Part shown: positions 1-64,000 of the stretch, piece after piece
How positions within the stretch are numbered: position 1 is the first letter of the stretch
Layout: every line of letters begins with the position of its first letter
DNA from: Ephemeroptericola cinctiostellae
Lineage (GTDB): Bacteria > Pseudomonadota > Gammaproteobacteria > Burkholderiales > Burkholderiaceae
Reading direction: 5' to 3'
DNA: 64,000 nt
NCBI RefSeq assembly: GCF_003339525.1
Contig: NZ_CP031124.1
Location: forward strand, 1,798,001 to 1,862,000
The notes under the pieces: model-generated
The model's database searches: none
Seen by the model: only the letters and a program-made list of their open reading frames with translations
What the model was told of the DNA's origin: nothing
Program-made: the position numbers and the translations under genes

Positions 1-2
1 CC

Positions 3-866
3 GCCGATGATGTGAGTTATGCATTTAAATACGTGAATGGCCACCCACAAAACACTCAATATGATTTATCAACGGTCATGTCTTTTGGTGTGCTCGCTGA
101 AGTGCAAACAGGTTTTCCTGTGTTGATGTCTGAATTCACATTGGCCACAGCGATTCGTACAGCCGCACAATCTGTGATGTCTGCCCGCCTGCTTGCTCGA
201 AAAAATGCACGTTCTATGGCATTGATTGGCAATGGTGCGCAAAGTGAATTTCAGGCCATCGCCTTTCATCACGTGTTGGGCATCAACGAAGTGCGCCTAT
301 TTGACATCGACAGCGAGGCCACTGATAAATTGATCAATAATTTAAAAGCATTTCCTGAGCTCAACATCATCCGTGCCGCGTCAACCGCTGATGCCGTCCG
401 TGGAGCAGACATCGTGACCACAGTCACCGCAGACAAAGCATACGCCACCATCATCACCCCTGAGATGATCGAACCGGGCATGCATTTAAATGCAGTGGGC
501 GGCGATTGCCCTGGCAAAACAGAATTGCACGCCGATGTGTTATTAAAAGGCAAAGTTTTCGTTGAATTCGAACCCCAAAGCCGCATTGAGGGCGACATTC
601 AACAGATGCCTGCTGACTTCCCTGTCATCGAGCTGTGGCAAGTGTTGAATGGTCACATCAGCGGCCGTGACAACAATGAACAGGTCACCATTTTTGATTC
701 GGTTGGTTTTGCATTAGAAGATTTCAGCACACTGGCTTATGTACATAAAATTTCAACACAATATGGCATTGGCCGCACCATCGATTTGATTCCAGAATTC
801 AACAATCCAAAAGACTTGTTTGGTTTCATTCGACAAGGCCAAGCCATACAAAAAAATGTGGCCTAA
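3..866 (+). CDS. ornithine cyclodeaminase family protein (5' end outside window)
   Basis: The reading frame is open to the window edge, so the N-terminus is missing; a GTG at 12 is only an internal candidate start. The 288 visible codons cover the Rossmann-type NAD-binding part (ALIGNGAQSEFQAIAF, near residues 70-85 of the visible part) and the C-terminal half of the ornithine cyclodeaminase / mu-crystallin family, whose members are about 350 residues. Family members deaminate and cyclise ornithine to proline plus ammonia using bound NAD+; some are instead imine reductases or alanine dehydrogenases. A CtlX-type citrulline hydrolase is encoded at 2271-3200 on the other strand, which fits ornithine as substrate because that enzyme would make it. 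The gene converges on the glycerate kinase and shares a bidirectional terminator with it. Confidence 0.85.
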   Translation, partial: ADDVSYAFKYVNGHPQNTQYDLSTVMSFGVLAEVQTGFPVLMSEFTLATAIRTAAQSVMSARLLARKNARSMALIGNGAQSEFQAIAFHHVLGINEVRLFDIDSEATDKLINNLKAFPELNIIRAASTADAVRGADIVTTVTADKAYATIITPEMIEPGMHLNAVGGDCPGKTELHADVLLKGKVFVEFEPQSRIEGDIQQMPADFPVIELWQVLNGHISGRDNNEQVTIFDSVGFALEDFSTLAYVHKISTQYGIGRTIDLIPEFNNPKDLFGFIRQGQAIQKNVA

Positions 867-888
867 TTCATATACATAACACACTTTA

Positions 889-920
889 AAAAAGCCCTCA
901 GCATCAGCAGAGGGCTTTTT
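889..920. terminator. bidirectional Rho-independent terminator
   Basis: An 11-bp perfect stem (889-899 with 910-920) has A-runs on one side and T-runs on the other. It lies between two convergent genes and can serve both. Confidence 0.8.
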
Positions 921-991
921 CACCCATTCAACTATGGGATTAAATATAATGATTTGAATCAAAAACTTTGCTTTAAAAACCAAATTTAACT

Positions 992-2167
992 CTATTTTTG
1001 TGTTTCTGTTTTTTGGTTGCAATGATCCGTCAATCGCATTCCCATTGCCAATGCAGCGGCAACATTTCGAGCCGTGGTGCGCACATTCATTTGTGCCTCA
1101 CTCAAAGCTTCAGGCACTGTACATGGGCGACTCACAATAGAAAATGCCGCATCAATGCCATGTTCATGTATTGCGCGAGCCCCTTCACCAAAGCAGCCCG
1201 CCATGGCAACCACGGGGACCCCCAATCGTTGCGCAACCCGAGCAACACCAATCGGGGTTTTACCGTGAATAGTCTGACCATCCAGCCGCCCTTCTCCTGT
1301 GATGACCAAATCGGCCCCTCCCATGGCTTCCGTCAACCCCACTGCATCCATCACCATTTCACTGCCAGGGCGCAAATGGCCATTCAAAAACACCATCATC
1401 GCAGCCGAAATACCACCGCCCGCCCCCGCCCCCTCCATCGACAGCACATCAATGCCAGTATCGCGCCTGATACAGGCGGCAAAATGGCGCAAGTTACAAT
1501 CAAGTTGTTCGATCATGGCCGAACTTGCACCCTTTTGCGGACCAAATACCACCGATGCACCCATTGGCCCCACCAGCGGATTGGTCACATCGCACGCAAT
1601 TTCAAATACAGCATGTGCCACACGTGGATCTAAGGTCGAAACATCAATGCGTTGTAAATCCGCCAAACCCGCACCACCGAAAGCAATTTGCTCGCCCTTG
1701 TCATCCAACAGCTTAATTCCTAAGGCTTGCAACATTCCAGCTCCGCCATCATTCGTTGCGCTACCACCGACACCCAACACAAACCGACTCACACCCAACT
1801 CCAGTGCGTCAAGAATCAACTCGCCCACACCAAAACTGGTGGCCAGCATTGGGTTTCGTTGTTCGGGCAAAACCAACTCCAAACCGCTCGCCGCAGCCAT
1901 TTCGATGACTGCGGTTTGACCATCACCCGTGAGACCGTAAAAAGCATCGACGGGCTGACCCAAAGGCCCCGTGACCATTTGGTGCAACATGCGACCACCC
2001 GTGGCATCGATGATCGCCCTTACCGTTCCCTCACCCCCATCCGCAACAGGTATTTTAATGTAATGCGCTTGTGGAAAAATTTCTTTAAATCCATCCTCAA
2101 TCGCCGTCGCCACATCCATGGCGGATAAACTTTCTTTGAATGAATCTGGTGCTATCACTATTTTCAT
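992..2167 (-). CDS. glycerate kinase (GlxK/GarK family)
   Basis: The 391-residue protein opens with the family signature MKIVIAPDSFKESL and contains the glycine-rich GVGGSATNDGG loop and DLVITGEGRLDGQT, all typical of the glycerate kinase type 1 family (about 380 residues). The enzyme phosphorylates D-glycerate to 2- or 3-phosphoglycerate; which isomer is made cannot be read from the sequence. The frame stays open upstream to 2266, but the start at 2167 is preceded by GGAGGA and matches the family N-terminus. It lies about 100 bp downstream of the CtlX-type gene on the same strand and may be co-transcribed with it. No tartronate semialdehyde or glycolate genes are nearby, so its metabolic context is unclear. 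Confidence 0.9.
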   Translation of the reverse strand: MKIVIAPDSFKESLSAMDVATAIEDGFKEIFPQAHYIKIPVADGGEGTVRAIIDATGGRMLHQMVTGPLGQPVDAFYGLTGDGQTAVIEMAAASGLELVLPEQRNPMLATSFGVGELILDALELGVSRFVLGVGGSATNDGGAGMLQALGIKLLDDKGEQIAFGGAGLADLQRIDVSTLDPRVAHAVFEIACDVTNPLVGPMGASVVFGPQKGASSAMIEQLDCNLRHFAACIRRDTGIDVLSMEGAGAGGGISAAMMVFLNGHLRPGSEMVMDAVGLTEAMGGADLVITGEGRLDGQTIHGKTPIGVARVAQRLGVPVVAMAGCFGEGARAIHEHGIDAAFSIVSRPCTVPEALSEAQMNVRTTARNVAAALAMGMRLTDHCNQKTETQK

Positions 2168-2270
2168 AACATCCTCCGCTTGAACTGCAAGTTTAGCTGA
2201 ACATGCTGGAATGTGCTGTTTAAAGACATGCCATTGATAAAACAACGGCTTTCTTTGATCGATCAAACCC

Positions 2271-3200
2271 TCATCGAGGTGTTAAATGTACCCCTGCAAT
2301 CATGCAACGCACCGAACCGCCCGCCAATTCAATGGTCGGAATCTGAAGCGGCAACAACTCAGCACTTTTTTTGATCACAGCAATTTGTTCTGCCGTTAAA
2401 GATTTCAGTGCACGTTCAGACAACACCAAGACACGGCCACTTTTACCCGTCATTTCCAAGGCATTGCCTGCAAATTCAGCAATTTGCGCCAAACTCAACT
2501 CAATCACATCGCGCCCACTGTGGCGCAGACGCATTTCAACCTCTGTTCGTCGCACAGGGTCTGCGATCAAATCCAAGCAAATCATGGCGTATTCAAGACC
2601 AATGGCCATCATGACATTGGTATGATACACAGGCGTGCCATTTTGGTCTGCGGTATCAAATGCCATCGGCTCATAACCAAAACTGGTGCAAAAACGTTCT
2701 AAAATGACAGGATCAGCGCGCTTTGATTGACCCACATAAGCCACACGTTCAATGTGGTCGAACACCATCACACCGGTGCCTTCCAAAAATAAATGATCGT
2801 ACTCCAAACCTGAATAATCAACAATTTCCTGCACACGATAATGCTGCTTAAGCATCTCCATCACATCATGCCGACGCTCCCGGCGTCGACTGGGTGAATA
2901 CATCGGGTACATGGCAACGCGCCCACCTTGGTGGGTTGAAAACCAATTGTTTGGAAACACCGAATCGGGCGTATCGTATTCACCAAAATCATCAAAAACG
3001 TGAACCGTGATGCCCACATCCGCCATTTTTTGAATGGCTTGATCAAACTCCACGCGCGCTTGAGCGGCAATGTTTTCAGCGGCATCATTTGCACGGATCG
3101 ATTGAAAAGCGTTGTCAGCGGCTGTTTCTGGGTTTGATATAAAGTGATGCGGTCGAATCATGACTGCTGCTGCGGGTGATTGAATGTACTGGAATAACAT
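2271..3200 (-). CDS. ctlX: CtlX-type citrulline hydrolase (amidinotransferase/deiminase fold)
   Basis: The 309-residue protein belongs to the guanidine-modifying superfamily. It has FPNNWFSTH near residue 82, LFLEGTG near 137, a probable catalytic His in YHTNVMM (about 193) and the catalytic Cys in GGSVRCM (about 299). This arrangement is that of CtlX-like proteins, which hydrolyse citrulline to ornithine, CO2 and ammonia; arginine deiminase or dimethylarginine hydrolase activity are weaker alternatives. The frame can be extended to a TTG at 3212, but the ATG at 3200 has GAGG eight bases upstream. An ornithine cyclodeaminase-type gene lies at the window edge, suggesting citrulline to ornithine to proline catabolism. 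Confidence 0.75.
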   Translation of the reverse strand: MLFQYIQSPAAAVMIRPHHFISNPETAADNAFQSIRANDAAENIAAQARVEFDQAIQKMADVGITVHVFDDFGEYDTPDSVFPNNWFSTHQGGRVAMYPMYSPSRRRERRHDVMEMLKQHYRVQEIVDYSGLEYDHLFLEGTGVMVFDHIERVAYVGQSKRADPVILERFCTSFGYEPMAFDTADQNGTPVYHTNVMMAIGLEYAMICLDLIADPVRRTEVEMRLRHSGRDVIELSLAQIAEFAGNALEMTGKSGRVLVLSERALKSLTAEQIAVIKKSAELLPLQIPTIELAGGSVRCMIAGVHLTPR

Positions 3201-3418
3201 GCATGTCCTCAAGTGGTTGTGTGGATGAATTTAATGCTGAGTCGTAAAGAAACTCATCTAAAATGGATTAATCAATCCACAGCCATTCTACAAGTTCGAT
3301 CACCGCACATAAATGTCCAAAATAGAAAAAACAGGTCGGAAAAAGGACAATCATCGATGACTTGACTTCATTCATTATTTAATTCCCCCCATTCATCACT
3401 TGTGAATTGATTGTGAAT

Positions 3419-3448
3419 TAAAAAACGAGCTTTATCAGCTCGTTTTTT
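3419..3448. terminator. terminator downstream of leuA
   Basis: The inverted repeat AAAAAACGAGC / GCTCGTTTTTT with a seven-base loop lies about 50 bp after the leuA stop codon. It is flanked by A- and T-runs. Confidence 0.85.
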
Positions 3449-3495
3449 AATTAAATCCAATCAACCACTATTCAGCGGGACTCATTTCAATGCGC

Positions 3496-5229
3496 TCATG
3501 ACTCAATGGCCACCACCCCACTTCGGTTGATGCCTGACACCACAGCAATCAACGATGCAGTCACAATGTTTTCATGAATGCCCACACCATACGCGGGTGA
3601 AAAGTCAGCATGAGCCACTTGTACATAACATGCCGCTTGCGCGTTTTCACCCGCTTGATCGCTGTGAATGTCATGTTCAGAATAATGACCAACGGAAAAT
3701 TTTGTACCCAATGAAGCATTCAAAGCTTGTACAAAGGCAGACAACGGGCCATTGCCCCGACCTTCAATCACACGGTCTTCACCATTGACTTTAATTTGGG
3801 CACGCAATGTTTCCACACCCGTGTGATGGCTGATGGTGTGGTCGATGTATTCAACAGGCGTTTTGCGCTCGATGAACTCCTCAACAAAAACTTCGTGGAT
3901 CTGTTCGCTCGACAATTCGCGCCCAGTATCATCGGCCAAGACCTGAACCGCACGCGCCACTTCCACTTGCAATAAACGAGGCAAGGTCAAGTCGTAATCG
4001 CGTTCAAGCAAATAGGCCATGCCGCCTTTGCCCGATTGGGCATTCACGCGAATCACCGCCTCATAGCTGCGGCCCAAATCAGCAGGATCAATCGGCAAAT
4101 ATGGCACTTCCCACATGATGGTGTCACCATCGGCCGCCGCTTCGCGGTCTTTTTGACGGGTTAAACCTTTTTTAATTGCATCTTGATGAGAACCCGAAAA
4201 AGCAGTGAAAACCAACTCACCCGCCCAAGGATGACGCGCGCCCACAGGCAACTGTGTGCACTCCTCAGCGATTCGAATGACTTCATTAATGTTTGAATAA
4301 TCAACTTCAGGATCAATGCCTTGTGACCACAAATTAATGGCCAAATTAACCAAACACACATTGCCCGTGCGCTCACCATTACCAAACAAACAACCTTCAA
4401 CGCGATCCGCACCAGCCAAAATTGCTAATTCGCTACATGCTGTTCCTGTGCCACGGTCATTGTGCGGATGAACACTGATGATCGCAGATTCACGGTTGGC
4501 CAAATGTGTGTGCATCCATTCGATTTGATCCGCAAATACGTTGGGTGTCGCCACTTCGATGGTTGTTGGCAAATTCAAAATGACTTTATTGTCTGGCGTT
4601 GCACCCCACTCGGACATGACCGCTTCGCAAATTTCTTTTGAAAATTCGAGTTCAGTCATGCTGAAAGTTTCTGGTGAATACTCCAAACGCCATTGGGTTT
4701 GTGCACAGACATCTGCAGGCAACGCAGCCAAAGCGGCTTTGATGTCTTGGATGCCTTTGACCGCAATCTCAACTGTTTCGGCTTTGGTTTTGTTGTATAC
4801 CACTTCACGGAACAATGGGCTGGTCGCGTTGTACACATGCACAATCGCATTTTTTGCACCCACAAGCGATTCAACAGTGCGATTAATCAAATCAGTGCGC
4901 GCTTGTGTGAGCGCCTGAATCGTCACATCATCAGGAATGCGTTTTTCTTCGATGAGCTTACGAACAAAATCAAACTCAATTTGCGAAGCTGAAGGAAAGC
5001 CAATTTCAATTTCTTTGTAACCAATTTGAACCAACAAATCAAACATTTTGAGTTTTTTATCGATGTCCATTGGGTCAATCAACGATTGATTGCCATCGCG
5101 TAAGTCGGTGGACAACCAAATAGGTGCTTTGGTCAACACATTGTTGGGCCAGCGGCGATTGGGTAAGTCGATTTGCGGGTATGGACGGTATTTTTTGGAT
5201 GGGTCCATGGTTTTAAAAGTCGTATTCAT
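3496..5229 (-). CDS. leuA: 2-isopropylmalate synthase (long, type 2 LeuA)
   Basis: The 577-residue enzyme condenses acetyl-CoA with 2-ketoisovalerate, the first committed step of leucine synthesis. The N-terminus has the long-form motif RRWPNN followed by WLSTDLRDGNQSLIDPM, giving the metal-binding Asp and catalytic Arg of the HMGL-like TIM barrel. SVHPHNDRGTG supplies the metal-binding His pair. The C-terminal LeuA regulatory domain runs to the end (about residues 440-577, including GPLSAFVQAL) and should bind leucine for feedback inhibition. It is monocistronic here, preceded by a leucine-rich leader peptide and attenuator and followed by a terminator. The ATG at 5229 agrees with the family start. 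Confidence 0.95.
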   Translation of the reverse strand: MNTTFKTMDPSKKYRPYPQIDLPNRRWPNNVLTKAPIWLSTDLRDGNQSLIDPMDIDKKLKMFDLLVQIGYKEIEIGFPSASQIEFDFVRKLIEEKRIPDDVTIQALTQARTDLINRTVESLVGAKNAIVHVYNATSPLFREVVYNKTKAETVEIAVKGIQDIKAALAALPADVCAQTQWRLEYSPETFSMTELEFSKEICEAVMSEWGATPDNKVILNLPTTIEVATPNVFADQIEWMHTHLANRESAIISVHPHNDRGTGTACSELAILAGADRVEGCLFGNGERTGNVCLVNLAINLWSQGIDPEVDYSNINEVIRIAEECTQLPVGARHPWAGELVFTAFSGSHQDAIKKGLTRQKDREAAADGDTIMWEVPYLPIDPADLGRSYEAVIRVNAQSGKGGMAYLLERDYDLTLPRLLQVEVARAVQVLADDTGRELSSEQIHEVFVEEFIERKTPVEYIDHTISHHTGVETLRAQIKVNGEDRVIEGRGNGPLSAFVQALNASLGTKFSVGHYSEHDIHSDQAGENAQAACYVQVAHADFSPAYGVGIHENIVTASLIAVVSGINRSGVVAIES

Positions 5230-5337
5230 TGATAAGTCCTTGGGTGCTATATTTTGTGCGGTTGTGTCACAAAAATATCTGGTTGACCAAATATGTAGGT
5301 ATTACATTTTTGGAGCAGTCGCAAATGCAAAAAAACA

Positions 5338-5380
5338 AAAAACCTCGGCACAGCATTTGCTGGATTAAGCCGAGGTTTGA
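5338..5380 (-). terminator. leuA attenuator terminator
   Basis: A strong stem pairs 5341-5349 (AACCTCGGC) with 5369-5377 (GCCGAGGTT), with an inner CAGC/GCTG stem-loop. On the minus strand it is followed by a U-rich run. It sits about 20 bases after the leucine-rich leader ORF and about 110 bases before leuA, the expected place for a transcription attenuator. Confidence 0.85.
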
Positions 5381-5397
5381 TACAAAGCGGTAAAGAG

Positions 5398-5496
5398 TTA
5401 CTTCATCGTTGTTACGCGCGCAAACGTCGGCTGACGGCTTAGTAATAAAGCAGTCAGCGCAAGTAGCAAAACGAAAGAATAAGTTAATGTGGTCAT
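5398..5496 (-). CDS. leuL: leu operon leader peptide
   Basis: This 32-codon ORF encodes eight leucines, including two LLL runs (residues 10-12 and 17-19). It uses the rarer leucine codons TTA and CTA as well as CTT, TTG and CTG. It is directly upstream of a terminator hairpin and leuA, the arrangement of ribosome-mediated leucine attenuation: a stall at Leu codons when charged tRNA-Leu is scarce would block the terminator. A GAGGA sequence lies just before the ATG. A TTGAAT-17-TATAGT pair (5526-5531 and 5503-5508, minus strand) would start transcription almost at the ATG, so the message might be nearly leaderless; that promoter assignment is uncertain. Confidence 0.8.
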   Translation of the reverse strand: MTTLTYSFVLLLALTALLLSRQPTFARVTTMK

Positions 5497-5667
5497 GTCC
5501 TCACTATAAAACAGAATCCTAAAAAATTCAAGCCCCTATTCCCCCTCTGCAATGTTTTGGTAGAAATTATTCATATAATCGACAACAGAAGATTTGAACT
5601 ATGCATGAGCAATGCATGGTTTACAATTTACATTTGAATCATCACATCCACTGCATTTAATTTACCC

Positions 5668-6348
5668 ATGACACCGACTGCTCCAAAAACAATTCCAACG
5701 TTAGCACCTGTTTTATATTCATTTAGACGCTGCCCTTATGCAATGCGCGCTCGCTTGGCTTTGGCCTATGCACAACAAACAACCATCATTCGAGAAATCA
5801 CACTCAAAAACAAACCCCATGCCATGCTCACCCTCAGCCCCAAAGGCACCGTTCCCGTGTTGCATTTGATGGATGGAGGCGTATTGGAGGAAAGTCGGGA
5901 CATCATGATGTGGGCCCTTCATGCTCATGACCCTTTTGGCTTACTGGCTGGTGATGTGTGCGAAATGCACTCTTTATTAGACAAAAATGATGGCGATTTT
6001 AAATTTTGGTTAGATCGGTACAAATACCCAGAACGTTTTTCAGCCGAGAAAACCCGTGACACCTCGTTTGCTCGTCAGAAAGCAGAGGTGTTTCTCTCAG
6101 AACTTGAACTTCGTTTAAGTCGGCAATGTTATTTGTTTGGAGAAAAAATCACACTGGCAGACATTGGCGTGATGCCTTTCGTTCGTCAATTTGCCAGTGT
6201 GGAACCAGAATGGTTTAAGCATGCACCGTATGCCGCAGTGCGACAGTGGTTAAACAATGGGTTGGCTTCACCTGTTTTTACACACATCATGGAAAAATTT
6301 AAACCGTGGCAAGAAGGCGATGCCCCTGTGTATTTGGCATTTTTATAA
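5668..6348 (+). CDS. glutathione S-transferase family protein
   Basis: The 226-residue protein has a thioredoxin-fold N-terminal domain with LYSFRRCPYAMRARLAL (Cys about residue 22, CPYA motif), the cis-Pro region GTVPVLHL and the ESRDIM glutathione-binding segment. An all-helical C-terminal domain follows (DIGVMPFVRQFA near 165). The single Cys in CPYA recalls omega-class or glutaredoxin-2-like GSTs, which act as thiol transferases or deglutathionylating enzymes. The substrate cannot be inferred. It is divergent from the leu leader and stands alone, ending at a terminator. Confidence 0.85.
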   Translation: MTPTAPKTIPTLAPVLYSFRRCPYAMRARLALAYAQQTTIIREITLKNKPHAMLTLSPKGTVPVLHLMDGGVLEESRDIMMWALHAHDPFGLLAGDVCEMHSLLDKNDGDFKFWLDRYKYPERFSAEKTRDTSFARQKAEVFLSELELRLSRQCYLFGEKITLADIGVMPFVRQFASVEPEWFKHAPYAAVRQWLNNGLASPVFTHIMEKFKPWQEGDAPVYLAFL

Positions 6349-6389
6349 TGCGCCCACAATACCATCATTCTTTTTACTTTGAACCTTAA

Positions 6390-6427
6390 AAAAACCGCTA
6401 TTTTCTAAAATGAAAATGGCGGTTTTT
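6390..6427. terminator. bidirectional terminator between GST gene and sugar ABC operon
   Basis: The stem pairs 6390-6405 with 6412-6427 (AAAAACCGCTATTTTC with GAAAATGGCGGTTTTT, one imperfect pair). It has A- and T-rich flanks and lies between convergent genes. Confidence 0.85.
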
Positions 6428-6495
6428 CTGTCACGCATCATTTTAATGCATGGCAGTAAACGCTTAAAACATTGCTTAAAATCTTGATTCAGACA

Positions 6496-7299
6496 TTATG
6501 CACGCACATCCTCAGGAATATCTTCAGGGGCAATTGCACCCGTCATGATCGCAACTGTATCAGACATGTTGATTTTTTTCGGATCAACAATCGCAGCGCG
6601 CTTACCCAAACGTTGAATGTGAATCCGATCCGCAATTTCAAACACGTGTGGCATGTTGTGGCTGATCAAAATTACAGGCAAACCACGATCACGCACACGG
6701 CGAATCAATTCAAGCACCATATTGCCCTCTTTCACGCCCAATGCCGCTGTGGGCTCGTCAAGAATCACAACGTGTTGCGCAAATGCAGCGGCACGTGACA
6801 CAGCAACGCACTGACGTTGACCACCCGACAATGTTTCAACCGCTTGGGTCATGGAACGAATGCCAACTTTAAGGTCATTCATGCGTGCAACGCTTTCTGA
6901 GAGCATTTTCTTCTTGTCAATCATCTTGAAAAAACTGCCCAAAAAGCCAGGTCGCAAGATTTCACGGCCTAAAAACAAATTCTCAGCGATGGTCATTGCA
7001 GGTGCAACCGCCAATTCTTGATACACCGTTTCAATGCCACGACGGCGCGCATCGATCGGGCTTTTAAAATGAATGGTCTCGCCATCCAATTTAATCACGC
7101 CTTCATCAGGCACAATTGCACCCGACAATGCTTTAATCAACGAGGATTTACCCGCACCATTGTCGCCAATGACCGCCAAAATTTCACCCGCTTTGAGGTC
7201 AAAATCCGCGCCATCAATGGCGGTCACAGAGCCGTAACGCTTGACCAAACCGCGTGCTTGCAAAACGATGTTATCGTTTGATGAGTGAGATGTGCTCAT
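6496..7299 (-). CDS. frcA: sugar ABC transporter ATP-binding protein (FrcA-like)
   Basis: The 267-residue protein is a single nucleotide-binding domain: Walker A GDNGAGKSS (about 45), Q-loop VYQEL, signature LSGGQRQ (about 150) and Walker B VVILDEPTAALG. Its length fits FrcA-type proteins, which carry one ATPase domain rather than the fused pair of RbsA or XylG. It should power import together with the permease 5 bp upstream and the binding protein further up. An AAAGG ribosome site precedes the ATG. Fructose is the best family guess, but ribose or another sugar is possible. Confidence 0.85.
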   Translation of the reverse strand: MSTSHSSNDNIVLQARGLVKRYGSVTAIDGADFDLKAGEILAVIGDNGAGKSSLIKALSGAIVPDEGVIKLDGETIHFKSPIDARRRGIETVYQELAVAPAMTIAENLFLGREILRPGFLGSFFKMIDKKKMLSESVARMNDLKVGIRSMTQAVETLSGGQRQCVAVSRAAAFAQHVVILDEPTAALGVKEGNMVLELIRRVRDRGLPVILISHNMPHVFEIADRIHIQRLGKRAAIVDPKKINMSDTVAIMTGAIAPEDIPEDVRA

Positions 7300-7304
7300 G
7301 GCGA

Positions 7305-8261
7305 TTAACCTTTCTTTTTGGTCATTTGATCAACGGTTACGGCAAGAATCACCAAAATACCCGTGATGAGAATTTGAAACACGGAGGGAACACCCATCAA
7401 CGTCAGGCCATTGCGGAATACACCCACAATCAACACACCAATCAAAGTGCCCAAGACCAAGCCACGACCACCAAATAAACTTGTACCACCCAACACCACA
7501 GCGGTGATCGAATCCAAGTTATCGGTTTGACCCGCTTGCGGGTCGCCCACACCAAGGCGTGCAACAGACAACAAAGCTGCAATGCCATAAAACAAACCCG
7601 CCAAAGAATACACACCGAGCAATACTTTGTTGGTGGCAATACCCGTTAAACGTGCGGCTTCAGGGTTGTTACCAACGGCATAAATGTGACGTCCAGGTGA
7701 AGTGTCACGCAAGAAAATCCATGTGATGAGGTACAAAGCCAACATCAACACCGCACCATACGCCACATTGGTACCACCGATGGAGAATGTCGTGCCGAGA
7801 AACAACATCGACTGTGGGATGTCCGTTACCGTTTGACCATTTGAGTACAATTGAGTGATGGCAAACACGATGTTCAGCATACCCAAAGTCACGATGAATG
7901 CAGGTAAACGCACACGGGTCACCAACATGCCGTTGACATAGCCAATCAAAACACACACCAAAATACCCGCCAACACAGCAACTGCTGGGTTCAAACCCAA
8001 TGCTGTGGCAAATTTGGTCATGATGATGGAGCCGAGCGCCATCGCCATACCACATGACAAATCAATGCCTGCGGTTAAAATGATGAGCGTTTGACCAATG
8101 GCAATCACACCAATCACCATCACCTGTTGCAAGATTAAAGAAAAATTCTGACCTGATAAAAAACGATCAGATTGAGTGGCAAAGAAAATGCACGCCCCCA
8201 GCAACGCAATAAATGCGCCCATTATGGGATTGGCGTACAAACTTTTAAGTTTTGGATTCAT
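7305..8261 (-). CDS. frcC: sugar ABC transporter permease (FrcC/RbsC family)
   Basis: The 318-residue inner-membrane permease has about eight to ten hydrophobic segments and the family motifs GIDLSCGMAMALGS and AVVLGGTSLFGGRG seen in RbsC-like permeases. The start is placed at the ATG at 8261 because GGGGGA lies six bases upstream; an in-frame extension to 8282 has no such site. It lies between the binding-protein and ATPase genes, in the order binding protein, permease, ATPase, and a hairpin separates it from the binding-protein gene. Confidence 0.87.
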   Translation of the reverse strand: MNPKLKSLYANPIMGAFIALLGACIFFATQSDRFLSGQNFSLILQQVMVIGVIAIGQTLIILTAGIDLSCGMAMALGSIIMTKFATALGLNPAVAVLAGILVCVLIGYVNGMLVTRVRLPAFIVTLGMLNIVFAITQLYSNGQTVTDIPQSMLFLGTTFSIGGTNVAYGAVLMLALYLITWIFLRDTSPGRHIYAVGNNPEAARLTGIATNKVLLGVYSLAGLFYGIAALLSVARLGVGDPQAGQTDNLDSITAVVLGGTSLFGGRGLVLGTLIGVLIVGVFRNGLTLMGVPSVFQILITGILVILAVTVDQMTKKKG

Positions 8262-8450
8262 AATTCCCCCGATGAATGTCAAAAAAAGCGTCGCTTTTTT
8301 AGATTCTTATAATGCATCACCTAACACTGTCACTGCACTGGACACACGGTGTTCGATGGCAGAGAGGTGAGTAAAACCCAATGACTTTACCCACCCCTAT
8401 TGCATGTGATGATGCTATTGCTTGAAACAATATTCCATGTATTAAAAAAT

Positions 8451-8483
8451 AAGGAAGAGAGAGGAGTATCCTCCCCCTTCCTT
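8451..8483 (-). terminator. hairpin between binding-protein and permease genes
   Basis: AAGGAAG (8451-8457) pairs with CTTCCTT (8477-8483), with a further GAGGA/TCCTC stem inside. On the minus strand it begins 14 bases after the binding-protein stop and is followed by TTATTTTTT. Such partial terminators or 3'-end protectors commonly let the binding protein be made in excess of the membrane components. Confidence 0.6.
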
Positions 8484-8497
8484 AAAACACATGAAAA

Positions 8498-9583
8498 TTA
8501 TTTATTGCCCCAGCATGCGCCCAGACCGAAGGCGGAGTCTTTGCTGGTCACACCATTGACAGGCGCGTGGGCAATCAACTCAACACCAGTGTCGGTGTAA
8601 CCCGATACTTTTTTACCTGTTTTAGCGTACTCAACACCCGCAGCAACGCCCATTGCAGCCATTTTCAAAGGATATTGCTGTGAAGTTGCAGCGATTTTGC
8701 CATCGGCCACATCTTTCACGCCAGCGCAACCACCATCCACTGAAACGATGACCACATTTTTCTCTTTACCAGCCGCTTGCAATGCTTTGTATGCACCAGC
8801 AGCCGCAGGTTCATTGATGGTGTACACGAGATTGATGTCAGGATTTTTTTGTAAGCAATTTTCCATCGCTGTTTGGCCTTTGGCTTGATCACCAAAGCTG
8901 TCCGCCATACACACCACTTCTGGTGTTTTAGCCAAATCATTTGATTTTGCATCCAATGATTTCAAACCAAAGCCAGCCAAGAAACCATTGTGGCGTTGCG
9001 CGCCGACCGGGTGACCAGGGAATAAATCCAAAGTGGCGATTTTAGCTGGTTTGCCATTGACGGCTGCTTTTGCATATTGACCAATCAACTCACCTGCTTT
9101 GTAGTTGTTTGTTGCAAATAAACCATCAACCGCTTCAGCTGGATCGGTTGGGCTGTCCAATGCAATCACCATCACGCCAGCATCTTGTGCTTTTTTGATG
9201 GCGGGGACGATGGCTTTTGAATCACTTGGCGTGATCAAAATGGTTTTCGCACCCGCTGCAATCATGTTTTCCATTGCGGTGACTTGACCGGCATTGTCGC
9301 CATCGGCTTTACCCGCAGCAGTCAATAATTTCGCACCTTGTTTCTTGGCTTCCTCTTCCGCGCCCTCTTTCATTTTGATGAAGAAAGGGTTGGTTTCAGT
9401 TTTTGTGATCAAACCAATGACCACTTCTTTACCTGCATCGGCTTTTGGCGCTTCAGCAGCTTTAGGTGCATCTGCTGGTTTCGCAGGTTCAGCAGGCTTT
9501 TGGCAGGCGGCTAAAGAAAAGGCCATGATGGCGGCGGCACAAGAAGCCAATGCAAATTTTGGGGTGATGTTTTGAATCTTCAT
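8498..9583 (-). CDS. frcB: sugar-binding lipoprotein of ABC transporter (FrcB-like)
   Basis: The 361-residue protein is a type I periplasmic binding protein. It begins with a signal peptide ending in the lipobox LAAC (Cys about residue 27), then a low-complexity Pro/Ala/Lys linker (about 28-50), then the sugar-binding fold from VVIGLITKTETNPFF onward. The motif NAGQVTAMENMI and a C-terminal VEYAKTGKKV are typical of the ribose/fructose-binding group. The lipobox implies anchoring to a membrane rather than free periplasmic location. It is the first gene of the importer operon, with AGGAG before its ATG, and its promoter overlaps LacI-type operators. Confidence 0.87.
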   Translation of the reverse strand: MKIQNITPKFALASCAAAIMAFSLAACQKPAEPAKPADAPKAAEAPKADAGKEVVIGLITKTETNPFFIKMKEGAEEEAKKQGAKLLTAAGKADGDNAGQVTAMENMIAAGAKTILITPSDSKAIVPAIKKAQDAGVMVIALDSPTDPAEAVDGLFATNNYKAGELIGQYAKAAVNGKPAKIATLDLFPGHPVGAQRHNGFLAGFGLKSLDAKSNDLAKTPEVVCMADSFGDQAKGQTAMENCLQKNPDINLVYTINEPAAAGAYKALQAAGKEKNVVIVSVDGGCAGVKDVADGKIAATSQQYPLKMAAMGVAAGVEYAKTGKKVSGYTDTGVELIAHAPVNGVTSKDSAFGLGACWGNK

Positions 9584-9698
9584 TGCTGTCTCCTAAAAGG
9601 ATATTGTTGGATGATTTGTTGCGTCATTGATTAATAAATCTGCGTTTACCTTAAAAGTGTGTCAAGCAAAATAGGTTCGCTGCAACTCACTTGAAACG

Positions 9699-9727
9699 AT
9701 TATTGCATAATTTTTTTAAATGCGCAA
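9699..9727 (-). promoter_or_regulatory. probable promoter of the sugar ABC operon
   Basis: On the minus strand TTGCGC (9722-9727) and AATAAT (9699-9704) are separated by exactly 17 bp. The -35 element lies inside the LacI-type palindrome, so repressor binding would block polymerase. Confidence 0.55.
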
Positions 9728-9767
9728 GCGTTTGCGCAAACGCTTGCTAAAAAAAGAAAACGTTTGC
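9724..9767. promoter_or_regulatory. cluster of three LacI-family operator-like sites
   Basis: A perfect 24-bp palindrome at 9724-9747 consists of two abutting 12-mers, GCAAGCGTTTGC and GCAAACGCTTGC. Each has the CG-centred form typical of LacI-family operators. A third, GAAAACGTTTGC, lies at 9756-9767. Centres are 12 and 20 bp apart. The cluster is in the divergent region between the importer operon and the mutarotase-repressor pair, so the LacI-type protein at 10342-11346 is the likely ligand-controlled repressor of both. Confidence 0.75.
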
Positions 9768-9885
9768 TATTCCATAAATGATGTGAAAAAATGCTATCAT
9801 CTCAACAGACCATCATCACGGTAAATTGACGAAATCACATCATGCAAGGCGTTGTATTTTATTTATTCAGACAAAAGGAATCATC

Positions 9886-10332
9886 ATGCTTAAAGGTATT
9901 GACCCATTATTAACAGCAGACGTACTTAAAATTCTGTGCGAAATGGGGCATGGGGATGAAGTGGTGGTGGTGGACGCGAATTTCACTGCGGCCAGTCTGG
10001 GTGCTGGCAAACCTGTCCTACATCTGTCTGGTGCCGATTTAGGGCGTGCCTGCCAGGCGGTTTTATCTGTATTTCCACTTGATGCCGATGTGAATCAACC
10101 CGTCGCTTACATGAAAGTCAGCCACACAGATGTGGGTTATATTTCAGCAGTACAAGAAAATGTGGTAAATTTAGTGGTTAAAACAGGCGGCACAACTGAA
10201 CAATGTGAAGCTGTTGAACGTTTTGCGTTTTACGAACGAGTTAAAACAGCCTACGCCATCATACAAACCAGTGAAATGCAACCTTATGCGAATTTTATAT
10301 TCAAAAAAGGTGTCATCTCCTTATCAGAATAA
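9886..10332 (+). CDS. RbsD/FucU family sugar mutarotase
   Basis: The 148-residue protein starts MLKGIDPLLTADVLKILCEMGHGDE, matching the RbsD/FucU fold with its conserved GHGDE and the ANF segment that follows. The family interconverts anomers of ribose or fucose so that the usable form is available for phosphorylation. This protein looks closer to FucU than to RbsD (no early HGD-L pattern), but the sugar is not certain. The ATG at 9886 has AAGGA upstream; an upstream extension to 9826 has no support. The LacI-family gene follows after 9 bp and the importer is divergent, so all five genes probably serve one sugar. Confidence 0.85.
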   Translation: MLKGIDPLLTADVLKILCEMGHGDEVVVVDANFTAASLGAGKPVLHLSGADLGRACQAVLSVFPLDADVNQPVAYMKVSHTDVGYISAVQENVVNLVVKTGGTTEQCEAVERFAFYERVKTAYAIIQTSEMQPYANFIFKKGVISLSE

Positions 10333-10341
10333 GAGACACAC

Positions 10342-11346
10342 GTGGCCACCATCGTTGACGTCGCACGCGCGGCAAAAGTATCCACCTCCACCGTTTCACA
10401 TGTCATAAACGGCACCCGCCACGTTCATCCAAAAACTGCAAAAGCAGTGCACGATGCCATTGATGTTTTAGGATACATTCCCAACAGCCTTGCCCGTGCA
10501 CTCGCAGGTGCATCGTATCAAACCATTGGTGTCGCGATTTCCGCACTGAACAACCATTATTTCCATGAAACCTTGCATTGGCTGGATAAGGAATGCACTG
10601 AGCATGGGGTGATGATGATTTATGCCGACCACCACGATGAAGCAGACCGTGAATTGCATGTCATCCAAGCGCTACACCAGCGTCGCGTCGATGGCATTTT
10701 ATTGGCTTCTGCGGGCACCAGTGAAGCCACTTTAGATTACTTAAAAAAACACCGCATCCCAACCGTATTAATTGATCGATTGAGCACTCAAGAATTCGAT
10801 CAAGTGGGCGTTGAAAACACCCAAGCCACCCAAGCCATGACCGAACATTTAATTGAACATGGTCACCGCAACATCGCTTATCTGATTGGGAAGCCTCACA
10901 TTTCAACAACCGATGAACGTTTGGCTGGCTTTTACGCAGCCCATAAAAAACACGATCTAAAAGTCAATGCCAATTACCTGATTTGCGGTGAGTCGAACAG
11001 CGTGGTTGCGCGTCAAGTCACCGAACATTTATTATCAATGAATCCACGCCCATCGGTGATCTTTTCATCAAATAATTTGATGACGATTGGCGTCATGCAA
11101 GCATTGCGTGCCGCACACATTCAAGTCCCTGAAGAAATGGCCTTGGCAGGGTTTGATGATTTTGACTGGGCTGACTTATTTGAACCGCGCTTATCTTTGA
11201 TTGCTCAGCCGATTGAACAAATTGGTGTGAAAGCGGTTCAATTGTTGCTCGAACGCATTAAACATCCTGACGCGCCCTATCAAACCATCCAAATTGCACC
11301 CGAAATAAAAATCCGTCATTCGTGCGGTTGCAACGAAAATAATTGA
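10342..11346 (+). CDS. LacI-family transcriptional regulator
   Basis: The 334-residue protein starts at GTG 10342. The helix-turn-helix is at residues 2-22 (TIVDVARAAKVSTSTVSHVIN), followed by the hinge helix SLARALAG and a periplasmic-binding-protein-like effector domain. The AGFDDFDWADLF stretch near 270 and IAQPIEQIG are family hallmarks. It should repress its own operon and the divergent importer through the operator cluster at 9724-9767, with the imported sugar or its phosphate as likely inducer. The C-terminus has an unusual CGCNENN tail. Confidence 0.92.
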   Translation: MATIVDVARAAKVSTSTVSHVINGTRHVHPKTAKAVHDAIDVLGYIPNSLARALAGASYQTIGVAISALNNHYFHETLHWLDKECTEHGVMMIYADHHDEADRELHVIQALHQRRVDGILLASAGTSEATLDYLKKHRIPTVLIDRLSTQEFDQVGVENTQATQAMTEHLIEHGHRNIAYLIGKPHISTTDERLAGFYAAHKKHDLKVNANYLICGESNSVVARQVTEHLLSMNPRPSVIFSSNNLMTIGVMQALRAAHIQVPEEMALAGFDDFDWADLFEPRLSLIAQPIEQIGVKAVQLLLERIKHPDAPYQTIQIAPEIKIRHSCGCNENN

Positions 11347-11558
11347 CATCAATTATTTGACAAGGCTTTGCGAGCAAAAGCACTGCACCATTTACTCAAC
11401 AAAGCACCTCCAATCACACAGTAAACCATTGATTATTAACAACAATTGTTGCAAATCAACCACAACAATAGCCCTTTCTTTTTGATTTTTTCTGCTATGA
11501 TCTGCACTCATGCAAAAAAGCATGAACGTTCATACCAATAAAAACAAGGAGATAAAAG

Positions 11559-13568
11559 ATGGGCATGTTTGATTACAAAGATTACAGCAGCAGCGAATCC
11601 GTAGAGCTTTTGGAAACGTCGTATCGATTGGCAACATATGCCAACATCAATGGATTTCTAGGCATTGAGCAATCAGGGGCAATCGTACAAAGTATCGCCG
11701 ACACACTGCTCAGTCCTGGTCTGTACCCCAACACAGTGAACAGCAGTTTGCCCTCAGGTTGGCGAGAACTGACCCCAGCAGAGCTGTCTTTGCCCGACAG
11801 CGCCTTGGATGCGACGGGGCATTACATCATCGAAAGCCCACTTTTAGGCAGTGTTCCAACAGGCGAGCAGGCCAAGTTGCTTGGTGAATATGATGCGCAA
11901 GGCAAACTCACCCGAGTTGCCATCAGCTACACAGGCACAAACTCAATGGTCGATGTGCCCGACTACCTCCAATTGAACAGCGGTGAAATGGCGCCCAAGC
12001 TGGAGCCCTTATTAAACGCCCTTAAAGCATTTACACTAAAAAATGGTTTAACTGCAGAAGATGTCATCGTGACCGGTTACAGTTTGGGGGGCGGCATTGC
12101 CAACTTGACCGCTGAATATCGCGAAACCTTGTCGGGTGGTTTTTTTAAAAATGCCAACTTCATTGGTATTGAATCCCCTTTGATTTATGACGATGCATCC
12201 GTGATTTTAAATTATGGTTACGAAAACGATGTGGTGCATCGCGCCGCTGGCAGCAGCGACAGCATTTTGACCGCCTTAACAGAGGCAAATCTTGGCTTGG
12301 TCAATCCCGACAAAAACTACAGCAGCAGCATCGACAACACCGTTCTATTCGATGACATGTACGCCTCAGCATTGTGGTCATTGCCTTTTTCTTTCTCTTT
12401 GTTGAACATCCCTGTGTCATGGTATGCCCACATTGATGGCGTTTTCACCGATGCTTATGCACGCATTGCAGACAACCCTTTTTATAATTTAATGGAAAAA
12501 GACAGTGCCACTGTTGTCGCCAATCTGTCTGCACTCACCCGAGGCAACACATGGGTAGGAGACAAAAGCGCTTCAACCTCCAGCCATTACGGTGCGCCAT
12601 CCTTCATCATCGGGTCAAAGTATGATGATTTACTGCAAGGCGGCAGCAGCAATGATTACATTTATGGCGGTGATGGCGACGATAAAATCCGCACGGGTAC
12701 AGGCACTGATCATGTGGATGGTGGCAATGGAAACAATGAATTACAGCTTGCAGGCACAGCTTCAGATTGGACCGTTTATCGTTTGTCAGATGGGAGCGTG
12801 TTCATGGATGCCAAAGACAAATCAAACTTTGTAGAAGCCGACCACATCCAAAACATCTCTTTTGAAAATGATTTGCTTTCTCAATACAATCCTTATGCCG
12901 TTGGCAATGGCGCTTTAATTGATCGACGGTACAGCCCTATTTTTTGGTATATGAATAAAAACATCGCCTATCAAAGTTCGATTGAAGGCAGCAATGCCAA
13001 TGACAACCTTACTGGTCGAATCGTATTTGGTCAGACGGGTCACGATCGGTTGATGGCGACAAGCAATCCCAGTCTATTGCATGGCGGTGAAGGCAATGAC
13101 ACATTATTGGGCTATCTCGCCAATGATCGATTGTACGGCGGTGAAGGCAAAGATGTCCTTGTTGGCGGCAAAGGGAATGATTATTTGAATGGCGGCGTGG
13201 ATCAGGATTTTTACCAATTTGCCCGAGGCGATGGTCAGGACCACATTGCCGAATCCAGTGGTTCGGACACATTGGCATTCAGCAACAATGTCAATGCCAA
13301 TCAATTGTGGTTTACTAAAACAGGCAATCATTTGCTCATCAGTGTCATCGGCAGCACAGACCAAGTGGTCATCGACGATTGGTACAGCAATTCAAATTTC
13401 CAAGTTGAAACCATACAATCATCCGACGGCAAGACATTGAGCAGCAATAAAATTGATGCTTTGGTCAACGCCATGTCAGCCTTCAGCCCCCCTGCTGCGG
13501 GTCAAACCAGTTTACCAACAAGCTATCAAACAGCATTGAACCCCACCATTGCAGCCAATTGGGTTTGA
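11559..13568 (+). CDS. secreted RTX lipase (family I.3 lipase-like)
   Basis: The 669-residue protein has no Sec signal. Its N-terminal alpha/beta-hydrolase half contains the nucleophile elbow GYSLGG (Ser about 175), GYENDVVHR (probable catalytic Asp about 224) and SWYAHIDG (candidate His about 291), the order of family I.3 lipases. Two blocks of calcium-binding RTX nonapeptides follow, near 360-395 (YGGDGDDKI type) and 510-550 (HGGEGNDTL, YGGEGKDVL, GGKGNDYL). This design is exported through a type I secretion system, which is not encoded in the window. The C-terminus ends ...TIAANWV rather than the common hydrophobic DxxV-type tail. AAGGAG precedes the ATG. It stands alone and could also be a phospholipase or polyesterase. 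Confidence 0.85.
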   Translation: MGMFDYKDYSSSESVELLETSYRLATYANINGFLGIEQSGAIVQSIADTLLSPGLYPNTVNSSLPSGWRELTPAELSLPDSALDATGHYIIESPLLGSVPTGEQAKLLGEYDAQGKLTRVAISYTGTNSMVDVPDYLQLNSGEMAPKLEPLLNALKAFTLKNGLTAEDVIVTGYSLGGGIANLTAEYRETLSGGFFKNANFIGIESPLIYDDASVILNYGYENDVVHRAAGSSDSILTALTEANLGLVNPDKNYSSSIDNTVLFDDMYASALWSLPFSFSLLNIPVSWYAHIDGVFTDAYARIADNPFYNLMEKDSATVVANLSALTRGNTWVGDKSASTSSHYGAPSFIIGSKYDDLLQGGSSNDYIYGGDGDDKIRTGTGTDHVDGGNGNNELQLAGTASDWTVYRLSDGSVFMDAKDKSNFVEADHIQNISFENDLLSQYNPYAVGNGALIDRRYSPIFWYMNKNIAYQSSIEGSNANDNLTGRIVFGQTGHDRLMATSNPSLLHGGEGNDTLLGYLANDRLYGGEGKDVLVGGKGNDYLNGGVDQDFYQFARGDGQDHIAESSGSDTLAFSNNVNANQLWFTKTGNHLLISVIGSTDQVVIDDWYSNSNFQVETIQSSDGKTLSSNKIDALVNAMSAFSPPAAGQTSLPTSYQTALNPTIAANWV

Positions 13569-13877
13569 TACAACCCAAATTCAATCGCCCCCTAACCTCT
13601 GCACTTGATGGTGTCAAGGTTAGGCGGCGCCATCACTTGCATGTTTAGCCAATCTTTGCATTGAGTTTTTATTCACTGTAAATTATTTAACAACATGTAT
13701 TTTCAAATAAAATAAAACAAAATCAATAAGTTAAAAGCTATTCTTAAAGCTTCATCAACTTCACTTTATTTGTGAAACACGCTGTTTTATGCTTTAATGT
13801 ATTTTTACAAAGCTGAACCCTTCACAACAAAACCAATTTGAGTTTTTATTCCGTTCAGTTGCACACAGGAGACAACC
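13569..13877. other. intergenic region with a hairpin, no gene seen
   Basis: CCTAACCT (13591-13598) pairs with AGGTTAGG (13617-13624) shortly after the lipase stop. No T-run follows, so it is only a possible terminator. The rest is AT-rich and should hold the promoter of the GAF regulator; no convincing -35/-10 pair was chosen. Confidence 0.4.
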
Positions 13878-15077
13878 ATGCGTGCCAATACCCAGCTGCG
13901 CGACCATCGGCTCAAAACCGAGCGCGAATGGCAGCAATTTGTACGTGATAAATCGATGTCCAGCGAATCCTCATGGCTGCAACAATCATGGGGGACATCA
14001 GCCTCCAACATCACGCTGGAGCAGACCTGCGCCCCGATGGATGACCCTGAATCGGTACGGCGGCAATTTCTTGCGACTGAACTGTACCAAGTCGCAAAAC
14101 CGTTGCTGGATGAATTGGTCTATGCGGTAACGGACTCGGGTTTCGCTGTTGGATTCAGCGACCCAAGCGCCACATTACAGTGGACTGCCGCCAATCGTGT
14201 GATGCAAAAACGTGTTGAAAAAGCACATTTTTTGCCTTCGGCGCATTGGGATGAAGCCAGTATGGGCACCAATGCCGTGGGCTTGGCGGCTCGCATGGTC
14301 AAGCCCTTTGCGATTTTCTCAGCACAACATTATGTCCCAAGCTTACATGAATGGGTGTGCTATGCCGCGCCAATTGTTCACGGCCCATCGGGTCACGTGG
14401 CAGGTGTCTTGGACATCAGTGCACCGTGGCAAAACTCAACCCCTATGGCACTCGCCACAGTGAGCCACTATGCGCAACAAATTTCTCAGTTGTGGTCAAC
14501 CATTCAGCTCAAACCCAGCTTTTATTTAAACCTCTGTGGCTGCTCTCATGGTCAATGGTTGGGCAGAACGGGGCTGCCTCGACGCTTACAAGAAATTTTT
14601 CTGACCTTGGCTTTACACCCTGAGGGCTTGAGTTTAGAAGCCTTGCATGCACACGTGTATGGTGACGAGCCAGTGTCTGTGTCAACCTTGAAATCTGAAA
14701 TTTCTCACCTGCGACAACACCTAGGGGATATTTTACAAGCACGCCCTTATCGCTTGGCGCTGGCTTTACAAGTTCTGCCCACCGATGCCCATTTGGTTGA
14801 ACAGTATGTGCTTGCAGGCCAATTCAGCGATGCCCTCAATTTATACCAACGGCCCGTATTACCCAACTCTCAGGCTCCTGCTGTGGTTGAATATCGAAAC
14901 TATTTGCATCAATTGGTGATTCGTTCTTTGGTGGCCAGCAACAACATTGATGCGTTATGGCAATTCACCGTGATGCACGAAGCAGAATACGATGTGCTGC
15001 TGCGCTTAGAGCAACTTTTGCCTGACAGCGATGGCCGCCGCTCAGCCGTTGAAGCAAAACTTGCCCAGTTGGAATAA
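13878..15077 (+). CDS. GAF-domain transcriptional regulator of aldehyde dehydrogenase (putative)
   Basis: The 399-residue protein has a GAF domain at about 70-210 of the type found at the N-terminus of AcoR-like activators (DEASMGTNAVGLAARMVKPFAIFSAQHYVPSLHEWVCYAAPI, then VAGVLDIS). The AAA+ sigma-54 domain and Fis helix-turn-helix of AcoR are absent. Instead, residues about 235-290 look like a winged-helix domain (LPRRLQEIFLTLALHPEGLSLEALHAHVYG, VSTLKSEISHLRQ), followed by a helical tail. It precedes the aldehyde dehydrogenase gene in the same direction, so control of that gene by an aldehyde, alcohol or acetoin-type signal is inferred. GGAG precedes the ATG. Confidence 0.75.
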   Translation: MRANTQLRDHRLKTEREWQQFVRDKSMSSESSWLQQSWGTSASNITLEQTCAPMDDPESVRRQFLATELYQVAKPLLDELVYAVTDSGFAVGFSDPSATLQWTAANRVMQKRVEKAHFLPSAHWDEASMGTNAVGLAARMVKPFAIFSAQHYVPSLHEWVCYAAPIVHGPSGHVAGVLDISAPWQNSTPMALATVSHYAQQISQLWSTIQLKPSFYLNLCGCSHGQWLGRTGLPRRLQEIFLTLALHPEGLSLEALHAHVYGDEPVSVSTLKSEISHLRQHLGDILQARPYRLALALQVLPTDAHLVEQYVLAGQFSDALNLYQRPVLPNSQAPAVVEYRNYLHQLVIRSLVASNNIDALWQFTVMHEAEYDVLLRLEQLLPDSDGRRSAVEAKLAQLE

Positions 15078-15389
15078 TTGCCCCCATAAAAACAGGGATA
15101 CACCGAAACATGGTTGGTGAACAATGGACATCCCCAGGCAACGACCTGAAACACCCCTGAGTGGTGAAAAGGGTTTCTGAAGTCGAACAATGACAACATG
15201 CGACTGCCTCGACCATATTTAGCCTAAAAATCTTTTTTGGGATTAATGATTGCAACAAGGCATCAAAGGTCTTCGTAAAAAAACTCACCCCCCTCGCCGT
15301 TCAACCTATTTTCAACCTTCTGTGTGACATGATGCGTCTCAAGCGAAACACAACCCTTCGCTTAACCTTATACAATAACGGAGACCATC
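15078..15389. other. regulatory region upstream of aldehyde dehydrogenase gene
   Basis: No coding sequence is seen. An inverted repeat AAGCGAA-N9-TTCGCTT lies at 15341-15363, 27 bases before the exaC-type start codon. It could be an operator for the GAF regulator or a 5'-UTR hairpin. A second structure-prone stretch (ACACCCCTGAGTGGTG) occurs around 15151-15166. Confidence 0.4.
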
Positions 15390-16910
15390 ATGATTTATGC
15401 AAACCCAAATACCCCAGGTGCTTTAATTGATTTCAAAGCGAAATATGACAATTTCATTGGCGGCCAATGGGTCGCACCAGTAGACGGTCAGTATTTTGAA
15501 AACATCACACCTGTGACGGGTCAAGTGTTTTGCCAAGTGGCACGCTCAACGTCAAAAGACATCAATTTGGCACTGGATGCCGCTCACAAAGCGAAAGATG
15601 CTTGGGGCAAAACCTCAGTCACTGAACGCTCAAACATCCTCAACAAAATCGCTGACCGCATCGAAGCCAACCTTGAGAAAATCGCAGTGGCCGAAACATG
15701 GGACAACGGTAAAGCCGTTCGTGAAACACTGGCTGCTGACATTCCATTGACGATCGATCATTTCCGTTATTTCGCCTCAGCCATTCGCGCACAAGAAGGC
15801 TCATCCAGCCAAATCGACAACGACACTGTCGCTTATCATTTCCACGAGCCACTCGGTGTTGTGGGTCAAATCATTCCTTGGAACTTCCCCATCCTGATGG
15901 CCGCCTGGAAACTGGCACCCGCACTCGCAGCGGGCAACTGCATCGTCATGAAACCCGCAGAGCAAACCCCTGTCAGCTTATTGGTTGTAATGGAAATCAT
16001 TGCGGATTTACTGCCTGCTGGGGTATTGAACATTGTCAACGGCTTTGGCGTCGAAGCGGGCGCACCACTGGCTTCAAGCCCACGCATCGCAAAAATTGCA
16101 TTCACTGGCGAAACCACGACTGGCCGCCTCATCATGCAATATGCGACCCAAAACATCATTCCCGTCACTTTGGAACTTGGTGGTAAGAGCCCTAATATTT
16201 TTATGGCTGACGTTGCCCGCGAAGACGACGCATTTTTTGACAAAGCGGTTGAAGGTTTTGTGTTATTCGCCCTCAATCAAGGTGAAGTCTGCACCTGCCC
16301 AAGCCGTGCGTTGATTCACGAATCGATTTACGATCAATTCATCGAACGCGCCATCGCCCGCACCAACGCCATCAAGGTTGGCAACCCATTGGATACAGAA
16401 ACCATGATGGGTGCGCAAGCATCAAATGATCAACTTGAGAAAATTTTGTCCTACATGGACATCGGTCAAGCGGAAGGCGCACAGCTGCTTGCAGGTGGTG
16501 GACGCAACACATTGGAAGGCGATTTGTCTGGCGGTTATTACGTTAAACCGACCATTTTCAAAGGCCATAACAAAATGCGCATTTTCCAAGAAGAAATTTT
16601 TGGCCCCGTCGTCAGCGTGACCACATTCAAAGACAATGAAGAAGCCTTATCGATTGCCAATGACAGCATGTTTGGTCTCGGCGCAGGCATTTGGACACGT
16701 GATGCCAACACTTCTTATCGCTTTGGTCGCGGCATTCAAGCGGGTCGAGTGTGGACAAACTGCTACCACCTCTACCCTGCCCACTCGGCATTTGGTGGCT
16801 ACAAGCAAAGTGGCATCGGTCGTGAAAACCACTTGATGATGCTCGACCATTATCAACAAACCAAAAACATGCTGGTCAGCTACAACCCAAACAAAATGGG
16901 CTTTTTCTAA
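15390..16910 (+). CDS. exaC: NAD-dependent acetaldehyde-type aldehyde dehydrogenase
   Basis: The 506-residue enzyme belongs to the ExaC/AcoD/AldB group, which oxidises acetaldehyde and similar short aldehydes to the acid. Visible catalytic features are the NAD-binding PWNFP (about 168), the general base Glu in LELGGKSPN (about 266) and the nucleophilic Cys in [11 protein letters not shown] (about 305). The Cys-Thr-Cys at the active site is the group hallmark. IFGPVVSV and the C-terminal [15 protein letters not shown] also match. GGAG precedes the start. A GAF regulator lies upstream and a DUF779 gene downstream; that trio is a recurrent alcohol/aldehyde-responsive unit. Confidence 0.92.
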
Positions 16911-16947
16911 GACATTTGAGGTAAATCGTTCATAAAAATGTGTGCTT

Positions 16948-16991
16948 TCCCTTTACCGGATGATACCTATCATTCAGTAAAGGGATTTTTT
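16948..16991 (+). terminator. hairpin with T-run between exaC and DUF779 gene
   Basis: TCCCTTTAC (16948-16956) pairs with GTAAAGGGA (16977-16985), with an inner GAT/ATC stem, followed by six Ts. It looks like a terminator; expression of the DUF779 gene would then need read-through or its own promoter. Confidence 0.75.
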
Positions 16992-17008
16992 CAAAAAAGG
17001 AGAAGACC

Positions 17009-17404
17009 ATGAACCGTGTAGACATCACAGCAGATGCCAACAAATGGATTCAATCGCTGTCCGAAAAAAATGGGCCTCTGATGTTCCACCAATCAGGCGG
17101 TTGTTGCGATGGCAGCAGCCCAATGTGTTATCCCAAAGGTGCTTTTTTGGTGGGCAGTTCAGATGTTTACTTGGGAGATGTTGCAGGCACACCTTTTTTT
17201 ATGAGCGAATCACAGTTTAGGTATTGGCAACACACCCATTTGACGCTCGACATTGTACCTGGGCGCGGCAGCGGGTTTAGTTTGGAAGCGCCATTTGGCG
17301 TGCGATTTCTGATTCGCTCACGACTTTTCTCAGATGAGGAATGGGCTCAGATCACCCCCACGGTAGCTGGTGATCAGTGGTTGGCTGGAGAGCAACGACC
17401 TTGA
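17009..17404 (+). CDS. DUF779 family protein
   Basis: The 131-residue protein contains the DUF779 core MFHQSGGCCDGSSPMCYP (residues 26-43), with a Cys-Cys pair and a third Cys that suggest metal or thiol chemistry. It ends near RGSGFSLEAPFGVRFLIRSRLF. The family is routinely found beside acetaldehyde dehydrogenases, as here, and is described as an aldehyde-dehydrogenase-associated protein with no proven activity. GGAG precedes the ATG. A terminator follows. Confidence 0.85.
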   Translation: MNRVDITADANKWIQSLSEKNGPLMFHQSGGCCDGSSPMCYPKGAFLVGSSDVYLGDVAGTPFFMSESQFRYWQHTHLTLDIVPGRGSGFSLEAPFGVRFLIRSRLFSDEEWAQITPTVAGDQWLAGEQRP

Positions 17405-17413
17405 TAACAATGC

Positions 17414-17447
17414 AAAAGCCTTATACACAGAGTACAAGGCTTTTTTT
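17414..17447. terminator. terminator after DUF779 gene
   Basis: AAAAGCCTT (17414-17422) pairs with AAGGCTTTT (17436-17444) and is followed by Ts. It lies just before the convergent small ORF and could serve both strands. Confidence 0.85.
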
Positions 17448-17460
17448 ATTGGGTTCCAAC

Positions 17461-17628
17461 TCAATCTTCAATACGCGACCAAATGTCATCGCCTTTGGCT
17501 TTAGGTGCATCGGCATGGGACTGCGTTTGCTGTGTTTTTTGAGTCATCATCTCAGCAACTTTTGCACGAATTGTTTCCATGCACTCTTTGAGATTAAGGG
17601 GTGTAAATGTGGTGGTTGAGCGGCTCAT
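17461..17628 (-). CDS. small hypothetical protein (55 aa)
   Basis: This 55-codon ORF has AAGGAAT eight bases before its ATG. It encodes a soluble, helix-prone peptide (LNLKECMETIRAKVAEMMTQKTQQTQ) with a charged C-terminus GDDIWSRIED. No family was recognised. It ends against a terminator shared with the DUF779 gene. Good ribosome site, lack of membrane or repeat character and position at a transcript end support a real gene, but coding status is unproven. Confidence 0.5.
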   Translation of the reverse strand: MSRSTTTFTPLNLKECMETIRAKVAEMMTQKTQQTQSHADAPKAKGDDIWSRIED

Positions 17629-17838
17629 GGTAATTCCTTTCTGAAAAAATAATAAAAAACTGACCCTGATCGAGCCTTATCTCCTCGTACTTCGGCATTA
17701 CTTTGGTAACGCGCTTCTTTTATGTTGAAATTATACTTCATATTGCGATAAACATGAACTATTTAATGTCTTTTGTTGCTTTCACAATACATTTCATTGT
17801 GCAACCGCACATTTTTTACTTCAAAACAGACCCAACAA

Positions 17839-19323
17839 TCACATCAATATGATGTCATATTGCTCTTGAAAAAACATACCTTGCACTTGCAACGAGATCG
17901 ATTTACCGATCTGATTAGACAGCGCTGCTAAATGTGGCGCCACCTCATCCAACAACATGTCAATCACATCAGGGTGCGCCACCACGCGAAATGCGGTGGC
18001 ATTAAACTGGCAAGCTTCACGGGCAATTTCACGCAAAATTTCATAACATACCGTGCGAGTTGTTTTGACCATGCCTCGTCCAGAGCACATAGGGCATGGT
18101 TCGCACAACAATTGAGCCAGCGACTCTCTCGTTCTTTTACGGGTAACTTCGATTAAACCCAGCGGTGAAAAAGGATGAATAGCGGTTCTCGTTCGGTCAT
18201 GACCAAATTCAACCTGTAAAGTGTTCATGACATTTTCAGCATGCGTGGCATGACTCATGTCAATGAAATCCAGGATAATCATACCTCCCAAATTACGTAA
18301 ACGCAGTTGGTGAACAATTTCCCGCGCCGCTTCTAAATTGGTTTTAAGTATTGTATCGGCAAAATTACGACCCGACACGTAGGATCCCGTATTCACATCA
18401 ATTGTGGTCATCGCCTCAGTCGTTTCAATGACCAAATAACCACCCGATTTAAGGTCCACGCGATGTTGCAAGGCGAGATTGATCTCGTCTTCAACTTTGT
18501 ACGCATCAAACAATGGCCGCTCTATGGGGGCCAGTATGAGTTTGGCGTTCACAGAGGGCATGTATTGGTCGGCAAAGTTGCTCAATTCCGCAAGTGTGGC
18601 CTCATCATCCGTCACGACAGAAACCGTATCCACCGTCACCATGTCCCGCAACACCCGCTGCGCCAAGCTTAAATCCTTATGAATCAAATAAGGTGCAGGG
18701 TGCTTCTGAGAAGCCTGTAAAATACTTTGCCATGCACGATTGAGGTAGTTGATGTCATTTTGCCACTCTTCAACAGGTGCATCACATGCAGCCGTGCGAA
18801 TGATGTAACCGCCTTGTGCATTGCTTTTATCTGCCCCTAACAAATCAATCAACTGATTTTTTAATGCCCAGCGTTCTTCATCATTCTCAACCTTTTGCGT
18901 CACGCCAATGCCCTGCTCTTTCGGCAAATGCACCAACAAACGACCAGCAATACTGATTTTGGTCGATAAACGCGCCCCCTTCGTTCCGATCGGATCTTTG
19001 ATGACTTGAACCAGAACCGTTTGACCGTCAAACAGCACTTTTTCAATGGGGGGCAATGCATTGCCCGAGGCTTGACTGGCTGATGGACTGTGCGCAGCAA
19101 TGATCATGTCCGCCACATGCAAAAAAGCCGTTCGCTCAAGGCCAATCTCAATAAATGCAGATTGCATCCCCGGCAGCACGCGCACGACTTTGCCCAAATA
19201 GATGTTACCGACCAAGCCCAAATTGGCCATTCGCTCGATGTAAACCTCTTGCACACGACCGTCCTCAAGGAGGGCAACGCGTGTTTCGGCACTGTTGGTA
19301 TTGATTAAGATGTCTTGTTTCAT
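17839..19323 (-). CDS. rng: ribonuclease G
   Basis: The 494-residue protein has an N-terminal S1 RNA-binding domain (about 40-125, VGNIYLGKVVRVLPGMQSAFIEIG), the RNase H-like and 5'-sensor regions, and the catalytic DNase I-like domain with TIDVNTGSYV and MIILDFIDM supplying the Mg-binding Asp pair. A CxxC zinc-link motif CPMCSGRG lies near 405. Length and the absence of a long C-terminal scaffold make it RNase G rather than RNase E. It processes the 5' end of 16S rRNA and decays some mRNAs. The start at 19323 matches family N-termini (MKQDILINTNSAETRVA). The frame runs on to 19356 without support. The usual maf and rlmH neighbours are absent. Confidence 0.93.
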   Translation of the reverse strand: MKQDILINTNSAETRVALLEDGRVQEVYIERMANLGLVGNIYLGKVVRVLPGMQSAFIEIGLERTAFLHVADMIIAAHSPSASQASGNALPPIEKVLFDGQTVLVQVIKDPIGTKGARLSTKISIAGRLLVHLPKEQGIGVTQKVENDEERWALKNQLIDLLGADKSNAQGGYIIRTAACDAPVEEWQNDINYLNRAWQSILQASQKHPAPYLIHKDLSLAQRVLRDMVTVDTVSVVTDDEATLAELSNFADQYMPSVNAKLILAPIERPLFDAYKVEDEINLALQHRVDLKSGGYLVIETTEAMTTIDVNTGSYVSGRNFADTILKTNLEAAREIVHQLRLRNLGGMIILDFIDMSHATHAENVMNTLQVEFGHDRTRTAIHPFSPLGLIEVTRKRTRESLAQLLCEPCPMCSGRGMVKTTRTVCYEILREIAREACQFNATAFRVVAHPDVIDMLLDEVAPHLAALSNQIGKSISLQVQGMFFQEQYDIILM

Positions 19324-19755
19324 GAAGGCGATTGTAATGCTTTTCACAGAGAGCATGTGATGATTACATTAAAATTACAAAATAATTTTAAAACTTTCAG
19401 TTGATTTTAATGCATAACCTTGTGCCCATATGTTTAGCTGAATTGGAACAACCCAACCCTTAATCCGTGCTTTTCACACCAATGGCGGCCATACAAAATA
19501 TTAAATGCCTGGATCTTCATTTCCAGTCTCTTTTATAGAAGCTGTGGTTGGATCGCTTTCAGTACACCCCCTCCACATCAGCAACCCACAAAAGACTACA
19601 ACAACTGGAATCTTCACGACAAAACCATATAAACATTAAAAACAACACAAACCTTACTTAATTTGCACTAAATACGCATTCGAGTACTCACGAAAAGTTC
19701 TGAATTTTGCTAGAATGGCGTTTTAAGATTTGAACTGAAGACCAAAGGGTTTTAT
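19324..19755. other. AT-rich intergenic region between divergent genes
   Basis: No ORF or RNA gene is apparent in about 430 bp. An extended -10 element TGC-TAGAAT (TAGAAT at 19711-19716) lies 40 bp before the isomerase gene and is its probable promoter. The promoter of rng should be at the other end, but no clear match was chosen. Confidence 0.45.
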
Positions 19756-20358
19756 ATGGCAAGCGCATTAGATTTTTATTTTGATTTTTCATCACCTTAC
19801 GGCTACTTTGCCAGCACCCGCATCAATGAGATGGCGCAAAAACACAACCGCCGAGTTGATTGGCACCCATTTTCAGGCGAGGCTTTTAAACCGTCGACCA
19901 GCGGCACATCGTTGGTACAAAACCCAGCCAAGCGCACCTATATTGAGCGTGATTACATTCGCAGTGCAAAATTCCATAACATTGAATTTAAAATCCCAAG
20001 TGTGTTTCCATTGGACACGCGTTACGCTTCACGCGCTGTGATGTGGGCGGAAAGCAAATACGGCGAAGACAAAGGCATCGCTTTGGCTCAAGCCATTTTC
20101 AAGGCTTATTATGTTGAAGATAAAAACATTGGTGATCCCAAAACCATCATTGATTTGGGCGTCAGTGTCGGTTTAAAAGCAGAAGAAGTCAGTGAAGGCA
20201 TGAACAATTCATTCACCAAAGAGCAAGTGCGTGCTGAAATTGATTTGGCCACAGCCAAGGGCGTATTCGGCTCACCTTTTGTCATTTTTGATGGCGAGCC
20301 TTTTTGGGGATTTGACCGCTTTGATCAACTTGAAGCCGCTCTAAAAGCCAAAGCTTAA
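19756..20358 (+). CDS. 2-hydroxychromene-2-carboxylate isomerase family protein
   Basis: The 200-residue protein is a DsbA/kappa-GST-fold member that begins LDFYFDFSSPYGYFAS. The Ser in SSPY replaces the redox Cys and is the catalytic Ser of NahD-type HCCA isomerases. GVFGSPFVIFDGEPFWGFDRFDQLE closes the thioredoxin fold. The glutathione-dependent isomerase acts in naphthalene breakdown, but no aromatic genes are near, and many bacteria carry such proteins outside that pathway. The substrate is therefore open. It is apparently monocistronic. Confidence 0.8.
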   Translation: MASALDFYFDFSSPYGYFASTRINEMAQKHNRRVDWHPFSGEAFKPSTSGTSLVQNPAKRTYIERDYIRSAKFHNIEFKIPSVFPLDTRYASRAVMWAESKYGEDKGIALAQAIFKAYYVEDKNIGDPKTIIDLGVSVGLKAEEVSEGMNNSFTKEQVRAEIDLATAKGVFGSPFVIFDGEPFWGFDRFDQLEAALKAKA

Positions 20359-20593
20359 TATTTCATCAACGACCTTACGGCTATCATGAATGCTGACTTC
20401 CTGCGGTATGTCGTTGATGATTGCACCATACACCTTTAAAGCTTCCGTCGATTAAAACTGACTCTGTTTGCTGCCACTGCTGCATTCACTTATTTTTTCC
20501 TAAAAGAGAACCTGTACCGCCTCCTATTTATTATCAGCTTTGACTGTTGGCATATTGGCTTGGGCGGGCGGCACACCATCGGAAACAGAAACC

Positions 20594-21220
20594 ATGCGTC
20601 CAGCTGACCGACTCGAGATGTTCAACCGCCTGAAGGCGGCCAACCCGAACCCGACAACCGAACTCAATTACACCAGTCCTTTTGAACTATTGGTGTCGGT
20701 TGTATTGTCAGCACAAGCCACTGATGTCGGCGTTAACAAAGCAACCGCTCAGCTTTATCCCATTGCCAATACGCCAGAGGCCATTTTTGCCCTCGGCGAA
20801 GAGGGTCTAATCCCTTATATCAACACCATTGGGCTGTTCCGCAACAAGGCCAAACACGTGATTGGCCTGTGCGCCATGCTCATCGAAAAACACAACAGCC
20901 AAGTTCCCAGTGATCGCACCTCGCTCGAAGCGCTGCCAGGTGTCGGACGAAAAACCGCCAACGTCATCCTCAACACCATTTTCAAGCAGCCCACCATGGC
21001 CGTGGACACCCATATTTTTCGATTGGGGAATCGCACTGGTCTGGCCACAGGAAAAACGGTACTGGATGTTGAGCAAAAGCTCCTTAAAAACATCCCAAAA
21101 GAATTTTTACTCGATGCCCACCACTGGTTGATTTTACACGGTCGTTATGTGTGTCAAGCACGCAAACCCAAATGCAATGAATGCATCATCAACGATTTGT
21201 GTGAATACAGCGGAAAATGA
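20594..21220 (+). CDS. nth: endonuclease III
   Basis: The 208-residue DNA glycosylase/AP lyase removes oxidised pyrimidines. It shows the helix-hairpin-helix LPGVGRKTANVILN with catalytic Lys, the VDTHIFRLGNR Asp region and a four-Cys cluster site C-x6-C-x2-C-x5-C at the C-terminus (CQARKPKCNECIINDLC) for [4Fe-4S]. The start is placed at ATG 20594 (MRPADRLEMFNRLKAANP) because it aligns with E. coli Nth. The frame is open upstream to 20540, where the peptide is unlike the family. Confidence 0.94.
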   Translation: MRPADRLEMFNRLKAANPNPTTELNYTSPFELLVSVVLSAQATDVGVNKATAQLYPIANTPEAIFALGEEGLIPYINTIGLFRNKAKHVIGLCAMLIEKHNSQVPSDRTSLEALPGVGRKTANVILNTIFKQPTMAVDTHIFRLGNRTGLATGKTVLDVEQKLLKNIPKEFLLDAHHWLILHGRYVCQARKPKCNECIINDLCEYSGK

Positions 21221-21343
21221 AACCTTGCATTTTTCCATCGCATCATAAGCCCATATAAAAACACAAACATTACTCAACACACACAAACCCAAGCCCCACA
21301 TGGCATAACTTGGTATCATACGGCCTTAGAACAAAGGAACACC

Positions 21344-22075
21344 ATGTTATTACTGCTGAACAAACCTTACGGCGTGATTTGCCAATTCACCAAACACGAA
21401 ACACATCCAACATTGAAAGAATACGTTAAAGTGCCTCATGTCTATCCCGCTGGGCGTTTGGATACCGATTCAGAAGGTTTATTGGTTTTGACCGACGATG
21501 GTCACATGCAAAATCAAATCAGCCATCCCATGCATAAAAAACCCAAAACCTATGTCGTACAGGTGGAAGGTTCACCTTCAGATGCCGCATTAAAATCTTT
21601 GCGAGCGGGCGTCAAGCTGGGGGATGAAGTGACTTTACCCTGCCACGCCGAAATCATTGATGAACCCAAATGGTTGTGGGAGCGGAACCCACCGATCCGC
21701 TATCGTGCCAGCATCCCAACGCATTGGCTGGAAATCACTTTAACTGAAGGCAAAAATCGCCAAGTGCGCCGCATGACCGCAGCAGTGGGCTTGCCCACAC
21801 TGCGCTTGATTCGCACACAAGTGGGTGGCTATAGCTTATTTGAAGGTGGCACGCTTGGGCTCGGTGACACCCGCATGATCGATGCCACACCATGCCCGCC
21901 ATCACCCGCACGCACAGCCCCCGTGAAGCCACGCCGAACGGGCTATCAACCCGACTTCGTTGGTAAAAAATCGGGGGTATTACCCACCAATGTGCGTAAA
22001 GCCCGTGTTGGCGCAGCCAGTCAAGCCAACCGAAGTGCACGTGCAACAGCCAGCTCTTCACGTAAAAAACCATAA
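21344..22075 (+). CDS. rluE: 23S rRNA pseudouridine synthase E
   Basis: The 243-residue RsuA-family synthase lacks an S4 domain and starts directly with [15 protein letters not shown]. The catalytic Asp is in [17 protein letters not shown] (about residue 44). KTYVVQVEG and [21 protein letters not shown] complete the family pattern. RluE makes pseudouridine at position 2457 of 23S rRNA. The last 50 residues form a basic, Arg/Lys/Ala/Ser-rich tail not needed for the fold and probably RNA-binding. AAAGGA precedes the ATG. Confidence 0.88.
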
Positions 22076-22144
22076 CTTATGTTTTTTCAATAACTTTCAA
22101 TAAGTTATAGGCTTAATTGAATGTTTAACTTAAAGGATGGGCTG

Positions 22145-22606
22145 ATGTTGTCAATTACCCGTATGTCATTGTTATGCGCCAGTGCCGTGGTGCTGATGGC
22201 CTGTCAAGAAACAGGGAAAACAACAAATGGCATCAACAATTCAAGTACATCATCGGCATTCACAGCGCTGAATCAACTCAAACAAGTGCAACTTGAGCTT
22301 GCCGACACCTCTGAAAAACAAGAGCTGGGTTTAATGAACCGCACCAGCATACCTGAGAATACAGGCATGCTGTTTGCATTTACCGAACCTCGCACCTACT
22401 GCTTTTGGATGAAAAACACGTTGATTCCACTGACGATTGGTTTTTTGGATGAACAAGGTGTCCTACGCCAAACCGAAGACATGGCACCTCAAACGCTGAG
22501 CACCCATTGTGCAAAAACAGCTGTTAAGTACGCCATTGAAATGAACCAAGGCTGGTATGCCACACACAAAGTTAATATTGGCACCCCCCTTCTTCACATT
22601 AAATGA
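22145..22606 (+). CDS. DUF192 lipoprotein
   Basis: The 153-residue product has a signal peptide with lipobox VLMAC (Cys about residue 20) and a short Ser/Asn linker. A DUF192 domain follows (VQLELADTSEKQELGLMNRTSIPENTGMLFAF, then FWMKNTLIPLTIGFLD). DUF192 proteins are small exported proteins of unknown function. AAAGGA precedes the ATG at 22145; the upstream ATG at 22121 would add eight residues and spoil the signal peptide. It lies 11 bp before the next gene and is probably co-transcribed. Confidence 0.82.
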   Translation: MLSITRMSLLCASAVVLMACQETGKTTNGINNSSTSSAFTALNQLKQVQLELADTSEKQELGLMNRTSIPENTGMLFAFTEPRTYCFWMKNTLIPLTIGFLDEQGVLRQTEDMAPQTLSTHCAKTAVKYAIEMNQGWYATHKVNIGTPLLHIK

Positions 22607-22617
22607 TTTCCTAAAAC

Positions 22618-23454
22618 ATGTCTGAATTAGTTTTCCAGCTCGCCGCACCTCACCCCGCAAGCAGTTTATTTTTTGCCCACCGCACTGCACGTCGTCATCA
22701 ACGAACACCTTTGCGTGCATTGTATACTTTGCATAAAAAATGGCGTGAGGCTGCGGTCTACACAGATCAACACCATGCGGTGACCACGCTCAACTGGTGG
22801 CATCATGAGCTGGATAAAATCAAAACAGGGGAAATAACTCACCCTGCACTGATTGCCCTTAAACCTTGGTTCAACACAGACAACGAGGCTTTCTTTATCG
22901 CCTTGCAAAGCCTGCTGCATGGACACATGCATTGGCATCACATCACCCGCATTGAAGATTTGGCACAACTAGAACCAACCATTGACGCCATCAGCGGCTC
23001 TTTTGCTCAAGTCTGGTTGTCCATCATGGACGCCCCCGAACTGCACAGCCACGCACTCACCGCGGGGCGTGCGCTGTGGTGGATTGACCAAACCCGCCAT
23101 ATTGGTCATGGACTTACGCCCTCTCGATTGTGGTTGCCAATGGCGTGGTTGAAAGAGTTGAATTTGCCCGCCCATTTAATCTTAAAAAAGAATTTAACCC
23201 CAACCCAACGGGCAGAGCATGGGGCAGGACTGGTCACACTTCTGCTCCAGCATGCCCAGATGGCGGTGCAAAATTACGAAAACAGCCACCAAGCTTTATC
23301 GCCTTTACACAAGAAAGCAAGTAAAAGCCTGCATGCTTTATTAAAAATGCGCACACTACTGCTAAATGAGATGGCACAACAACCCAGTGATGTGTGGCAA
23401 GGCTTGGTCAGCATCTCGCCACGTAAAAAATGGTGGGCTGCGGCATGGGCATAG
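22618..23454 (+). CDS. squalene/phytoene synthase-like protein lacking catalytic Asp motifs
   Basis: The 278-residue helical protein follows the squalene/phytoene synthase layout in its first 90 residues: SSLFFAHRTARRHQRTPLRALYTLHKKW (FYxA/F-region helix), then TTLNWWHHELDKIKTGEITHPALIAL, equivalent to the W..EL....HP.AL segment. The first Asp-rich catalytic motif (DxxxD after the ALY helix) is replaced by KKWREAA, and no clear second Asp motif is seen. It therefore probably lacks prenyltransferase activity. Divergent proteins of this kind are common in Burkholderiales near nth/gltX-type housekeeping genes. The function is unknown. Confidence 0.55.
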   Translation: MSELVFQLAAPHPASSLFFAHRTARRHQRTPLRALYTLHKKWREAAVYTDQHHAVTTLNWWHHELDKIKTGEITHPALIALKPWFNTDNEAFFIALQSLLHGHMHWHHITRIEDLAQLEPTIDAISGSFAQVWLSIMDAPELHSHALTAGRALWWIDQTRHIGHGLTPSRLWLPMAWLKELNLPAHLILKKNLTPTQRAEHGAGLVTLLLQHAQMAVQNYENSHQALSPLHKKASKSLHALLKMRTLLLNEMAQQPSDVWQGLVSISPRKKWWAAAWA

Positions 23455-23781
23455 GGTTTTCACTCGCTCATGACTGAGCATTCATCACACTTGCGTGCCC
23501 CTCTTATAATTTGAAAATAAACCTTCAGTACACAAAACAAGGGAGGGCATGTCCAACAACATGATCCGTCAAATCAAACAATCTTCAGCACCACAACCAG
23601 CGCAATCATTGCCTTAAACGTCCTGCACTCGACTTGCACTCGCCCTACACTCTTTAGGACGTAAAGAGGAAATCAAAAAAATGACAAGCCAAAATGTTTT
23701 TACAAATAGAAACGTGGTGTTGCACCTGCTCGCCAGTTATAATGTCGCATTACCACTGACATTTTAGATTTAAAGGCATCC
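23455..23781. other. intergenic region upstream of gltX with a tiny ORF and a -10 box
   Basis: A 22-codon ORF (23549-23617) follows the very strong ribosome site AGGGAGGG; it is overlapped by CATGT-N6-ACATG around its start codon. An inverted repeat ACGTCCT / AGGACGT (23618-23624, 23656-23662) follows at once. TATAAT at 23738-23743 is the likely gltX -10 element. Whether the small ORF is translated is unknown. Confidence 0.4.
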
Positions 23782-25194
23782 ATGAGCACAACTGTTCGCA
23801 CCCGTTTCGCCCCCAGCCCAACAGGCGCCCTCCACATTGGCGGCGCACGCACTGCATTATTCAGCTGGGCATTGGCTCAGCACTTTGGCGGCACATTTGT
23901 CTTGCGCATTGAAGACACAGATGTTGAGCGCTCAACCCCAGAAAACGTTGCAGAAATTTTAGATGCCATGGCGTGGCTCAAGCTGACACACGATGACGGC
24001 CCATACTATCAAATGCAACGCATGGATCGCTATCGAGAAGTGATTGAACAAATGCTCGCCAATGGCACAGCATACCATTGCTACACCTCTCGCGAAGAAC
24101 TCGAAGCCATGCGTGAAGCTCAAAAAGCCCGTGGTGAACGAGAAAAGTACGACGGCACTTGGCGCCCTGAAGCAGGCAAAACATTGCCAGAGATTCCCGT
24201 AGGCGTACAACCTGTTGTCCGTTTCAAAAACCCACTCTCTGGCAACACCTCATGGGTTGACGTGGTGAAAGGTGAGATTTCATTCAACAATGCAGAACTG
24301 GATGACCTCATCATCGCCCGACCTGACGGCACACCCACATACAATTTCTGTGTCGTTGTTGACGACTGGGACATGGGGATCACCCACGTCATCCGAGGTG
24401 ATGACCATGTCAACAACACCCCCAAGCAAATCAACATCTTGAAAGCATTGAATGCGCCATTGCCGTTTTATGGTCACATCCCCATGATTCTGGCACCCGA
24501 TGGCTCTAAATTATCGAAACGTAAAAATGCCACAGCGGTTATGGATTATGAGCGCATGGGCTATTTACCCGAAGCCCTGTGCAACTACCTCGCCCGCTTG
24601 GGCTGGGGGCACGGCGATGATGAAGTGTTTACGCGCGAACAATTTGTCGAATGGTTCAGTGTAGAACACCTGACATCGTCTTCATCACAATGGGATCCAA
24701 AGAAACTCAATTGGATGAACAACCATTACATCAACAAAAAACCACATGACGAATTGGTCGCCTTAATTGAACCGCGTTTGATCGCACGTTTGAACACATA
24801 CGACCATACATTGCCTTTAACCACATACCCACTGTCAGACATCGTTGCTTTGTACAAATCGCGTTGCGACACACTGGTGCAAATCACTGACGAGGCTGAA
24901 AGCTATTACTTGCCTTACGTCGCCAACATTGAGCTGATCAATGAACAGGTCAATGATGCCAATCGCCCTGCGCTCAAAGATTTTGCCGAAGGGCTCAAAA
25001 CGGTAACATGGGACAAGGAAAGCATCAATGCATTGATTAAGTCAATATTGACTGAACATGGTTTAAAAATGCCAGCTCTGGGCATACCATTGCGTGCCAT
25101 TATTTTAGGACAAACTCAAAGCCCATCCGTGGATACCGTTTTGCATGTCTTTGGCCGCCAAGAAGTGCTTAACCGCCTAAATATCGTAACTTGA
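23782..25194 (+). CDS. gltX: glutamyl-tRNA synthetase
   Basis: The 470-residue class I synthetase charges tRNA-Glu. The HIGH-type motif is in [19 protein letters not shown] (about residues 9-27). The KMSKS-type motif is SKLSKRKNA (about 240), and [19 protein letters not shown] is the conserved GluRS segment. Length is normal. A single gltX of this type in a betaproteobacterium is usually the discriminating form working alongside GatCAB or GlnRS. It is followed after about 55 bp by the sugar cluster in the same direction but is not obviously part of it. Confidence 0.96.
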
Positions 25195-25248
25195 AGTAAA
25201 CCATGATGCGTGTGCAACACCTCCTTAAACCATAAAAAGAACGATGCA

Positions 25249-26022
25249 ATGAAAGCAATTATTTTAGCTGGCGGTTTGGGTACACGCATCAGTGAAGAAT
25301 CATCGATTCGTCCTAAACCAATGATAGAAATAGGTGGAAAACCTATTCTTTGGCACATCATGAAGCTGTACTCAGCTCATGGTATCAATGATTTTGTGAT
25401 TTGCTGCGGTTACAAAGGCTACATGATTAAGGAATACTTTTCCAACTATTTTTTGCACATGTCCGACATCACTTTCGATTTAGAAAAAAACACCATGGAA
25501 GTACATCAACAGCAAGTTGAGCCTTGGCGCGTGACATTGGTAGATACGGGCGAAACCAGCCAAACAGGCGGACGAATTAAACGAATTCGTAAATTTGTCG
25601 AAAATGACGATGCATTTTGTCTAACGTATGGCGATGGATTAAGCAACATCAACATTACCCAATCCATTGAATTTCACCACATGCATCAACGCAAAGCCAC
25701 CATTTCTGCTGTCTATCCTGCGGGGCGCTTTGGTGCGTTGCACATTGACAATCACATTGTCACCGAGTTTAAAGAAAAACCTCAAGGTGATGGCAGTTTA
25801 ATCAATGGTGGTTTTTTTGTATTGAATCCATCGGTCATTGATTTGATTGACAGCGATTCAACCATCTGGGAAAAAGAACCACTTGAAACTTTGGCAGAGC
25901 AAGGAGAGTTATCGGCTTTTGTGCATGAAGGCTTTTGGCAACCCATGGACACTTTGCGTGATAAAACGCACCTCGAAAGTCTTTGGGCCAGCGGTCAAGC
26001 ACCTTGGAAAGTATGGTCATGA
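25249..26022 (+). CDS. rfbF: glucose-1-phosphate cytidylyltransferase
   Basis: The 257-residue nucleotidyltransferase makes CDP-glucose from glucose-1-phosphate and CTP. It has the sugar-nucleotide motif [30 protein letters not shown] (residues 3-32) and LTYGDGLSN for the metal-binding Asp. The SEES(S/T)..PKPM and [11 protein letters not shown] pattern separates it from thymidylyl- and uridylyltransferases. The start is at 25249; the frame extends to 25210 without a better site. Its stop overlaps the next start by four bases (ATGA), so the two are translationally coupled. Confidence 0.93.
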
Positions 26023-27098
26023 GAAAAACCATCTCCCCTTCTTTTTGGCAAGATCGCAAGGTATTTTTAACAGGTCATACGGGCTTCAAAGGCGCTTGGT
26101 TAAGCACGTGGTTACACAGGCTTGGTGCAAATATCACCGGTTACGCACTTGCACCTGCGACTCAGCCTAATTTATTTAACTTAGCGCAACTTGATCAAGT
26201 CATGCGTTCGGTGATTGGCGACATCCGTGATCCAGCGCATTTGCTCGACACCATGCAAGCAGCTCAACCAGAAATCGTCATTCACATGGCTGCACAACCA
26301 CTGGTTCGCTATTCTTATCTTAACCCTGTTGAAACCTATTCAACCAATGTCATGGGTTTGGTCAATATATTTGAAACCATTCGTCAAACACCGTCAGTCA
26401 AAGCAGTAGTCAACGTGACGAGCGACAAATGTTACGAAAACCGCGAATGGGATTGGGGCTATTGTGAAAATGAAGCCATGGGCGGATATGACCCATACAG
26501 CAGCAGTAAAGGCTGTGCGGAGCTCATCACCAGCGCGTACCGTCGTTCATTTTTCAATCCGCAAACTTACGATCAACACGGTGTTTCACTCGCCAGCGCG
26601 CGTGCGGGCAATGTCATTGGCGGCGGCGACTGGTCAGATGATCGCTTGATCCCTGATATCATCCGAGCATTTTCGGCTGGACAACACGTTACCATTCGTA
26701 ATCCACATGCCATTCGCCCTTGGCAGCATGTACTCGAGCCATTACACGGCTACCTCATGCTGGCAGAACGCTTAATGATCGATGGCATACCTTTCGCTGA
26801 AGGTTGGAATTTTGGCTCAAACCCTGTCGACGCGCAGCCCGTATCTTGGATTATTGCTCGCATGAAAGACAAATGGGGTGCAGAGGCAAATTACACTATT
26901 GATCCCAATACTGCTACAGTACACGAAGCTGGTTTATTGACTTTAGACAGCAGCAAAGCCAATAAACACCTATCATGGCAACCGCATTGGTCTTTAGAAC
27001 ACACCCTGGACATGATCTGCGCATGGCATCAAGCACACATTAACGGTCAAAACATGCGAGACATGACTCTTTCACAGATAGCCACTTACGAACTTTAA
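26019..27098 (+). CDS. rfbG: CDP-glucose 4,6-dehydratase
   Basis: The 359-residue extended SDR converts CDP-glucose to CDP-4-keto-6-deoxyglucose. [18 protein letters not shown] is the NAD-binding P-loop; [20 protein letters not shown] (YxxxK form) and [20 protein letters not shown] are dehydratase signatures. The start is taken at 26019, where ATGA overlaps the rfbF stop; an upstream in-frame ATG at 26013 is possible. Confidence 0.93.
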
Positions 27099-27190
27099 CA
27101 GGCCATTTAATAAAAATCTCAATAAACTCAATCGCAAACGATGTGATTCATCGTTCAACCTGATTTAGAAAGATTAAAAAAGGAATTCAC

Positions 27191-28510
27191 ATGACTACAA
27201 AAGAAATGATCCGCCTGCAAATAGCTGAGTTAGTAGATGAATACGCTCGTTTAGACGCCGCTTCACGCCCTTCCTTTAACGCAGGTGAAACCGTCATTCC
27301 ACCATCAGGCAAATTTATTGATGCTGACGAAATTAAAAACATGGTTGAAGCATCATTGGACGGTTGGTTAACAACAGGGCGTTTTAATGATTTATTTGAA
27401 AAACGTTTGGCTCAGTATATTGGTGTTAAACATGTATTAACCACTAATTCAGGATCCTCCGCGAATTTATTGGCATTTTCAGCCCTCACCTCACCACTTT
27501 TAGGTGAACGCACAATTAAAAAAGGCGATGAAGTCATTGGTGTCGCCGCAGGTTTTCCAACAACGGTCAATCCCATTCTACAATTTGGCGCAGTGCCTGT
27601 GTTCGTTGATATTGATTTGCTGACTTACAATATTGACGTAACTCAAATTGAAGCCGCCATCACGCCCAAAACCAAAGCCATTATGCTTGCGCATACTTTG
27701 GGCAATCCCTACAACTTAGGCGTGATTAAAGATTTATGTACAAAACACAACCTTTGGTTGATTGAAGACTGCTGCGATGCTTTGGGTTCAACCTACCGTG
27801 GTCAAAAAGTAGGCACTTTCGGCGACATCGGCACGCTGAGTTTTTACCCAGCACACCACATCACCATGGGTGAAGGTGGAGCGATTTTCACTAACGACAC
27901 AAACTTAAAGAAAATTTTAGAATCCTATCGTGATTGGGGTCGTGATTGCTACTGCCCTCCTGGTAAAGACAATACGTGCGGTCAGCGTTTTTGCTGGAAA
28001 TTGGGCGACTTACCACAAGGCTATGACCACAAATACATCTACTCGCACCTCGGTTACAATCTGAAAATCACAGACATGCAAGCCGCTTGCGGTTTGGCAC
28101 AAATGGATAAACTCGAAGGCTTTGTACAAAAACGCAAAGAAAATTTTTATTTTTTGAAACAACGGCTTGCAAACTGTTCTGAGTTCTTATTGCTACCAGA
28201 AAAAACACCTGAATCAGATCCATCATGGTTTGGATTCTTAATCACATTGACCGAAAACGCAGGCACAACACGCACCGATCTATTGACCTACTTGGATCAA
28301 TACAAAATTGGAACGCGTTTACTATTCGCAGGTAATTTGACTCGCCAACCCTACATGAAAGGTCAAAACTACCGCGTTCACGGCGAATTGACCAACACCG
28401 AGCGCGTCATGAATGACACTTTCTGGATTGGCGTTCAACCAAGCCTCGGTGAAGAGCAATTGTCTTTTGTGGTTTCAAAAATTGAAGAATACTTTGGCAT
28501 TGGCTTATAA
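27191..28510 (+). CDS. rfbH: CDP-4-keto-6-deoxyglucose-3-dehydrase (E1, PMP and [2Fe-2S])
   Basis: The 439-residue enzyme removes the C3 hydroxyl, the key step to 3,6-dideoxyhexoses. It has the aminotransferase fold, but the PLP lysine is replaced by His in [14 protein letters not shown] (about residue 222), the hallmark of this dehydrase. Cysteines 253, 255, 263 and 268 reproduce the C-x-C-x7-C-x4-C [2Fe-2S] site. It needs an NADH-dependent flavin/iron-sulfur reductase (E3, RfbI/AscD/DdhD) as electron donor, which is not encoded in this window. AAAGGA precedes the ATG. Confidence 0.95.
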
Positions 28511-28513
28511 AAC

Positions 28514-29062
28514 ATGTTACAAAAAATCGAAACCGCTATTGCAGACTGCTATTTGCTCAAACCTAAGAAATTAACCGACAATCGTGGCTATTTCATTAAA
28601 CATTTTCAAAAAGAAATGTTTAATGGGATTGGTTTAGATTTTTGCCCAACCGAAAGCTATTTTTCCATCTCACATCAAGGTGTGTTGCGCGGTTTACATT
28701 TCCAAACACCGCCTTTTGAGCATGGCAAATTGGTCACTTGCATACAAGGTACAGTATTGGATGTGGTCTGCGATCTGCGTATGGGTTCACCCACCTATGG
28801 GAAATGTGCAAGCTTTGAGCTCGGTGAAGAAACTCACGAGTCGGTATTTATCCCAGCAGGTTTAGCGCATGGTTTTTACGTTACAAGCATACAATCAACA
28901 TTGCTGTATAACGTCACCACGTCCTATGCACCCGAATCCGATACAGGCATCGCATGGGACAGCATTCCATTTGACTGGCCTAATCAACAGCCCATCATTT
29001 CGGCACGGGATGCTGCATTTGCTCGTTTAGATGCCTTCAAAAGCCCTTTCACATTTAAATAA
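28514..29062 (+). CDS. RmlC-like NDP-4-keto sugar epimerase
   Basis: The 182-residue cupin matches dTDP-4-dehydrorhamnose 3,5-epimerases: LTDNRGYFIKHF, GVLRGLHFQTPP (catalytic His near residue 61), KLVTCIQGTVLDVVCDLR and VFIPAGLAHGFYV. In a CDP-dideoxyhexose cluster the natural counterpart is the C5 epimerase AscE of ascarylose synthesis, so the substrate is more likely a CDP-3,6-dideoxy-4-keto sugar than a dTDP sugar. It starts 4 bp after rfbH. Confidence 0.82.
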   Translation: MLQKIETAIADCYLLKPKKLTDNRGYFIKHFQKEMFNGIGLDFCPTESYFSISHQGVLRGLHFQTPPFEHGKLVTCIQGTVLDVVCDLRMGSPTYGKCASFELGEETHESVFIPAGLAHGFYVTSIQSTLLYNVTTSYAPESDTGIAWDSIPFDWPNQQPIISARDAAFARLDAFKSPFTFK

Positions 29063-29073
29063 TAAATATATTT

Positions 29074-30018
29074 ATGAGCACTTCAACGTCACAATGCATG
29101 TTGTTAACGGGCGCAACAGGTTATATTGGCTCACAGCTTGCTCATACTTTGGTCAATCTTGGACATGAAGTGCATATTGTGTGTCGCCCAACCGCTCATT
29201 TCAATCTGTTAGAAAACATCATTGATCGGTTATCGGTTCATATAACGAATGGCAGTTTTGATTCAATCAATCACATCATCGCACAAGCCAAACCAAGCCT
29301 TGTGATTCATGTGGCCTCTTTGTTTATTTCTGAACATCAGCCAACTCAAGTTCAAGATTTGATTCGCTCAAATGTCGAGTTCCCAAGTGTTTTACTTGAA
29401 GCCATGAGTCAAAATGGCGTTAAACACTTAATTAATACGAGCACATCTTGGCAGCATTACGACTCGAATAAACCAGACTACTCACCCACAAATTTATATG
29501 CAGCGACCAAACAAGCATTCGAAGACATTCTGCAGTACTACGTTGATGCAAAAAAATTTTCGGCGATCAGTTTGACTATTTTCGATACATTTGGTGCCAA
29601 TGACTCCCGCAAAAAACTCTTTTCGCTATTCGCCTCCGCCACAAACAGTCAAAAACCAATTCAAATGTCCGCAGGCGAGCAATGGATTGACTTGGTATAC
29701 ATTGATGATGTCATGAACGCCTACCTTGAAGCCATCAACTTGGTCACAAGCAATGATGACAACATCAATCACAATAAGCATTTGAAATTCAACATCAAAA
29801 GCAATCTCCCACACACTTTAAAACACATTGCCGAAACTTACGAAAAACTGTCTGGCAAAGCACTTGCAATAGATTGGGGGGCGCGCCCCTATCGCACCAG
29901 AGAAGTGTTTACCCCCTGGCAGGAAAGTCAGGCATTACCCAACTGGTCAGCGAAAGTCAGTCTTGAAGACGGTATTCGCCTCATATTGCAACACAACGCA
30001 TCAAAACATCACTCATAA
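29074..30018 (+). CDS. NAD(P)-dependent sugar reductase/epimerase (extended SDR)
   Basis: The 314-residue protein has the Rossmann motif LLTGATGYIGSQLAHTL at the N-terminus, STS (about 125) and the active-site YAATK (about 142), typical of the epimerase/dehydratase/reductase SDR family. Position after the epimerase suggests the final 4-ketoreductase that fixes the C4 stereochemistry of the dideoxyhexose: AscF-like if ascarylose is made, or an abequose/paratose/tyvelose-type reductase otherwise. The sequence alone does not decide between them. Confidence 0.72.
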   Translation: MSTSTSQCMLLTGATGYIGSQLAHTLVNLGHEVHIVCRPTAHFNLLENIIDRLSVHITNGSFDSINHIIAQAKPSLVIHVASLFISEHQPTQVQDLIRSNVEFPSVLLEAMSQNGVKHLINTSTSWQHYDSNKPDYSPTNLYAATKQAFEDILQYYVDAKKFSAISLTIFDTFGANDSRKKLFSLFASATNSQKPIQMSAGEQWIDLVYIDDVMNAYLEAINLVTSNDDNINHNKHLKFNIKSNLPHTLKHIAETYEKLSGKALAIDWGARPYRTREVFTPWQESQALPNWSAKVSLEDGIRLILQHNASKHHS

Positions 30019-30026
30019 GGCACACC

Positions 30027-30944
30027 ATGAATCAGAAACCATTGGTATCCATCCTCATTCCAACCCATCGACCCGATTTACTCAAGCACTCACTCGCATC
30101 GGCTTTGGCGCAAACGTATGACAATATTGAAATTATCATCAGCGATAACAGTGAAAGCGATGACATCCGACAAATGTGCCTGCAATATCCTCAAATTCGT
30201 TACTATCGCAACCCAAGACCGACCAAAACCGATTTTTGGATGAATGTAGAAAATCCAATGCAACACGCAAAAGGTGAATTCATCAAATACCTCTTTGATG
30301 ACGATTTACTATTTCCAAACTGCATAGAAACCATGATCGGCCAGTTGAATATGCTTGATTCTGAAACGGCAAAAAGCATCTCATTAATATTTAGCTCTCG
30401 TCACGTATTTGATGACCATGGCGTGACTTATGCGCGTTGGTCTCCAAATGCAGACCAGCAACCCGGTGTCATGGACGGCAGTCATGTAATGAAATACATG
30501 CTGACGACCTGTTCGAATCCGATAGGAGAACTCTCCACGGTCATGTTCCATAATTTTTATCACGAACAATGGCAAGACAAAGACCTGTTTCGATATGGCG
30601 ACACAACGGCTGAGTACGGCCTAATCGATGTTGCTCTGTACATGCGTTTACTGGAAAAAGGTAACGCACTGTACTTGCCTTTTGACCTATCTGCATTTAG
30701 ACTCCATCAAAATGGAGCTTCAAATCCAGCGGCCAACCCACTGTTTGTTAACGCAATCACTGATTGGTTTTTCCTGATTCAAGAGGCCAAAAAACGAAGC
30801 CTCTTGGATGCTGAAACCTCAATTCAAGCCTTACAACAATATATGGCAATCGTAAACGTTCATATGGATCGTTACCCTGAGCGGTTAACAGAAGTCAACC
30901 AGCAAGCCGTCTCATTGATTCAATCCATAGAAAACAATAAATAA
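30027..30944 (+). CDS. family 2 glycosyltransferase
   Basis: The 305-residue GT-A enzyme begins PLVSILIPTHRPDLLKHSLASALAQTYDNIEIIISDNS and carries the metal-binding YLFDDDLLFP (DxD-type, residues about 89-93). No membrane segment is seen. It probably attaches the dideoxyhexose, or the next residue, to a lipid-linked O-antigen unit. It is the last gene of the cluster in the window; no flippase, polymerase or ligase is present. Confidence 0.87.
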   Translation: MNQKPLVSILIPTHRPDLLKHSLASALAQTYDNIEIIISDNSESDDIRQMCLQYPQIRYYRNPRPTKTDFWMNVENPMQHAKGEFIKYLFDDDLLFPNCIETMIGQLNMLDSETAKSISLIFSSRHVFDDHGVTYARWSPNADQQPGVMDGSHVMKYMLTTCSNPIGELSTVMFHNFYHEQWQDKDLFRYGDTTAEYGLIDVALYMRLLEKGNALYLPFDLSAFRLHQNGASNPAANPLFVNAITDWFFLIQEAKKRSLLDAETSIQALQQYMAIVNVHMDRYPERLTEVNQQAVSLIQSIENNK

Positions 30945-30976
30945 GGCAGTGCCTCAGCTTAATAAACAACTGCTTT

Positions 30977-31005
30977 TTGACTTTAAGTCATAAACATGTT
31001 ACTAT
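30977..31005 (+). promoter_or_regulatory. promoter of rpsO-pnp
   Basis: TTGACT (30977-30982) and TACTAT (31000-31005) are 17 bp apart, about 75 bp before rpsO. They separate it from the sugar cluster. Confidence 0.65.
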
Positions 31006-31081
31006 CTTCTTTGCTCATTTTGAGCACACGATATGGTGTTAGACCACCGCTATCGCAAGTTTAATTTTATTAGGAATCATC

Positions 31082-31342
31082 ATGTCTATCGTAAAACTCG
31101 ACATCGTTGCACAATACCAACGCGCTCCTGGCGACACAGGCTCACCAGAAGTTCAAGTCGCAATTTTGACTGCACGCATCAATGACTTAACAGGTCACTT
31201 CAAAGCCAATCACAAAGATCACCACTCACGTCGTGGTTTGTTGAAAATGGTCAGCCGCCGTCGTAAATTGTTGGACTACCTCAAACGCAAAGACGCAGAC
31301 GCTTACCGTTCATTGATCGAACGCTTGAGCTTGCGTAAGTAA
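31082..31342 (+). CDS. rpsO: 30S ribosomal protein S15
   Basis: The 86-residue primary rRNA-binding protein of the 30S platform is slightly shorter than the usual 89. It carries [46 protein letters not shown] and the end RLSLRK. It is followed by a terminator and then pnp, the conserved order. In E. coli S15 represses its own translation by binding its leader; the 5' region here was not resolved for that fold. Confidence 0.97.
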
Positions 31343-31359
31343 TTTGCAACGCTGTTTAG

Positions 31360-31399
31360 AATGCCTGTATCTTACCGATGCAGGCATTTTGCTTTTTTT
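31360..31399 (+). terminator. terminator between rpsO and pnp
   Basis: ATGCCTG (31361-31367) pairs with CAGGCAT (31381-31387), extended by an inner ATC/GAT. It is followed by TTTT-GC-TTTTTTT. Partial read-through into pnp is usual in this arrangement. Confidence 0.85.
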
Positions 31400-31442
31400 A
31401 AGTTAACACCATTCGGCCAAGTATCACCATTAGACAGGTGTT

Positions 31443-31484
31443 ATTCCAAGAACTTTTATGATTTTTCATGAAATTTCTTGGAAT
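31443..31484 (+). promoter_or_regulatory. pnp leader hairpin (candidate RNase III processing site)
   Basis: ATTCCAAGAA (31443-31452) pairs perfectly with TTCTTGGAAT (31475-31484), with further ATGA/TCAT pairing inside. The long stem lies 52 bases before pnp. In E. coli a stem at this place is cut by RNase III and then degraded by PNPase, giving autoregulation; the same role is inferred. Confidence 0.65.
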
Positions 31485-31535
31485 AGCATGTCAACGTGAT
31501 GCAAAGCCAACCCTAATTAATAAAGGAATCACAAC

Positions 31536-33665
31536 ATGACCATGTTCAATAAAGTCACAAAAACTTTCCAATACGGCCAACACACCGTCACCATGGAAAC
31601 AGGTCAAATCGCTCGTCAAGCATCTGGCGCAGTGGTTTTGTCTATGGATGAAACTGTTGTTTTAGCTACAGTTGTGGCGAAAGAACAAGCCAAATCAGGT
31701 CAAGATTTTTTCCCACTGACTGTGGATTACATCGAAAAAGTATATGCTGCTGGCCGCATTCCAGGTGGTTTCTTCCGTCGTGAAGGCCGCCCTTCTGAAA
31801 AAGAAACATTAACCAGCCGTTTAATCGATCGCCCACTGCGCCCTTTATTCCCAGAAGGTTTTTACAATGAAGTGCAAGTGGTTGTTCAAGTCATTTCTTC
31901 TAATCCAGAAGTCAATGCCGACATCCCAGCTTTGCTCGCAGCTTCTGCGGCTTTAGCGGTTTCTGGCATCCCCTTCGCTGGCCCTGTTGGCGCGGCACGC
32001 GTGGGCTACATTGATGGCGAATACATCCTCAACCCAACGTACAGTCAACTCGAAAAGTCACGCATGGACTTGGTGGTTGCAGGCACTGAAGCTGCGGTAT
32101 TGATGGTTGAATCTGAAGCGCAACAATTATCAGAAGAAATCATGTTGGGCGCGGTTGTATACGGCCATGAACAAATGCAAGCAGCGATCGATGCCATTTA
32201 TGAATTGGTTAAAGATGGCGGTAAAGCTGAATGGAACTGGGCTGCACCTGCCAAAAATGAAGCTTTAATTGCTAAAGTATCTGAACTCGCCGCTGCGCCG
32301 ATTGCTGCTGCCTACCAAATTCGCGACAAACAACAACGTACGTCTGCATTGCGTGAAGTCACAACAAGTGTTTCAGCTGCTTTGACTGAAGCAGGCGTTG
32401 AGTTTGATTCGGTTGACTTGGGTAATATGCTGTTCGACCTCGAATCCAATGTTGTTCGTTCACAAATTTTGAGTGGTCAACCCCGTATTGACGGCCGTGA
32501 CACACGCACCGTTCGCCCAATCGAAATCAGCTTAGGCGTTCTGCCACGCACACACGGCTCTGCTTTGTTCACACGCGGTGAAACACAAGCCTTGGTGGTT
32601 GCCACTTTGGGTACAAAAACCGATGAACAAATCGTTGATGCACTCGAAGGCAACAGCCGCGACCGTTTCATGTTGCATTACAATATGTTCCCTGCTGCAA
32701 CAGGTGAAACAGGCCGCGTTGGTTCTCCAAAACGCCGCGAAATTGGCCATGGCCGTTTGGCCAAACGTGCATTGGCAGCGTGCTTGCCAAGTCACGAAGA
32801 TTTCCCTTACACCATCCGTGTGGTGTCTGAAATCACAGAATCAAATGGCTCATCCTCAATGGCTTCGGTCTGCGGTGGCTGCTTGTCTTTGATGGATGCA
32901 GGCGTGCCCATGAAAGCGCACGTGGCGGGTATCGCCATGGGCTTGATCAAAGACGGCGGTAAATTTGCCGTATTGACTGACATCTTGGGCGATGAAGATC
33001 ACCTTGGTGACATGGATTTTAAAGTAGCAGGTACAGTGATTGGCTTGACCGCATTGCAAATGGACATCAAAATCCAAGGCATCACCAAAGAAATCATGCA
33101 AGTTGCATTGGCACAAGCCCGTGAAGGCCGCATGCACATTTTGGGTCAAATGGAAGCCTCGATCGGCGGCGCGCGCACAGAGATGTCATCATACGCACCA
33201 CGCTTGTACACGATGAAAATCAATGCAGACAAAATCCGTGACGTGATTGGCAAAGGCGGCGCAACGATTCGTCAATTGACCGAAGAAACAGGCACCACCA
33301 TTGACATCCAAGAAGACGGCACCATCACCATCGCTTCAAATGACGCTGAAAAAGCCGCTGATGCCCAACGTCGCATCACTGAGTTGACCGCTGAAATTGA
33401 AGTGGGCAAAACTTATGATGGCGTGGTCTTGAAAATTTTGGACTTCGGCGCGATTGTTCAATGCTTCCCAGGCAAAGACGGTTTACTGCACATTTCTCAA
33501 ATCGCTCACGAACGTGTCAACGCCGTGTCTGATTACTTGAAAGAAGGCCAACACGTCAAAGTTAAAGCGACTGAAACGGATGACCGTGGCCGCGTGAAAT
33601 TGTCAATGAAAGCATTGATCGAACGTCCACAATCGCCAGCAGCTGCTCCTGAACAAAGCCAATAA
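31536..33665 (+). CDS. pnp: polynucleotide phosphorylase
   Basis: The 709-residue 3'-5' exoribonuclease has two RNase PH-like domains (about 1-220 and 315-540; [28 protein letters not shown] in the first, [15 protein letters not shown] in the second). A KH domain follows ([22 protein letters not shown], about 557-578), then an S1 domain ([20 protein letters not shown], about 622). It degrades mRNA with phosphate and is a degradosome partner. AAAGGA precedes the ATG at 31536; a second ATG two codons on is equally placed. Confidence 0.97.
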
Positions 33666-33807
33666 AACCATCGTTTGATGCATCAAAAATGTAGCTGACG
33701 ATCAAACCCAGTACAACGTACTGGGTTTTTGGTTCAATCCAAAGATGAATTAAAGCGCATTTTTTACTTGCACAAATGATTGCAACACATTAATTTGAAA
33801 GAACATT

Positions 33808-34158
33808 ATGATTCGCCAACACAACGCACTTGACGTTGAAACACTCCAAGCCATCATCATTGATGCACTTGAAGATGTCAAAGCACAAGACATCACCATC
33901 CTCAATACCGAACAACTGTCGGGTGAGTTTGACCGTGTCATCATCGCCACAGGCAGCAGCAATCGCCAAACACGTGCGCTTGCCAAAAATGTGCATGAAA
34001 AAGTCAAAGCTGGCGGCGGCGACATTCTCGCCACCGAAGGTGAAGACTCTGGTGAGTGGGTATTGGTCGACTGTGCAGACATCATCGTGCATTTGATGCA
34101 AGCACCGATCCGTGCATACTATAACCTCGAAGAACTGTGGGATGGACGTAACGTTTAA
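33808..34158 (+). CDS. rsfS: ribosomal silencing factor RsfS
   Basis: The 116-residue protein matches RsfS/Iojap: LQAIIIDALEDVKAQDITILNT, FDRVIIATGSSNRQTRALA, EGEDSGEWVLVDCADIIVHLM and the ending YYNLEELW. It binds L14 and blocks subunit joining in stationary phase. Its common neighbours nadD, rlmH, maf and rng are not adjacent; rng is 14 kb away on the other strand. A strong terminator follows. Confidence 0.95.
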   Translation: MIRQHNALDVETLQAIIIDALEDVKAQDITILNTEQLSGEFDRVIIATGSSNRQTRALAKNVHEKVKAGGGDILATEGEDSGEWVLVDCADIIVHLMQAPIRAYYNLEELWDGRNV

Positions 34159-34208
34159 TCTCGGAGAAAGTCCAGAGATTGATCTCTCATCATGGATCCC
34201 AAATCCAT

Positions 34209-34244
34209 AAGAAAACAGCAACCCTTTTGAGTTGCTGTTTTCTT
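34209..34244. terminator. terminator after rsfS
   Basis: AAGAAAACAGCAAC (34209-34222) pairs perfectly with GTTGCTGTTTTCTT (34231-34244), with T- and A-rich flanks. It also faces the end of the converging repeat/HAD transcript. Confidence 0.9.
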
Positions 34245-34434
34245 ATTTAATTTTCAAGCCATCTTCAAATAACTTTTCAAATAACTTTTCAAATAACTTT
34301 TCAAATAACTTTTCAAATAACTTTTCAAATAACTTTTCAAATAACTTTTCAAATAACTTTTCAAATAACTTTTCAAATAACTTTTCAAATAACTTTTCAA
34401 ACAATCTTTTCTGGTTTGTCATTGCATCATGCAA
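34243..34434 (-). CDS. possible repeat-encoded peptide (LFEK repeats)
   Basis: An ATG at 34434 overlaps the last codons of the HAD gene and opens a 63-codon frame. Because the repeat unit is 12 bp, it reads as about eleven consecutive Leu-Phe-Glu-Lys tetrapeptides, then DGLKIK. The peptide would be strongly helical and amphipathic. No convincing ribosome site is seen beyond coupling to the HAD stop. The other strand also has an open frame (Ser-Asn-Asn-Phe repeats), so the openness comes from the repeat itself. Confidence 0.2.
   Translation of the reverse strand: MHDAMTNQKRLFEKLFEKLFEKLFEKLFEKLFEKLFEKLFEKLFEKLFEKLFEKLFEDGLKIK
34261..34404. repeat. 12-bp tandem repeat, about 12 copies
   Basis: Ten exact copies of CTTTTCAAATAA run from 34273 to 34392, with a degenerate copy on each side (34261-34272 and 34393-34404). 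There are no spacers, so it is not a CRISPR. It lies between the rsfS terminator and the end of the HAD gene. Perfect copies imply recent expansion by slippage. Confidence 0.95.
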
Positions 34435-35212
34435 GCTCAGACTGGATTTGCCTCACCATTTTTGCCAAACCATCGTGTTGGATGGAGTCAGCCACTCGAT
34501 CAGCAACTTCTTTTAAACGAGGGTGTGCATTGCCCATCGCAATGCCAGTGCCTAAACCTTGCAGCATTTCCATGTCGTTCAGACCATCACCAAATGCATA
34601 TGCCTGCTCAGCATCCATACCCAGATCTTTTAAAACACTTTGACAACCTGTGAGTTTATTGACACCTTTTGGCAAAACATCTACGGCGGTTTGATGCCAA
34701 CGGACATAATCAAATTGTGGGAACATCGCATGCAATTCAGGAATTAATTCCGCATCCAATGATTCATCAAAAAACAACCAACCTTGCAGCACTTCGCTGG
34801 CTTTATAAAAGTCAAAATCAGCATTCACTTTAATTGCAACAGAGTCCATGGGCAGCATGACTTGCTCAGTTTCTGCACTTACATGCCCACCCGCCTCGCC
34901 ATTGATGCCATAAGAATGACCACGCGCCGTCATTTCCACAAACAAAGCCATGAGCGCATCGTGTGCCAATGGCGATTTACCCATGACTTCATCGCCTCGC
35001 AAAATGATTGCACCATTTTGCATGACTGCATATGAAGGCTGTAACTGCATCAAATACGTTTTGGCATGGGCATGGCTTCTGCCTGTCGCTATGGCCACTT
35101 TATGTCCGTTGGCCTTTAAATCGTTGATTGCGCTTAATGCAGACTCAGGAATGCTGTTGGTCTGATGATCAAGTAATGTGTTATCAATGTCGAAAAAAAA
35201 TATTTTAGTCAT
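34427..35212 (-). CDS. Cof-type HAD-superfamily phosphatase
   Basis: The 261-residue protein has the HAD motifs: FFFDIDNTLLD (nucleophile Asp, residues 8-10), VAIATGRSH (motif II), a Lys in LPKGVNKLTG and YAFGDGLNDMEML (motif IV Asp pair). The C2-type cap between about 80 and 185 places it in the Cof/YidA group. Members hydrolyse sugar phosphates or flavin/thiamine phosphates; the substrate cannot be inferred. It ends next to the 12-bp tandem repeat. Confidence 0.9.
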   Translation of the reverse strand: MTKIFFFDIDNTLLDHQTNSIPESALSAINDLKANGHKVAIATGRSHAHAKTYLMQLQPSYAVMQNGAIILRGDEVMGKSPLAHDALMALFVEMTARGHSYGINGEAGGHVSAETEQVMLPMDSVAIKVNADFDFYKASEVLQGWLFFDESLDAELIPELHAMFPQFDYVRWHQTAVDVLPKGVNKLTGCQSVLKDLGMDAEQAYAFGDGLNDMEMLQGLGTGIAMGNAHPRLKEVADRVADSIQHDGLAKMVRQIQSELA

Positions 35213-35332
35213 GGTGTGTCGTGTTCAAAAAGATTCTCACATTATAACCTGAGAGAAAAAGACTTAATAAAATATAATTACACAAAAAATGTATATATAA
35301 TATGCAAAACCAACATGTAATGGACGGCACTC

Positions 35333-36091
35333 ATGAATGAACTTATTTCACCAGCCTTGGGAATTTCTCCTATCTTTTGGCCGACACTGTTACTGATGCT
35401 CATTTATGGCATACGCTACACTGTGTTTACAGGCTTGATGTTCATCATCTGCCGTCCACAATTCAACATCGGTAGAGCACATTTCGTCCCGCAGGCCTCA
35501 TTCAAGACCAGCCATCATGTGCGTCGTGAAATAATGTACTCCTTTTTGACTGTTCTGGTATTTGGGGCAGTGAATGGTATATTGTATGGCACGGGCTGGA
35601 TCCACGCCAGTCAATTGTATTTTCAATTGGCTGATCACAGCATGATATGGTTTTATCTAAGTATTCCTGTCATGCTCATCATTCACGACACCTTGTTTTA
35701 TTGGTTGCACCGTGCAATGCACACACGATTGTTGTTTAATTTGATGCACCGAGTGCACCACCAATCAATTTATCCAACGGCATTCGCAGCATACAGCTTT
35801 CACCCAACTGAAGCCTTGGCAGAAGCCCTGATTGTAGTGATCATCATCTACATGATGCCCTGCCACCCTTTCGCCATATTGGCATTTCAAACAATTTCAA
35901 CGGCCATCAACGCATACGGCCACAGTGGAAGGGAGTTCTATCCCATCGGTACAGATACCCATTGGTTGGGACGTTGGATTAACACATCGACCACCCACGC
36001 TGCTCATCATGTTAAAGGTCGAGGCAATTATGGTTTGTACTTTTTATTGTGGGATCGAATCATGGGAACATTTGAATCCCCTCGCAAGTGA
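35333..36091 (+). CDS. sterol desaturase / fatty acid hydroxylase family membrane enzyme
   Basis: The 252-residue integral membrane di-iron protein has about four to five hydrophobic helices. The histidine boxes are HDTLFYWLHRAMH (about 122-134), HRVHH (about 140-144) and HAAHH (about 223-227). The family hydroxylates or desaturates lipids, sterols or carotenoids using O2. It is an isolated gene ending at a strong bidirectional terminator. The substrate is unknown; modification of ornithine lipids or lipid A acyl chains would be a reasonable bacterial role. Confidence 0.85.
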   Translation: MNELISPALGISPIFWPTLLLMLIYGIRYTVFTGLMFIICRPQFNIGRAHFVPQASFKTSHHVRREIMYSFLTVLVFGAVNGILYGTGWIHASQLYFQLADHSMIWFYLSIPVMLIIHDTLFYWLHRAMHTRLLFNLMHRVHHQSIYPTAFAAYSFHPTEALAEALIVVIIIYMMPCHPFAILAFQTISTAINAYGHSGREFYPIGTDTHWLGRWINTSTTHAAHHVKGRGNYGLYFLLWDRIMGTFESPRK

Positions 36092-36094
36092 TCA

Positions 36095-36127
36095 AAAAAA
36101 ACTCAGGCGCACAGGCCTGAGTTTTTT
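36095..36127. terminator. bidirectional terminator
   Basis: A 13-bp perfect stem (36095-36107 with 36115-36127; core ACTCAGGC/GCCTGAGT) with A and T tracts lies between convergent genes. Confidence 0.9.
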
Positions 36128-36150
36128 CTTTTACAGCAGCACATCAGCCA

Positions 36151-37275
<1,125 letters not shown>

Positions 37276-37390
37276 TTAAAAAGTCGAGCACGACCGTACT
37301 TAATCTATATGCATTTTCCACAATATGAATTTAAGGTAAAAAGGGGTCAGCAAAAGCCGCCCCATTCGACTTTCCCTCTTGACCAATGCC

Positions 37391-38629
37391 TCAATCCAAG
37401 GCCTGCGCCCAGTCAGCAACCAAATCATCAATGTGCTCAATGCCCACTGATACACGAATCAAACCATCGGTGATACCCCAATCCGCACGACGCTCAGCTG
37501 ACATCTCAGCATATATGGTTTGAGCCACAGGCAATGCCATAGAGCGATTGTCACCCAGCCCTGTGGACATCATCACCACTTTTAGGGCATCAAGCACTTC
37601 AAATGGATGCTTTACTCCGTCTTTAATCGTGAATGACAATAAAGTCCCATAACCTTTACCAGCAAACAGCACATTCGCACGATCATGCTGCGGATGTTGT
37701 GGCAACCCTGGATAGTCCACATGTTCAACGGCAGGATGTGCAAGCAGCCATTGCGCCAACATCAAGGCATTACGGCATGCACGTTCACTGCGCAAGAAAA
37801 ATGTTTCCAATCCCAATGCAATTTGTTGAGCAGAATCAGCCGACAACGCCCCACCAATATCGCGTAAACCTTTTTTGCGCAACTGCAATAAACCCCAATT
37901 TTTTGGATCCCCAACGCGGTAACCTTCAAAAATATTAGGGTAATTGGACCAATCAAATAAACCGGTATCGGTCAAAGAACCACCTAACACAGCGCCATGA
38001 CCTGCCAACCCCTTGGACAACGAGTTCATGACAATCGAAGCCCCACAATCTTTGGTGCGCAATAATGCAGGGGTCGACATGGTGGCATCCACCACATAAA
38101 CCAAACCTTGCGCTTTACACACATCTCCAATGCCCATTAAATCAGCAATTTGAGTGCGAGGATTGGCTAAGGTTTCAACGAAAACCATGCGCGTATTTGG
38201 TTGAATCGCGGCTTTCAGCTGCTCCACGTCGGTCACATCAACGTAGCTGATGGAAACACCATGCGCCGCCAATGTGCTGAACAAACTGGTTGTATTACCA
38301 AACAAATACTGACTTGCAACCAAATGATCACCATCTTTGAGCAAAGCCAAAATCACGGTCGAAATCGCCGCCATGCCAGTTGCAAAGCTGATCGTGCCAA
38401 TGCCTTGCTCAAGCAAATTGATTTGAGCTTCTAAGGCCGCAGTGGTTGGGTTGCCACCTCGGGCATAAGTAAAACCTGAACGTTTATTTTGAAAAGTGTC
38501 CGCAATGTCCTGTGCATGTTCATAACCCCATTGCACACTTTTATGAATGGGCTGATGCCCTGCGGCGTGTTCCGCACCGCGAAAACGGTCACTGTGTAAA
38601 AGCTGAGTTTGTGGATGAAGTGTATTCAT
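37391..38629 (-). CDS. Cys/Met metabolism PLP-dependent enzyme (MetZ/cystathionine synthase-lyase family)
   Basis: The 412-residue PLP enzyme has YARGGNPTTAALEAQINLLE (substrate/PLP region), ISFATGMAAIST, VYVVDATMSTPAL (PLP Asp) and the Schiff-base Lys in MNSLSKGLAGHG. In related bacteria the gene after purF is usually O-succinylhomoserine sulfhydrylase (metZ), which makes homocysteine. This protein is a divergent member: NSLSKGLAGHG replaces the usual S.TKYxxGH. Cystathionine gamma-synthase or a lyase role is therefore possible. GGAGG precedes the ATG. A structured 155-bp spacer separates it from purF. Confidence 0.75.
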   Translation of the reverse strand: MNTLHPQTQLLHSDRFRGAEHAAGHQPIHKSVQWGYEHAQDIADTFQNKRSGFTYARGGNPTTAALEAQINLLEQGIGTISFATGMAAISTVILALLKDGDHLVASQYLFGNTTSLFSTLAAHGVSISYVDVTDVEQLKAAIQPNTRMVFVETLANPRTQIADLMGIGDVCKAQGLVYVVDATMSTPALLRTKDCGASIVMNSLSKGLAGHGAVLGGSLTDTGLFDWSNYPNIFEGYRVGDPKNWGLLQLRKKGLRDIGGALSADSAQQIALGLETFFLRSERACRNALMLAQWLLAHPAVEHVDYPGLPQHPQHDRANVLFAGKGYGTLLSFTIKDGVKHPFEVLDALKVVMMSTGLGDNRSMALPVAQTIYAEMSAERRADWGITDGLIRVSVGIEHIDDLVADWAQALD

Positions 38630-38784
38630 AGCGCCTCCAAAAAATAAACCCCTACAAAATAAACGAAGGGGTCAAATACAAAATACAAAAAATGAGGTTG
38701 GACTCAGTCATGCCTAAAACATCTAAACATGACTTCACCCAAACTGAGCCACACATAATTATGGGAACTCACGTACACCATTTC
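38630..38784 (-). promoter_or_regulatory. structured spacer between purF and the PLP enzyme gene
   Basis: On the minus strand the purF stop is followed by nested stems, CTCAGT/ACTGAG enclosing GTCATG/CATGAC (38707-38712 with 38728-38733). Next comes a terminator-like hairpin ACCCCT/AGGGGT (38648-38653 with 38667-38672) ending in TTTATTTTTT just before the Shine-Dalgarno. This may be the purF terminator plus a leader controlling the downstream gene. No known riboswitch consensus was recognised. Confidence 0.45.
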
Positions 38785-40281
38785 TTAGACTGATTTGGCT
38801 TCAACCGCTTTGACCTTGTTTTGTTCAAGCGCATCCAGATAAGCCATATCAATGTCACCTGTAATGTATTCACCATTAAAACAAGAAGCATCAAATGCCA
38901 TCAATGCGCCATTGCTCACCGAACACACTGCGGCCTCAAGTGCGCTTAAATCTTGATAAATGACTTTATCGGCCGTGATGGCAAGGCTCACAGCATCGGC
39001 ATCTTTGTTATGGGCAATCAACTCAGTGCGTGTGGGCATATCAATGCCATACACATTTGGGTATTTAACAGCAGGGGCGGCAGAAGCAAAATACACTTTT
39101 TTTGCACCCGACTCACGCGCCAACGCGACGATTTCTCGGCTGGTGGTGCCACGAACAATCGAATCGTCCACCAACAACACATTTTTGCCATTGAATTCAC
39201 TAGGCATGGGCGTCAGTTTTTGACGAACCGATTTTTTACGGGTTTCTTGACCAGGCATGATGAATGTGCGGCCAATGTAACGGTTCTTGATGAAGCCTTC
39301 ACGGTACGGTAAGCCCAAAACCATCGCCAGTTGCATGGCACATGGACGTGATGTGTCTGGAATGGGCATGACCACATCAATGTCATTGATGTCCAACTCA
39401 GCACGAATTTTATCAGCCAATGTTTCACCCATTGCCAAGCGTGCACTGTAAACCGATGTCCCATCAATCACTGAATCTGGACGGGCAAAATAAACATATT
39501 CAAACAAACATGGGTTCAATCGAGCTTGCATGCCTTCAGGCACACACACACGGCTGCGAATTTCACCATCAAAACCAATCCAAATGGCTTCACCTGGAGC
39601 GATGTCACGCACTGTTTTATAACCAACGCCTTCCAACGCAACGCTTTCAGACGACAACATGTATTCTTTATTGCCCTGCTCATCGATCCGTTCACCTAAA
39701 ACCAACGGGCGAATGCCGTTCAAATCACGAAAACCGAATAAAGCACGGCGTGCCACCATGCCCACACAAGCGTAAGCACCCAACACACGTTTATTGACTT
39801 GCGTCATGGCATCAAAAAACACTTCGGGTGTAAGGTCGTCTGTTTGCTTGATCGCATTATCCAGCTCATGTGCCAAAACATTGAGCAAAGCCTCTGAGTC
39901 AGAACCTGTATTGATGTGACGCTTATCAAGGCGAAACAACTCATCGCGAATTTCTTCAGTATTGGTCACATTGCCATTGTGAGCGATCACCAAACCATAC
40001 GGTGCATTCACATACAAAGGCTGCGCTTCTTCAAGGCTGTCCACATTACCAGCGGTGGGATAACGGACATGACCGATACCTGAATTGCCCAATAAATCAC
40101 GCATATTGCGCGTACGAAACACATCCCGCACCATGCCTTTATTTTTATGCATGAAAAAACGCTTGCCGTTTGCCGTCACCATGCCTGCGGCATCTTGACC
40201 ACGGTGCTGTAACAACAACAAAGCATCATAAATCAATTGATTGACAGGAGAGGAGGCGACGACGCCGATAACACCACACAT
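38785..40281 (-). CDS. purF: amidophosphoribosyltransferase
   Basis: The 498-residue enzyme makes phosphoribosylamine, the first step of purine synthesis. Cys2 (MCGVIGV) is the N-terminal glutaminase nucleophile; HNGNVTN and GSDSEALL are glutaminase motifs. The PRPP loop is NVLLVDDSIVRGTTSREIV (about 362-380). It is the short E. coli type without propeptide or iron-sulfur cluster. It follows the SPOR-protein gene after 79 bp; cvpA, normally between them, is absent. Confidence 0.96.
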   Translation of the reverse strand: MCGVIGVVASSPVNQLIYDALLLLQHRGQDAAGMVTANGKRFFMHKNKGMVRDVFRTRNMRDLLGNSGIGHVRYPTAGNVDSLEEAQPLYVNAPYGLVIAHNGNVTNTEEIRDELFRLDKRHINTGSDSEALLNVLAHELDNAIKQTDDLTPEVFFDAMTQVNKRVLGAYACVGMVARRALFGFRDLNGIRPLVLGERIDEQGNKEYMLSSESVALEGVGYKTVRDIAPGEAIWIGFDGEIRSRVCVPEGMQARLNPCLFEYVYFARPDSVIDGTSVYSARLAMGETLADKIRAELDINDIDVVMPIPDTSRPCAMQLAMVLGLPYREGFIKNRYIGRTFIMPGQETRKKSVRQKLTPMPSEFNGKNVLLVDDSIVRGTTSREIVALARESGAKKVYFASAAPAVKYPNVYGIDMPTRTELIAHNKDADAVSLAITADKVIYQDLSALEAAVCSVSNGALMAFDASCFNGEYITGDIDMAYLDALEQNKVKAVEAKSV

Positions 40282-40360
40282 AATCTAACTTTCAAAATTT
40301 AAAAAAAAGGTCATACCCATTCAAGCCATCCGTCAAGATCACTGAATGTAAAAAATCCAA

Positions 40361-41173
40361 TTACGGCTTTGCCGCTGGCGTCAATGGGATCACCACTGGA
40401 TTTTTTGCAGCACCCTTGGCTTTGTTTGCGGCCAATTGTGCATCTGTTTGATTGTTAAAAGGCCCCAAGCGAACACGGGTTTTACTGACACCATCCACAG
40501 TCACCGTTTCGCGCGAAGCTTTTACACCTGCGGCAGATAAGCGTTTGAGTAAAGCATTCAGCTCACCAGCATCACTCACAATGCCAATATGAACCACATA
40601 CTTGGATTTGCCCTCAGTTGTGCCCGCGGGCACTTCCGTTTTCAGCTCTGGCTTTACCTCTGCTTTTGCTTCGGCTTTCACCTCGGACTTTACTTCTGGC
40701 TTGGTGACAAGCGCAGCATTTTTTTCAGTTGCTTTGTCCAGACTCGCGTCCGCTGGTTTTACGACATCGGCCACTGCTGGAGTCACTGTGTCAGTGGCTC
40801 GAGGATTTTTCACCTCAAACTGTAGGTTTTTGTCTGGCACATTGACATTGACATTCGGCGCAGCCAGCTTACGGCTGTCATCAAATACCCACGGCAAAAT
40901 CACAAAAGCAGTTGCCAACAGCACTAAAGCACCAATCAAACGACGGCGTGCTCGTACTTTTAAATCATTCAATTGCACTTCTTCGTTATACACAGCACTG
41001 GTATCCGCCTGTGTCGCACGTCGAGGTGCAGGCCGAATTGAGCGCAAGGTTTCATTCGAAGCAGCATCCCCACCAATGCCAAGTTCACTGCGAATATCGG
41101 TGCTGCGTCGGCGCGATGGTGCACGCGGTGTGACCTCTGGTGCGTCTGTTTCTTTCTTGTTTTTGAACCACAT
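40361..41173 (-). CDS. SPOR-domain cell-division protein (DedD-like)
   Basis: The 270-residue protein has a basic cytoplasmic N-terminus (about 1-75), one membrane helix (RRLIGALVLLATAFVILPWVF, about 78-98), a Lys/Glu/Ala-rich periplasmic spacer with KSEVKAEAKAEVKPE-type repeats, and a C-terminal SPOR domain (KYVVHIGIVSDAGELNALLKRLSAAGVKA, then TRVRLGPFNNQTDAQLAANKAK). SPOR domains bind denuded septal peptidoglycan. Position between folC and purF is the usual place for dedD in this group. Confidence 0.87.
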   Translation of the reverse strand: MWFKNKKETDAPEVTPRAPSRRRSTDIRSELGIGGDAASNETLRSIRPAPRRATQADTSAVYNEEVQLNDLKVRARRRLIGALVLLATAFVILPWVFDDSRKLAAPNVNVNVPDKNLQFEVKNPRATDTVTPAVADVVKPADASLDKATEKNAALVTKPEVKSEVKAEAKAEVKPELKTEVPAGTTEGKSKYVVHIGIVSDAGELNALLKRLSAAGVKASRETVTVDGVSKTRVRLGPFNNQTDAQLAANKAKGAAKNPVVIPLTPAAKP

Positions 41174-41354
41174 GGCCAGCCTTTTTTCCTAAAAAATCAT
41201 GTGTAAATCGCAAAAGTAACATTGTTTTTGCGATGTTTAAAGTCAAAGATTTTAAATGAGCATCCACACAAAATCTGATGAAAATTGCCTCCCCTTAAAC
41301 AAGAAAAAGCTCGAATGATGTGTGGTTTTGCCTGCATCAATGACTTGAAATGCA

Positions 41355-42701
41355 TCAATTCATACGCGGCATACCCAGAAGTGCTTGCTCAATCGTAACG
41401 AATGATCCGAAAATGATAATTCTATCATTAGCAGCCACCGTCGTGGCTAAATGCGTTAATGCATCTTTGACACTGACATGCTTTTGCACCGTGTGATCCT
41501 CATCCTCCACGAAGCCCGCATCAATTAAAGCGTCGTGTAGCTGTTCGGCGCTGGCCGCGCGCGATCCAAGCAAATTGCATAAATGCCAATGGTCAATTTG
41601 ACCCCGCATGATCCGCAAAACCTGCACAATATCTTTGTCGGCCATCGCCCCAAAAACCGCATGTGTGTATGGCGCATAACCCATTTGAGCAATATTTTTC
41701 GCCAAAACACGTGCTGCATGTGGGTTGTGTGCCACATCCAATACGGTGACGGGCTGTCCTGGCAACACTTGAAAACGGGCACGCACCACCGCATTCGCCA
41801 ACCCCAAACGCACGGCTTGCTGAGGCACAGGCAAGATTTCATTCAAAGCATCCAACGCCGCCAATGCTGCACTGGCATTCGCCAGTTGATAATCCCCACG
41901 CATAGCGGGCATCGCCAAGCTGTTGCGCCGCGTGTGCTCACCGACAAAACGCCATTGTTTGCGTTGATCGTCTTGCACCACGGTGAAATCAAAATCTTGA
42001 TGAATGCGTTTTAAATCAGCACCAATCGCAGCGGCGTGGTCGATTAAACGTTGTGGCGGATGGTCATCTGCGCAAATGGCAGGCCTATTGGCACGGAAAA
42101 TTCCCGCCTTTTCAAAACCAATGGCTTCTCGCGTGTCACCCAAAAAGCCCACATGGTCAATGTCCACATTGGTGACCACACTGCACATGGGCTCAAAGAC
42201 ATTACAAGCATCTAGGCGCCCACCTAAGCCAACCTCCAACACCACCACGTCAGGCTTCTGGGCATCAAACCAACACATAATGGCCAACAAAGTGAACTCA
42301 AAATACGATAACGAAATACCAGGTTCGACTTCACACGCATCGTGCACCATTTGAAAATAGGGCAACAATTCTGACTCAAGCGCATCCTTCCCAGTCCAAC
42401 GTGCACGTTCAGTAAACTCAATGATGTGCGGTGATGTGTGACAGCCCACCTTGTAACCTGCCGCCAACAGCATCTGCTCCAAAAAAGCACACGTTGACCC
42501 TTTGCCATTGGTGCCACCCACGGTGATGATCGGATAATCTAAAGTCAGTGCAGAACTGGCTTCTAAACGTTCTTTCACGGTGCGTACACGATCCAAACTC
42601 AAATCAATTGGCTTGGTATGAGCGGTTTCGAGATGGGTAAGCCATTCGGGCAAAGAGGGAAAAGCAAAAGGCATATTTAAATTCGCAGACAGCGGGCTCA
42701 T
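41355..42701 (-). CDS. folC: dihydrofolate synthase / folylpolyglutamate synthase
   Basis: The 448-residue Mur-ligase-fold enzyme adds glutamate to dihydropteroate and to folates. The ATP loop is ITVGGTNGKGSTCAFLEQ (about 60-77); TSPHIIEFTERARW and NVDIDHVGFLGDTREAIGFEKAGIFR are family signatures. The DVAHNPHAARVLAKNI motif lies in the C-terminal domain. The start is uncertain: ATG 42701 is used, while GTG 42707 adds two residues; neither has a strong ribosome site. It lies about 100 bp after accD in the same direction. Confidence 0.93.
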   Translation of the reverse strand: MSPLSANLNMPFAFPSLPEWLTHLETAHTKPIDLSLDRVRTVKERLEASSALTLDYPIITVGGTNGKGSTCAFLEQMLLAAGYKVGCHTSPHIIEFTERARWTGKDALESELLPYFQMVHDACEVEPGISLSYFEFTLLAIMCWFDAQKPDVVVLEVGLGGRLDACNVFEPMCSVVTNVDIDHVGFLGDTREAIGFEKAGIFRANRPAICADDHPPQRLIDHAAAIGADLKRIHQDFDFTVVQDDQRKQWRFVGEHTRRNSLAMPAMRGDYQLANASAALAALDALNEILPVPQQAVRLGLANAVVRARFQVLPGQPVTVLDVAHNPHAARVLAKNIAQMGYAPYTHAVFGAMADKDIVQVLRIMRGQIDHWHLCNLLGSRAASAEQLHDALIDAGFVEDEDHTVQKHVSVKDALTHLATTVAANDRIIIFGSFVTIEQALLGMPRMN

Positions 42702-42802
42702 GAACACTCAGTGCAGCTTGAGGTCAATACCCATCAATAAAAATCCGCCATTCGCTTATGGGCAAAATGACGGAGGGTGCTTCGACACAGGTCAGCAGGC
42801 CA

Positions 42803-43669
42803 TTAATTAAAAGCCGCATCCGACTGTCGACGCAACAACGCAATCACACGTGCAATTTCTTCACGCATGTGTAAGCGGTTAACAATCATGTCCAAAGCGC
42901 CCTTTTCCAACAAAAACTCAGAGCGTTGGAAGCCTTCAGGCAATTTCTCACGAACCGTTTGTTCAATCACGCGAGGTCCTGCGAAGCCAATCAAAGCCTT
43001 GGGCTCAGCCATCACGACATCCCCCAAGAAAGCAAAACTTGCCGACACGCCCCCCATGGTGGGGTCCGTCAATACGCTGATGAATGGCAAACGTTTTTCT
43101 GCGAGCAGTGTCAATGCAGCTGTGGTTTTCGCCATTTGCATGAGCGACATCAAAGCCTCTTGCATACGCGCCCCACCCGAAGCCGTAAAGCAAATGAAAG
43201 CACATTTGTGTTCGATGGCATAACGCACACCCCGCACAAAGCGCTCACCCACCACAGAACCCATCGAGCCGCCCATGAACTCAAACTCAAATGCGGCAAC
43301 CACCACATCTTGTCCCATGATCGTACCAGCTTGCACAACCAAAGCATCCGATTCTTTGGTTTGTTTGGTGGCCTCAGTTAAACGATCGGTGTATTTACGA
43401 CTGTCTTTGAATTTCAACGTATCAATCGGCTTAACCTCTTGGCCAATCTCAACACGCCCTGCTTCATCCAGCAATTTGTTGATCCGTGCACGCGCATTGA
43501 TGCGCAAATGATGGTCACATTTTGGGCAAACATGTTGGTTGCTTTCCAAATCAGCACCATACAATACCTCATCGCATGATGGGCATTTGACCCATAAACC
43601 TTCAGGCACGACTTTTTTCGCTTCTGAGGTTTGAATGCGCGGAGGCAAAATCTTTTCTAACCAACTCAT
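42803..43669 (-). CDS. accD: acetyl-CoA carboxylase carboxyltransferase subunit beta
   Basis: The 288-residue protein has the N-terminal zinc ribbon (Cys 29, 32, 48, 51 in VKCPSC...HVCPKC) and a crotonase-like carboxyltransferase fold with [19 protein letters not shown] and [34 protein letters not shown]. With AccA it transfers CO2 from biotin to acetyl-CoA for fatty acid synthesis. AGGAG precedes the ATG. It heads the accD-folC-SPOR-purF series. Confidence 0.96.
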
Positions 43670-43795
43670 GTTGAACTCCTATGTGTTTTGCTATTATAGT
43701 CAATCGAAACTGTTTCAGTTTCTTTTTTTAACATGCATTTGCGTTCGCTGGTGCACCCACCACCATAGATCAAACACTTTACATGATGAATTGAC

Positions 43796-44122
43796 TTAAA
43801 ATGGCATTTTGAAACCAGCGGGCATGTTCATACCGGCCGTTAGACCGCTCATGCGCTCTGATGTCGTTGCTTCTGCACGGCGCACGGCATCATTCATGGC
43901 AGCAGCCACAAGGTCTTCCAACATGTCTTTGTCATCAGCCAGCAACGATGGATCAATGACCACACGCTTCACATCGTGTTTGCAAGTCATGGTGATTTTA
44001 ACCAAACCTGCACCCGATTGACCTTCAACCTCAACTGTTGCCAATTCATCTTGGGCTTTTTTCATGTCATCTTGCATTTTTTGAGCTTGTTTCATCAGGC
44101 CTGCGAGTTGATTTTTCATCAT
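43796..44122 (-). CDS. ybaB: YbaB/EbfC nucleoid-associated protein
   Basis: The 108-residue protein opens [28 protein letters not shown], the dimerising helix, followed by the beta core [30 protein letters not shown] and the PAGFKMPF tail. It binds DNA non-specifically as a tweezer-like dimer. It follows dnaX as usual; recR, normally third in this group, is not present after it. Confidence 0.95.
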
Positions 44123-44220
44123 GATATTGAATTCCTCTGGTTAGTCGTTGTTCATCGTTTCTTAATGTGTCACACATTGTGTCAACAAAAGCGAATGGTG
44201 TCATATTATTTTAAAGCATG

Positions 44221-44811
44221 TCAAGTTGCTTGTACTGAACTTGGAATCAGCATGCCGTCCAGCTCATGAATAAGTGCATGAATGGTGGGGTCTTCAGCGA
44301 CCAATTTTTGCGCACCTTCAAGCTCAACAGCGCGTGCCTGCGCTTTCTCACTGGCGGGTGTCGCAGCCACACTGCCCAAATGTACTTTTAAGTGACGTTT
44401 TTTGTCAGTGAAGTATACATTTAAGCGCTTTTCCAAGCCCGACACAGCAATCGGACTGGTTGCCAACATGCGGTTTTCACAACGCAATTCTATGTTTTTG
44501 TCGTCAAAAACCATCAATTCACTTTGTTGCGCCAATTGCTTTTCCAAACCACGGACATGCAACTTATCCACCAAACTCGCCCATTCGTGCGGCTGTACAT
44601 GCTCAGGTGCAATGTGTGGCACGTTCACAGGCTCACTGAATGTGGTCACGGCATCGTGGCGATCATCCACCCACTCCATCGGCGGCTCAGGTGCCACCAC
44701 AGACTCGTGGTGCACTGTGCGTTTTTTCAATGGAACTTTGGGCTCAACATTCGGCGCAACAGAAGACGCAACAGGCACAACTGCTGCAAGTGGAGCTGCT
44801 GCGCTTATGGC
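44221..44811 (-). CDS. dnaX: DNA polymerase III tau-specific C-terminal region (reached by -1 frameshift)
   Basis: This is the -1 frame continuation of dnaX. After the slip at 44811-44817 it reads on as AISAAAPLAAVVPVASS, a Pro/Ala/Val linker with KKR, then a C-terminal domain (EWASLVDKLHVRGLEKQLAQQSELMVFDDKNIELRCE ... HLKVHLGS). That domain matches the DnaX/tau C-terminus that binds polymerase alpha and DnaB helicase. It adds 196 residues to the 370 before the slip, giving tau of about 566. No independent start with a ribosome site is evident, although a GTG at 44778 is in frame. Confidence 0.8.
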   Translation of the reverse strand, partial: AISAAAPLAAVVPVASSVAPNVEPKVPLKKRTVHHESVVAPEPPMEWVDDRHDAVTTFSEPVNVPHIAPEHVQPHEWASLVDKLHVRGLEKQLAQQSELMVFDDKNIELRCENRMLATSPIAVSGLEKRLNVYFTDKKRHLKVHLGSVAATPASEKAQARAVELEGAQKLVAEDPTIHALIHELDGMLIPSSVQAT

Positions 44812-44830
44812 TTTTTTACTGTTATTGCCT
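44775..44830 (-). promoter_or_regulatory. programmed -1 frameshift signal in dnaX
   Basis: The slippery heptamer A AAA AAG (44817-44811) is in the correct phase (GTA AAA AAG). Six bases later an 11-bp stem with one mismatch forms: 44804-44794 with 44785-44775, loop of eight. An AAGG sequence lies ten bases upstream of the heptamer, a spacing like the E. coli stimulator. Zero-frame reading ends at TAA 44807-44805, two codons past the slip. Confidence 0.8.
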
Positions 44831-45920
44831 TATCTTTTGTGGGTGCAAAGGCCAGCAAGCGCAACAACATCATGGTGAAACCCGCTTGCGCATCAGGTGC
44901 GAGGTGCAGTTGCTCACGGCTGTTGGTGACGATGCTGTAATACAATTGCACTTCGTCCGCCCCCAACTGAGGGGATAAATCAGCAATCACAGCTGCAAGC
45001 TGCACATCATCGGTCTGTGCACTCGGCACCACCTGTGCCAAACTGATCCGATACAGCACTTGCGCCAATTCAACTGTTGCGTCATAGAATGAAGTGGAAG
45101 ATGCAGCCATTTGTTCAGCAATCGCCACCAAGGCCGCTCCATTTTTGGCAATCAATGCGCGCAAAATGGCTTCAATCTGGGCACTATCGGTGCTGCCAAG
45201 CATATCACGCACTGCGTCCACCGTGATGTTCGAGCGGCTGAATGCAATTGCTTGGTCGGTCAATGACAGCGCATCACGCATGCTGCCTTGAGCGCCTTTG
45301 GCCAAAACATTTAAAGCGGGTGCTTCAAAAGCAACATGCTCTTCTGTCAAAATATGAGTGAGGTGCGCAACGATGTCCGCTGGTGGCATTTGCTTGAGGT
45401 TAAATTGCAAGCAACGCGACAACACCGTTGGTAATATTTTTTGTGGATCGGTCGTGGCGAGGATGAACAGCACATGCGCAGGTGGCTCTTCCAATGTTTT
45501 TAAAAGCGCATTGAATGCTGACTTCGAGAGCATGTGCACCTCGTCAATCAAATACACTTTGTAACGTCCTGCAGTTGGCATATAAACTGCATTTTCAATG
45601 AGTTGGCGCATGTCGTCGACGCCTGTGTTGCTCGCAGCATCAATTTCAAGCAGGTCAACAAAACGACCCGCATCGATTTCCAAACAAGCTTCACATTCAC
45701 CGCATGGTGTTGCGGAGATGCCTTTTTCACAGTTCAATGACTTGGCTAAAATCCGCGCAATGGTGGTTTTACCCACCCCGCGCGTGCCTGTAAACAAATA
45801 CGCATGATGCAAGCGTTGTTCCGTTAAGGCGTGGGTCAATGCTTTGACCACATGTGCTTGCCCAACAAGGGATGCAAAATCCCGTGGCCGCCATTTACGC
45901 GCTAAAACTTGAGAGCTCAT
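44805..45920 (-). CDS. dnaX: DNA polymerase III gamma form / N-terminal part of tau
   Basis: The 371-residue zero-frame product is the AAA+ clamp-loader motor: QVLARKWRPRDFASLVGQAHVV, Walker A FTGTRGVGKTTIA, zinc-binding Cys set (CEKG...CGECEAC), Walker B VYLIDEVHMLS, sensor 1 ILATTDPQKI and sensor 2 GSMRDALSLTDQAI. Domain III ends close to the stop, so this truncated form equals gamma. The start is placed at ATG 45920 (MSSQVLARKWRP) by family alignment; an in-frame ATG at 45929 adds three residues. The tau C-terminus lies in the -1 frame downstream. Confidence 0.9.
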   Translation of the reverse strand: MSSQVLARKWRPRDFASLVGQAHVVKALTHALTEQRLHHAYLFTGTRGVGKTTIARILAKSLNCEKGISATPCGECEACLEIDAGRFVDLLEIDAASNTGVDDMRQLIENAVYMPTAGRYKVYLIDEVHMLSKSAFNALLKTLEEPPAHVLFILATTDPQKILPTVLSRCLQFNLKQMPPADIVAHLTHILTEEHVAFEAPALNVLAKGAQGSMRDALSLTDQAIAFSRSNITVDAVRDMLGSTDSAQIEAILRALIAKNGAALVAIAEQMAASSTSFYDATVELAQVLYRISLAQVVPSAQTDDVQLAAVIADLSPQLGADEVQLYYSIVTNSREQLHLAPDAQAGFTMMLLRLLAFAPTKDKAITVKKP

Positions 45921-46069
45921 AGAATCCATATCGCAAAAGTGAAACCTTACTTTTGCGATGTGTTGATTGATGGCCTTGCGCGAAGCACGCGGCGACTCAG
46001 CATGATCACCACTTTAACAGGGACACAATCAACACAGCGCAAGCCGCAGGCATGCTCGTTATGAAAAAA

Positions 46070-46105
46070 TTAATGGGGCGACGACTTGCGTCGTCGCCCC
46101 ATTAA
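46070..46105 (-). terminator. terminator of ffs
   Basis: A perfect 16-bp stem (46070-46085 with 46090-46105) with a four-base loop is followed on the minus strand by TTTTTT. It ends the 4.5S RNA transcript before dnaX. Confidence 0.92.
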
Positions 46106-46115
46106 GGAATTTTAA

Positions 46116-46211
46116 GGCGAGCCTGAACTTCGGCACTTATGGATAACAGCTGTGGCTGCTTTCTTCCGAACCTGACCCGATTCACTGCCCCACAATGCGA
46201 AGGGACCCGCC
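46116..46211 (-). ncRNA. ffs: 4.5S RNA of the signal recognition particle
   Basis: The 96-nt RNA has the universally conserved domain IV loop (GGTCAGGTTCGGAAGAAAGC then AGCC), which binds Ffh. Its ends pair, GGCGGGUC with GGCUCGCC, closing the long rod. A perfect -10 box TATAAT (46219-46224) lies eight bases upstream and a strong terminator follows. Position just upstream of dnaX is the conserved betaproteobacterial location. Confidence 0.93.
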
Positions 46212-46218
46212 AGTGCGA

Positions 46219-46224
46219 ATTATA
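46219..46224 (-). promoter_or_regulatory. -10 element of the ffs promoter
   Basis: A consensus TATAAT stands eight bases before the RNA's 5' end. No good -35 was found at 16-18 bp; the expected place is CG-rich. Confidence 0.65.
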
Positions 46225-46265
46225 GCACGAAAAATTATTTTCGCGCGCAGCAAAATCCACGGTTT

Positions 46266-47696
46266 TTAGTCATGTGCCAACATGATGTGCCGTGGGCATG
46301 TGTAATCCTCCAAAGCATAATTTGATAAATCTTTACCATACCCTGAACGTTTCAAGCCACCATGCGGCATTTCTGATGTCAACATAAAGTGCGTGTTGAT
46401 CCATGTGCAACCATATTGCAGCTGACTCGATACACGCATGGCTCGACCCACATTTTGCGTCCAAACCGATGAGGCAAGACCGTATTCGGTGTCATTGGCC
46501 ATTTGAATGATTTGCGCTTCATCGTCAAATGGGGTCACAGACACCACAGGGCCAAACACTTCACGCTGAACGATTTCATCGTCTTGACGGGCATGAGCAA
46601 TCACCGTTGGGAGATAGAAGAATCCATCACCTGCCGGCGCACTGCCACCCGCAGTGATTTGAATATGCGGAACGTTGGCGGCACGCTCAACAAAACTGGC
46701 AACGCGTTCACGTTGACGTTGCGAAATCAATGCGCCCATTTCTGTGGTTGGGTCATTCGGTGCACCAACTTTGATGCTGGATACGGCGGCACTCAAGTCC
46801 GCGACAAAATGATCGTACGCTTTTTTCTGTACGTAAATGCGACATGCTGCCGTGCAATCCTGCCCTGCATTGTAGAAGCCAAATACTTTAATGCCATCGA
46901 TTGCCGCTTGAATGTTCGCATCATCAAAGACAATCACGGGGGCTTTACCGCCAAGCTCCAAATGCGTGCGTTTAACCGTACCTCGTGCCGCATCGAGCAT
47001 TTTTTGCCCTGTACCAATATCGCCAGTGAGTGAAATCATGCGCACTTGTGGATGATTGACAAGGCCACTGCCGACCGACTCACCCCGTCCTGTGATGACA
47101 TTAACCACACCAGCTGGTAAAACCTCTGCTAAAAATTGACCCAAGGCCAATGCTGTTAACGGTGTGAGCTCAGACGGTTTGAGCACCACAGTGTTGCCTG
47201 TGGCAATGGCTGGTGCAACTTTCCACGCCATCATCATGAGTGGGTAATTCCACGGTGCAATAGAGGCGACCACGCCCACAGGGTCGCGACGGATGAAACT
47301 GGTGAAACCGTTCAAATACTCGCCACCCACGGGTGCGCTTTGATTGCGGATCGCACCTGCAAAATAGCGGAACACATCAGCAACGGCAGGCAACTCGTCA
47401 TTGAGCACCGCGTGGTGCGGCTTGCCACAATTGTCTGACTCCAATTGCGCCAACATGGCGGCGTTGCTGTCAACCCAATCGGCGATTTTAAGCAAAGCAT
47501 GACTGCGGGTTTGTGGTGTGGTGGCTCGCCAGCTGTTGAATGCCTCATGCGCACCTTGCACCGCCGCATTCATTTGCTCAATCGAAGCTTCTGGCACTTC
47601 GCATATTTTTTTCCCTGTGGCGGGGTTGATGATGTCTTCGACTTGACCTTGACCTTTGACCAACTGGCCATTGATCAGCAATTGATTTGGGTACAT
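46266..47696 (-). CDS. aldehyde dehydrogenase, gamma-aminobutyraldehyde dehydrogenase-like
   Basis: The 476-residue NAD-dependent enzyme resembles PatD/YdcW, which oxidises 4-aminobutanal to GABA. Catalytic residues visible are Asn150 in APWNYP, Lys173 in LKPSE, Glu247 in LELGGKAP and the nucleophile Cys281 in [11 protein letters not shown]. The length equals that of PatD. It is the third gene of an operon after a 2-oxoglutarate-dependent hydroxylase and a threonine-aldolase-like enzyme (44-bp gap). In that setting it probably oxidises the aldehyde released by retro-aldol cleavage of a hydroxylated basic amino acid. Confidence 0.85.
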
Positions 47697-47740
47697 GAGT
47701 GCTCCTGTTTAAATTTTTTCTAAAGTTTTTTAAAACCTGC

Positions 47741-48853
47741 TTAAATATTTGAGTGAATGACTGACAATGCGGCTTCTACACCAGCCGCAAAATGATCGAC
47801 ATCAACTTCAGTTGTATCCCATGCGGTCATCCAGCGCACCTGAGAACGGCTCATGTCCCAATCCCAAAACATGCACCAGTCACTTAATGGCGTGATGAGT
47901 TGAGCTGGAATGATCGGGAAACTGCTGTTGACTTGCGGTACAGCGTCAAATGAAATGCCTTTGAGCGAGACCGTCGCGTCGTACAAACGACGACTCATGG
48001 CATTGGCTTGTTGTGCCAATTGAATCCACAGGTTATCCGTCAGTAAAGCATTGAATTGAGCGGCCACAAACCGCATTTTGGATGGCAGTTGGTTGACCTG
48101 TTTGCGCACATACTTGGCACGCCGAGCATAAATGGGGTTCAAATAAATCACGGCCTCACCAAACATCAGCCCCGCTTTTGTACCTCCAAAACTGAGCACA
48201 TCAACGCCCACATCGCTCGTGAAAGCACGCAATGCATTGATTGTGCCGCCGAGTGCGGCGGTCGCATTGGCAATCCGCGCCCCATCGAGGTGTACGCGCA
48301 TGTCCATTGCATGTGCCGTGTCGCATAAGGCTGCAATTTCTTCGACAGAGTACAGTGCACCCAATTCAGTTGGTTGGGTGATGGACAAAACACCAGGCTG
48401 TGCACTGTGCTGTACGCCCACCATTGATTTCAATGCTTCAAGTTGTTCAGGCTTGATTTTGCCATCGCAGGTCGGCAACATGAGTAACTTGGCACCCAAA
48501 GCTCGCTCAGGTGCACCCGTTTCATCCAGCGCAATGTGCGCCTTATCGCTGCACACCACACATTCACCCGCCTGCAATAAAGTGGCCAAAGCCATCACAT
48601 TGGCACCCGAGCCACCAAACACCAGCAAGGACTCTGTGTGTTCACCAAATAAACTTTTAAAATGGGCTTGCGTCTGCGCCGTCCATGGGTCACTGCCGTA
48701 AGCCAAGGCATGGTTTTGATTGGCTTGTGCCAAAGCCGCCATGACTGCGGGGTGTGCACCTGCGGAGTTGTCGCTGGCAAACGTGCGCTCGGGCGCAGGC
48801 ATGGCTTGAAGTGTTTCTACGAGGGCTTTTATAGAATGGGTAGAATGAGTCAT
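47741..48853 (-). CDS. threonine-aldolase family enzyme (beta-hydroxy amino acid retro-aldolase)
   Basis: The 370-residue PLP enzyme has the beta-eliminating lyase/threonine aldolase fold. ASDNSAGAHPAVMAAL binds substrate, VHLDGARIANA gives the PLP Asp (about residue 190) and SFGGTKAGLM the Schiff-base Lys (about 226). The family cleaves beta-hydroxy-alpha-amino acids to glycine and an aldehyde. Five bases separate it from the upstream hydroxylase, so translational coupling is likely. The context suggests its substrate is the 3-hydroxylated product of that enzyme rather than threonine itself, but plain threonine/allo-threonine cleavage remains possible. Confidence 0.82.
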   Translation of the reverse strand: MTHSTHSIKALVETLQAMPAPERTFASDNSAGAHPAVMAALAQANQNHALAYGSDPWTAQTQAHFKSLFGEHTESLLVFGGSGANVMALATLLQAGECVVCSDKAHIALDETGAPERALGAKLLMLPTCDGKIKPEQLEALKSMVGVQHSAQPGVLSITQPTELGALYSVEEIAALCDTAHAMDMRVHLDGARIANATAALGGTINALRAFTSDVGVDVLSFGGTKAGLMFGEAVIYLNPIYARRAKYVRKQVNQLPSKMRFVAAQFNALLTDNLWIQLAQQANAMSRRLYDATVSLKGISFDAVPQVNSSFPIIPAQLITPLSDWCMFWDWDMSRSQVRWMTAWDTTEVDVDHFAAGVEAALSVIHSNI

Positions 48854-48858
48854 TCAAA

Positions 48859-49809
48859 TTAAATTCCAAAAGTTGTCGAAATCACACGCCCCTGACGCTC
48901 ATCGGCACTGTCGATCAAACTATCAACGACAAATGTACGCTGCAACCAACGGTCTGTGCCATCAAATCTGGGTGAATATTGGCTGCGACCATGAACAGCC
49001 ACGGCATTATCAACCACCAACAAATCACCCTTTTCCAAGCACACCCCTGTGTGGCATGATTCAACTGCACGGGATAAAGCTTCCAATGCTGCTTGCGCCT
49101 CCTCATCCTCCCCCACCATCAAATCGGCATCAAACACCATGGTTGGGCACTCTGGCTCGCCACTCAACACGGGCACCAATTCTCCCAGAACATTGGTACG
49201 ACCATGCAAATAACTTTCGTCAATGGCGGTACGGAAACGCGGCTGAAATAAAACACGCACCACATCATCACTCAACAACGGCAGTACTTCACGAATCGAG
49301 GCCAAAGTAGTTGAAGCGGCTGGGTCACCTTTTAAGCATAATAACAGCAAATAACTGGGGCGATGCGGGTGAAATGCGGCTTCGGTATGAAACATCAAAG
49401 GCACTTTAGACGAGGTCGATACTTGACGATCGCTGGCTGTTTTGGTGGGCACAAGGTTTTGAATCAAGCGCCCCCCCAACTCTGGCTCATAACCCACAGG
49501 CTCGCCCAAGCATTTGGCAACCGTCAGCAAAGTCAGTTCACTGGTGCAATCTTTCGTTGTGGGGGTCGTCGGTGTTATTGGCGTCGCAGGCAACTCCCCA
49601 ACAGTTAAACCCTTAATCAACAACCCACCACTTTTATGCGGATGGGCATGAAACTCACGCAATGCCTCACGCACAGCAGCGGGCAAACAATCGGCGTGTT
49701 TGTCCGCCTGATTGATGAATGATTCATCTTGAAAATCGCATGCGGGTGCAAAAAAGGCCAAAGGGATGATGTTGTGCACCACTTTAGGTTGAATGTGTTG
49801 TGTGATCAT
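48859..49809 (-). CDS. Fe(II)/2-oxoglutarate amino-acid hydroxylase (clavaminate-synthase-like)
   Basis: The 316-residue oxygenase has the iron-binding HTE at residues 141-143 (MFHTEAAFHPHRPSYLLLLCLKG), the distal His273 in AVHGRS and the 2-oxoglutarate-binding Arg region FDGTDRWLQRTFVV (287-291). These motifs, GGLLIKGL and VPVLSG place it with VioC/OrfP arginine 3-hydroxylases, AsnO and KDO1-type lysine 3-hydroxylases. It should hydroxylate C3 of a free basic or amide amino acid, with lysine and arginine the leading candidates. It is the first gene of the operon, with GGAG before the ATG, and its promoter overlaps a palindrome beside the divergent RpiR gene. Confidence 0.83.
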   Translation of the reverse strand: MITQHIQPKVVHNIIPLAFFAPACDFQDESFINQADKHADCLPAAVREALREFHAHPHKSGGLLIKGLTVGELPATPITPTTPTTKDCTSELTLLTVAKCLGEPVGYEPELGGRLIQNLVPTKTASDRQVSTSSKVPLMFHTEAAFHPHRPSYLLLLCLKGDPAASTTLASIREVLPLLSDDVVRVLFQPRFRTAIDESYLHGRTNVLGELVPVLSGEPECPTMVFDADLMVGEDEEAQAALEALSRAVESCHTGVCLEKGDLLVVDNAVAVHGRSQYSPRFDGTDRWLQRTFVVDSLIDSADERQGRVISTTFGI

Positions 49810-49841
49810 GATGACTCCAAGAAAATGTTGTGATGTTCCAA

Positions 49842-49871
49842 ATCATACACGAAATGGAATTTAAATTCCAT
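49842..49871. promoter_or_regulatory. operator palindrome and promoter of the hydroxylase operon
   Basis: ATGGAATTTAAATTCCAT (49854-49871) is a perfect 18-bp palindrome. On the minus strand an extended -10, TG-TATGAT (TATGAT at 49842-49847), lies 17 bp from TGGAAT (49865-49870), so the palindrome fills the spacer and -35. Another ATTCCAT half-site is at 49895-49901. RpiR-family proteins bind this kind of site, and the divergent RpiR gene is 70 bp away. Confidence 0.7.
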
Positions 49872-49940
49872 AAATTTGAAGTTAAGTTTTAAAAATTCCA
49901 TAACCTACAAAAATTGATGCCACATACAATTTAATGGATA

Positions 49941-50828
49941 ATGGATTCACACTTTAAAAAGAGCCCTTTAATTATGCACACACCACCACCTCCTCTCGCT
50001 GAACTCATTGGCCAACATGCACATGCCCTGACCAAATCCGAACGACGCGTTGCCGAAATTGTGCTGCAACAACCCAAATTTGTTGCTTTTGGCACAGTTT
50101 CTGATTTGGCACAAGCTGCAGAATCGGGTGTCGCCACAGTGGCACGTTTATCTTCCAAGCTTGGTTTCAGTGGTTTCAGTGACATGCAAAATGCAGTGCG
50201 CCATAGCCTTGCCAGTCTGCTTGAGCCCGCAGCCGTGCGCATCAAAGACAATGCAAACAGCACGCTGGAGCACCATTTACAAATGGAAATCAGTAATTTG
50301 CAACACACATTGAATAACATCGATCAAGTCAAATTGGACGCCAGCATCGCCCAGCTCAGTGAATTAAAATCATCGGTTTACGTGATTTCAGGTAACGCCT
50401 CTCGTGGAGTGGCTCAACAATTCATCGAAGATTTATCCGCACTCAGACCCCATGTGTACATGGTTGAAGGCAATCCAGTGCAAGTGGCTCGAACGATGAC
50501 CCAATTAAACCCAAATGATGCGATCGTGGCCATTGATTTGCGCCGTTATGACCGCTGGGTCGTGGAAGCCGTTGAAACTGCATATGGGCGGGGACTCAAT
50601 GTCATCGCCATCATTGACAGCGTATTGTCACCATTGAGCACGCTCACCAGTCAAGTGATGGTGGTTGCAGCAGCGGGCGCTGGGCCTTTTGACAGCCACG
50701 TCGGAACATTGGCTTTATTGAATGTATTGGTTGCAGGTACAGCAGAGAAATTACGACGCAGCGCAAGCAGCCGCCTCAGTCAAGCTGAGGATGCATGGCA
50801 TGCGGCTGATGTGTTGGTGGATCGATGA
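49941..50828 (+). CDS. MurR/RpiR-family transcriptional regulator
   Basis: The 295-residue protein has an N-terminal RpiR helix-turn-helix domain (LTKSERRVAEIVLQQPKFVAFGTVSDLAQAAESGVATVARLSSKLGF, about 30-78) and a SIS domain (about 125-265, VYVISGNASRGVAQQFIEDLS, DAIVAIDLRRYDRWVVEAVETA). SIS domains usually sense phosphosugars, but several RpiR proteins control amino-acid catabolism. It is divergent from the hydroxylase-aldolase-dehydrogenase operon. The start at 49941 is uncertain; ATG 49974 (MHTPPPPL) is an alternative. Confidence 0.88.
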   Translation: MDSHFKKSPLIMHTPPPPLAELIGQHAHALTKSERRVAEIVLQQPKFVAFGTVSDLAQAAESGVATVARLSSKLGFSGFSDMQNAVRHSLASLLEPAAVRIKDNANSTLEHHLQMEISNLQHTLNNIDQVKLDASIAQLSELKSSVYVISGNASRGVAQQFIEDLSALRPHVYMVEGNPVQVARTMTQLNPNDAIVAIDLRRYDRWVVEAVETAYGRGLNVIAIIDSVLSPLSTLTSQVMVVAAAGAGPFDSHVGTLALLNVLVAGTAEKLRRSASSRLSQAEDAWHAADVLVDR

Positions 50829-50866
50829 CCCCATGTTCAATAACCATTGAACAATGTTCATTGAAG

Positions 50867-51655
50867 TCAGTTGGCCTTGTAATATTTATCTTTTAATCCA
50901 ACAATCAATTGAGCGTACGCTTGCGCAGCCATCACATCACGCCCCCACGGCTTGCGTTTTTTCGGTAAGAACCTCAACCAGCCTGTTGTTCTAGCCAAAT
51001 GCACCACACTGGCTTGCACTTCTGGTCGCTCTTGTTTGATGTAGCGCCACAGCAAATCGGCCTTGGCGTCGTTGCTCAACTCAACCAACCATGTCGATGA
51101 AAATAAAAAAAATAGCCAATCCCTTGATTGGGCATTCACCAGCCCCATGGATTGTTCTGGGTCATCTTCAAAATCAATAAAAAACACTTGTCCCTTGTCA
51201 TACATGAGGTTGCGAAAAAAAGACTGGCTCAGGTTCTGACCTTTTTTATGGACATCTAAGATGGCATTTAATGCCTGCTCCCAGTAATAACTGGCGGGAT
51301 GCTCACCATGAAGCATTTTATCGCGCAAATTACTTGTCCCTAAATATTCAATGGCGAACCATTCTGAAGAGGCATGCAACAATTGAGGCACGGGTACCCC
51401 CGCAGTGGTTAAACGCTTAATTCGAGACACTTCGATCGTTTGAGCAGCAGCCCCACCAGGAACATGCGCAGGCATAAGTAAAGGCTCGCCCAGTAAATAT
51501 GAACACGCACGTAAAATTACATAACGCCAAGCAGGACGTGCGATTTCTTGGCGTTTGACGACCACTTTCTGACCATCCACATTGGTGACGAACACACGTG
51601 CATGCTCCGTTACGAATTGCTGCTCAATTAAACTGACTTGCGATGGTAATAACAT
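50867..51655 (-). CDS. WaaP/Kdo-kinase-like protein kinase-fold protein
   Basis: The 262-residue protein has a degenerate kinase fold: KVVVKRQE (ATP-binding Lys about 30), a catalytic-loop equivalent HKKGQNLSQSFFRNLMYD (about 135-152) and FIDFEDDPEQSM replacing the DFG metal site. This resembles the lipopolysaccharide kinase (WaaP/KdkA/InaA) group. It follows the PAP2-phosphatase gene on the same strand by about 105 bp. Phosphorylation of lipid A/core sugars is a family-based guess; the actual substrate is unknown. Confidence 0.65.
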   Translation of the reverse strand: MLLPSQVSLIEQQFVTEHARVFVTNVDGQKVVVKRQEIARPAWRYVILRACSYLLGEPLLMPAHVPGGAAAQTIEVSRIKRLTTAGVPVPQLLHASSEWFAIEYLGTSNLRDKMLHGEHPASYYWEQALNAILDVHKKGQNLSQSFFRNLMYDKGQVFFIDFEDDPEQSMGLVNAQSRDWLFFLFSSTWLVELSNDAKADLLWRYIKQERPEVQASVVHLARTTGWLRFLPKKRKPWGRDVMAAQAYAQLIVGLKDKYYKAN

Positions 51656-51761
51656 AACAAAACATCCAAAACGAATCCTTTGCTTGTTTGTGTGACAAAG
51701 GTTTATTTATACAATGGCTATATTTTTAATATTTTTGTCATTATACAAAACATAAAGTCGT

Positions 51762-52535
51762 TTAGTCATTTAGCCAGCGTTTTTTTATGACCCCCAACTC
51801 AACCAGTATCATCAAAACCACAAGCACCCACCACAATGCCCAAAGATGGTGCGACAAGAAATGTCCACCCTGTAAAATACGGACAGCCCCCAATGCTGTG
51901 CTCAAAAACAAGGCGTACCACACAAAAGCTTTCGCCCCCAACCATGTGGGTATGCGATCATCACCAACGACCAAATTTTTTCGCCAGATGGTGGGTGGCC
52001 AGCCCATCACAAAAGCCACTGCAATGATCGAAAAACCAGCCGCCCCATGCCCTGCAGGCCAGCACTTAATCACTTGAGGTGCCCAAGGTCGTGCGGTAAA
52101 CAAGTCAACATACGTCCATTCACCACCGAAAGGCTTTAAATCCCATGGGCACGCCACATTGGTCTGGCTTTTAATCACATTGACCACCACCACAGTGGCC
52201 ACCGCGCCAATCAGCAGTCCAATCCAGCGACGCCAAACCTCATGTTGCACAGCATTTAAACCTGTTTTCCATTTTAAATAGCCCCCGTAAACCACTTGGA
52301 TCAACATATAAACAGGCACAATCCGCAGCACATTTTGAGGTAAATTATGTAAATATTTTTCGACCCAACCTTTGTGCAACAAGACAAAACGCCCGGTGGC
52401 ATCATCGTATAATAACTGCGCAAACCACATGTCAACCGCATGTCCCCAAGGAAAAACTTCAGTCAACAGCAACAACAATACCCCCGTCACCAACAACCAA
52501 AGCCAAATCCGTTGCGTCATGCTTTTTGCCACCAT
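51762..52535 (-). CDS. PAP2-family membrane phosphatase
   Basis: The 257-residue protein has about six membrane helices. Its phosphatase motifs are KSQTNVACPWDL (motif 1, with CPW in place of RP), CWPAGHGAAGFS (motif 2, GH) and GAVRILQGGHFLSHHLWA (motif 3, R...H). Members dephosphorylate undecaprenyl pyrophosphate, phosphatidylglycerophosphate or lipid A in the periplasm. Its ATG shares one base with the tldD stop (TAATG), so the two are coupled. The downstream kinase-like gene suggests a shared role in envelope lipid phosphate balance. Confidence 0.82.
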   Translation of the reverse strand: MVAKSMTQRIWLWLLVTGVLLLLLTEVFPWGHAVDMWFAQLLYDDATGRFVLLHKGWVEKYLHNLPQNVLRIVPVYMLIQVVYGGYLKWKTGLNAVQHEVWRRWIGLLIGAVATVVVVNVIKSQTNVACPWDLKPFGGEWTYVDLFTARPWAPQVIKCWPAGHGAAGFSIIAVAFVMGWPPTIWRKNLVVGDDRIPTWLGAKAFVWYALFLSTALGAVRILQGGHFLSHHLWALWWVLVVLMILVELGVIKKRWLND

Positions 52536-54016
52536 TATAATTGCGCTCCACCCACTGTTAAACCGTCAATGCGCAAGGTGGGTTGTCCCACACCCACAGG
52601 AACACTCTGTCCTTCCTTGCCACAAATACCAACCCCCGAATCAAGGGACATATCGTTACCAATCATTTTCACTTTAGTCAAAGCATCAGGACCATTGCCG
52701 ATCAAAGTTGCCCCTTTGATCGGTTGGGTGATTTTTCCATTTTCAATCAAATACGCCTCAGTGGTCGAGAAAACGAATTTTCCATTGGTGATGTCCACTT
52801 GACCACCGCCAAAATTCGGGGCATAAATTCCATGCTTGACGGACGCAATGATTTCCTGTGGATCCATAGAACCACCCAGCATGTAAGTGTTGGTCATGCG
52901 TGGCATCGGCAAATGCGCATATGACTCACGACGTGCATTGCCAGTGGCTGCTGCGTTCATCAAGCGTGCATTCATGGCATCTTGCATATAACCTTTCAAA
53001 ATACCATCCTCAATCAAGACATTGCGTTGCGTCGCATGGCCTTCATCATCGACATTCAATGAACCGCGACGACCCACCAACGTGCCATCATCGACCACGG
53101 TGACGCCTTTAGCAGCCACACGTTGACCAATTTTACCTGCGAAAGCCGATGAGCCTTTGCGATTAAAATCGCCCTCCAAACCATGACCAATGGCCTCATG
53201 CAACAACACACCAGGCCAACCAGGACCCAATACAACAGGTAAAATGCCCGCAGGTGCAGGCACGGCATCAAGATTGACCAAGGCTTGGCGCACCGACTCT
53301 TTGGCATAGCCATGCAATACGTCATCACTGAAATAACCATAATCGCTGCGTCCACCGCCGCCAGCAAAACCTTGTTCACGCCGACCGTTCGACTCGACCA
53401 CGACAGAGCAATTCACGCGCACCAACGGCCGCACATCGGCCGCCAATCGCCCATCGGCTCGGGCAATCAAGACCACATCATATTCCGCCGACACACTTGC
53501 CATCACTTGCGTCACCCGAGGATCAACCGCCCGCGCCATTTTTTCCAAACGCTCCAACAACGCAACTTTTTCAGCCGAAGTCAGGCTGGCAATCGGGTCA
53601 TGTGCCGCATACAATGCTGCCGCATAGGGTGAGATGGGTTTCATGCTCATGGGCAGCGCTGATTTTGACACCACTTTCACCCCCCGTGGATCAACTGCTG
53701 GGGCGATGTCGCGCGTCACACGTGCGGCATCAAGCAATGCATCAAGATGAATGTTGTCTGAATACGCAAATGCTGTTTTTTCACCCACCACTGTGCGCAC
53801 GCCCACACCTTGATCGATACTAAAACTACCTGCTTTAACAATGCCCTCTTCTAAACTCCAACCTTCGCTGCGTGTGTATTGAAAATACAAGTCTGCATCG
53901 TCTGCATGGTGCGCAAACACTTCAGCGAACACGCGATCAAGGTTTTGAGTTGTCAAACCATAAGGTGTGAGCAATAAAGATTCGGCGATTTTAAAGTTAT
54001 CGTGATGTAAGGTCAT
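52535..54016 (-). CDS. tldD: metalloprotease TldD
   Basis: The 493-residue PmbA/TldD-family peptidase has the zinc motif [11 protein letters not shown] (about 270) and ends with the [28 protein letters not shown] region. With TldE/PmbA it processes ribosomally made peptides; the partner is not in the window. The ATG at 54016 is preferred; the longer frame begins with TTG at 54028. It follows the nitrilase-type gene (about 155 bp) in the conserved order and overlaps the PAP2 gene by one base. Confidence 0.95.
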
Positions 54017-54172
54017 GTGTGAATTCAAAGTAAGGTCAACAAATCAGAAGGGATAAAAATATTTTAAGCGGGGAAAAAATATGCATTAGCAACACATATT
54101 GGGAGTAACGGTCTTGCGCCAGAAAAACCGAACACAAGACGCAATGGAGTGACGACAAATAAAACCAGTTTT

Positions 54173-55075
54173 TTATTTTCCATCTTTTACGGGTTGTTCC
54201 AATGCGCTGCCGCAACTCATGACCCTGTGCTTCAATGCAGGCAAACTTGCCCGCACTCGCGCAATGCGAGAGTTTAACAGATTGCCGCTGACCACGCCGA
54301 CACCTTCTGGCAGAACCGCTTGCACCGCGCCCCATGGGTCAATCCACATTGTGTGACCAAATGTACGACGGCCATTTTCATGCGTGCCGCCCTGTCCACA
54401 TGCGGCAAGGTAACATTGGTTTTCAATTGCACGTGCACGCAGTAAAATTTCCCAATGCGCCTGCCCTGTGGTGTACGTAAAAGCTGCCACCACCACCCAA
54501 GCAATCACCTCCCCAGCCATGCGAAACAATTCTGGGAAGCGAATGTCATAACAAATCGCAATCCCAATCCGTCCCCAAGGGCTATCCCATATGCACGGCG
54601 CAGTCGCATCACCCGCCATGATCGCATCACCCTCGTTGTACGATTCAATGCCATTGGTGAAACCAAACAAATGAATTTTATCGTAGCGCGCTTCAATGCG
54701 ACCAGTTGGGGCATAAACGATCGTCGTATTGAACACCTTATTCGGATCATTGCTTTTCAATGGAACCGTACCTGCAATCAAGTAAATCTGATGTTGAATG
54801 GCCTGTTGACGTAAAAAATGTTGTAAAGGCGTCCCAACATGGGTCGCCTCCCCCACAAAGTCCTCTGCCACAGCCAGTTTATCGGTCTCATTGCGCCCCA
54901 TGATGCAAAAATACTCGGGCAAAACCACCACTTGTGCACCATCGGCGACCGCTTTCGCAATCAACTCACGCGCTGTGCTGATGTTCACAAGCACATCGGT
55001 GGAGGACACCATTTGCACACATGCGATGCGTGGCGCAACATCATGGTCTTCTGAAATTGAATTGTTTGAACTCAT
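54173..55075 (-). CDS. carbon-nitrogen hydrolase (deaminated glutathione amidase type)
   Basis: The 300-residue nitrilase-superfamily enzyme has the Glu-Lys-Cys triad: Glu54 in VVLPEYF, Lys133 in YDKIHLFGF and Cys175 in GIAICYDIRFPE. RARAIENQCYLAACGQGGTHENGR is typical of the Nit1/YbeM branch, which repairs deaminated glutathione. Gene order nitrilase-tldD is conserved in betaproteobacteria. The usual upstream yhdP gene is absent; an insertion sequence lies 54 bp before the start instead. Confidence 0.88.
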   Translation of the reverse strand: MSSNNSISEDHDVAPRIACVQMVSSTDVLVNISTARELIAKAVADGAQVVVLPEYFCIMGRNETDKLAVAEDFVGEATHVGTPLQHFLRQQAIQHQIYLIAGTVPLKSNDPNKVFNTTIVYAPTGRIEARYDKIHLFGFTNGIESYNEGDAIMAGDATAPCIWDSPWGRIGIAICYDIRFPELFRMAGEVIAWVVVAAFTYTTGQAHWEILLRARAIENQCYLAACGQGGTHENGRRTFGHTMWIDPWGAVQAVLPEGVGVVSGNLLNSRIARVRASLPALKHRVMSCGSALEQPVKDGK

Positions 55076-55121
55076 GAGTCACCTTCTGTTTATTTGTAAG
55101 CAGATGCCATTGATTTGATAA

Positions 55122-55878
55122 TTAAGAAGGGTCTTAGGAAGCAGAATTCAATAACGGCTCATCTCGCAGCATGTTAAGAAGCACTTTATACAAGTCGCTT
55201 TTGCGATGGTTAAACCTAAATTCAGTTTCCTTCAAATGCAGTAAAAATGTGTTTTTCGGAACGCCGTTAAACTGAACCAAACGACGTTTAGCATAGCTCC
55301 AGAATGATTCTATCCCATTCACATGATTAGAACCATTTACAAACTCATCGGCACCATGATTCACCCGGAAGTGTTTATCAAACCCGATGTCCACCAAGCC
55401 ATTATAGCCGCGCCAACCATCGGTATGGATAACGCTGTTAATGTCTGCTTTCCCACGAATAATGGCTTGCAGGCTGGCTTTGGAAGCATCAGGCACAATC
55501 TCAGTGTAGATATTGCCATCACGTTTGAGTAAACCAAACACGATGGTTTTACCTGAAGCACCACGTCCGCGTTTACCTCGAACACGATGCGGACCAAAAT
55601 ATGATTCGTCGGCTTCCAACTCTCCTTTGAGTGGTGAGCCTTGGAGACAAACAATCACCAAACGACGACGAATCTTGAGGTAAATGGTGTTGATTGAACG
55701 AACGGATATGCCGCTTAACGCAGCACATTCCGTTGCCGTTAAATCAAGGGCAAAATACCGTAAAATTTGGCGAAACTTCGCTTCGCTAATTTTTGAATGT
55801 TTGAAGTACTTGTTTTTCATTTGGTCTCAAGAGCTTAGCGCATATTTTAATGCGTTTGCTTCCTAAGACCCTTAAGAA
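55122..55878. mobile_element. IS1595-family insertion sequence (IS1016-like), intact
   Basis: Perfect 15-bp inverted repeats GGGTCTTAGGAAGCA bound the element (55129-55143 and 55857-55871), giving 743 bp. Directly outside them is the 7-bp direct repeat TTAAGAA (55122-55128 and 55872-55878), one base short of the 8 bp usual in this family. One transposase gene fills it. Intact ends and duplication suggest a recent insertion, between lpdA and the nitrilase gene. Confidence 0.88.
55134..55820 (-). CDS. IS1595-family transposase
   Basis: The 228-residue protein has an N-terminal helix-turn-helix region (TATECAALSGISVRSINTIYLKIRRRL) and the DDE-type ISXO2-like core. Visible acidic residues are in GELEADESYFG, VIHTDGWRGYNGL and the Asn/Lys-bearing VNGIESFWSYAKRRL (DDNK/E pattern). 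The N-terminal zinc ribbon of longer IS1595 transposases is missing, as in the IS1016 group. The frame is intact. Confidence 0.9.
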   Translation of the reverse strand: MKNKYFKHSKISEAKFRQILRYFALDLTATECAALSGISVRSINTIYLKIRRRLVIVCLQGSPLKGELEADESYFGPHRVRGKRGRGASGKTIVFGLLKRDGNIYTEIVPDASKASLQAIIRGKADINSVIHTDGWRGYNGLVDIGFDKHFRVNHGADEFVNGSNHVNGIESFWSYAKRRLVQFNGVPKNTFLLHLKETEFRFNHRKSDLYKVLLNMLRDEPLLNSAS

Positions 55879-56245
55879 TTGAAAGAAGCAAGCCACCCAA
55901 TTCCCTTCGATAAATTCTGAGAACGACAACAGGTTTGTCCGCAATGCCCAACGAAGTTGTCAAAAGATGTTGAAAAAACTGAATATATTGCTCAATTTAT
56001 AATTGACAAGCCTATGGGTATGAATATTAACGCAATTCAGTGAACCCTTCCGTTGATATTATAAGGAATCAAATTTCACCCATTCTGACATCCATCGATA
56101 TCTCCACTAAACATCTGATGTTACATGGCTTTGATGATGAAAAAGCATCGTCATTGTCCCATTATATTTTAATTGGAATAACAACATTTGAATCAAAACA
56201 TCTTATGATTTAAGGATATTTTGATTTATCCAAAAAATCAAACAA
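55879..56245. other. AT-rich intergenic region with possible degraded coding remnants
   Basis: No full gene is visible. Short open stretches on the plus strand, one ending at 56042 (reading ...DKPMGMNINAIQ) and one ending near 56213 with an ATG about 56118, could be remnants of a decayed gene. They have no recognisable family and may be chance. The region is more AT-rich than its neighbours. Confidence 0.3.
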
Positions 56246-56273
56246 AAAACCCCTTGTACATACAAGGGGTTTT
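56246..56273 (-). terminator. terminator of the 2-oxoglutarate dehydrogenase operon
   Basis: A 13-bp perfect stem (56246-56258 with 56261-56273, AAAACCCCTTGTA type) lies 28 bases after the lpdA stop, followed on the minus strand by a T-rich run. Confidence 0.88.
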
Positions 56274-56300
56274 GATTAACGACATACACGCATGTCAACA

Positions 56301-57740
56301 TCACATGTTTAAAGTCCGTTTATCCACGGCCAACGCCGCTTCACGCATCACTTCTGACATGCTTGGATGGGGATGGCATACACGGGCAATGTCTTCTGAC
56401 GCTGCTTTGAATTCCATCGCCACAACAGCTTCTGCAATTAAATCTGATGCGCCTGCACCAATGATGTGCACGCCCAAAATTTCATCGGTCTTCGCATCAG
56501 CAATCATTTTCACAAAGCCTTCGGCTGAACCCATGCCCAAAGCACGACCATTGGCCATGAATGGGAATTGACCTGATTTGATTTCACGACCCGCTGCTTT
56601 GAGTGCTTCTTCAGTTTGGCCCACCCATGCAATCTCAGGACTGGTGTAAATCACCCAAGGCACGCAATTGTAATCGATGTGCGGTTTTTGGCCAACGATG
56701 CGTTCTGCAACAGCCACGCCCTCATCTTCAGCCTTATGTGCCAACATCGGGCCTGGAATCACATCACCAATCGCCCAAATGCCAGCCACTGCCGTCGCGC
56801 AATCATGGTTCACTTCAATGAACCCACGTTCATTGGTTTTCACACCCACCGCCTCGAGATTCAGATTGTCCGTATTGGGTGTACGACCCACAGAAACGAT
56901 CAACTTATCAAACTCGCCTTTGGCTTCTGCACCATCAGCTGTTGTGTAGTTCACCGTCACGCTTTTTTTGCTGACCTTCACATCACCAATCGACACACCC
57001 AACTGAAATTTCAAGCCTTGTTTTTCAAACAGTTTTTTCGCTTCTTTGGCAATGGCACCATCGGCTGCGCCAAGGAATGCAGGCATGGCTTCGAGCACCG
57101 TCACTTCAGCACCCAAACGACGCCACACAGAACCCAACTCCAAACCAATCACACCCGCACCAATCACACCCAATTTCTTAGGCACGGTAGAGAAGTTCAA
57201 CGCACCTTCGTTATCGCACACTTGAACATTGTCCACAGCGATGCTTGGCAAATGACGAGCCTTAGAACCTGTGGCGATGATGACATTTTTTGCGCTCACA
57301 ATCGATGCATTACCGTCTTTGTCTGTCACTTGCACTTGAGTCAAACCACCCTCTTGCTTCACGAATGCGCCGTAACCTTTAAGCAAAATCACTTTGTTTT
57401 TCTTGAACAAATATTGGATGCCACCCGTCATTTTGTCAACGATGGCATTTTTACGTGCCACCATTTTGGCGGGATCCATGCTCACGCCTTTGACCGAAAT
57501 GCCATTGTCTTCAAAATGATGGTTCGCATCTTCAAACAAATGCGAACTGTGCAACAACGCTTTAGATGGGATGCAACCCACATTCAAGCAAGTACCACCC
57601 AAACGTGGCTCACCTTTTGGATCATCATACGGATTGCCTTCAATGCAAGCCGTAGATAAGCCCAATTGCGCTGCACGAATCGCAGCAATGTAACCGCCAG
57701 GGCCTGCGCCGATGACGATGACGTCGAAAGTTTGTGACAT
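56301..57740 (-). CDS. lpdA: dihydrolipoamide dehydrogenase (E3)
   Basis: The 479-residue flavoprotein reoxidises lipoyl groups with NAD+. The FAD motif is VIVIGAGPGGYIAAIRAAQLG, the redox-active disulfide is in GGTCLNVGCIPSKALL (about 49-64) and the NAD motif is GVIGAGVIGLELGSVW. The C-terminal His-Glu is in CHPHPSMSEVMREA. AAGGA precedes the ATG. It is the last gene of the operon; an orphan gene ends 28 bp before its start, between it and odhB. Confidence 0.96.
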   Translation of the reverse strand: MSQTFDVIVIGAGPGGYIAAIRAAQLGLSTACIEGNPYDDPKGEPRLGGTCLNVGCIPSKALLHSSHLFEDANHHFEDNGISVKGVSMDPAKMVARKNAIVDKMTGGIQYLFKKNKVILLKGYGAFVKQEGGLTQVQVTDKDGNASIVSAKNVIIATGSKARHLPSIAVDNVQVCDNEGALNFSTVPKKLGVIGAGVIGLELGSVWRRLGAEVTVLEAMPAFLGAADGAIAKEAKKLFEKQGLKFQLGVSIGDVKVSKKSVTVNYTTADGAEAKGEFDKLIVSVGRTPNTDNLNLEAVGVKTNERGFIEVNHDCATAVAGIWAIGDVIPGPMLAHKAEDEGVAVAERIVGQKPHIDYNCVPWVIYTSPEIAWVGQTEEALKAAGREIKSGQFPFMANGRALGMGSAEGFVKMIADAKTDEILGVHIIGAGASDLIAEAVVAMEFKAASEDIARVCHPHPSMSEVMREAALAVDKRTLNM

Positions 57741-57768
57741 TTTAAAAATCCTTGCAAAAAATATTTAT

Positions 57769-58503
57769 TCAAATAATTAACTGTTTATACGGATTTAATT
57801 CCAAATCCAAATAATCGCAATTAATATTAATCAAAGCATTTTGATGCGCCTGTGAGTTAATAAAAAATACAATTCGATGTTCTCTGTCATCTTGATATTT
57901 CAAACTTTTTTTAAAAACATGTTCAATCTGTTTCTCTAACCCACTGTGGTCTTCGTCAGAGGAACCGATTACAACATGCTTATCCCCATATTGAATCGCT
58001 TTTTGTAAAAAACCAATTTGTAAATTGTTGATTTCGGCTATCGTCCAATTTTTTCCAAAAGGATGGCTTAAATCGGAAACTTTCATACTTTCTATGATTG
58101 AACGAAGTAAAAGCGACGAAAACTTATTAATATTCTCAATTTTATAGTAAGAGCACTTACCAAGTTTTATTGCAAGATTAAGCAATTCTTCGTGGTTTGG
58201 TTCAATTTGAAAAGCTGAGCAACAAAATAATAAACAATTTGGAAATGGAACAACAACGGTGCAATCAACAAACTGCAAAGTCCCCTCACCAGAAATAATT
58301 TGATTTAAACCAGGGATTCTGCTCATAGCATCGGAACCTTGGTATAAAGCGTTTACTTCATAATGCAGACGACCTTCTTCAGAATCAGAAATCGGGTTGT
58401 CAGTTTCCATTTGTTTATAATAATTAAAAGTTCCTAAACGAATTGTCCCCTGTCCTCGAACAGGATGATGCTCTTCATCTATGAACTTATAATAAAACAT
58501 CAT
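57769..58503 (-). CDS. orphan hypothetical protein inserted in the odh operon
   Basis: The 244-residue soluble protein matches no family I can name with confidence. The N-terminus (FYYKFIDEEHHPVRGQGTIRLGTFNYYKQMETDNPISDSEEG) has the form of a scattered group of uncharacterised proteins that share a RLGTxxYY/FR...D..EG pattern, some annotated DUF2971-like. A later EHRIVFFIN strand and basic helices follow. It is clearly more AT-rich than odhB and lpdA and uses many AAT/ATT/TTA codons, suggesting horizontal origin. AAGGG precedes the ATG. It is in the same direction as the operon and ends 28 bp before lpdA. Confidence 0.7.
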   Translation of the reverse strand: MMFYYKFIDEEHHPVRGQGTIRLGTFNYYKQMETDNPISDSEEGRLHYEVNALYQGSDAMSRIPGLNQIISGEGTLQFVDCTVVVPFPNCLLFCCSAFQIEPNHEELLNLAIKLGKCSYYKIENINKFSSLLLRSIIESMKVSDLSHPFGKNWTIAEINNLQIGFLQKAIQYGDKHVVIGSSDEDHSGLEKQIEHVFKKSLKYQDDREHRIVFFINSQAHQNALININCDYLDLELNPYKQLII

Positions 58504-58530
58504 GAACCCTTAAGGAATATTATCAAGCAA

Positions 58531-58653
58531 GTAGGTTGGGGTGAACATTTTTGTGAACCCCAACACCCATGAGTTTAATAAAACAACACACCCATCAATA
58601 CTTTTACCATGCTTGCAAGTGTTGGGGCTTACTTTGCTCACCGCCAACCTACG
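58531..58653. repeat. inverted pair of REP-like repeats
   Basis: A 36-bp unit at 58531-58566 (starts GTAGGTTGGGG, ends CCCCAACAC) recurs in inverted, imperfect form at 58619-58653 (starts GTGTTGGGG, ends CCAACCTACG). Each is itself palindromic, and the pair could form one long hairpin. GTAGGTTGGG...CCCAAC units are widely scattered intergenic repeats in Proteobacteria. The pair lies between the orphan gene and odhB. Confidence 0.7.
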
Positions 58654-58695
58654 ATGTGCTGCGTTTATTGACGCCCTACTTGCCTACTCATTTGT

Positions 58696-59949
58696 TTACA
58701 CATCCAATAACAAACGGGCTGGATCTTCCAGTGCCTCTTTCATGGCCACCAAGCCCAGCACCGCTTCGCGACCATCAATGATGCGGTGATCATACGACAT
58801 GGCGAGGTAATTCATTGGGCGAATGACGATTTGACCGTTTTCAACCACCGCACGGTCTTTGGTCGCATGAACGCCAAGGATCGCTGATTGTGGTGGGTTG
58901 ATAATAGGCGTTGAGAGCATTGAACCAAACACACCGCCATTGGAAATACTGAATGTACCGCCCGTCATTTCTTCGATGGTGAGTTTACCGTCTTTGGCCT
59001 TTGCACCAAATTCTGCGATTTGCTTTTCAATATCAGCGAGACTGAGTTGATCGGCATTGCGGATAATGGGAACCACCAAACCACGTGGTGAACCAACGGC
59101 GATGCCAATGTCAAAGTAACCGTGGTAAACGATGTCATTGCCATCCACTGAGGCGTTCAAGACAGGGTATTTTTTCAAAGCAGCCACTGCGGCTTTAACA
59201 AAGAAACTCATGAAACCAAGTTTGACACCATGTTCTTTTTCAAATTTGTCTTTGTATTTGTTGCGCATTTCCATGACGGGTGCCATGTTCACTTCATTGA
59301 AAGTGGTCAAAATGGCATTGGTCGATTGTGATTGCAATAAACGTTCTGCGACACGTGCGCGCAAGCGGCTCATGGCAACACGCTGTTCTGGACGATCGGC
59401 CAAGATATTACCCACATTGATGGGTGCTTTAACCGCAGGCAAGCTCGCGCCTGCAGCAGGTGCGGGGATGCTTGATGCGGTCACAGCGGCACCGCTGGCG
59501 GCTGCTGCGAGGGCATCGCCTTTGGTCACGCGACCGTCTTTGCCTGAACCTACAACAGCATTCAAACCGTTTTCAGCCATGATTTTTGCAGCAGCTGGAG
59601 ATGCAACGCCACCTGCCGATGCGGCAACAGGTGCGGCGGCGGCCACAGCGACGGCAGGTGCCGCTTGCGCCGCTGCTTGCGCCACAGGAGCGGTCGCGCC
59701 AGCAGTTGCTTCTGTGTCAATTTTTGCAATCAATTGACCGCTGGCAACGGTTGCACCGTCAGCGGCAATGACTTCAACCAAAACACCTGAAGCAGGCGCA
59801 GGTAATTCGAGAACAACTTTATCTGTTTCAACGTCAATCAAGTTTTCGTCACGAACAACGGCTTGACCGATTTTTTTGTTCCATGTGAGCAATGTTGCTT
59901 CAGCAATGGACTCTGATAATTGGGGGACAACAACGTCGATGATGGCCAT
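58696..59949 (-). CDS. odhB: 2-oxoglutarate dehydrogenase E2, dihydrolipoyl succinyltransferase
   Basis: The 417-residue protein has an N-terminal lipoyl domain (modified Lys in [14 protein letters not shown], about residue 43), an Ala/Val/Pro-rich linker (about 82-110), an E1/E3-binding domain ([31 protein letters not shown], about 115-147) and the catalytic domain ending in [32 protein letters not shown] with the His/Asp site. It follows sucA after 116 bp containing two hairpins. Confidence 0.96.
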
Positions 59950-59970
59950 TTTATTTCTCTTTCAAGTTGG

Positions 59971-60028
59971 AGCGGGCACATGACCCGCTGCATGATCTGT
60001 GGGGCGGTGGATTGTTTAATCCCACCGC
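59971..60028 (-). promoter_or_regulatory. two hairpins in the sucA-odhB intercistronic region
   Basis: GCGGTGG/CCACCGC (60004-60010 with 60022-60028) and AGCGGG/CCCGCT (59971-59976 with 59984-59989) form successive GC-rich stems between sucA and odhB. Neither has a T-run, so RNA processing or stability control is more likely than termination. Confidence 0.5.
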
Positions 60029-60065
60029 GATCTTTCACAATATATTTAAAAACAAAAACTTAGAA

Positions 60066-62927
60066 TCACTTCTTCAAGAAATTCTTGATCTTGCCAAATG
60101 CAGTTTGCATCATGGCTTTTTGTTGCTCATAATGTTTCGCATAGTAACCCACCGCTGGTGAAGCAGAGGCTGGACGACCAGCGTAAGCAAGTTTTTGTCC
60201 TTCTGAAAGGTTTTCAAACAGGTTGTGCTGCACTTGGAACCATGGACCTTGATTTTGAGGTTCATCTTGCACCCAGATGATTTCTTCGAGGTGTGGGTAT
60301 TTTTTCAATTCAGCAGAAAAAGCTTTGTGTGGGAATGGATACATTTGCTCCAAACGAATCACAGGCACATTTTGATCTTTTTCTTCGCGGCGGAAAGCCA
60401 ATACATCATAGTAGACTTTACCTGAGCAGACCAAAATGCGTTTCACTTTTGCATTATCAATTGAAACCGTAGCATCGCATTCACCAATTACTGTCTGGAA
60501 CGAGCCTTTGGCCAAATCATTCAAGTCAGAAATCGCCTCTTTATGACGCAACAATGATTTTGGTGTGAAAATAATTAATGGCTTACGGAATGTCCCCACC
60601 ATCTGACGACGTAAGATATGGAAAATCTGGGCTGGGGTTGTGGGTTGAACCACTTGCATGTTGTTGTCTGCGCACAGTTGCAAATAACGTTCAATACGAG
60701 CCGACGAGTGTTCTGGGCCTTGACCTTCATAGCCGTGTGGCAACATCAAGGTTAAGCCTGAAGCACGTCCCCATTTCACTTCACCACTTGAAATGAATTG
60801 ATCGATCACGACTTGTGCGCCATTGGCGAAGTCGCCAAATTGCGCCTCCCAAATCACCAAGGTGTTGGGTGCCGTGGTTGAATAACCATATTCAAAACCC
60901 AATACAGCTTCTTCAGACAACACCGAATCAATGACGGAGAATGATGCTTGATCGGTCACATGTTGCAATGGAATGTAACTACCAGAGTCCCAGCGTTCAC
61001 GGTTTTGGTCATGCACAACAGCATGACGGTGTGTGAATGTGCCGCGCCCTGAGTCTTGACCCGTGATGCGGATGTCGTAGCCATTGCTCAACAATGAGGC
61101 AAATGCCAAATGCTCACCCATACCCCAATCCAATGGCTGGTTGCCGTCTACCATGTTGCGACGGTCTTTCATCAGCTTCGCAACCAATGGGTGCGGTGTG
61201 ACCGTATCTGGTAATGTGGTGATTTTTTCGCCCAAACGTTTCAATTCTGAAACTGGAATCGACGTGTTGGTTGCGTCTGCCCATTTTTTATTGAGGAATG
61301 AATCCCAATTGGTGGCGTATTGGTGCTTGTAATTGGTCAATACCGATGTGTGATAGTGACGACCTTCATCCATTGCGGCACGAAAATCGACGGTCATTTG
61401 ATCGGCTTCGCCAGCGTTAAGCACGCCTTGTGTCGTCAATTTATCTGCGTACAGCGCACGCGTACCAGGATGTTTTGCAATGGTTTTATACATCAAGGGC
61501 TGCGTCAATGCAGGCGTGTCTTGCTCATTGTGACCGAGCTTACGGAAACACACGATGTCAATGACAACGTCTTTTTTATATGCTTGACGGTAGTCGAGTG
61601 CAAGCTGTGTCGCCCAAACCACTGACTCTGGATCATCACCGTTCACGTGTAAAACAGGCGCTTCAATCAGTTTGGCCACGTCAGTACAGTAAATGGTTGA
61701 TCCTTTATCACGCGGATCCGATGTGGTGAAGCCAATTTGATTGTTAATGACCAAGTGCAGCGTACCATGTGTACCATAACCACGCGTTTGTGCGAGATTC
61801 AGTGTTTCCATAACCACACCTTGACCTGCAAACGCAGCATCACCATGGACTTGCACAGGCAATACTTGTGTGCCATCGACGTCACCACGGCGATCTTGAC
61901 GTGCCCGTGCCGAACCTTCTACGACTGGATTAACAATTTCCAAATGCGATGGGTTAAATGCGAGAGACAAATGAACGGGGCCGCCTGCCGTGGTCACGTC
62001 ACTTGAAAAGCCTTGGTGGTATTTCACGTCACCAGCAGGTAAATCATCGCCGTGTTTGCCTTCAAACTCAGCAAACAAATCGGCTGGGTTTTTGCCCAAA
62101 ATATTCACCAAAACGTTTAAACGACCTCGGTGCGCCATGCCAATGACGATTTCTTGCACACCTTGCGCACCACCGTGTTGAATCAAGGCATCCATTGAAG
62201 CGATGAAACTTTCGCCACCTTCCAAAGAAAAACGTTTTTGCCCCACATAGCGTGTGTGTAAATAGCGTTCGATGCCTTCAGCTTCGGTCAGCTCCAACAT
62301 GATGCGTTTTTTCTGTTCAGCACTGAATTGTGGTGTTGCTTTAGATGACTCCAAACGCTCTTGCCACCAGCGTTTCTCAGCAGGATCAGAAATATACATG
62401 AATTCTGCGCCCAATGTGCCGCAATACGTCGTGCGCAAAGCCTGCAGCAAATCACGCAAACTCATGGAATCTTGACCAAAATAGGTATTAGAAGTGCTGT
62501 ATTTCTCATCCAAATCAGCTTCAGTCAAACCATAAAAAGAAGGCTCGAGCTCAGGGATTTCAGGACGTTCGCGGCGTTTGAGGGGATCAAGTTCAGCCCA
62601 TCGAGAACCTAAGAAACGGTAAGCTGCGACCAATGATTGAACACTGACTTGTTTTTTGGCTTGACCCAAGTCTGAATTCGCAGCTTGTGCCGTCAAAAAT
62701 TTGTTTTGTTTCGCACGCAACGCAAAAGACTCGATGACAGGCGCATGCGCCACATCGCGAGCATCGGTTTCGCCATTGCTTGCAGGAACATGCTGCATAT
62801 TGTCAAAATATGCACGCCATTGCTCAGGTACAGAGTTGGGATTATCTAAATAGAGCTCATACAACTCTTCAACATACGGTGCATTACCGCCAAAGAGGTA
62901 TGAATTTGACAAAAAGTCATTCATCAT
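60066..62927 (-). CDS. sucA: 2-oxoglutarate dehydrogenase E1 component
   Basis: The 953-residue thiamine-diphosphate enzyme decarboxylates 2-oxoglutarate in the TCA cycle. The N-terminal E2-binding segment is SNSYLFGGNAPYVEELYELYLDNPNSVPEQWRAYF. The ThDP motif region includes GMAHRGRLNVLVNI and HGDAAFAGQGVVMETLNLAQTRGYGTHGTLHLVINNQIGFTT. The start is placed at ATG 62927 with AAGGA upstream; the frame continues to 63029 without support. It heads the sucA-odhB-(orphan)-lpdA operon. Confidence 0.97.
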   Translation of the reverse strand: MMNDFLSNSYLFGGNAPYVEELYELYLDNPNSVPEQWRAYFDNMQHVPASNGETDARDVAHAPVIESFALRAKQNKFLTAQAANSDLGQAKKQVSVQSLVAAYRFLGSRWAELDPLKRRERPEIPELEPSFYGLTEADLDEKYSTSNTYFGQDSMSLRDLLQALRTTYCGTLGAEFMYISDPAEKRWWQERLESSKATPQFSAEQKKRIMLELTEAEGIERYLHTRYVGQKRFSLEGGESFIASMDALIQHGGAQGVQEIVIGMAHRGRLNVLVNILGKNPADLFAEFEGKHGDDLPAGDVKYHQGFSSDVTTAGGPVHLSLAFNPSHLEIVNPVVEGSARARQDRRGDVDGTQVLPVQVHGDAAFAGQGVVMETLNLAQTRGYGTHGTLHLVINNQIGFTTSDPRDKGSTIYCTDVAKLIEAPVLHVNGDDPESVVWATQLALDYRQAYKKDVVIDIVCFRKLGHNEQDTPALTQPLMYKTIAKHPGTRALYADKLTTQGVLNAGEADQMTVDFRAAMDEGRHYHTSVLTNYKHQYATNWDSFLNKKWADATNTSIPVSELKRLGEKITTLPDTVTPHPLVAKLMKDRRNMVDGNQPLDWGMGEHLAFASLLSNGYDIRITGQDSGRGTFTHRHAVVHDQNRERWDSGSYIPLQHVTDQASFSVIDSVLSEEAVLGFEYGYSTTAPNTLVIWEAQFGDFANGAQVVIDQFISSGEVKWGRASGLTLMLPHGYEGQGPEHSSARIERYLQLCADNNMQVVQPTTPAQIFHILRRQMVGTFRKPLIIFTPKSLLRHKEAISDLNDLAKGSFQTVIGECDATVSIDNAKVKRILVCSGKVYYDVLAFRREEKDQNVPVIRLEQMYPFPHKAFSAELKKYPHLEEIIWVQDEPQNQGPWFQVQHNLFENLSEGQKLAYAGRPASASPAVGYYAKHYEQQKAMMQTAFGKIKNFLKK

Positions 62928-63265
62928 GATGGGCTTGTCCTTTCTGTGCGCAACGCACAAGGGGATTAGGGAGAACACACTCCCATTAACTTTGCGGCCA
63001 TACCGCTTGGTTAATAGCCAATGTACCACTGTCTAGGTACATCGGGGGCGAGTGGAATAAACACGTCTTATTACAAAACTGAGCAATTAAACGTGAAAAT
63101 CCATGAAAAATCTATATGCAACGCAGCATTCTAGCACCATATAACTTAATCAGCAAAACAGTTTTGCACCATTTTGACTCACATTTTAGATTTTGTCTCA
63201 CGTTTAATTTAATTGTTTTCAAAGACTGTACGTGCCACGGGTTACACGCGCCTTACACAAGCACA
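62928..63265. other. sucA upstream region
   Basis: No further gene is seen in 338 bp. A TGTGCG-CAA-CGCACA hairpin (62945-62959) lies just upstream of the sucA ribosome site and could influence initiation. The operon promoter should lie in the AT-rich part around 63060-63200. sdh or gltA genes, often upstream of sucA, are absent. Confidence 0.4.
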
Positions 63266-64000
63266 TCAAAGATTCCTTGCTTGGAAATTCAACACTGACA
63301 AGCCCACCAAAGCCAAAGCACTGATCCCCGCCCCCACATAAAATGTATAAGCAGCACCGAGGCCATCCCATACATAGCCTGCCAACACACTCGCAATCAA
63401 CATGGCAATGCCTGTCATCAGATTAAAAAAACCAAACGCAGTACCCCGTAAATCAGCAGGCGATGCATCCACCACCATGCGCGCCAATAAACCTTGAGTC
63501 ATGCCCATGTGAACCCCCCACAGCATCACACCGCACATCAACACCCTCCAATCCACAGCATTGGCAAGGCAAAAGTCTGCGGCGATCAAGACCAACAGTC
63601 CACCCGTCAGTAAACCACGGTGACTCACTTTATCCGACAAATGCCCAAAAGGATAAGCACTCAATGCATACACAGCATTCATGGCCACCATCACCAACGG
63701 CACCCAAGCCAAAGCGATACCCAGTTGCTGCGCCCGCAACACCAAAAAAGCTTCGCTGAAACGAGCCAATGTGAACACGGCACCAAACATCACCACTGCC
63801 CAATAATTTAAATCTAATCGTTTTAAATTCGTGATCGAAATTGGATTCATGCGCCGATCAAGTGCAACACTGCTTTTGGGTTCTCGAACACCGCATGCCA
63901 ACACAATCACCGCCAGCACTGCGGGCACCACCGCCATCCAAAACACCGCTCGAACATCATTTTGCCAAAGCAACATCAAACCCACTGCAATCAAAGGCCC
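63266..64000 (-). CDS. MFS transporter (N-terminal part outside window)
   Basis: The frame runs through the window edge (GP precedes the TTG at 63994). About 245 residues are visible, containing the last part of the first six-helix bundle and six C-terminal membrane helices. YPFGHLSDKVSHRGLLTGG is the MFS loop motif (G-x-L-S-D-K...R) between helices 8 and 9. DLRGTAFGFFNLMTGIAMLIASVLAGYVWD is typical of drug/metabolite efflux-type MFS proteins. The substrate is unknown. Confidence 0.8.
   Translation of the reverse strand, partial: GPLIAVGLMLLWQNDVRAVFWMAVVPAVLAVIVLACGVREPKSSVALDRRMNPISITNLKRLDLNYWAVVMFGAVFTLARFSEAFLVLRAQQLGIALAWVPLVMVAMNAVYALSAYPFGHLSDKVSHRGLLTGGLLVLIAADFCLANAVDWRVLMCGVMLWGVHMGMTQGLLARMVVDASPADLRGTAFGFFNLMTGIAMLIASVLAGYVWDGLGAAYTFYVGAGISALALVGLSVLNFQARNL

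Follow-up and report, generated by a model that had tools for sequence, protein, structure and literature searches.

A divergent rpiR-type regulator gene, an Fe(II)/2-oxoglutarate oxygenase gene and a threonine-aldolase-type gene were found to recur as a unit in two bacterial phyla, and the cluster that carries them in the window (the whole 64,000-nucleotide stretch of Ephemeroptericola cinctiostellae DNA analysed) probably degrades an amino acid, most likely lysine. The gene order, the gene families, the pocket residues and the recurrence of rpiR, oxygenase, aldolase and an upstream motif in the two phyla were computed. On balance, we lean slightly towards an RpiR-controlled amino acid degradation operon in which lysine would be converted to 3-hydroxylysine, 3-hydroxylysine to glycine and 4-aminobutanal, and 4-aminobutanal to GABA.

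Gene order and families

The oxygenase ORF (48859..49809, minus strand, 316 aa) was found to encode a clavaminate-synthase-like protein with a KDO1-type pocket and a Pfam TauD match of 53.7 bits (cut-off 27), followed after 5 bp by the ORF of a PLP-dependent enzyme of the L-threonine-aldolase type (47741..48853, minus strand, 370 aa; Beta_elim_lyase 142.9 bits, cut-off 27) and after a further 44 bp by the ORF of a PatD-type aminobutyraldehyde dehydrogenase (46266..47696, minus strand, 476 aa; Aldedh 533.5 bits, cut-off 23). The divergent MurR/RpiR-family regulator ORF (49941..50828, plus strand) was found to contain HTH_6 (61.8 bits, cut-off 28.3) and SIS (38 bits, cut-off 25) domains and is separated from the oxygenase by an intergenic region of 131 bp. 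This order, both gaps and the divergent regulator had been described in an earlier note on this DNA and were confirmed by the ORF map.

Recurrent unit and its neighbours

The recurrent unit is rpiR, oxygenase and aldolase, and not the trio of oxygenase, aldolase and dehydrogenase. The rpiR gene was found at 34 of the 39 near-relative loci and at none of the 41 more distant loci, and the aldolase gene at 27 of the 39 and none of the 41, respectively. The aldolase was absent from 12 of the near-relative loci, and at L007 and L037 the contig stops at the oxygenase. Three proteobacterial oxygenases (L013, L016 and L018) were found with neither an rpiR nor an aldolase gene alongside; the regulator at L013 is called AsnC type only, because its top match, LysM, was below the cut-off (80.5 against 180).

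The unit was found in Acidimicrobiia-type Actinomycetota and in one Burkholderiaceae genus, and as the three genes occur together again in a second phylum they cluster more than chance would give. To judge from the sequences, the unit apparently spread between these two groups by transfer, and the aldolase seems to have travelled together with the oxygenase; the aldolases of the window and of three congeners cluster among those of the Acidimicrobiia type, apart from the aldolases of three other Burkholderiaceae genomes. The earlier note had missed the rpiR gene and putative operator as parts of the recurrent unit, as well as the restricted presence of the dehydrogenase.

No shared transporter or other pathway gene was accepted beside the module. 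The recurrent neighbours at the Actinomycetota loci, among them WhiB, enoyl-CoA hydratase and PfkB genes, were read as synteny because WhiB adjoins the aldolase at L214, L216 and L224, in genomes without an oxygenase match. Two further recurrent neighbour families in Actinomycetota had no Pfam match. At high-G+C loci many ORFs lay antisense to genuine genes; these were left out of the neighbour analysis.

Putative operator

The intergenic region contains a putative RpiR operator, TGGAATTTAAATTCCA (49855..49870, no strand assigned), which is the core of an 18-bp perfect palindrome. In 19 of 26 genomes an exact copy of the motif TGGAA-N6-TTCCA was found 12-125 bp upstream of the oxygenase match, and at most one mismatch was present in 27 of the 29 divergent rpiR-oxygenase regions. 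In about 97 Mb the motif had 60 matches (20 for the reversed control), 41 of them away from the oxygenase, and 0.002 matches were expected at oxygenase-upstream places, an expectation that holds for a fixed motif, the motif having been partly defined on the same regions. Genome G000 contained three motif matches against seven for the reversed control; a wider regulon in this genome was rejected, both other matches falling within ORFs. The rpiR product would probably repress the operon through predicted binding to TGGAA-N6-TTCCA ahead of the oxygenase gene. Sugar phosphates are the usual signals of RpiR/SIS regulators, and a regulator of this type was noted as odd for an amino acid route.

Oxygenase clade and active site

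By its sequence the oxygenase was placed in an uncharacterised clade of clavaminate-synthase-like enzymes. The members of this clade, where named in the sources, are mostly labelled L-asparagine oxygenase or taurine dioxygenase. The top-scoring solved relative was the L-lysine 3-hydroxylase KDO1 (PDB 6f2a; 179 bits, rising to 223 bits with a 16-sequence profile), with 38.5% identity over 286 aligned residues, which falls short of the 50% edge threshold of the network described in PMC6224419. The asparagine oxygenase AsnO was hardly less similar (37.2%), and in a Foldseek search with the oxygenase model AsnO (2og7) stood just above KDO1. KDO1 was found outside the 38-row clade of the oxygenase (tree, 99/94), with a long-branch warning for KDO1 and CAS1. 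The predicted structure was poorly defined around the active site (mean pLDDT 67.7) and too weak for pocket geometry.

All 11 KDO1 active-site positions that were compared are kept in the window oxygenase, and 10 of them were invariant across the 38 clade sequences. The ten positions named in PMC6224419 as contacting substrate, co-substrate or metal (Ser168, His178, Glu180, Thr204, Asp234, Ser236, Asp268, His314, Arg328 and Arg332) were all identical, including the lysine contacts Ser168, Glu180, Asp234, Ser236, Asp268 and Arg332. Glu110, at the alpha-amino position, was invariant in the 16-sequence set. The metal triad His-x-Glu...His and both carboxylate-binding arginines (for co-substrate and substrate), described as features of clavaminate-synthase-like oxygenases in PMC6224419, were conserved in 38 of 38 clade sequences, as was the aspartate pair of the DXXD sub-pocket (Asp197 and Asp227), which is reported there for members whose substrates have positively charged side chains. 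From this KDO1-type pocket we infer that the oxygenase is a C3-hydroxylase of a basic amino acid, most likely lysine; the VioC/KDO1-type assignment of the earlier note thus gains support from the conserved positions.

Hydroxylation of arginine or another guanidino amino acid at C3, followed by cleavage to glycine and 3-guanidinopropanal, was weighed and considered unlikely. VioC, OrfP and CmnC were found among the oxygenase relatives, but every arginine enzyme scored below KDO1. The aspartate pair is also described in arginine enzymes, Asp234, Ser236 and Asp268 being common to KDO1 and OrfP, and a further aspartate two residues on (Asp229) is present in the window protein as it is in KDO1; at KDO1 position 168, however, the oxygenase has Ser and OrfP has Gly, and at the alpha-amino position it has Glu and OrfP has Gln (PMC6224419). 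GntD and GntG are the hydroxylase and the aldolase of a guanidino pathway, yet the window proteins stayed far short of their cut-offs (220.2 against 345 bits and 56.4 against 230 bits, respectively), and the dehydrogenase belongs with the aminobutanal enzymes.

Aldolase

The second enzyme was found to belong to the L-threonine aldolase family, as the earlier note had proposed, with the solved members 7w0i, 5vye and 1v72 scoring 201-236 bits. Alignments to 7w0i, 5vye and 7yvr placed a GGTK motif in the protein (GATK in 7yvr), the lysine of which we take to be the PLP-binding residue. The enzyme is predicted to be a 3-hydroxylysine retro-aldolase yielding glycine and 4-aminobutanal. It would then differ from the solved L-threonine aldolases in taking a hydroxylated six-carbon amino acid as substrate and in its link with an oxygenase and an operator. 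Homologues were found in 172 of 221 Acidimicrobiia-family genomes and the oxygenase in 27 of the 221, so the aldolase has other roles in that family.

Dehydrogenase

The PatD-like identity given to the third enzyme in the earlier note held, since the protein passed the aminobutyraldehyde dehydrogenase subfamily model NF010000 (778.6 against 615 bits), although it missed the tight equivalog TIGR03374 (753.2 against 909.3 bits). Its three best solved relatives were 4dal (676.8 bits), 1wnb (671.9 bits; presumably E. coli YdcW/PatD) and 6c43 (662.1 bits), the latter two being PatD-type gamma-aminobutyraldehyde dehydrogenases, 6c43 by its deposited name. E. coli PatD serves putrescine degradation, whereas the aldehyde of the window enzyme would derive from lysine. 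The protein is predicted to turn 4-aminobutanal into GABA as a lineage-specific member of the operon.

The three genes had also been put forward as a co-conserved unit, and this did not stand when the survey was run. A close PatD-like dehydrogenase was found at one of the 39 near-relative loci; beside the oxygenase and aldolase it was present only in the window and in L001, a close relative. No association was found in the 221 Acidimicrobiia-family genomes, where 15 of 27 with the oxygenase and 120 of 194 without it contained a PatD-type gene (p = 0.53; 16 of 28 against 119 of 193, p = 0.68, once G529, scored negative, was reassigned for the truncated oxygenase at locus L228, where the contig ends). 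Outside the genus, PatD was thus rejected as a conserved third partner.

These counts speak for the reading that the substrate is a different one (asparagine, ornithine or a non-protein amino acid) and the dehydrogenase a chance neighbour serving putrescine degradation, which is consistent with the near-equal similarity of AsnO and KDO1 to the oxygenase. It is nevertheless improbable, as the place of Asp234 in KDO1 and the clade is taken by Pro in AsnO, and within the genus the PatD-type gene was found in all four genomes with the oxygenase and in neither of the two without (n = 6, one copy being split over two frames in G021 and G076 being 85% complete), so that it tracks the oxygenase and not the PuuC-like dehydrogenase gene, which was present in 6 of 6, each below the model cut-off. 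In G076 the PatD-type gene adjoins PuuC-like and FAD oxidoreductase genes, an arrangement that agrees with a chance neighbour from putrescine degradation and also fits 4-aminobutanal as substrate.

Proposed pathway and related systems

In the favoured lysine reading, the oxygenase would use 2-oxoglutarate and O2 to hydroxylate a basic L-amino acid, most likely lysine, at C3, giving (2S,3S)-3-hydroxylysine from lysine, followed by cleavage to glycine and 4-aminobutanal by the threonine-aldolase-type enzyme and, with a dehydrogenase in the operon in this lineage only, by oxidation of 4-aminobutanal to GABA. GABA would be converted to succinate by GabT and GabD, whose genes lie outside this operon in the genome; GabT was above the TIGR00700 cut-off in 6 of 6 genus genomes, and in G000 a GabD gene above the cut-off adjoins the GabT gene. 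Substrate and activity of these enzymes are what we infer from families and residues. A trimethylated analogue of the same configuration as (2S,3S)-3-hydroxylysine is described as being cleaved by threonine aldolases.

The earlier note knew of no described pathway with these three steps. It overlooked carnitine biosynthesis of eukaryotes (animals and fungi), in which, as described in the sources, trimethyllysine is converted to gamma-butyrobetaine in the same order by TMLH, HTML aldolase and TMABA dehydrogenase. As proposed here, a 2-oxoglutarate oxygenase C3-hydroxylates a lysine-type amino acid there, a PLP aldolase of the threonine-aldolase or SHMT kind frees glycine and an aldehyde dehydrogenase makes a four-carbon amino acid; the substrate, however, is trimethylated, and TMLH is described with an aromatic cage. 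The abstract of PMC8085414 states that carnitine biosynthesis has not been observed in prokaryotes. Also overlooked was the retro-aldol step of GntG in guanitoxin synthesis, which resembles the present system in that a single pathway combines a beta-hydroxylase of the oxygenase's family (GntD) with a PLP-dependent retro-aldolase and differs in being biosynthetic with a guanidino substrate. For KDO1 no natural pathway is given in PMC6224419, as the words 'operon' and 'catabolism' do not occur in its text.

The cluster might instead carry out the opening steps of carnitine synthesis in a bacterium, N6-trimethyllysine scavenged from protein giving glycine and gamma-butyrobetaine. This would share the step order, and E. 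coli threonine aldolase is described as accepting the trimethylated intermediate and PatD as proposed to act in the trimethylated route. Also in its favour, the L016 oxygenase adjoins a betaine-homocysteine methyltransferase gene (over the cut-off) and an MttB-like gene (below it), though this is a single case. TMLH has a GBBH-like_N domain (PF06155), which gamma-butyrobetaine hydroxylase also bears. This reading is quite improbable, since the oxygenase keeps both free-amine-binding aspartates of KDO1 where TMLH is described with its cage, no domain besides TauD was found in it at E up to 0.001, GBBH-like_N included, and PF06155 matches were found in none of the six genus genomes. All of the 10 other oxygenase-positive genomes searched did have PF06155 matches.

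Among the listed titles and abstract openings of open-licence PubMed Central papers, no report was found of a bacterial route from lysine through 3-hydroxylysine to 4-aminobutanal. We give even weight for and against the fuller proposal, that an undescribed lysine-to-GABA pathway is encoded by an RpiR-controlled mobile module which passed between Acidimicrobiia-type Actinomycetota and Burkholderiaceae and in one lineage acquired a dehydrogenase of its own.

If true, the lysine reading would provide a short aerobic lysine route giving glycine and GABA directly, and a natural role for an oxygenase clade mostly known under asparagine oxygenase or taurine dioxygenase labels. The predicted hydroxylase and aldolase would also form a matched pair with which beta-hydroxy amino acids could be made or broken down, and the hydroxylase-aldolase-dehydrogenase logic of carnitine biosynthesis would be present in bacteria with a different substrate and a different oxygenase subfamily.

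Gene cluster and associated elements

The oxygenase (TauD; 48859-49809, minus strand), aldolase (Beta_elim_lyase; 47741-48853, minus strand) and PatD-type dehydrogenase (Aldedh; 46266-47696, minus strand) genes were found, in an ORF check of the window, to have the order, the strands and the 5 and 44 bp gaps described in the earlier note. The RpiR-family gene (HTH_6 and SIS; 49941-50828, plus strand) was found to be divergent from this cluster, with 131 bp between them. The PatD-like identity proposed for the third enzyme held at the subfamily level, where the cut-off of NCBIfam NF010000 (aminobutyraldehyde dehydrogenase) was passed (778.6 vs 615), whereas the tighter TIGR03374 cut-off was missed (753.2 vs 909.3). 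Its best solved relatives were deposited as putative aldehyde dehydrogenase (4dal), putative betaine aldehyde dehydrogenase (1wnb, which we take to be E. coli YdcW) and gamma-aminobutyraldehyde dehydrogenase (6c43). A bacterial small SRP RNA (RF00169, 72.1 bits; 46113-46211, minus strand) was present in the gap that separates the dehydrogenase gene from the next ORF; after it came a terminator-like stem of 16 pairs with a T run (46105-46070, minus strand).

Recurrence across genomes

One scan of a one-genome-per-species collection yielded 173 oxygenase relatives, and the best 80 loci of the 173 were examined. Among these, 39 near-relative loci (L001-L037, L041 and L047; oxygenase identity 46.7-93%) were found to contain rpiR in 34 and the aldolase gene in 27, and neither gene was found in any of the 41 more distant loci (30-43%). 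In 14 loci the aldolase match came after the oxygenase match, on the same strand and no more than 150 bp away; others contained an acyltransferase, acyl-CoA dehydrogenase-type or glycerol-3-phosphate dehydrogenase gene between the two. The aldolase was missing from 12 near-relative loci; in two of them, L007 and L037, the contig itself stops at the oxygenase. A dehydrogenase was found in only two of the 39, L001 (97%, within the operon) and L013 (31%, opposite strand), as well as at 24-27% in two of the 41 distant loci; the three genes had been proposed as one operon, and these counts do not support its conservation as a whole. The module is real and recurrent, the three-gene operon being no more than a local version.

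In the oxygenase tree, the window sequence and 37 of the 39 near relatives (without L037 and L047) formed one clade with support of 99/94. The clade members L013, L016 and L018 were unclassified proteobacterial MAGs with neither rpiR nor aldolase nearby. In L016 (4577-8882), the oxygenase has as neighbours a gene for betaine-homocysteine methyltransferase (491.7 vs 338 bits) and one that is MttB-like but below cut-off (269 vs 525), which hints at methylated amine metabolism. In L013 (7432-8966), an AsnC/Lrp-type regulator instead of RpiR was divergent from the oxygenase, and a distant aldehyde dehydrogenase was present downstream on the other strand. In a search of 299 genomes of the window's family at E up to 1e-30, four of the six listed members of the genus had the oxygenase, and two further genomes had it at 36-39% identity. 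The genome of the window also contained a 165-aa ORF (L239:2627-3124, G000:C1:163674-164216) whose matches were to the final part of TauD (48.7 bits) and, weakly, to CsiD; it seems to be a fragment of a further oxygenase.

Element upstream of the oxygenase

The rpiR-oxygenase intergenic region of the window contained the palindrome ATGGAATTTAAATTCCAT (core 49855-49870). The pattern TGGAA-N6-TTCCA was exact in 18 of 29 divergent rpiR-oxygenase regions, at one mismatch in nine and further off in two. In a whole-genome scan of 28 genomes, 26 of them with the oxygenase, 19 of the 26 (genus 4/4, Actinomycetota 15/22) had an exact match at a distance of 12-125 bp from that of the oxygenase, the motif having been derived from some of the regions scored and the two counts overlapping in genomes. 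Across about 97 Mb, the 26 genomes gave 60 matches, a density at which 0.002 would be expected by chance at oxygenase-proximal places. The genome of the window contained three matches vs seven for a reversed control pattern; of the oxygenase-free genus members, G041 contained one and G066 none. The element reads as a putative RpiR operator, through which the regulator would probably repress the operon.

Phylogeny of the aldolase

In a tree of 43 aldolases, including 11 not linked to the oxygenase, those of the window and three congeners formed a 100/99 group placed among Acidimicrobiia-type sequences. This placement points to a probable transfer, the joins next to the group being too weak (80/84) to indicate a donor. 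Aldolases of three other Burkholderiaceae genomes stood apart from this group. The oxygenase-linked aldolases did not form a single clade (four changes) and were interspersed with four of the 11 unlinked sequences. An RpiR homologue (50%) was also found near the aldolase in L216 (G521:C25), whose genome gave no match to the oxygenase, an arrangement that could mark a lost oxygenase.

Substrate of the oxygenase

The KDO1 positions described in the available part of PMC6224419 were mapped onto 38 clade sequences. Ser168, His178, Glu180, Thr204, Asp234, Ser236, Asp268, His314, Arg328 and Arg332 (KDO1 numbering) were identical in all 38, and position 270 was occupied by Asp, as in KDO1, in 32 and by Glu in six. 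Among 20 relatives outside the clade, Asp234 was kept in 12 and Ser168 in seven; AsnO differs from the clade and KDO1 in Pro for Asp234 and Gly for Ser168, and OrfP in Gly for Ser168. Glu110 was invariant in 16/16 sequences, a position described in the same part of that source as Glu in KDO1 and AsnO and Gln in VioC and OrfP. The next residue is Leu in the window oxygenase, so the C4-directing Arg of KDO5 described there is absent. Identity was 38.5% to KDO1, 37.2% to AsnO, 35.2% to CAS1 and 34.2% to OrfP. The predicted structure (pLDDT 67.7, active site poorly modelled) matched AsnO 2og7 at 1.6e-22 and KDO1 at 2.7e-22 in Foldseek. The pocket residues favour hydroxylation at C3 of a basic amino acid; the choice of lysine over arginine is a weaker step.

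Fate of the aldehyde

All four genus genomes that carry oxygenase and aldolase also had a PatD-type gene (74-100% identity), which the two genus genomes lacking them did not (best match 39-40%). The gene was inside the operon in the window's genome and G056, and in G076 genes for a PuuC-like dehydrogenase and an FAD oxidoreductase lay beside it in divergent orientation. In G021 (L091; G021:C14:31329-32758) residues 1-310 and 317-476 were read from different frames, either a true frameshift or a sequence error, and an hslU-like gene (named by eye) was nearby. PuuC-like dehydrogenases were present in all six genus genomes (653-685 bits, below the model cut-off of 850), so that, within these few related genomes, PatD tracks the module rather than the PuuC-like gene. 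GabT was over the TIGR00700 cut-off in all six, and in the window's genome its neighbour is a GabD that also exceeds the cut-off of its model (837 vs 828). In that genome, L233 (G000:C1:815000-830000) contained glutamine-synthetase-like, class III aminotransferase, PuuC-like dehydrogenase, FAD oxidoreductase, Peptidase_C26 and solute-binding protein genes, a set that resembles a locus for putrescine uptake and degradation and, by analogy, may have that role.

A tie between a PatD-like partner and the oxygenase did not extend outside the genus: across 221 genomes from one Acidimicrobiia family (27 oxygenase-positive, 194 negative; up to six candidates per genome scored with NF010000), the cut-off was passed in 15/27 vs 120/194 (p = 0.53). 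Aldolase homologues (E up to 1e-90) were found in 172 of the 221, and the aldolase serves other purposes too in that family.

Comparison with known pathways

The earlier note knew of no described catabolic pathway with these three steps; carnitine synthesis, according to the available parts of PMC7764450, PMC8085414 and PMC11016064, runs hydroxylase, aldolase and dehydrogenase steps on trimethyllysine. Its hydroxylated intermediate is described there as (2S,3S), alike in configuration to the KDO1 product, (3S)-3-hydroxy-L-lysine in the available part of PMC6224419, and the E. coli low-specificity threonine aldolase as highly active on that intermediate (PMC7764450, PMC8085414, PMC11016064). 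GntD and GntG, the guanitoxin hydroxylase and aldolase, are another such pair, and the window proteins were under both cut-offs. The module would work like carnitine synthesis, yet it is not classed as a member, since the GBBH-like_N domain was not found in the window oxygenase by Pfam search and PF06155 was matched in none of the six genus genomes. The module is best read, on a modest balance of probability, as a route from lysine to GABA.
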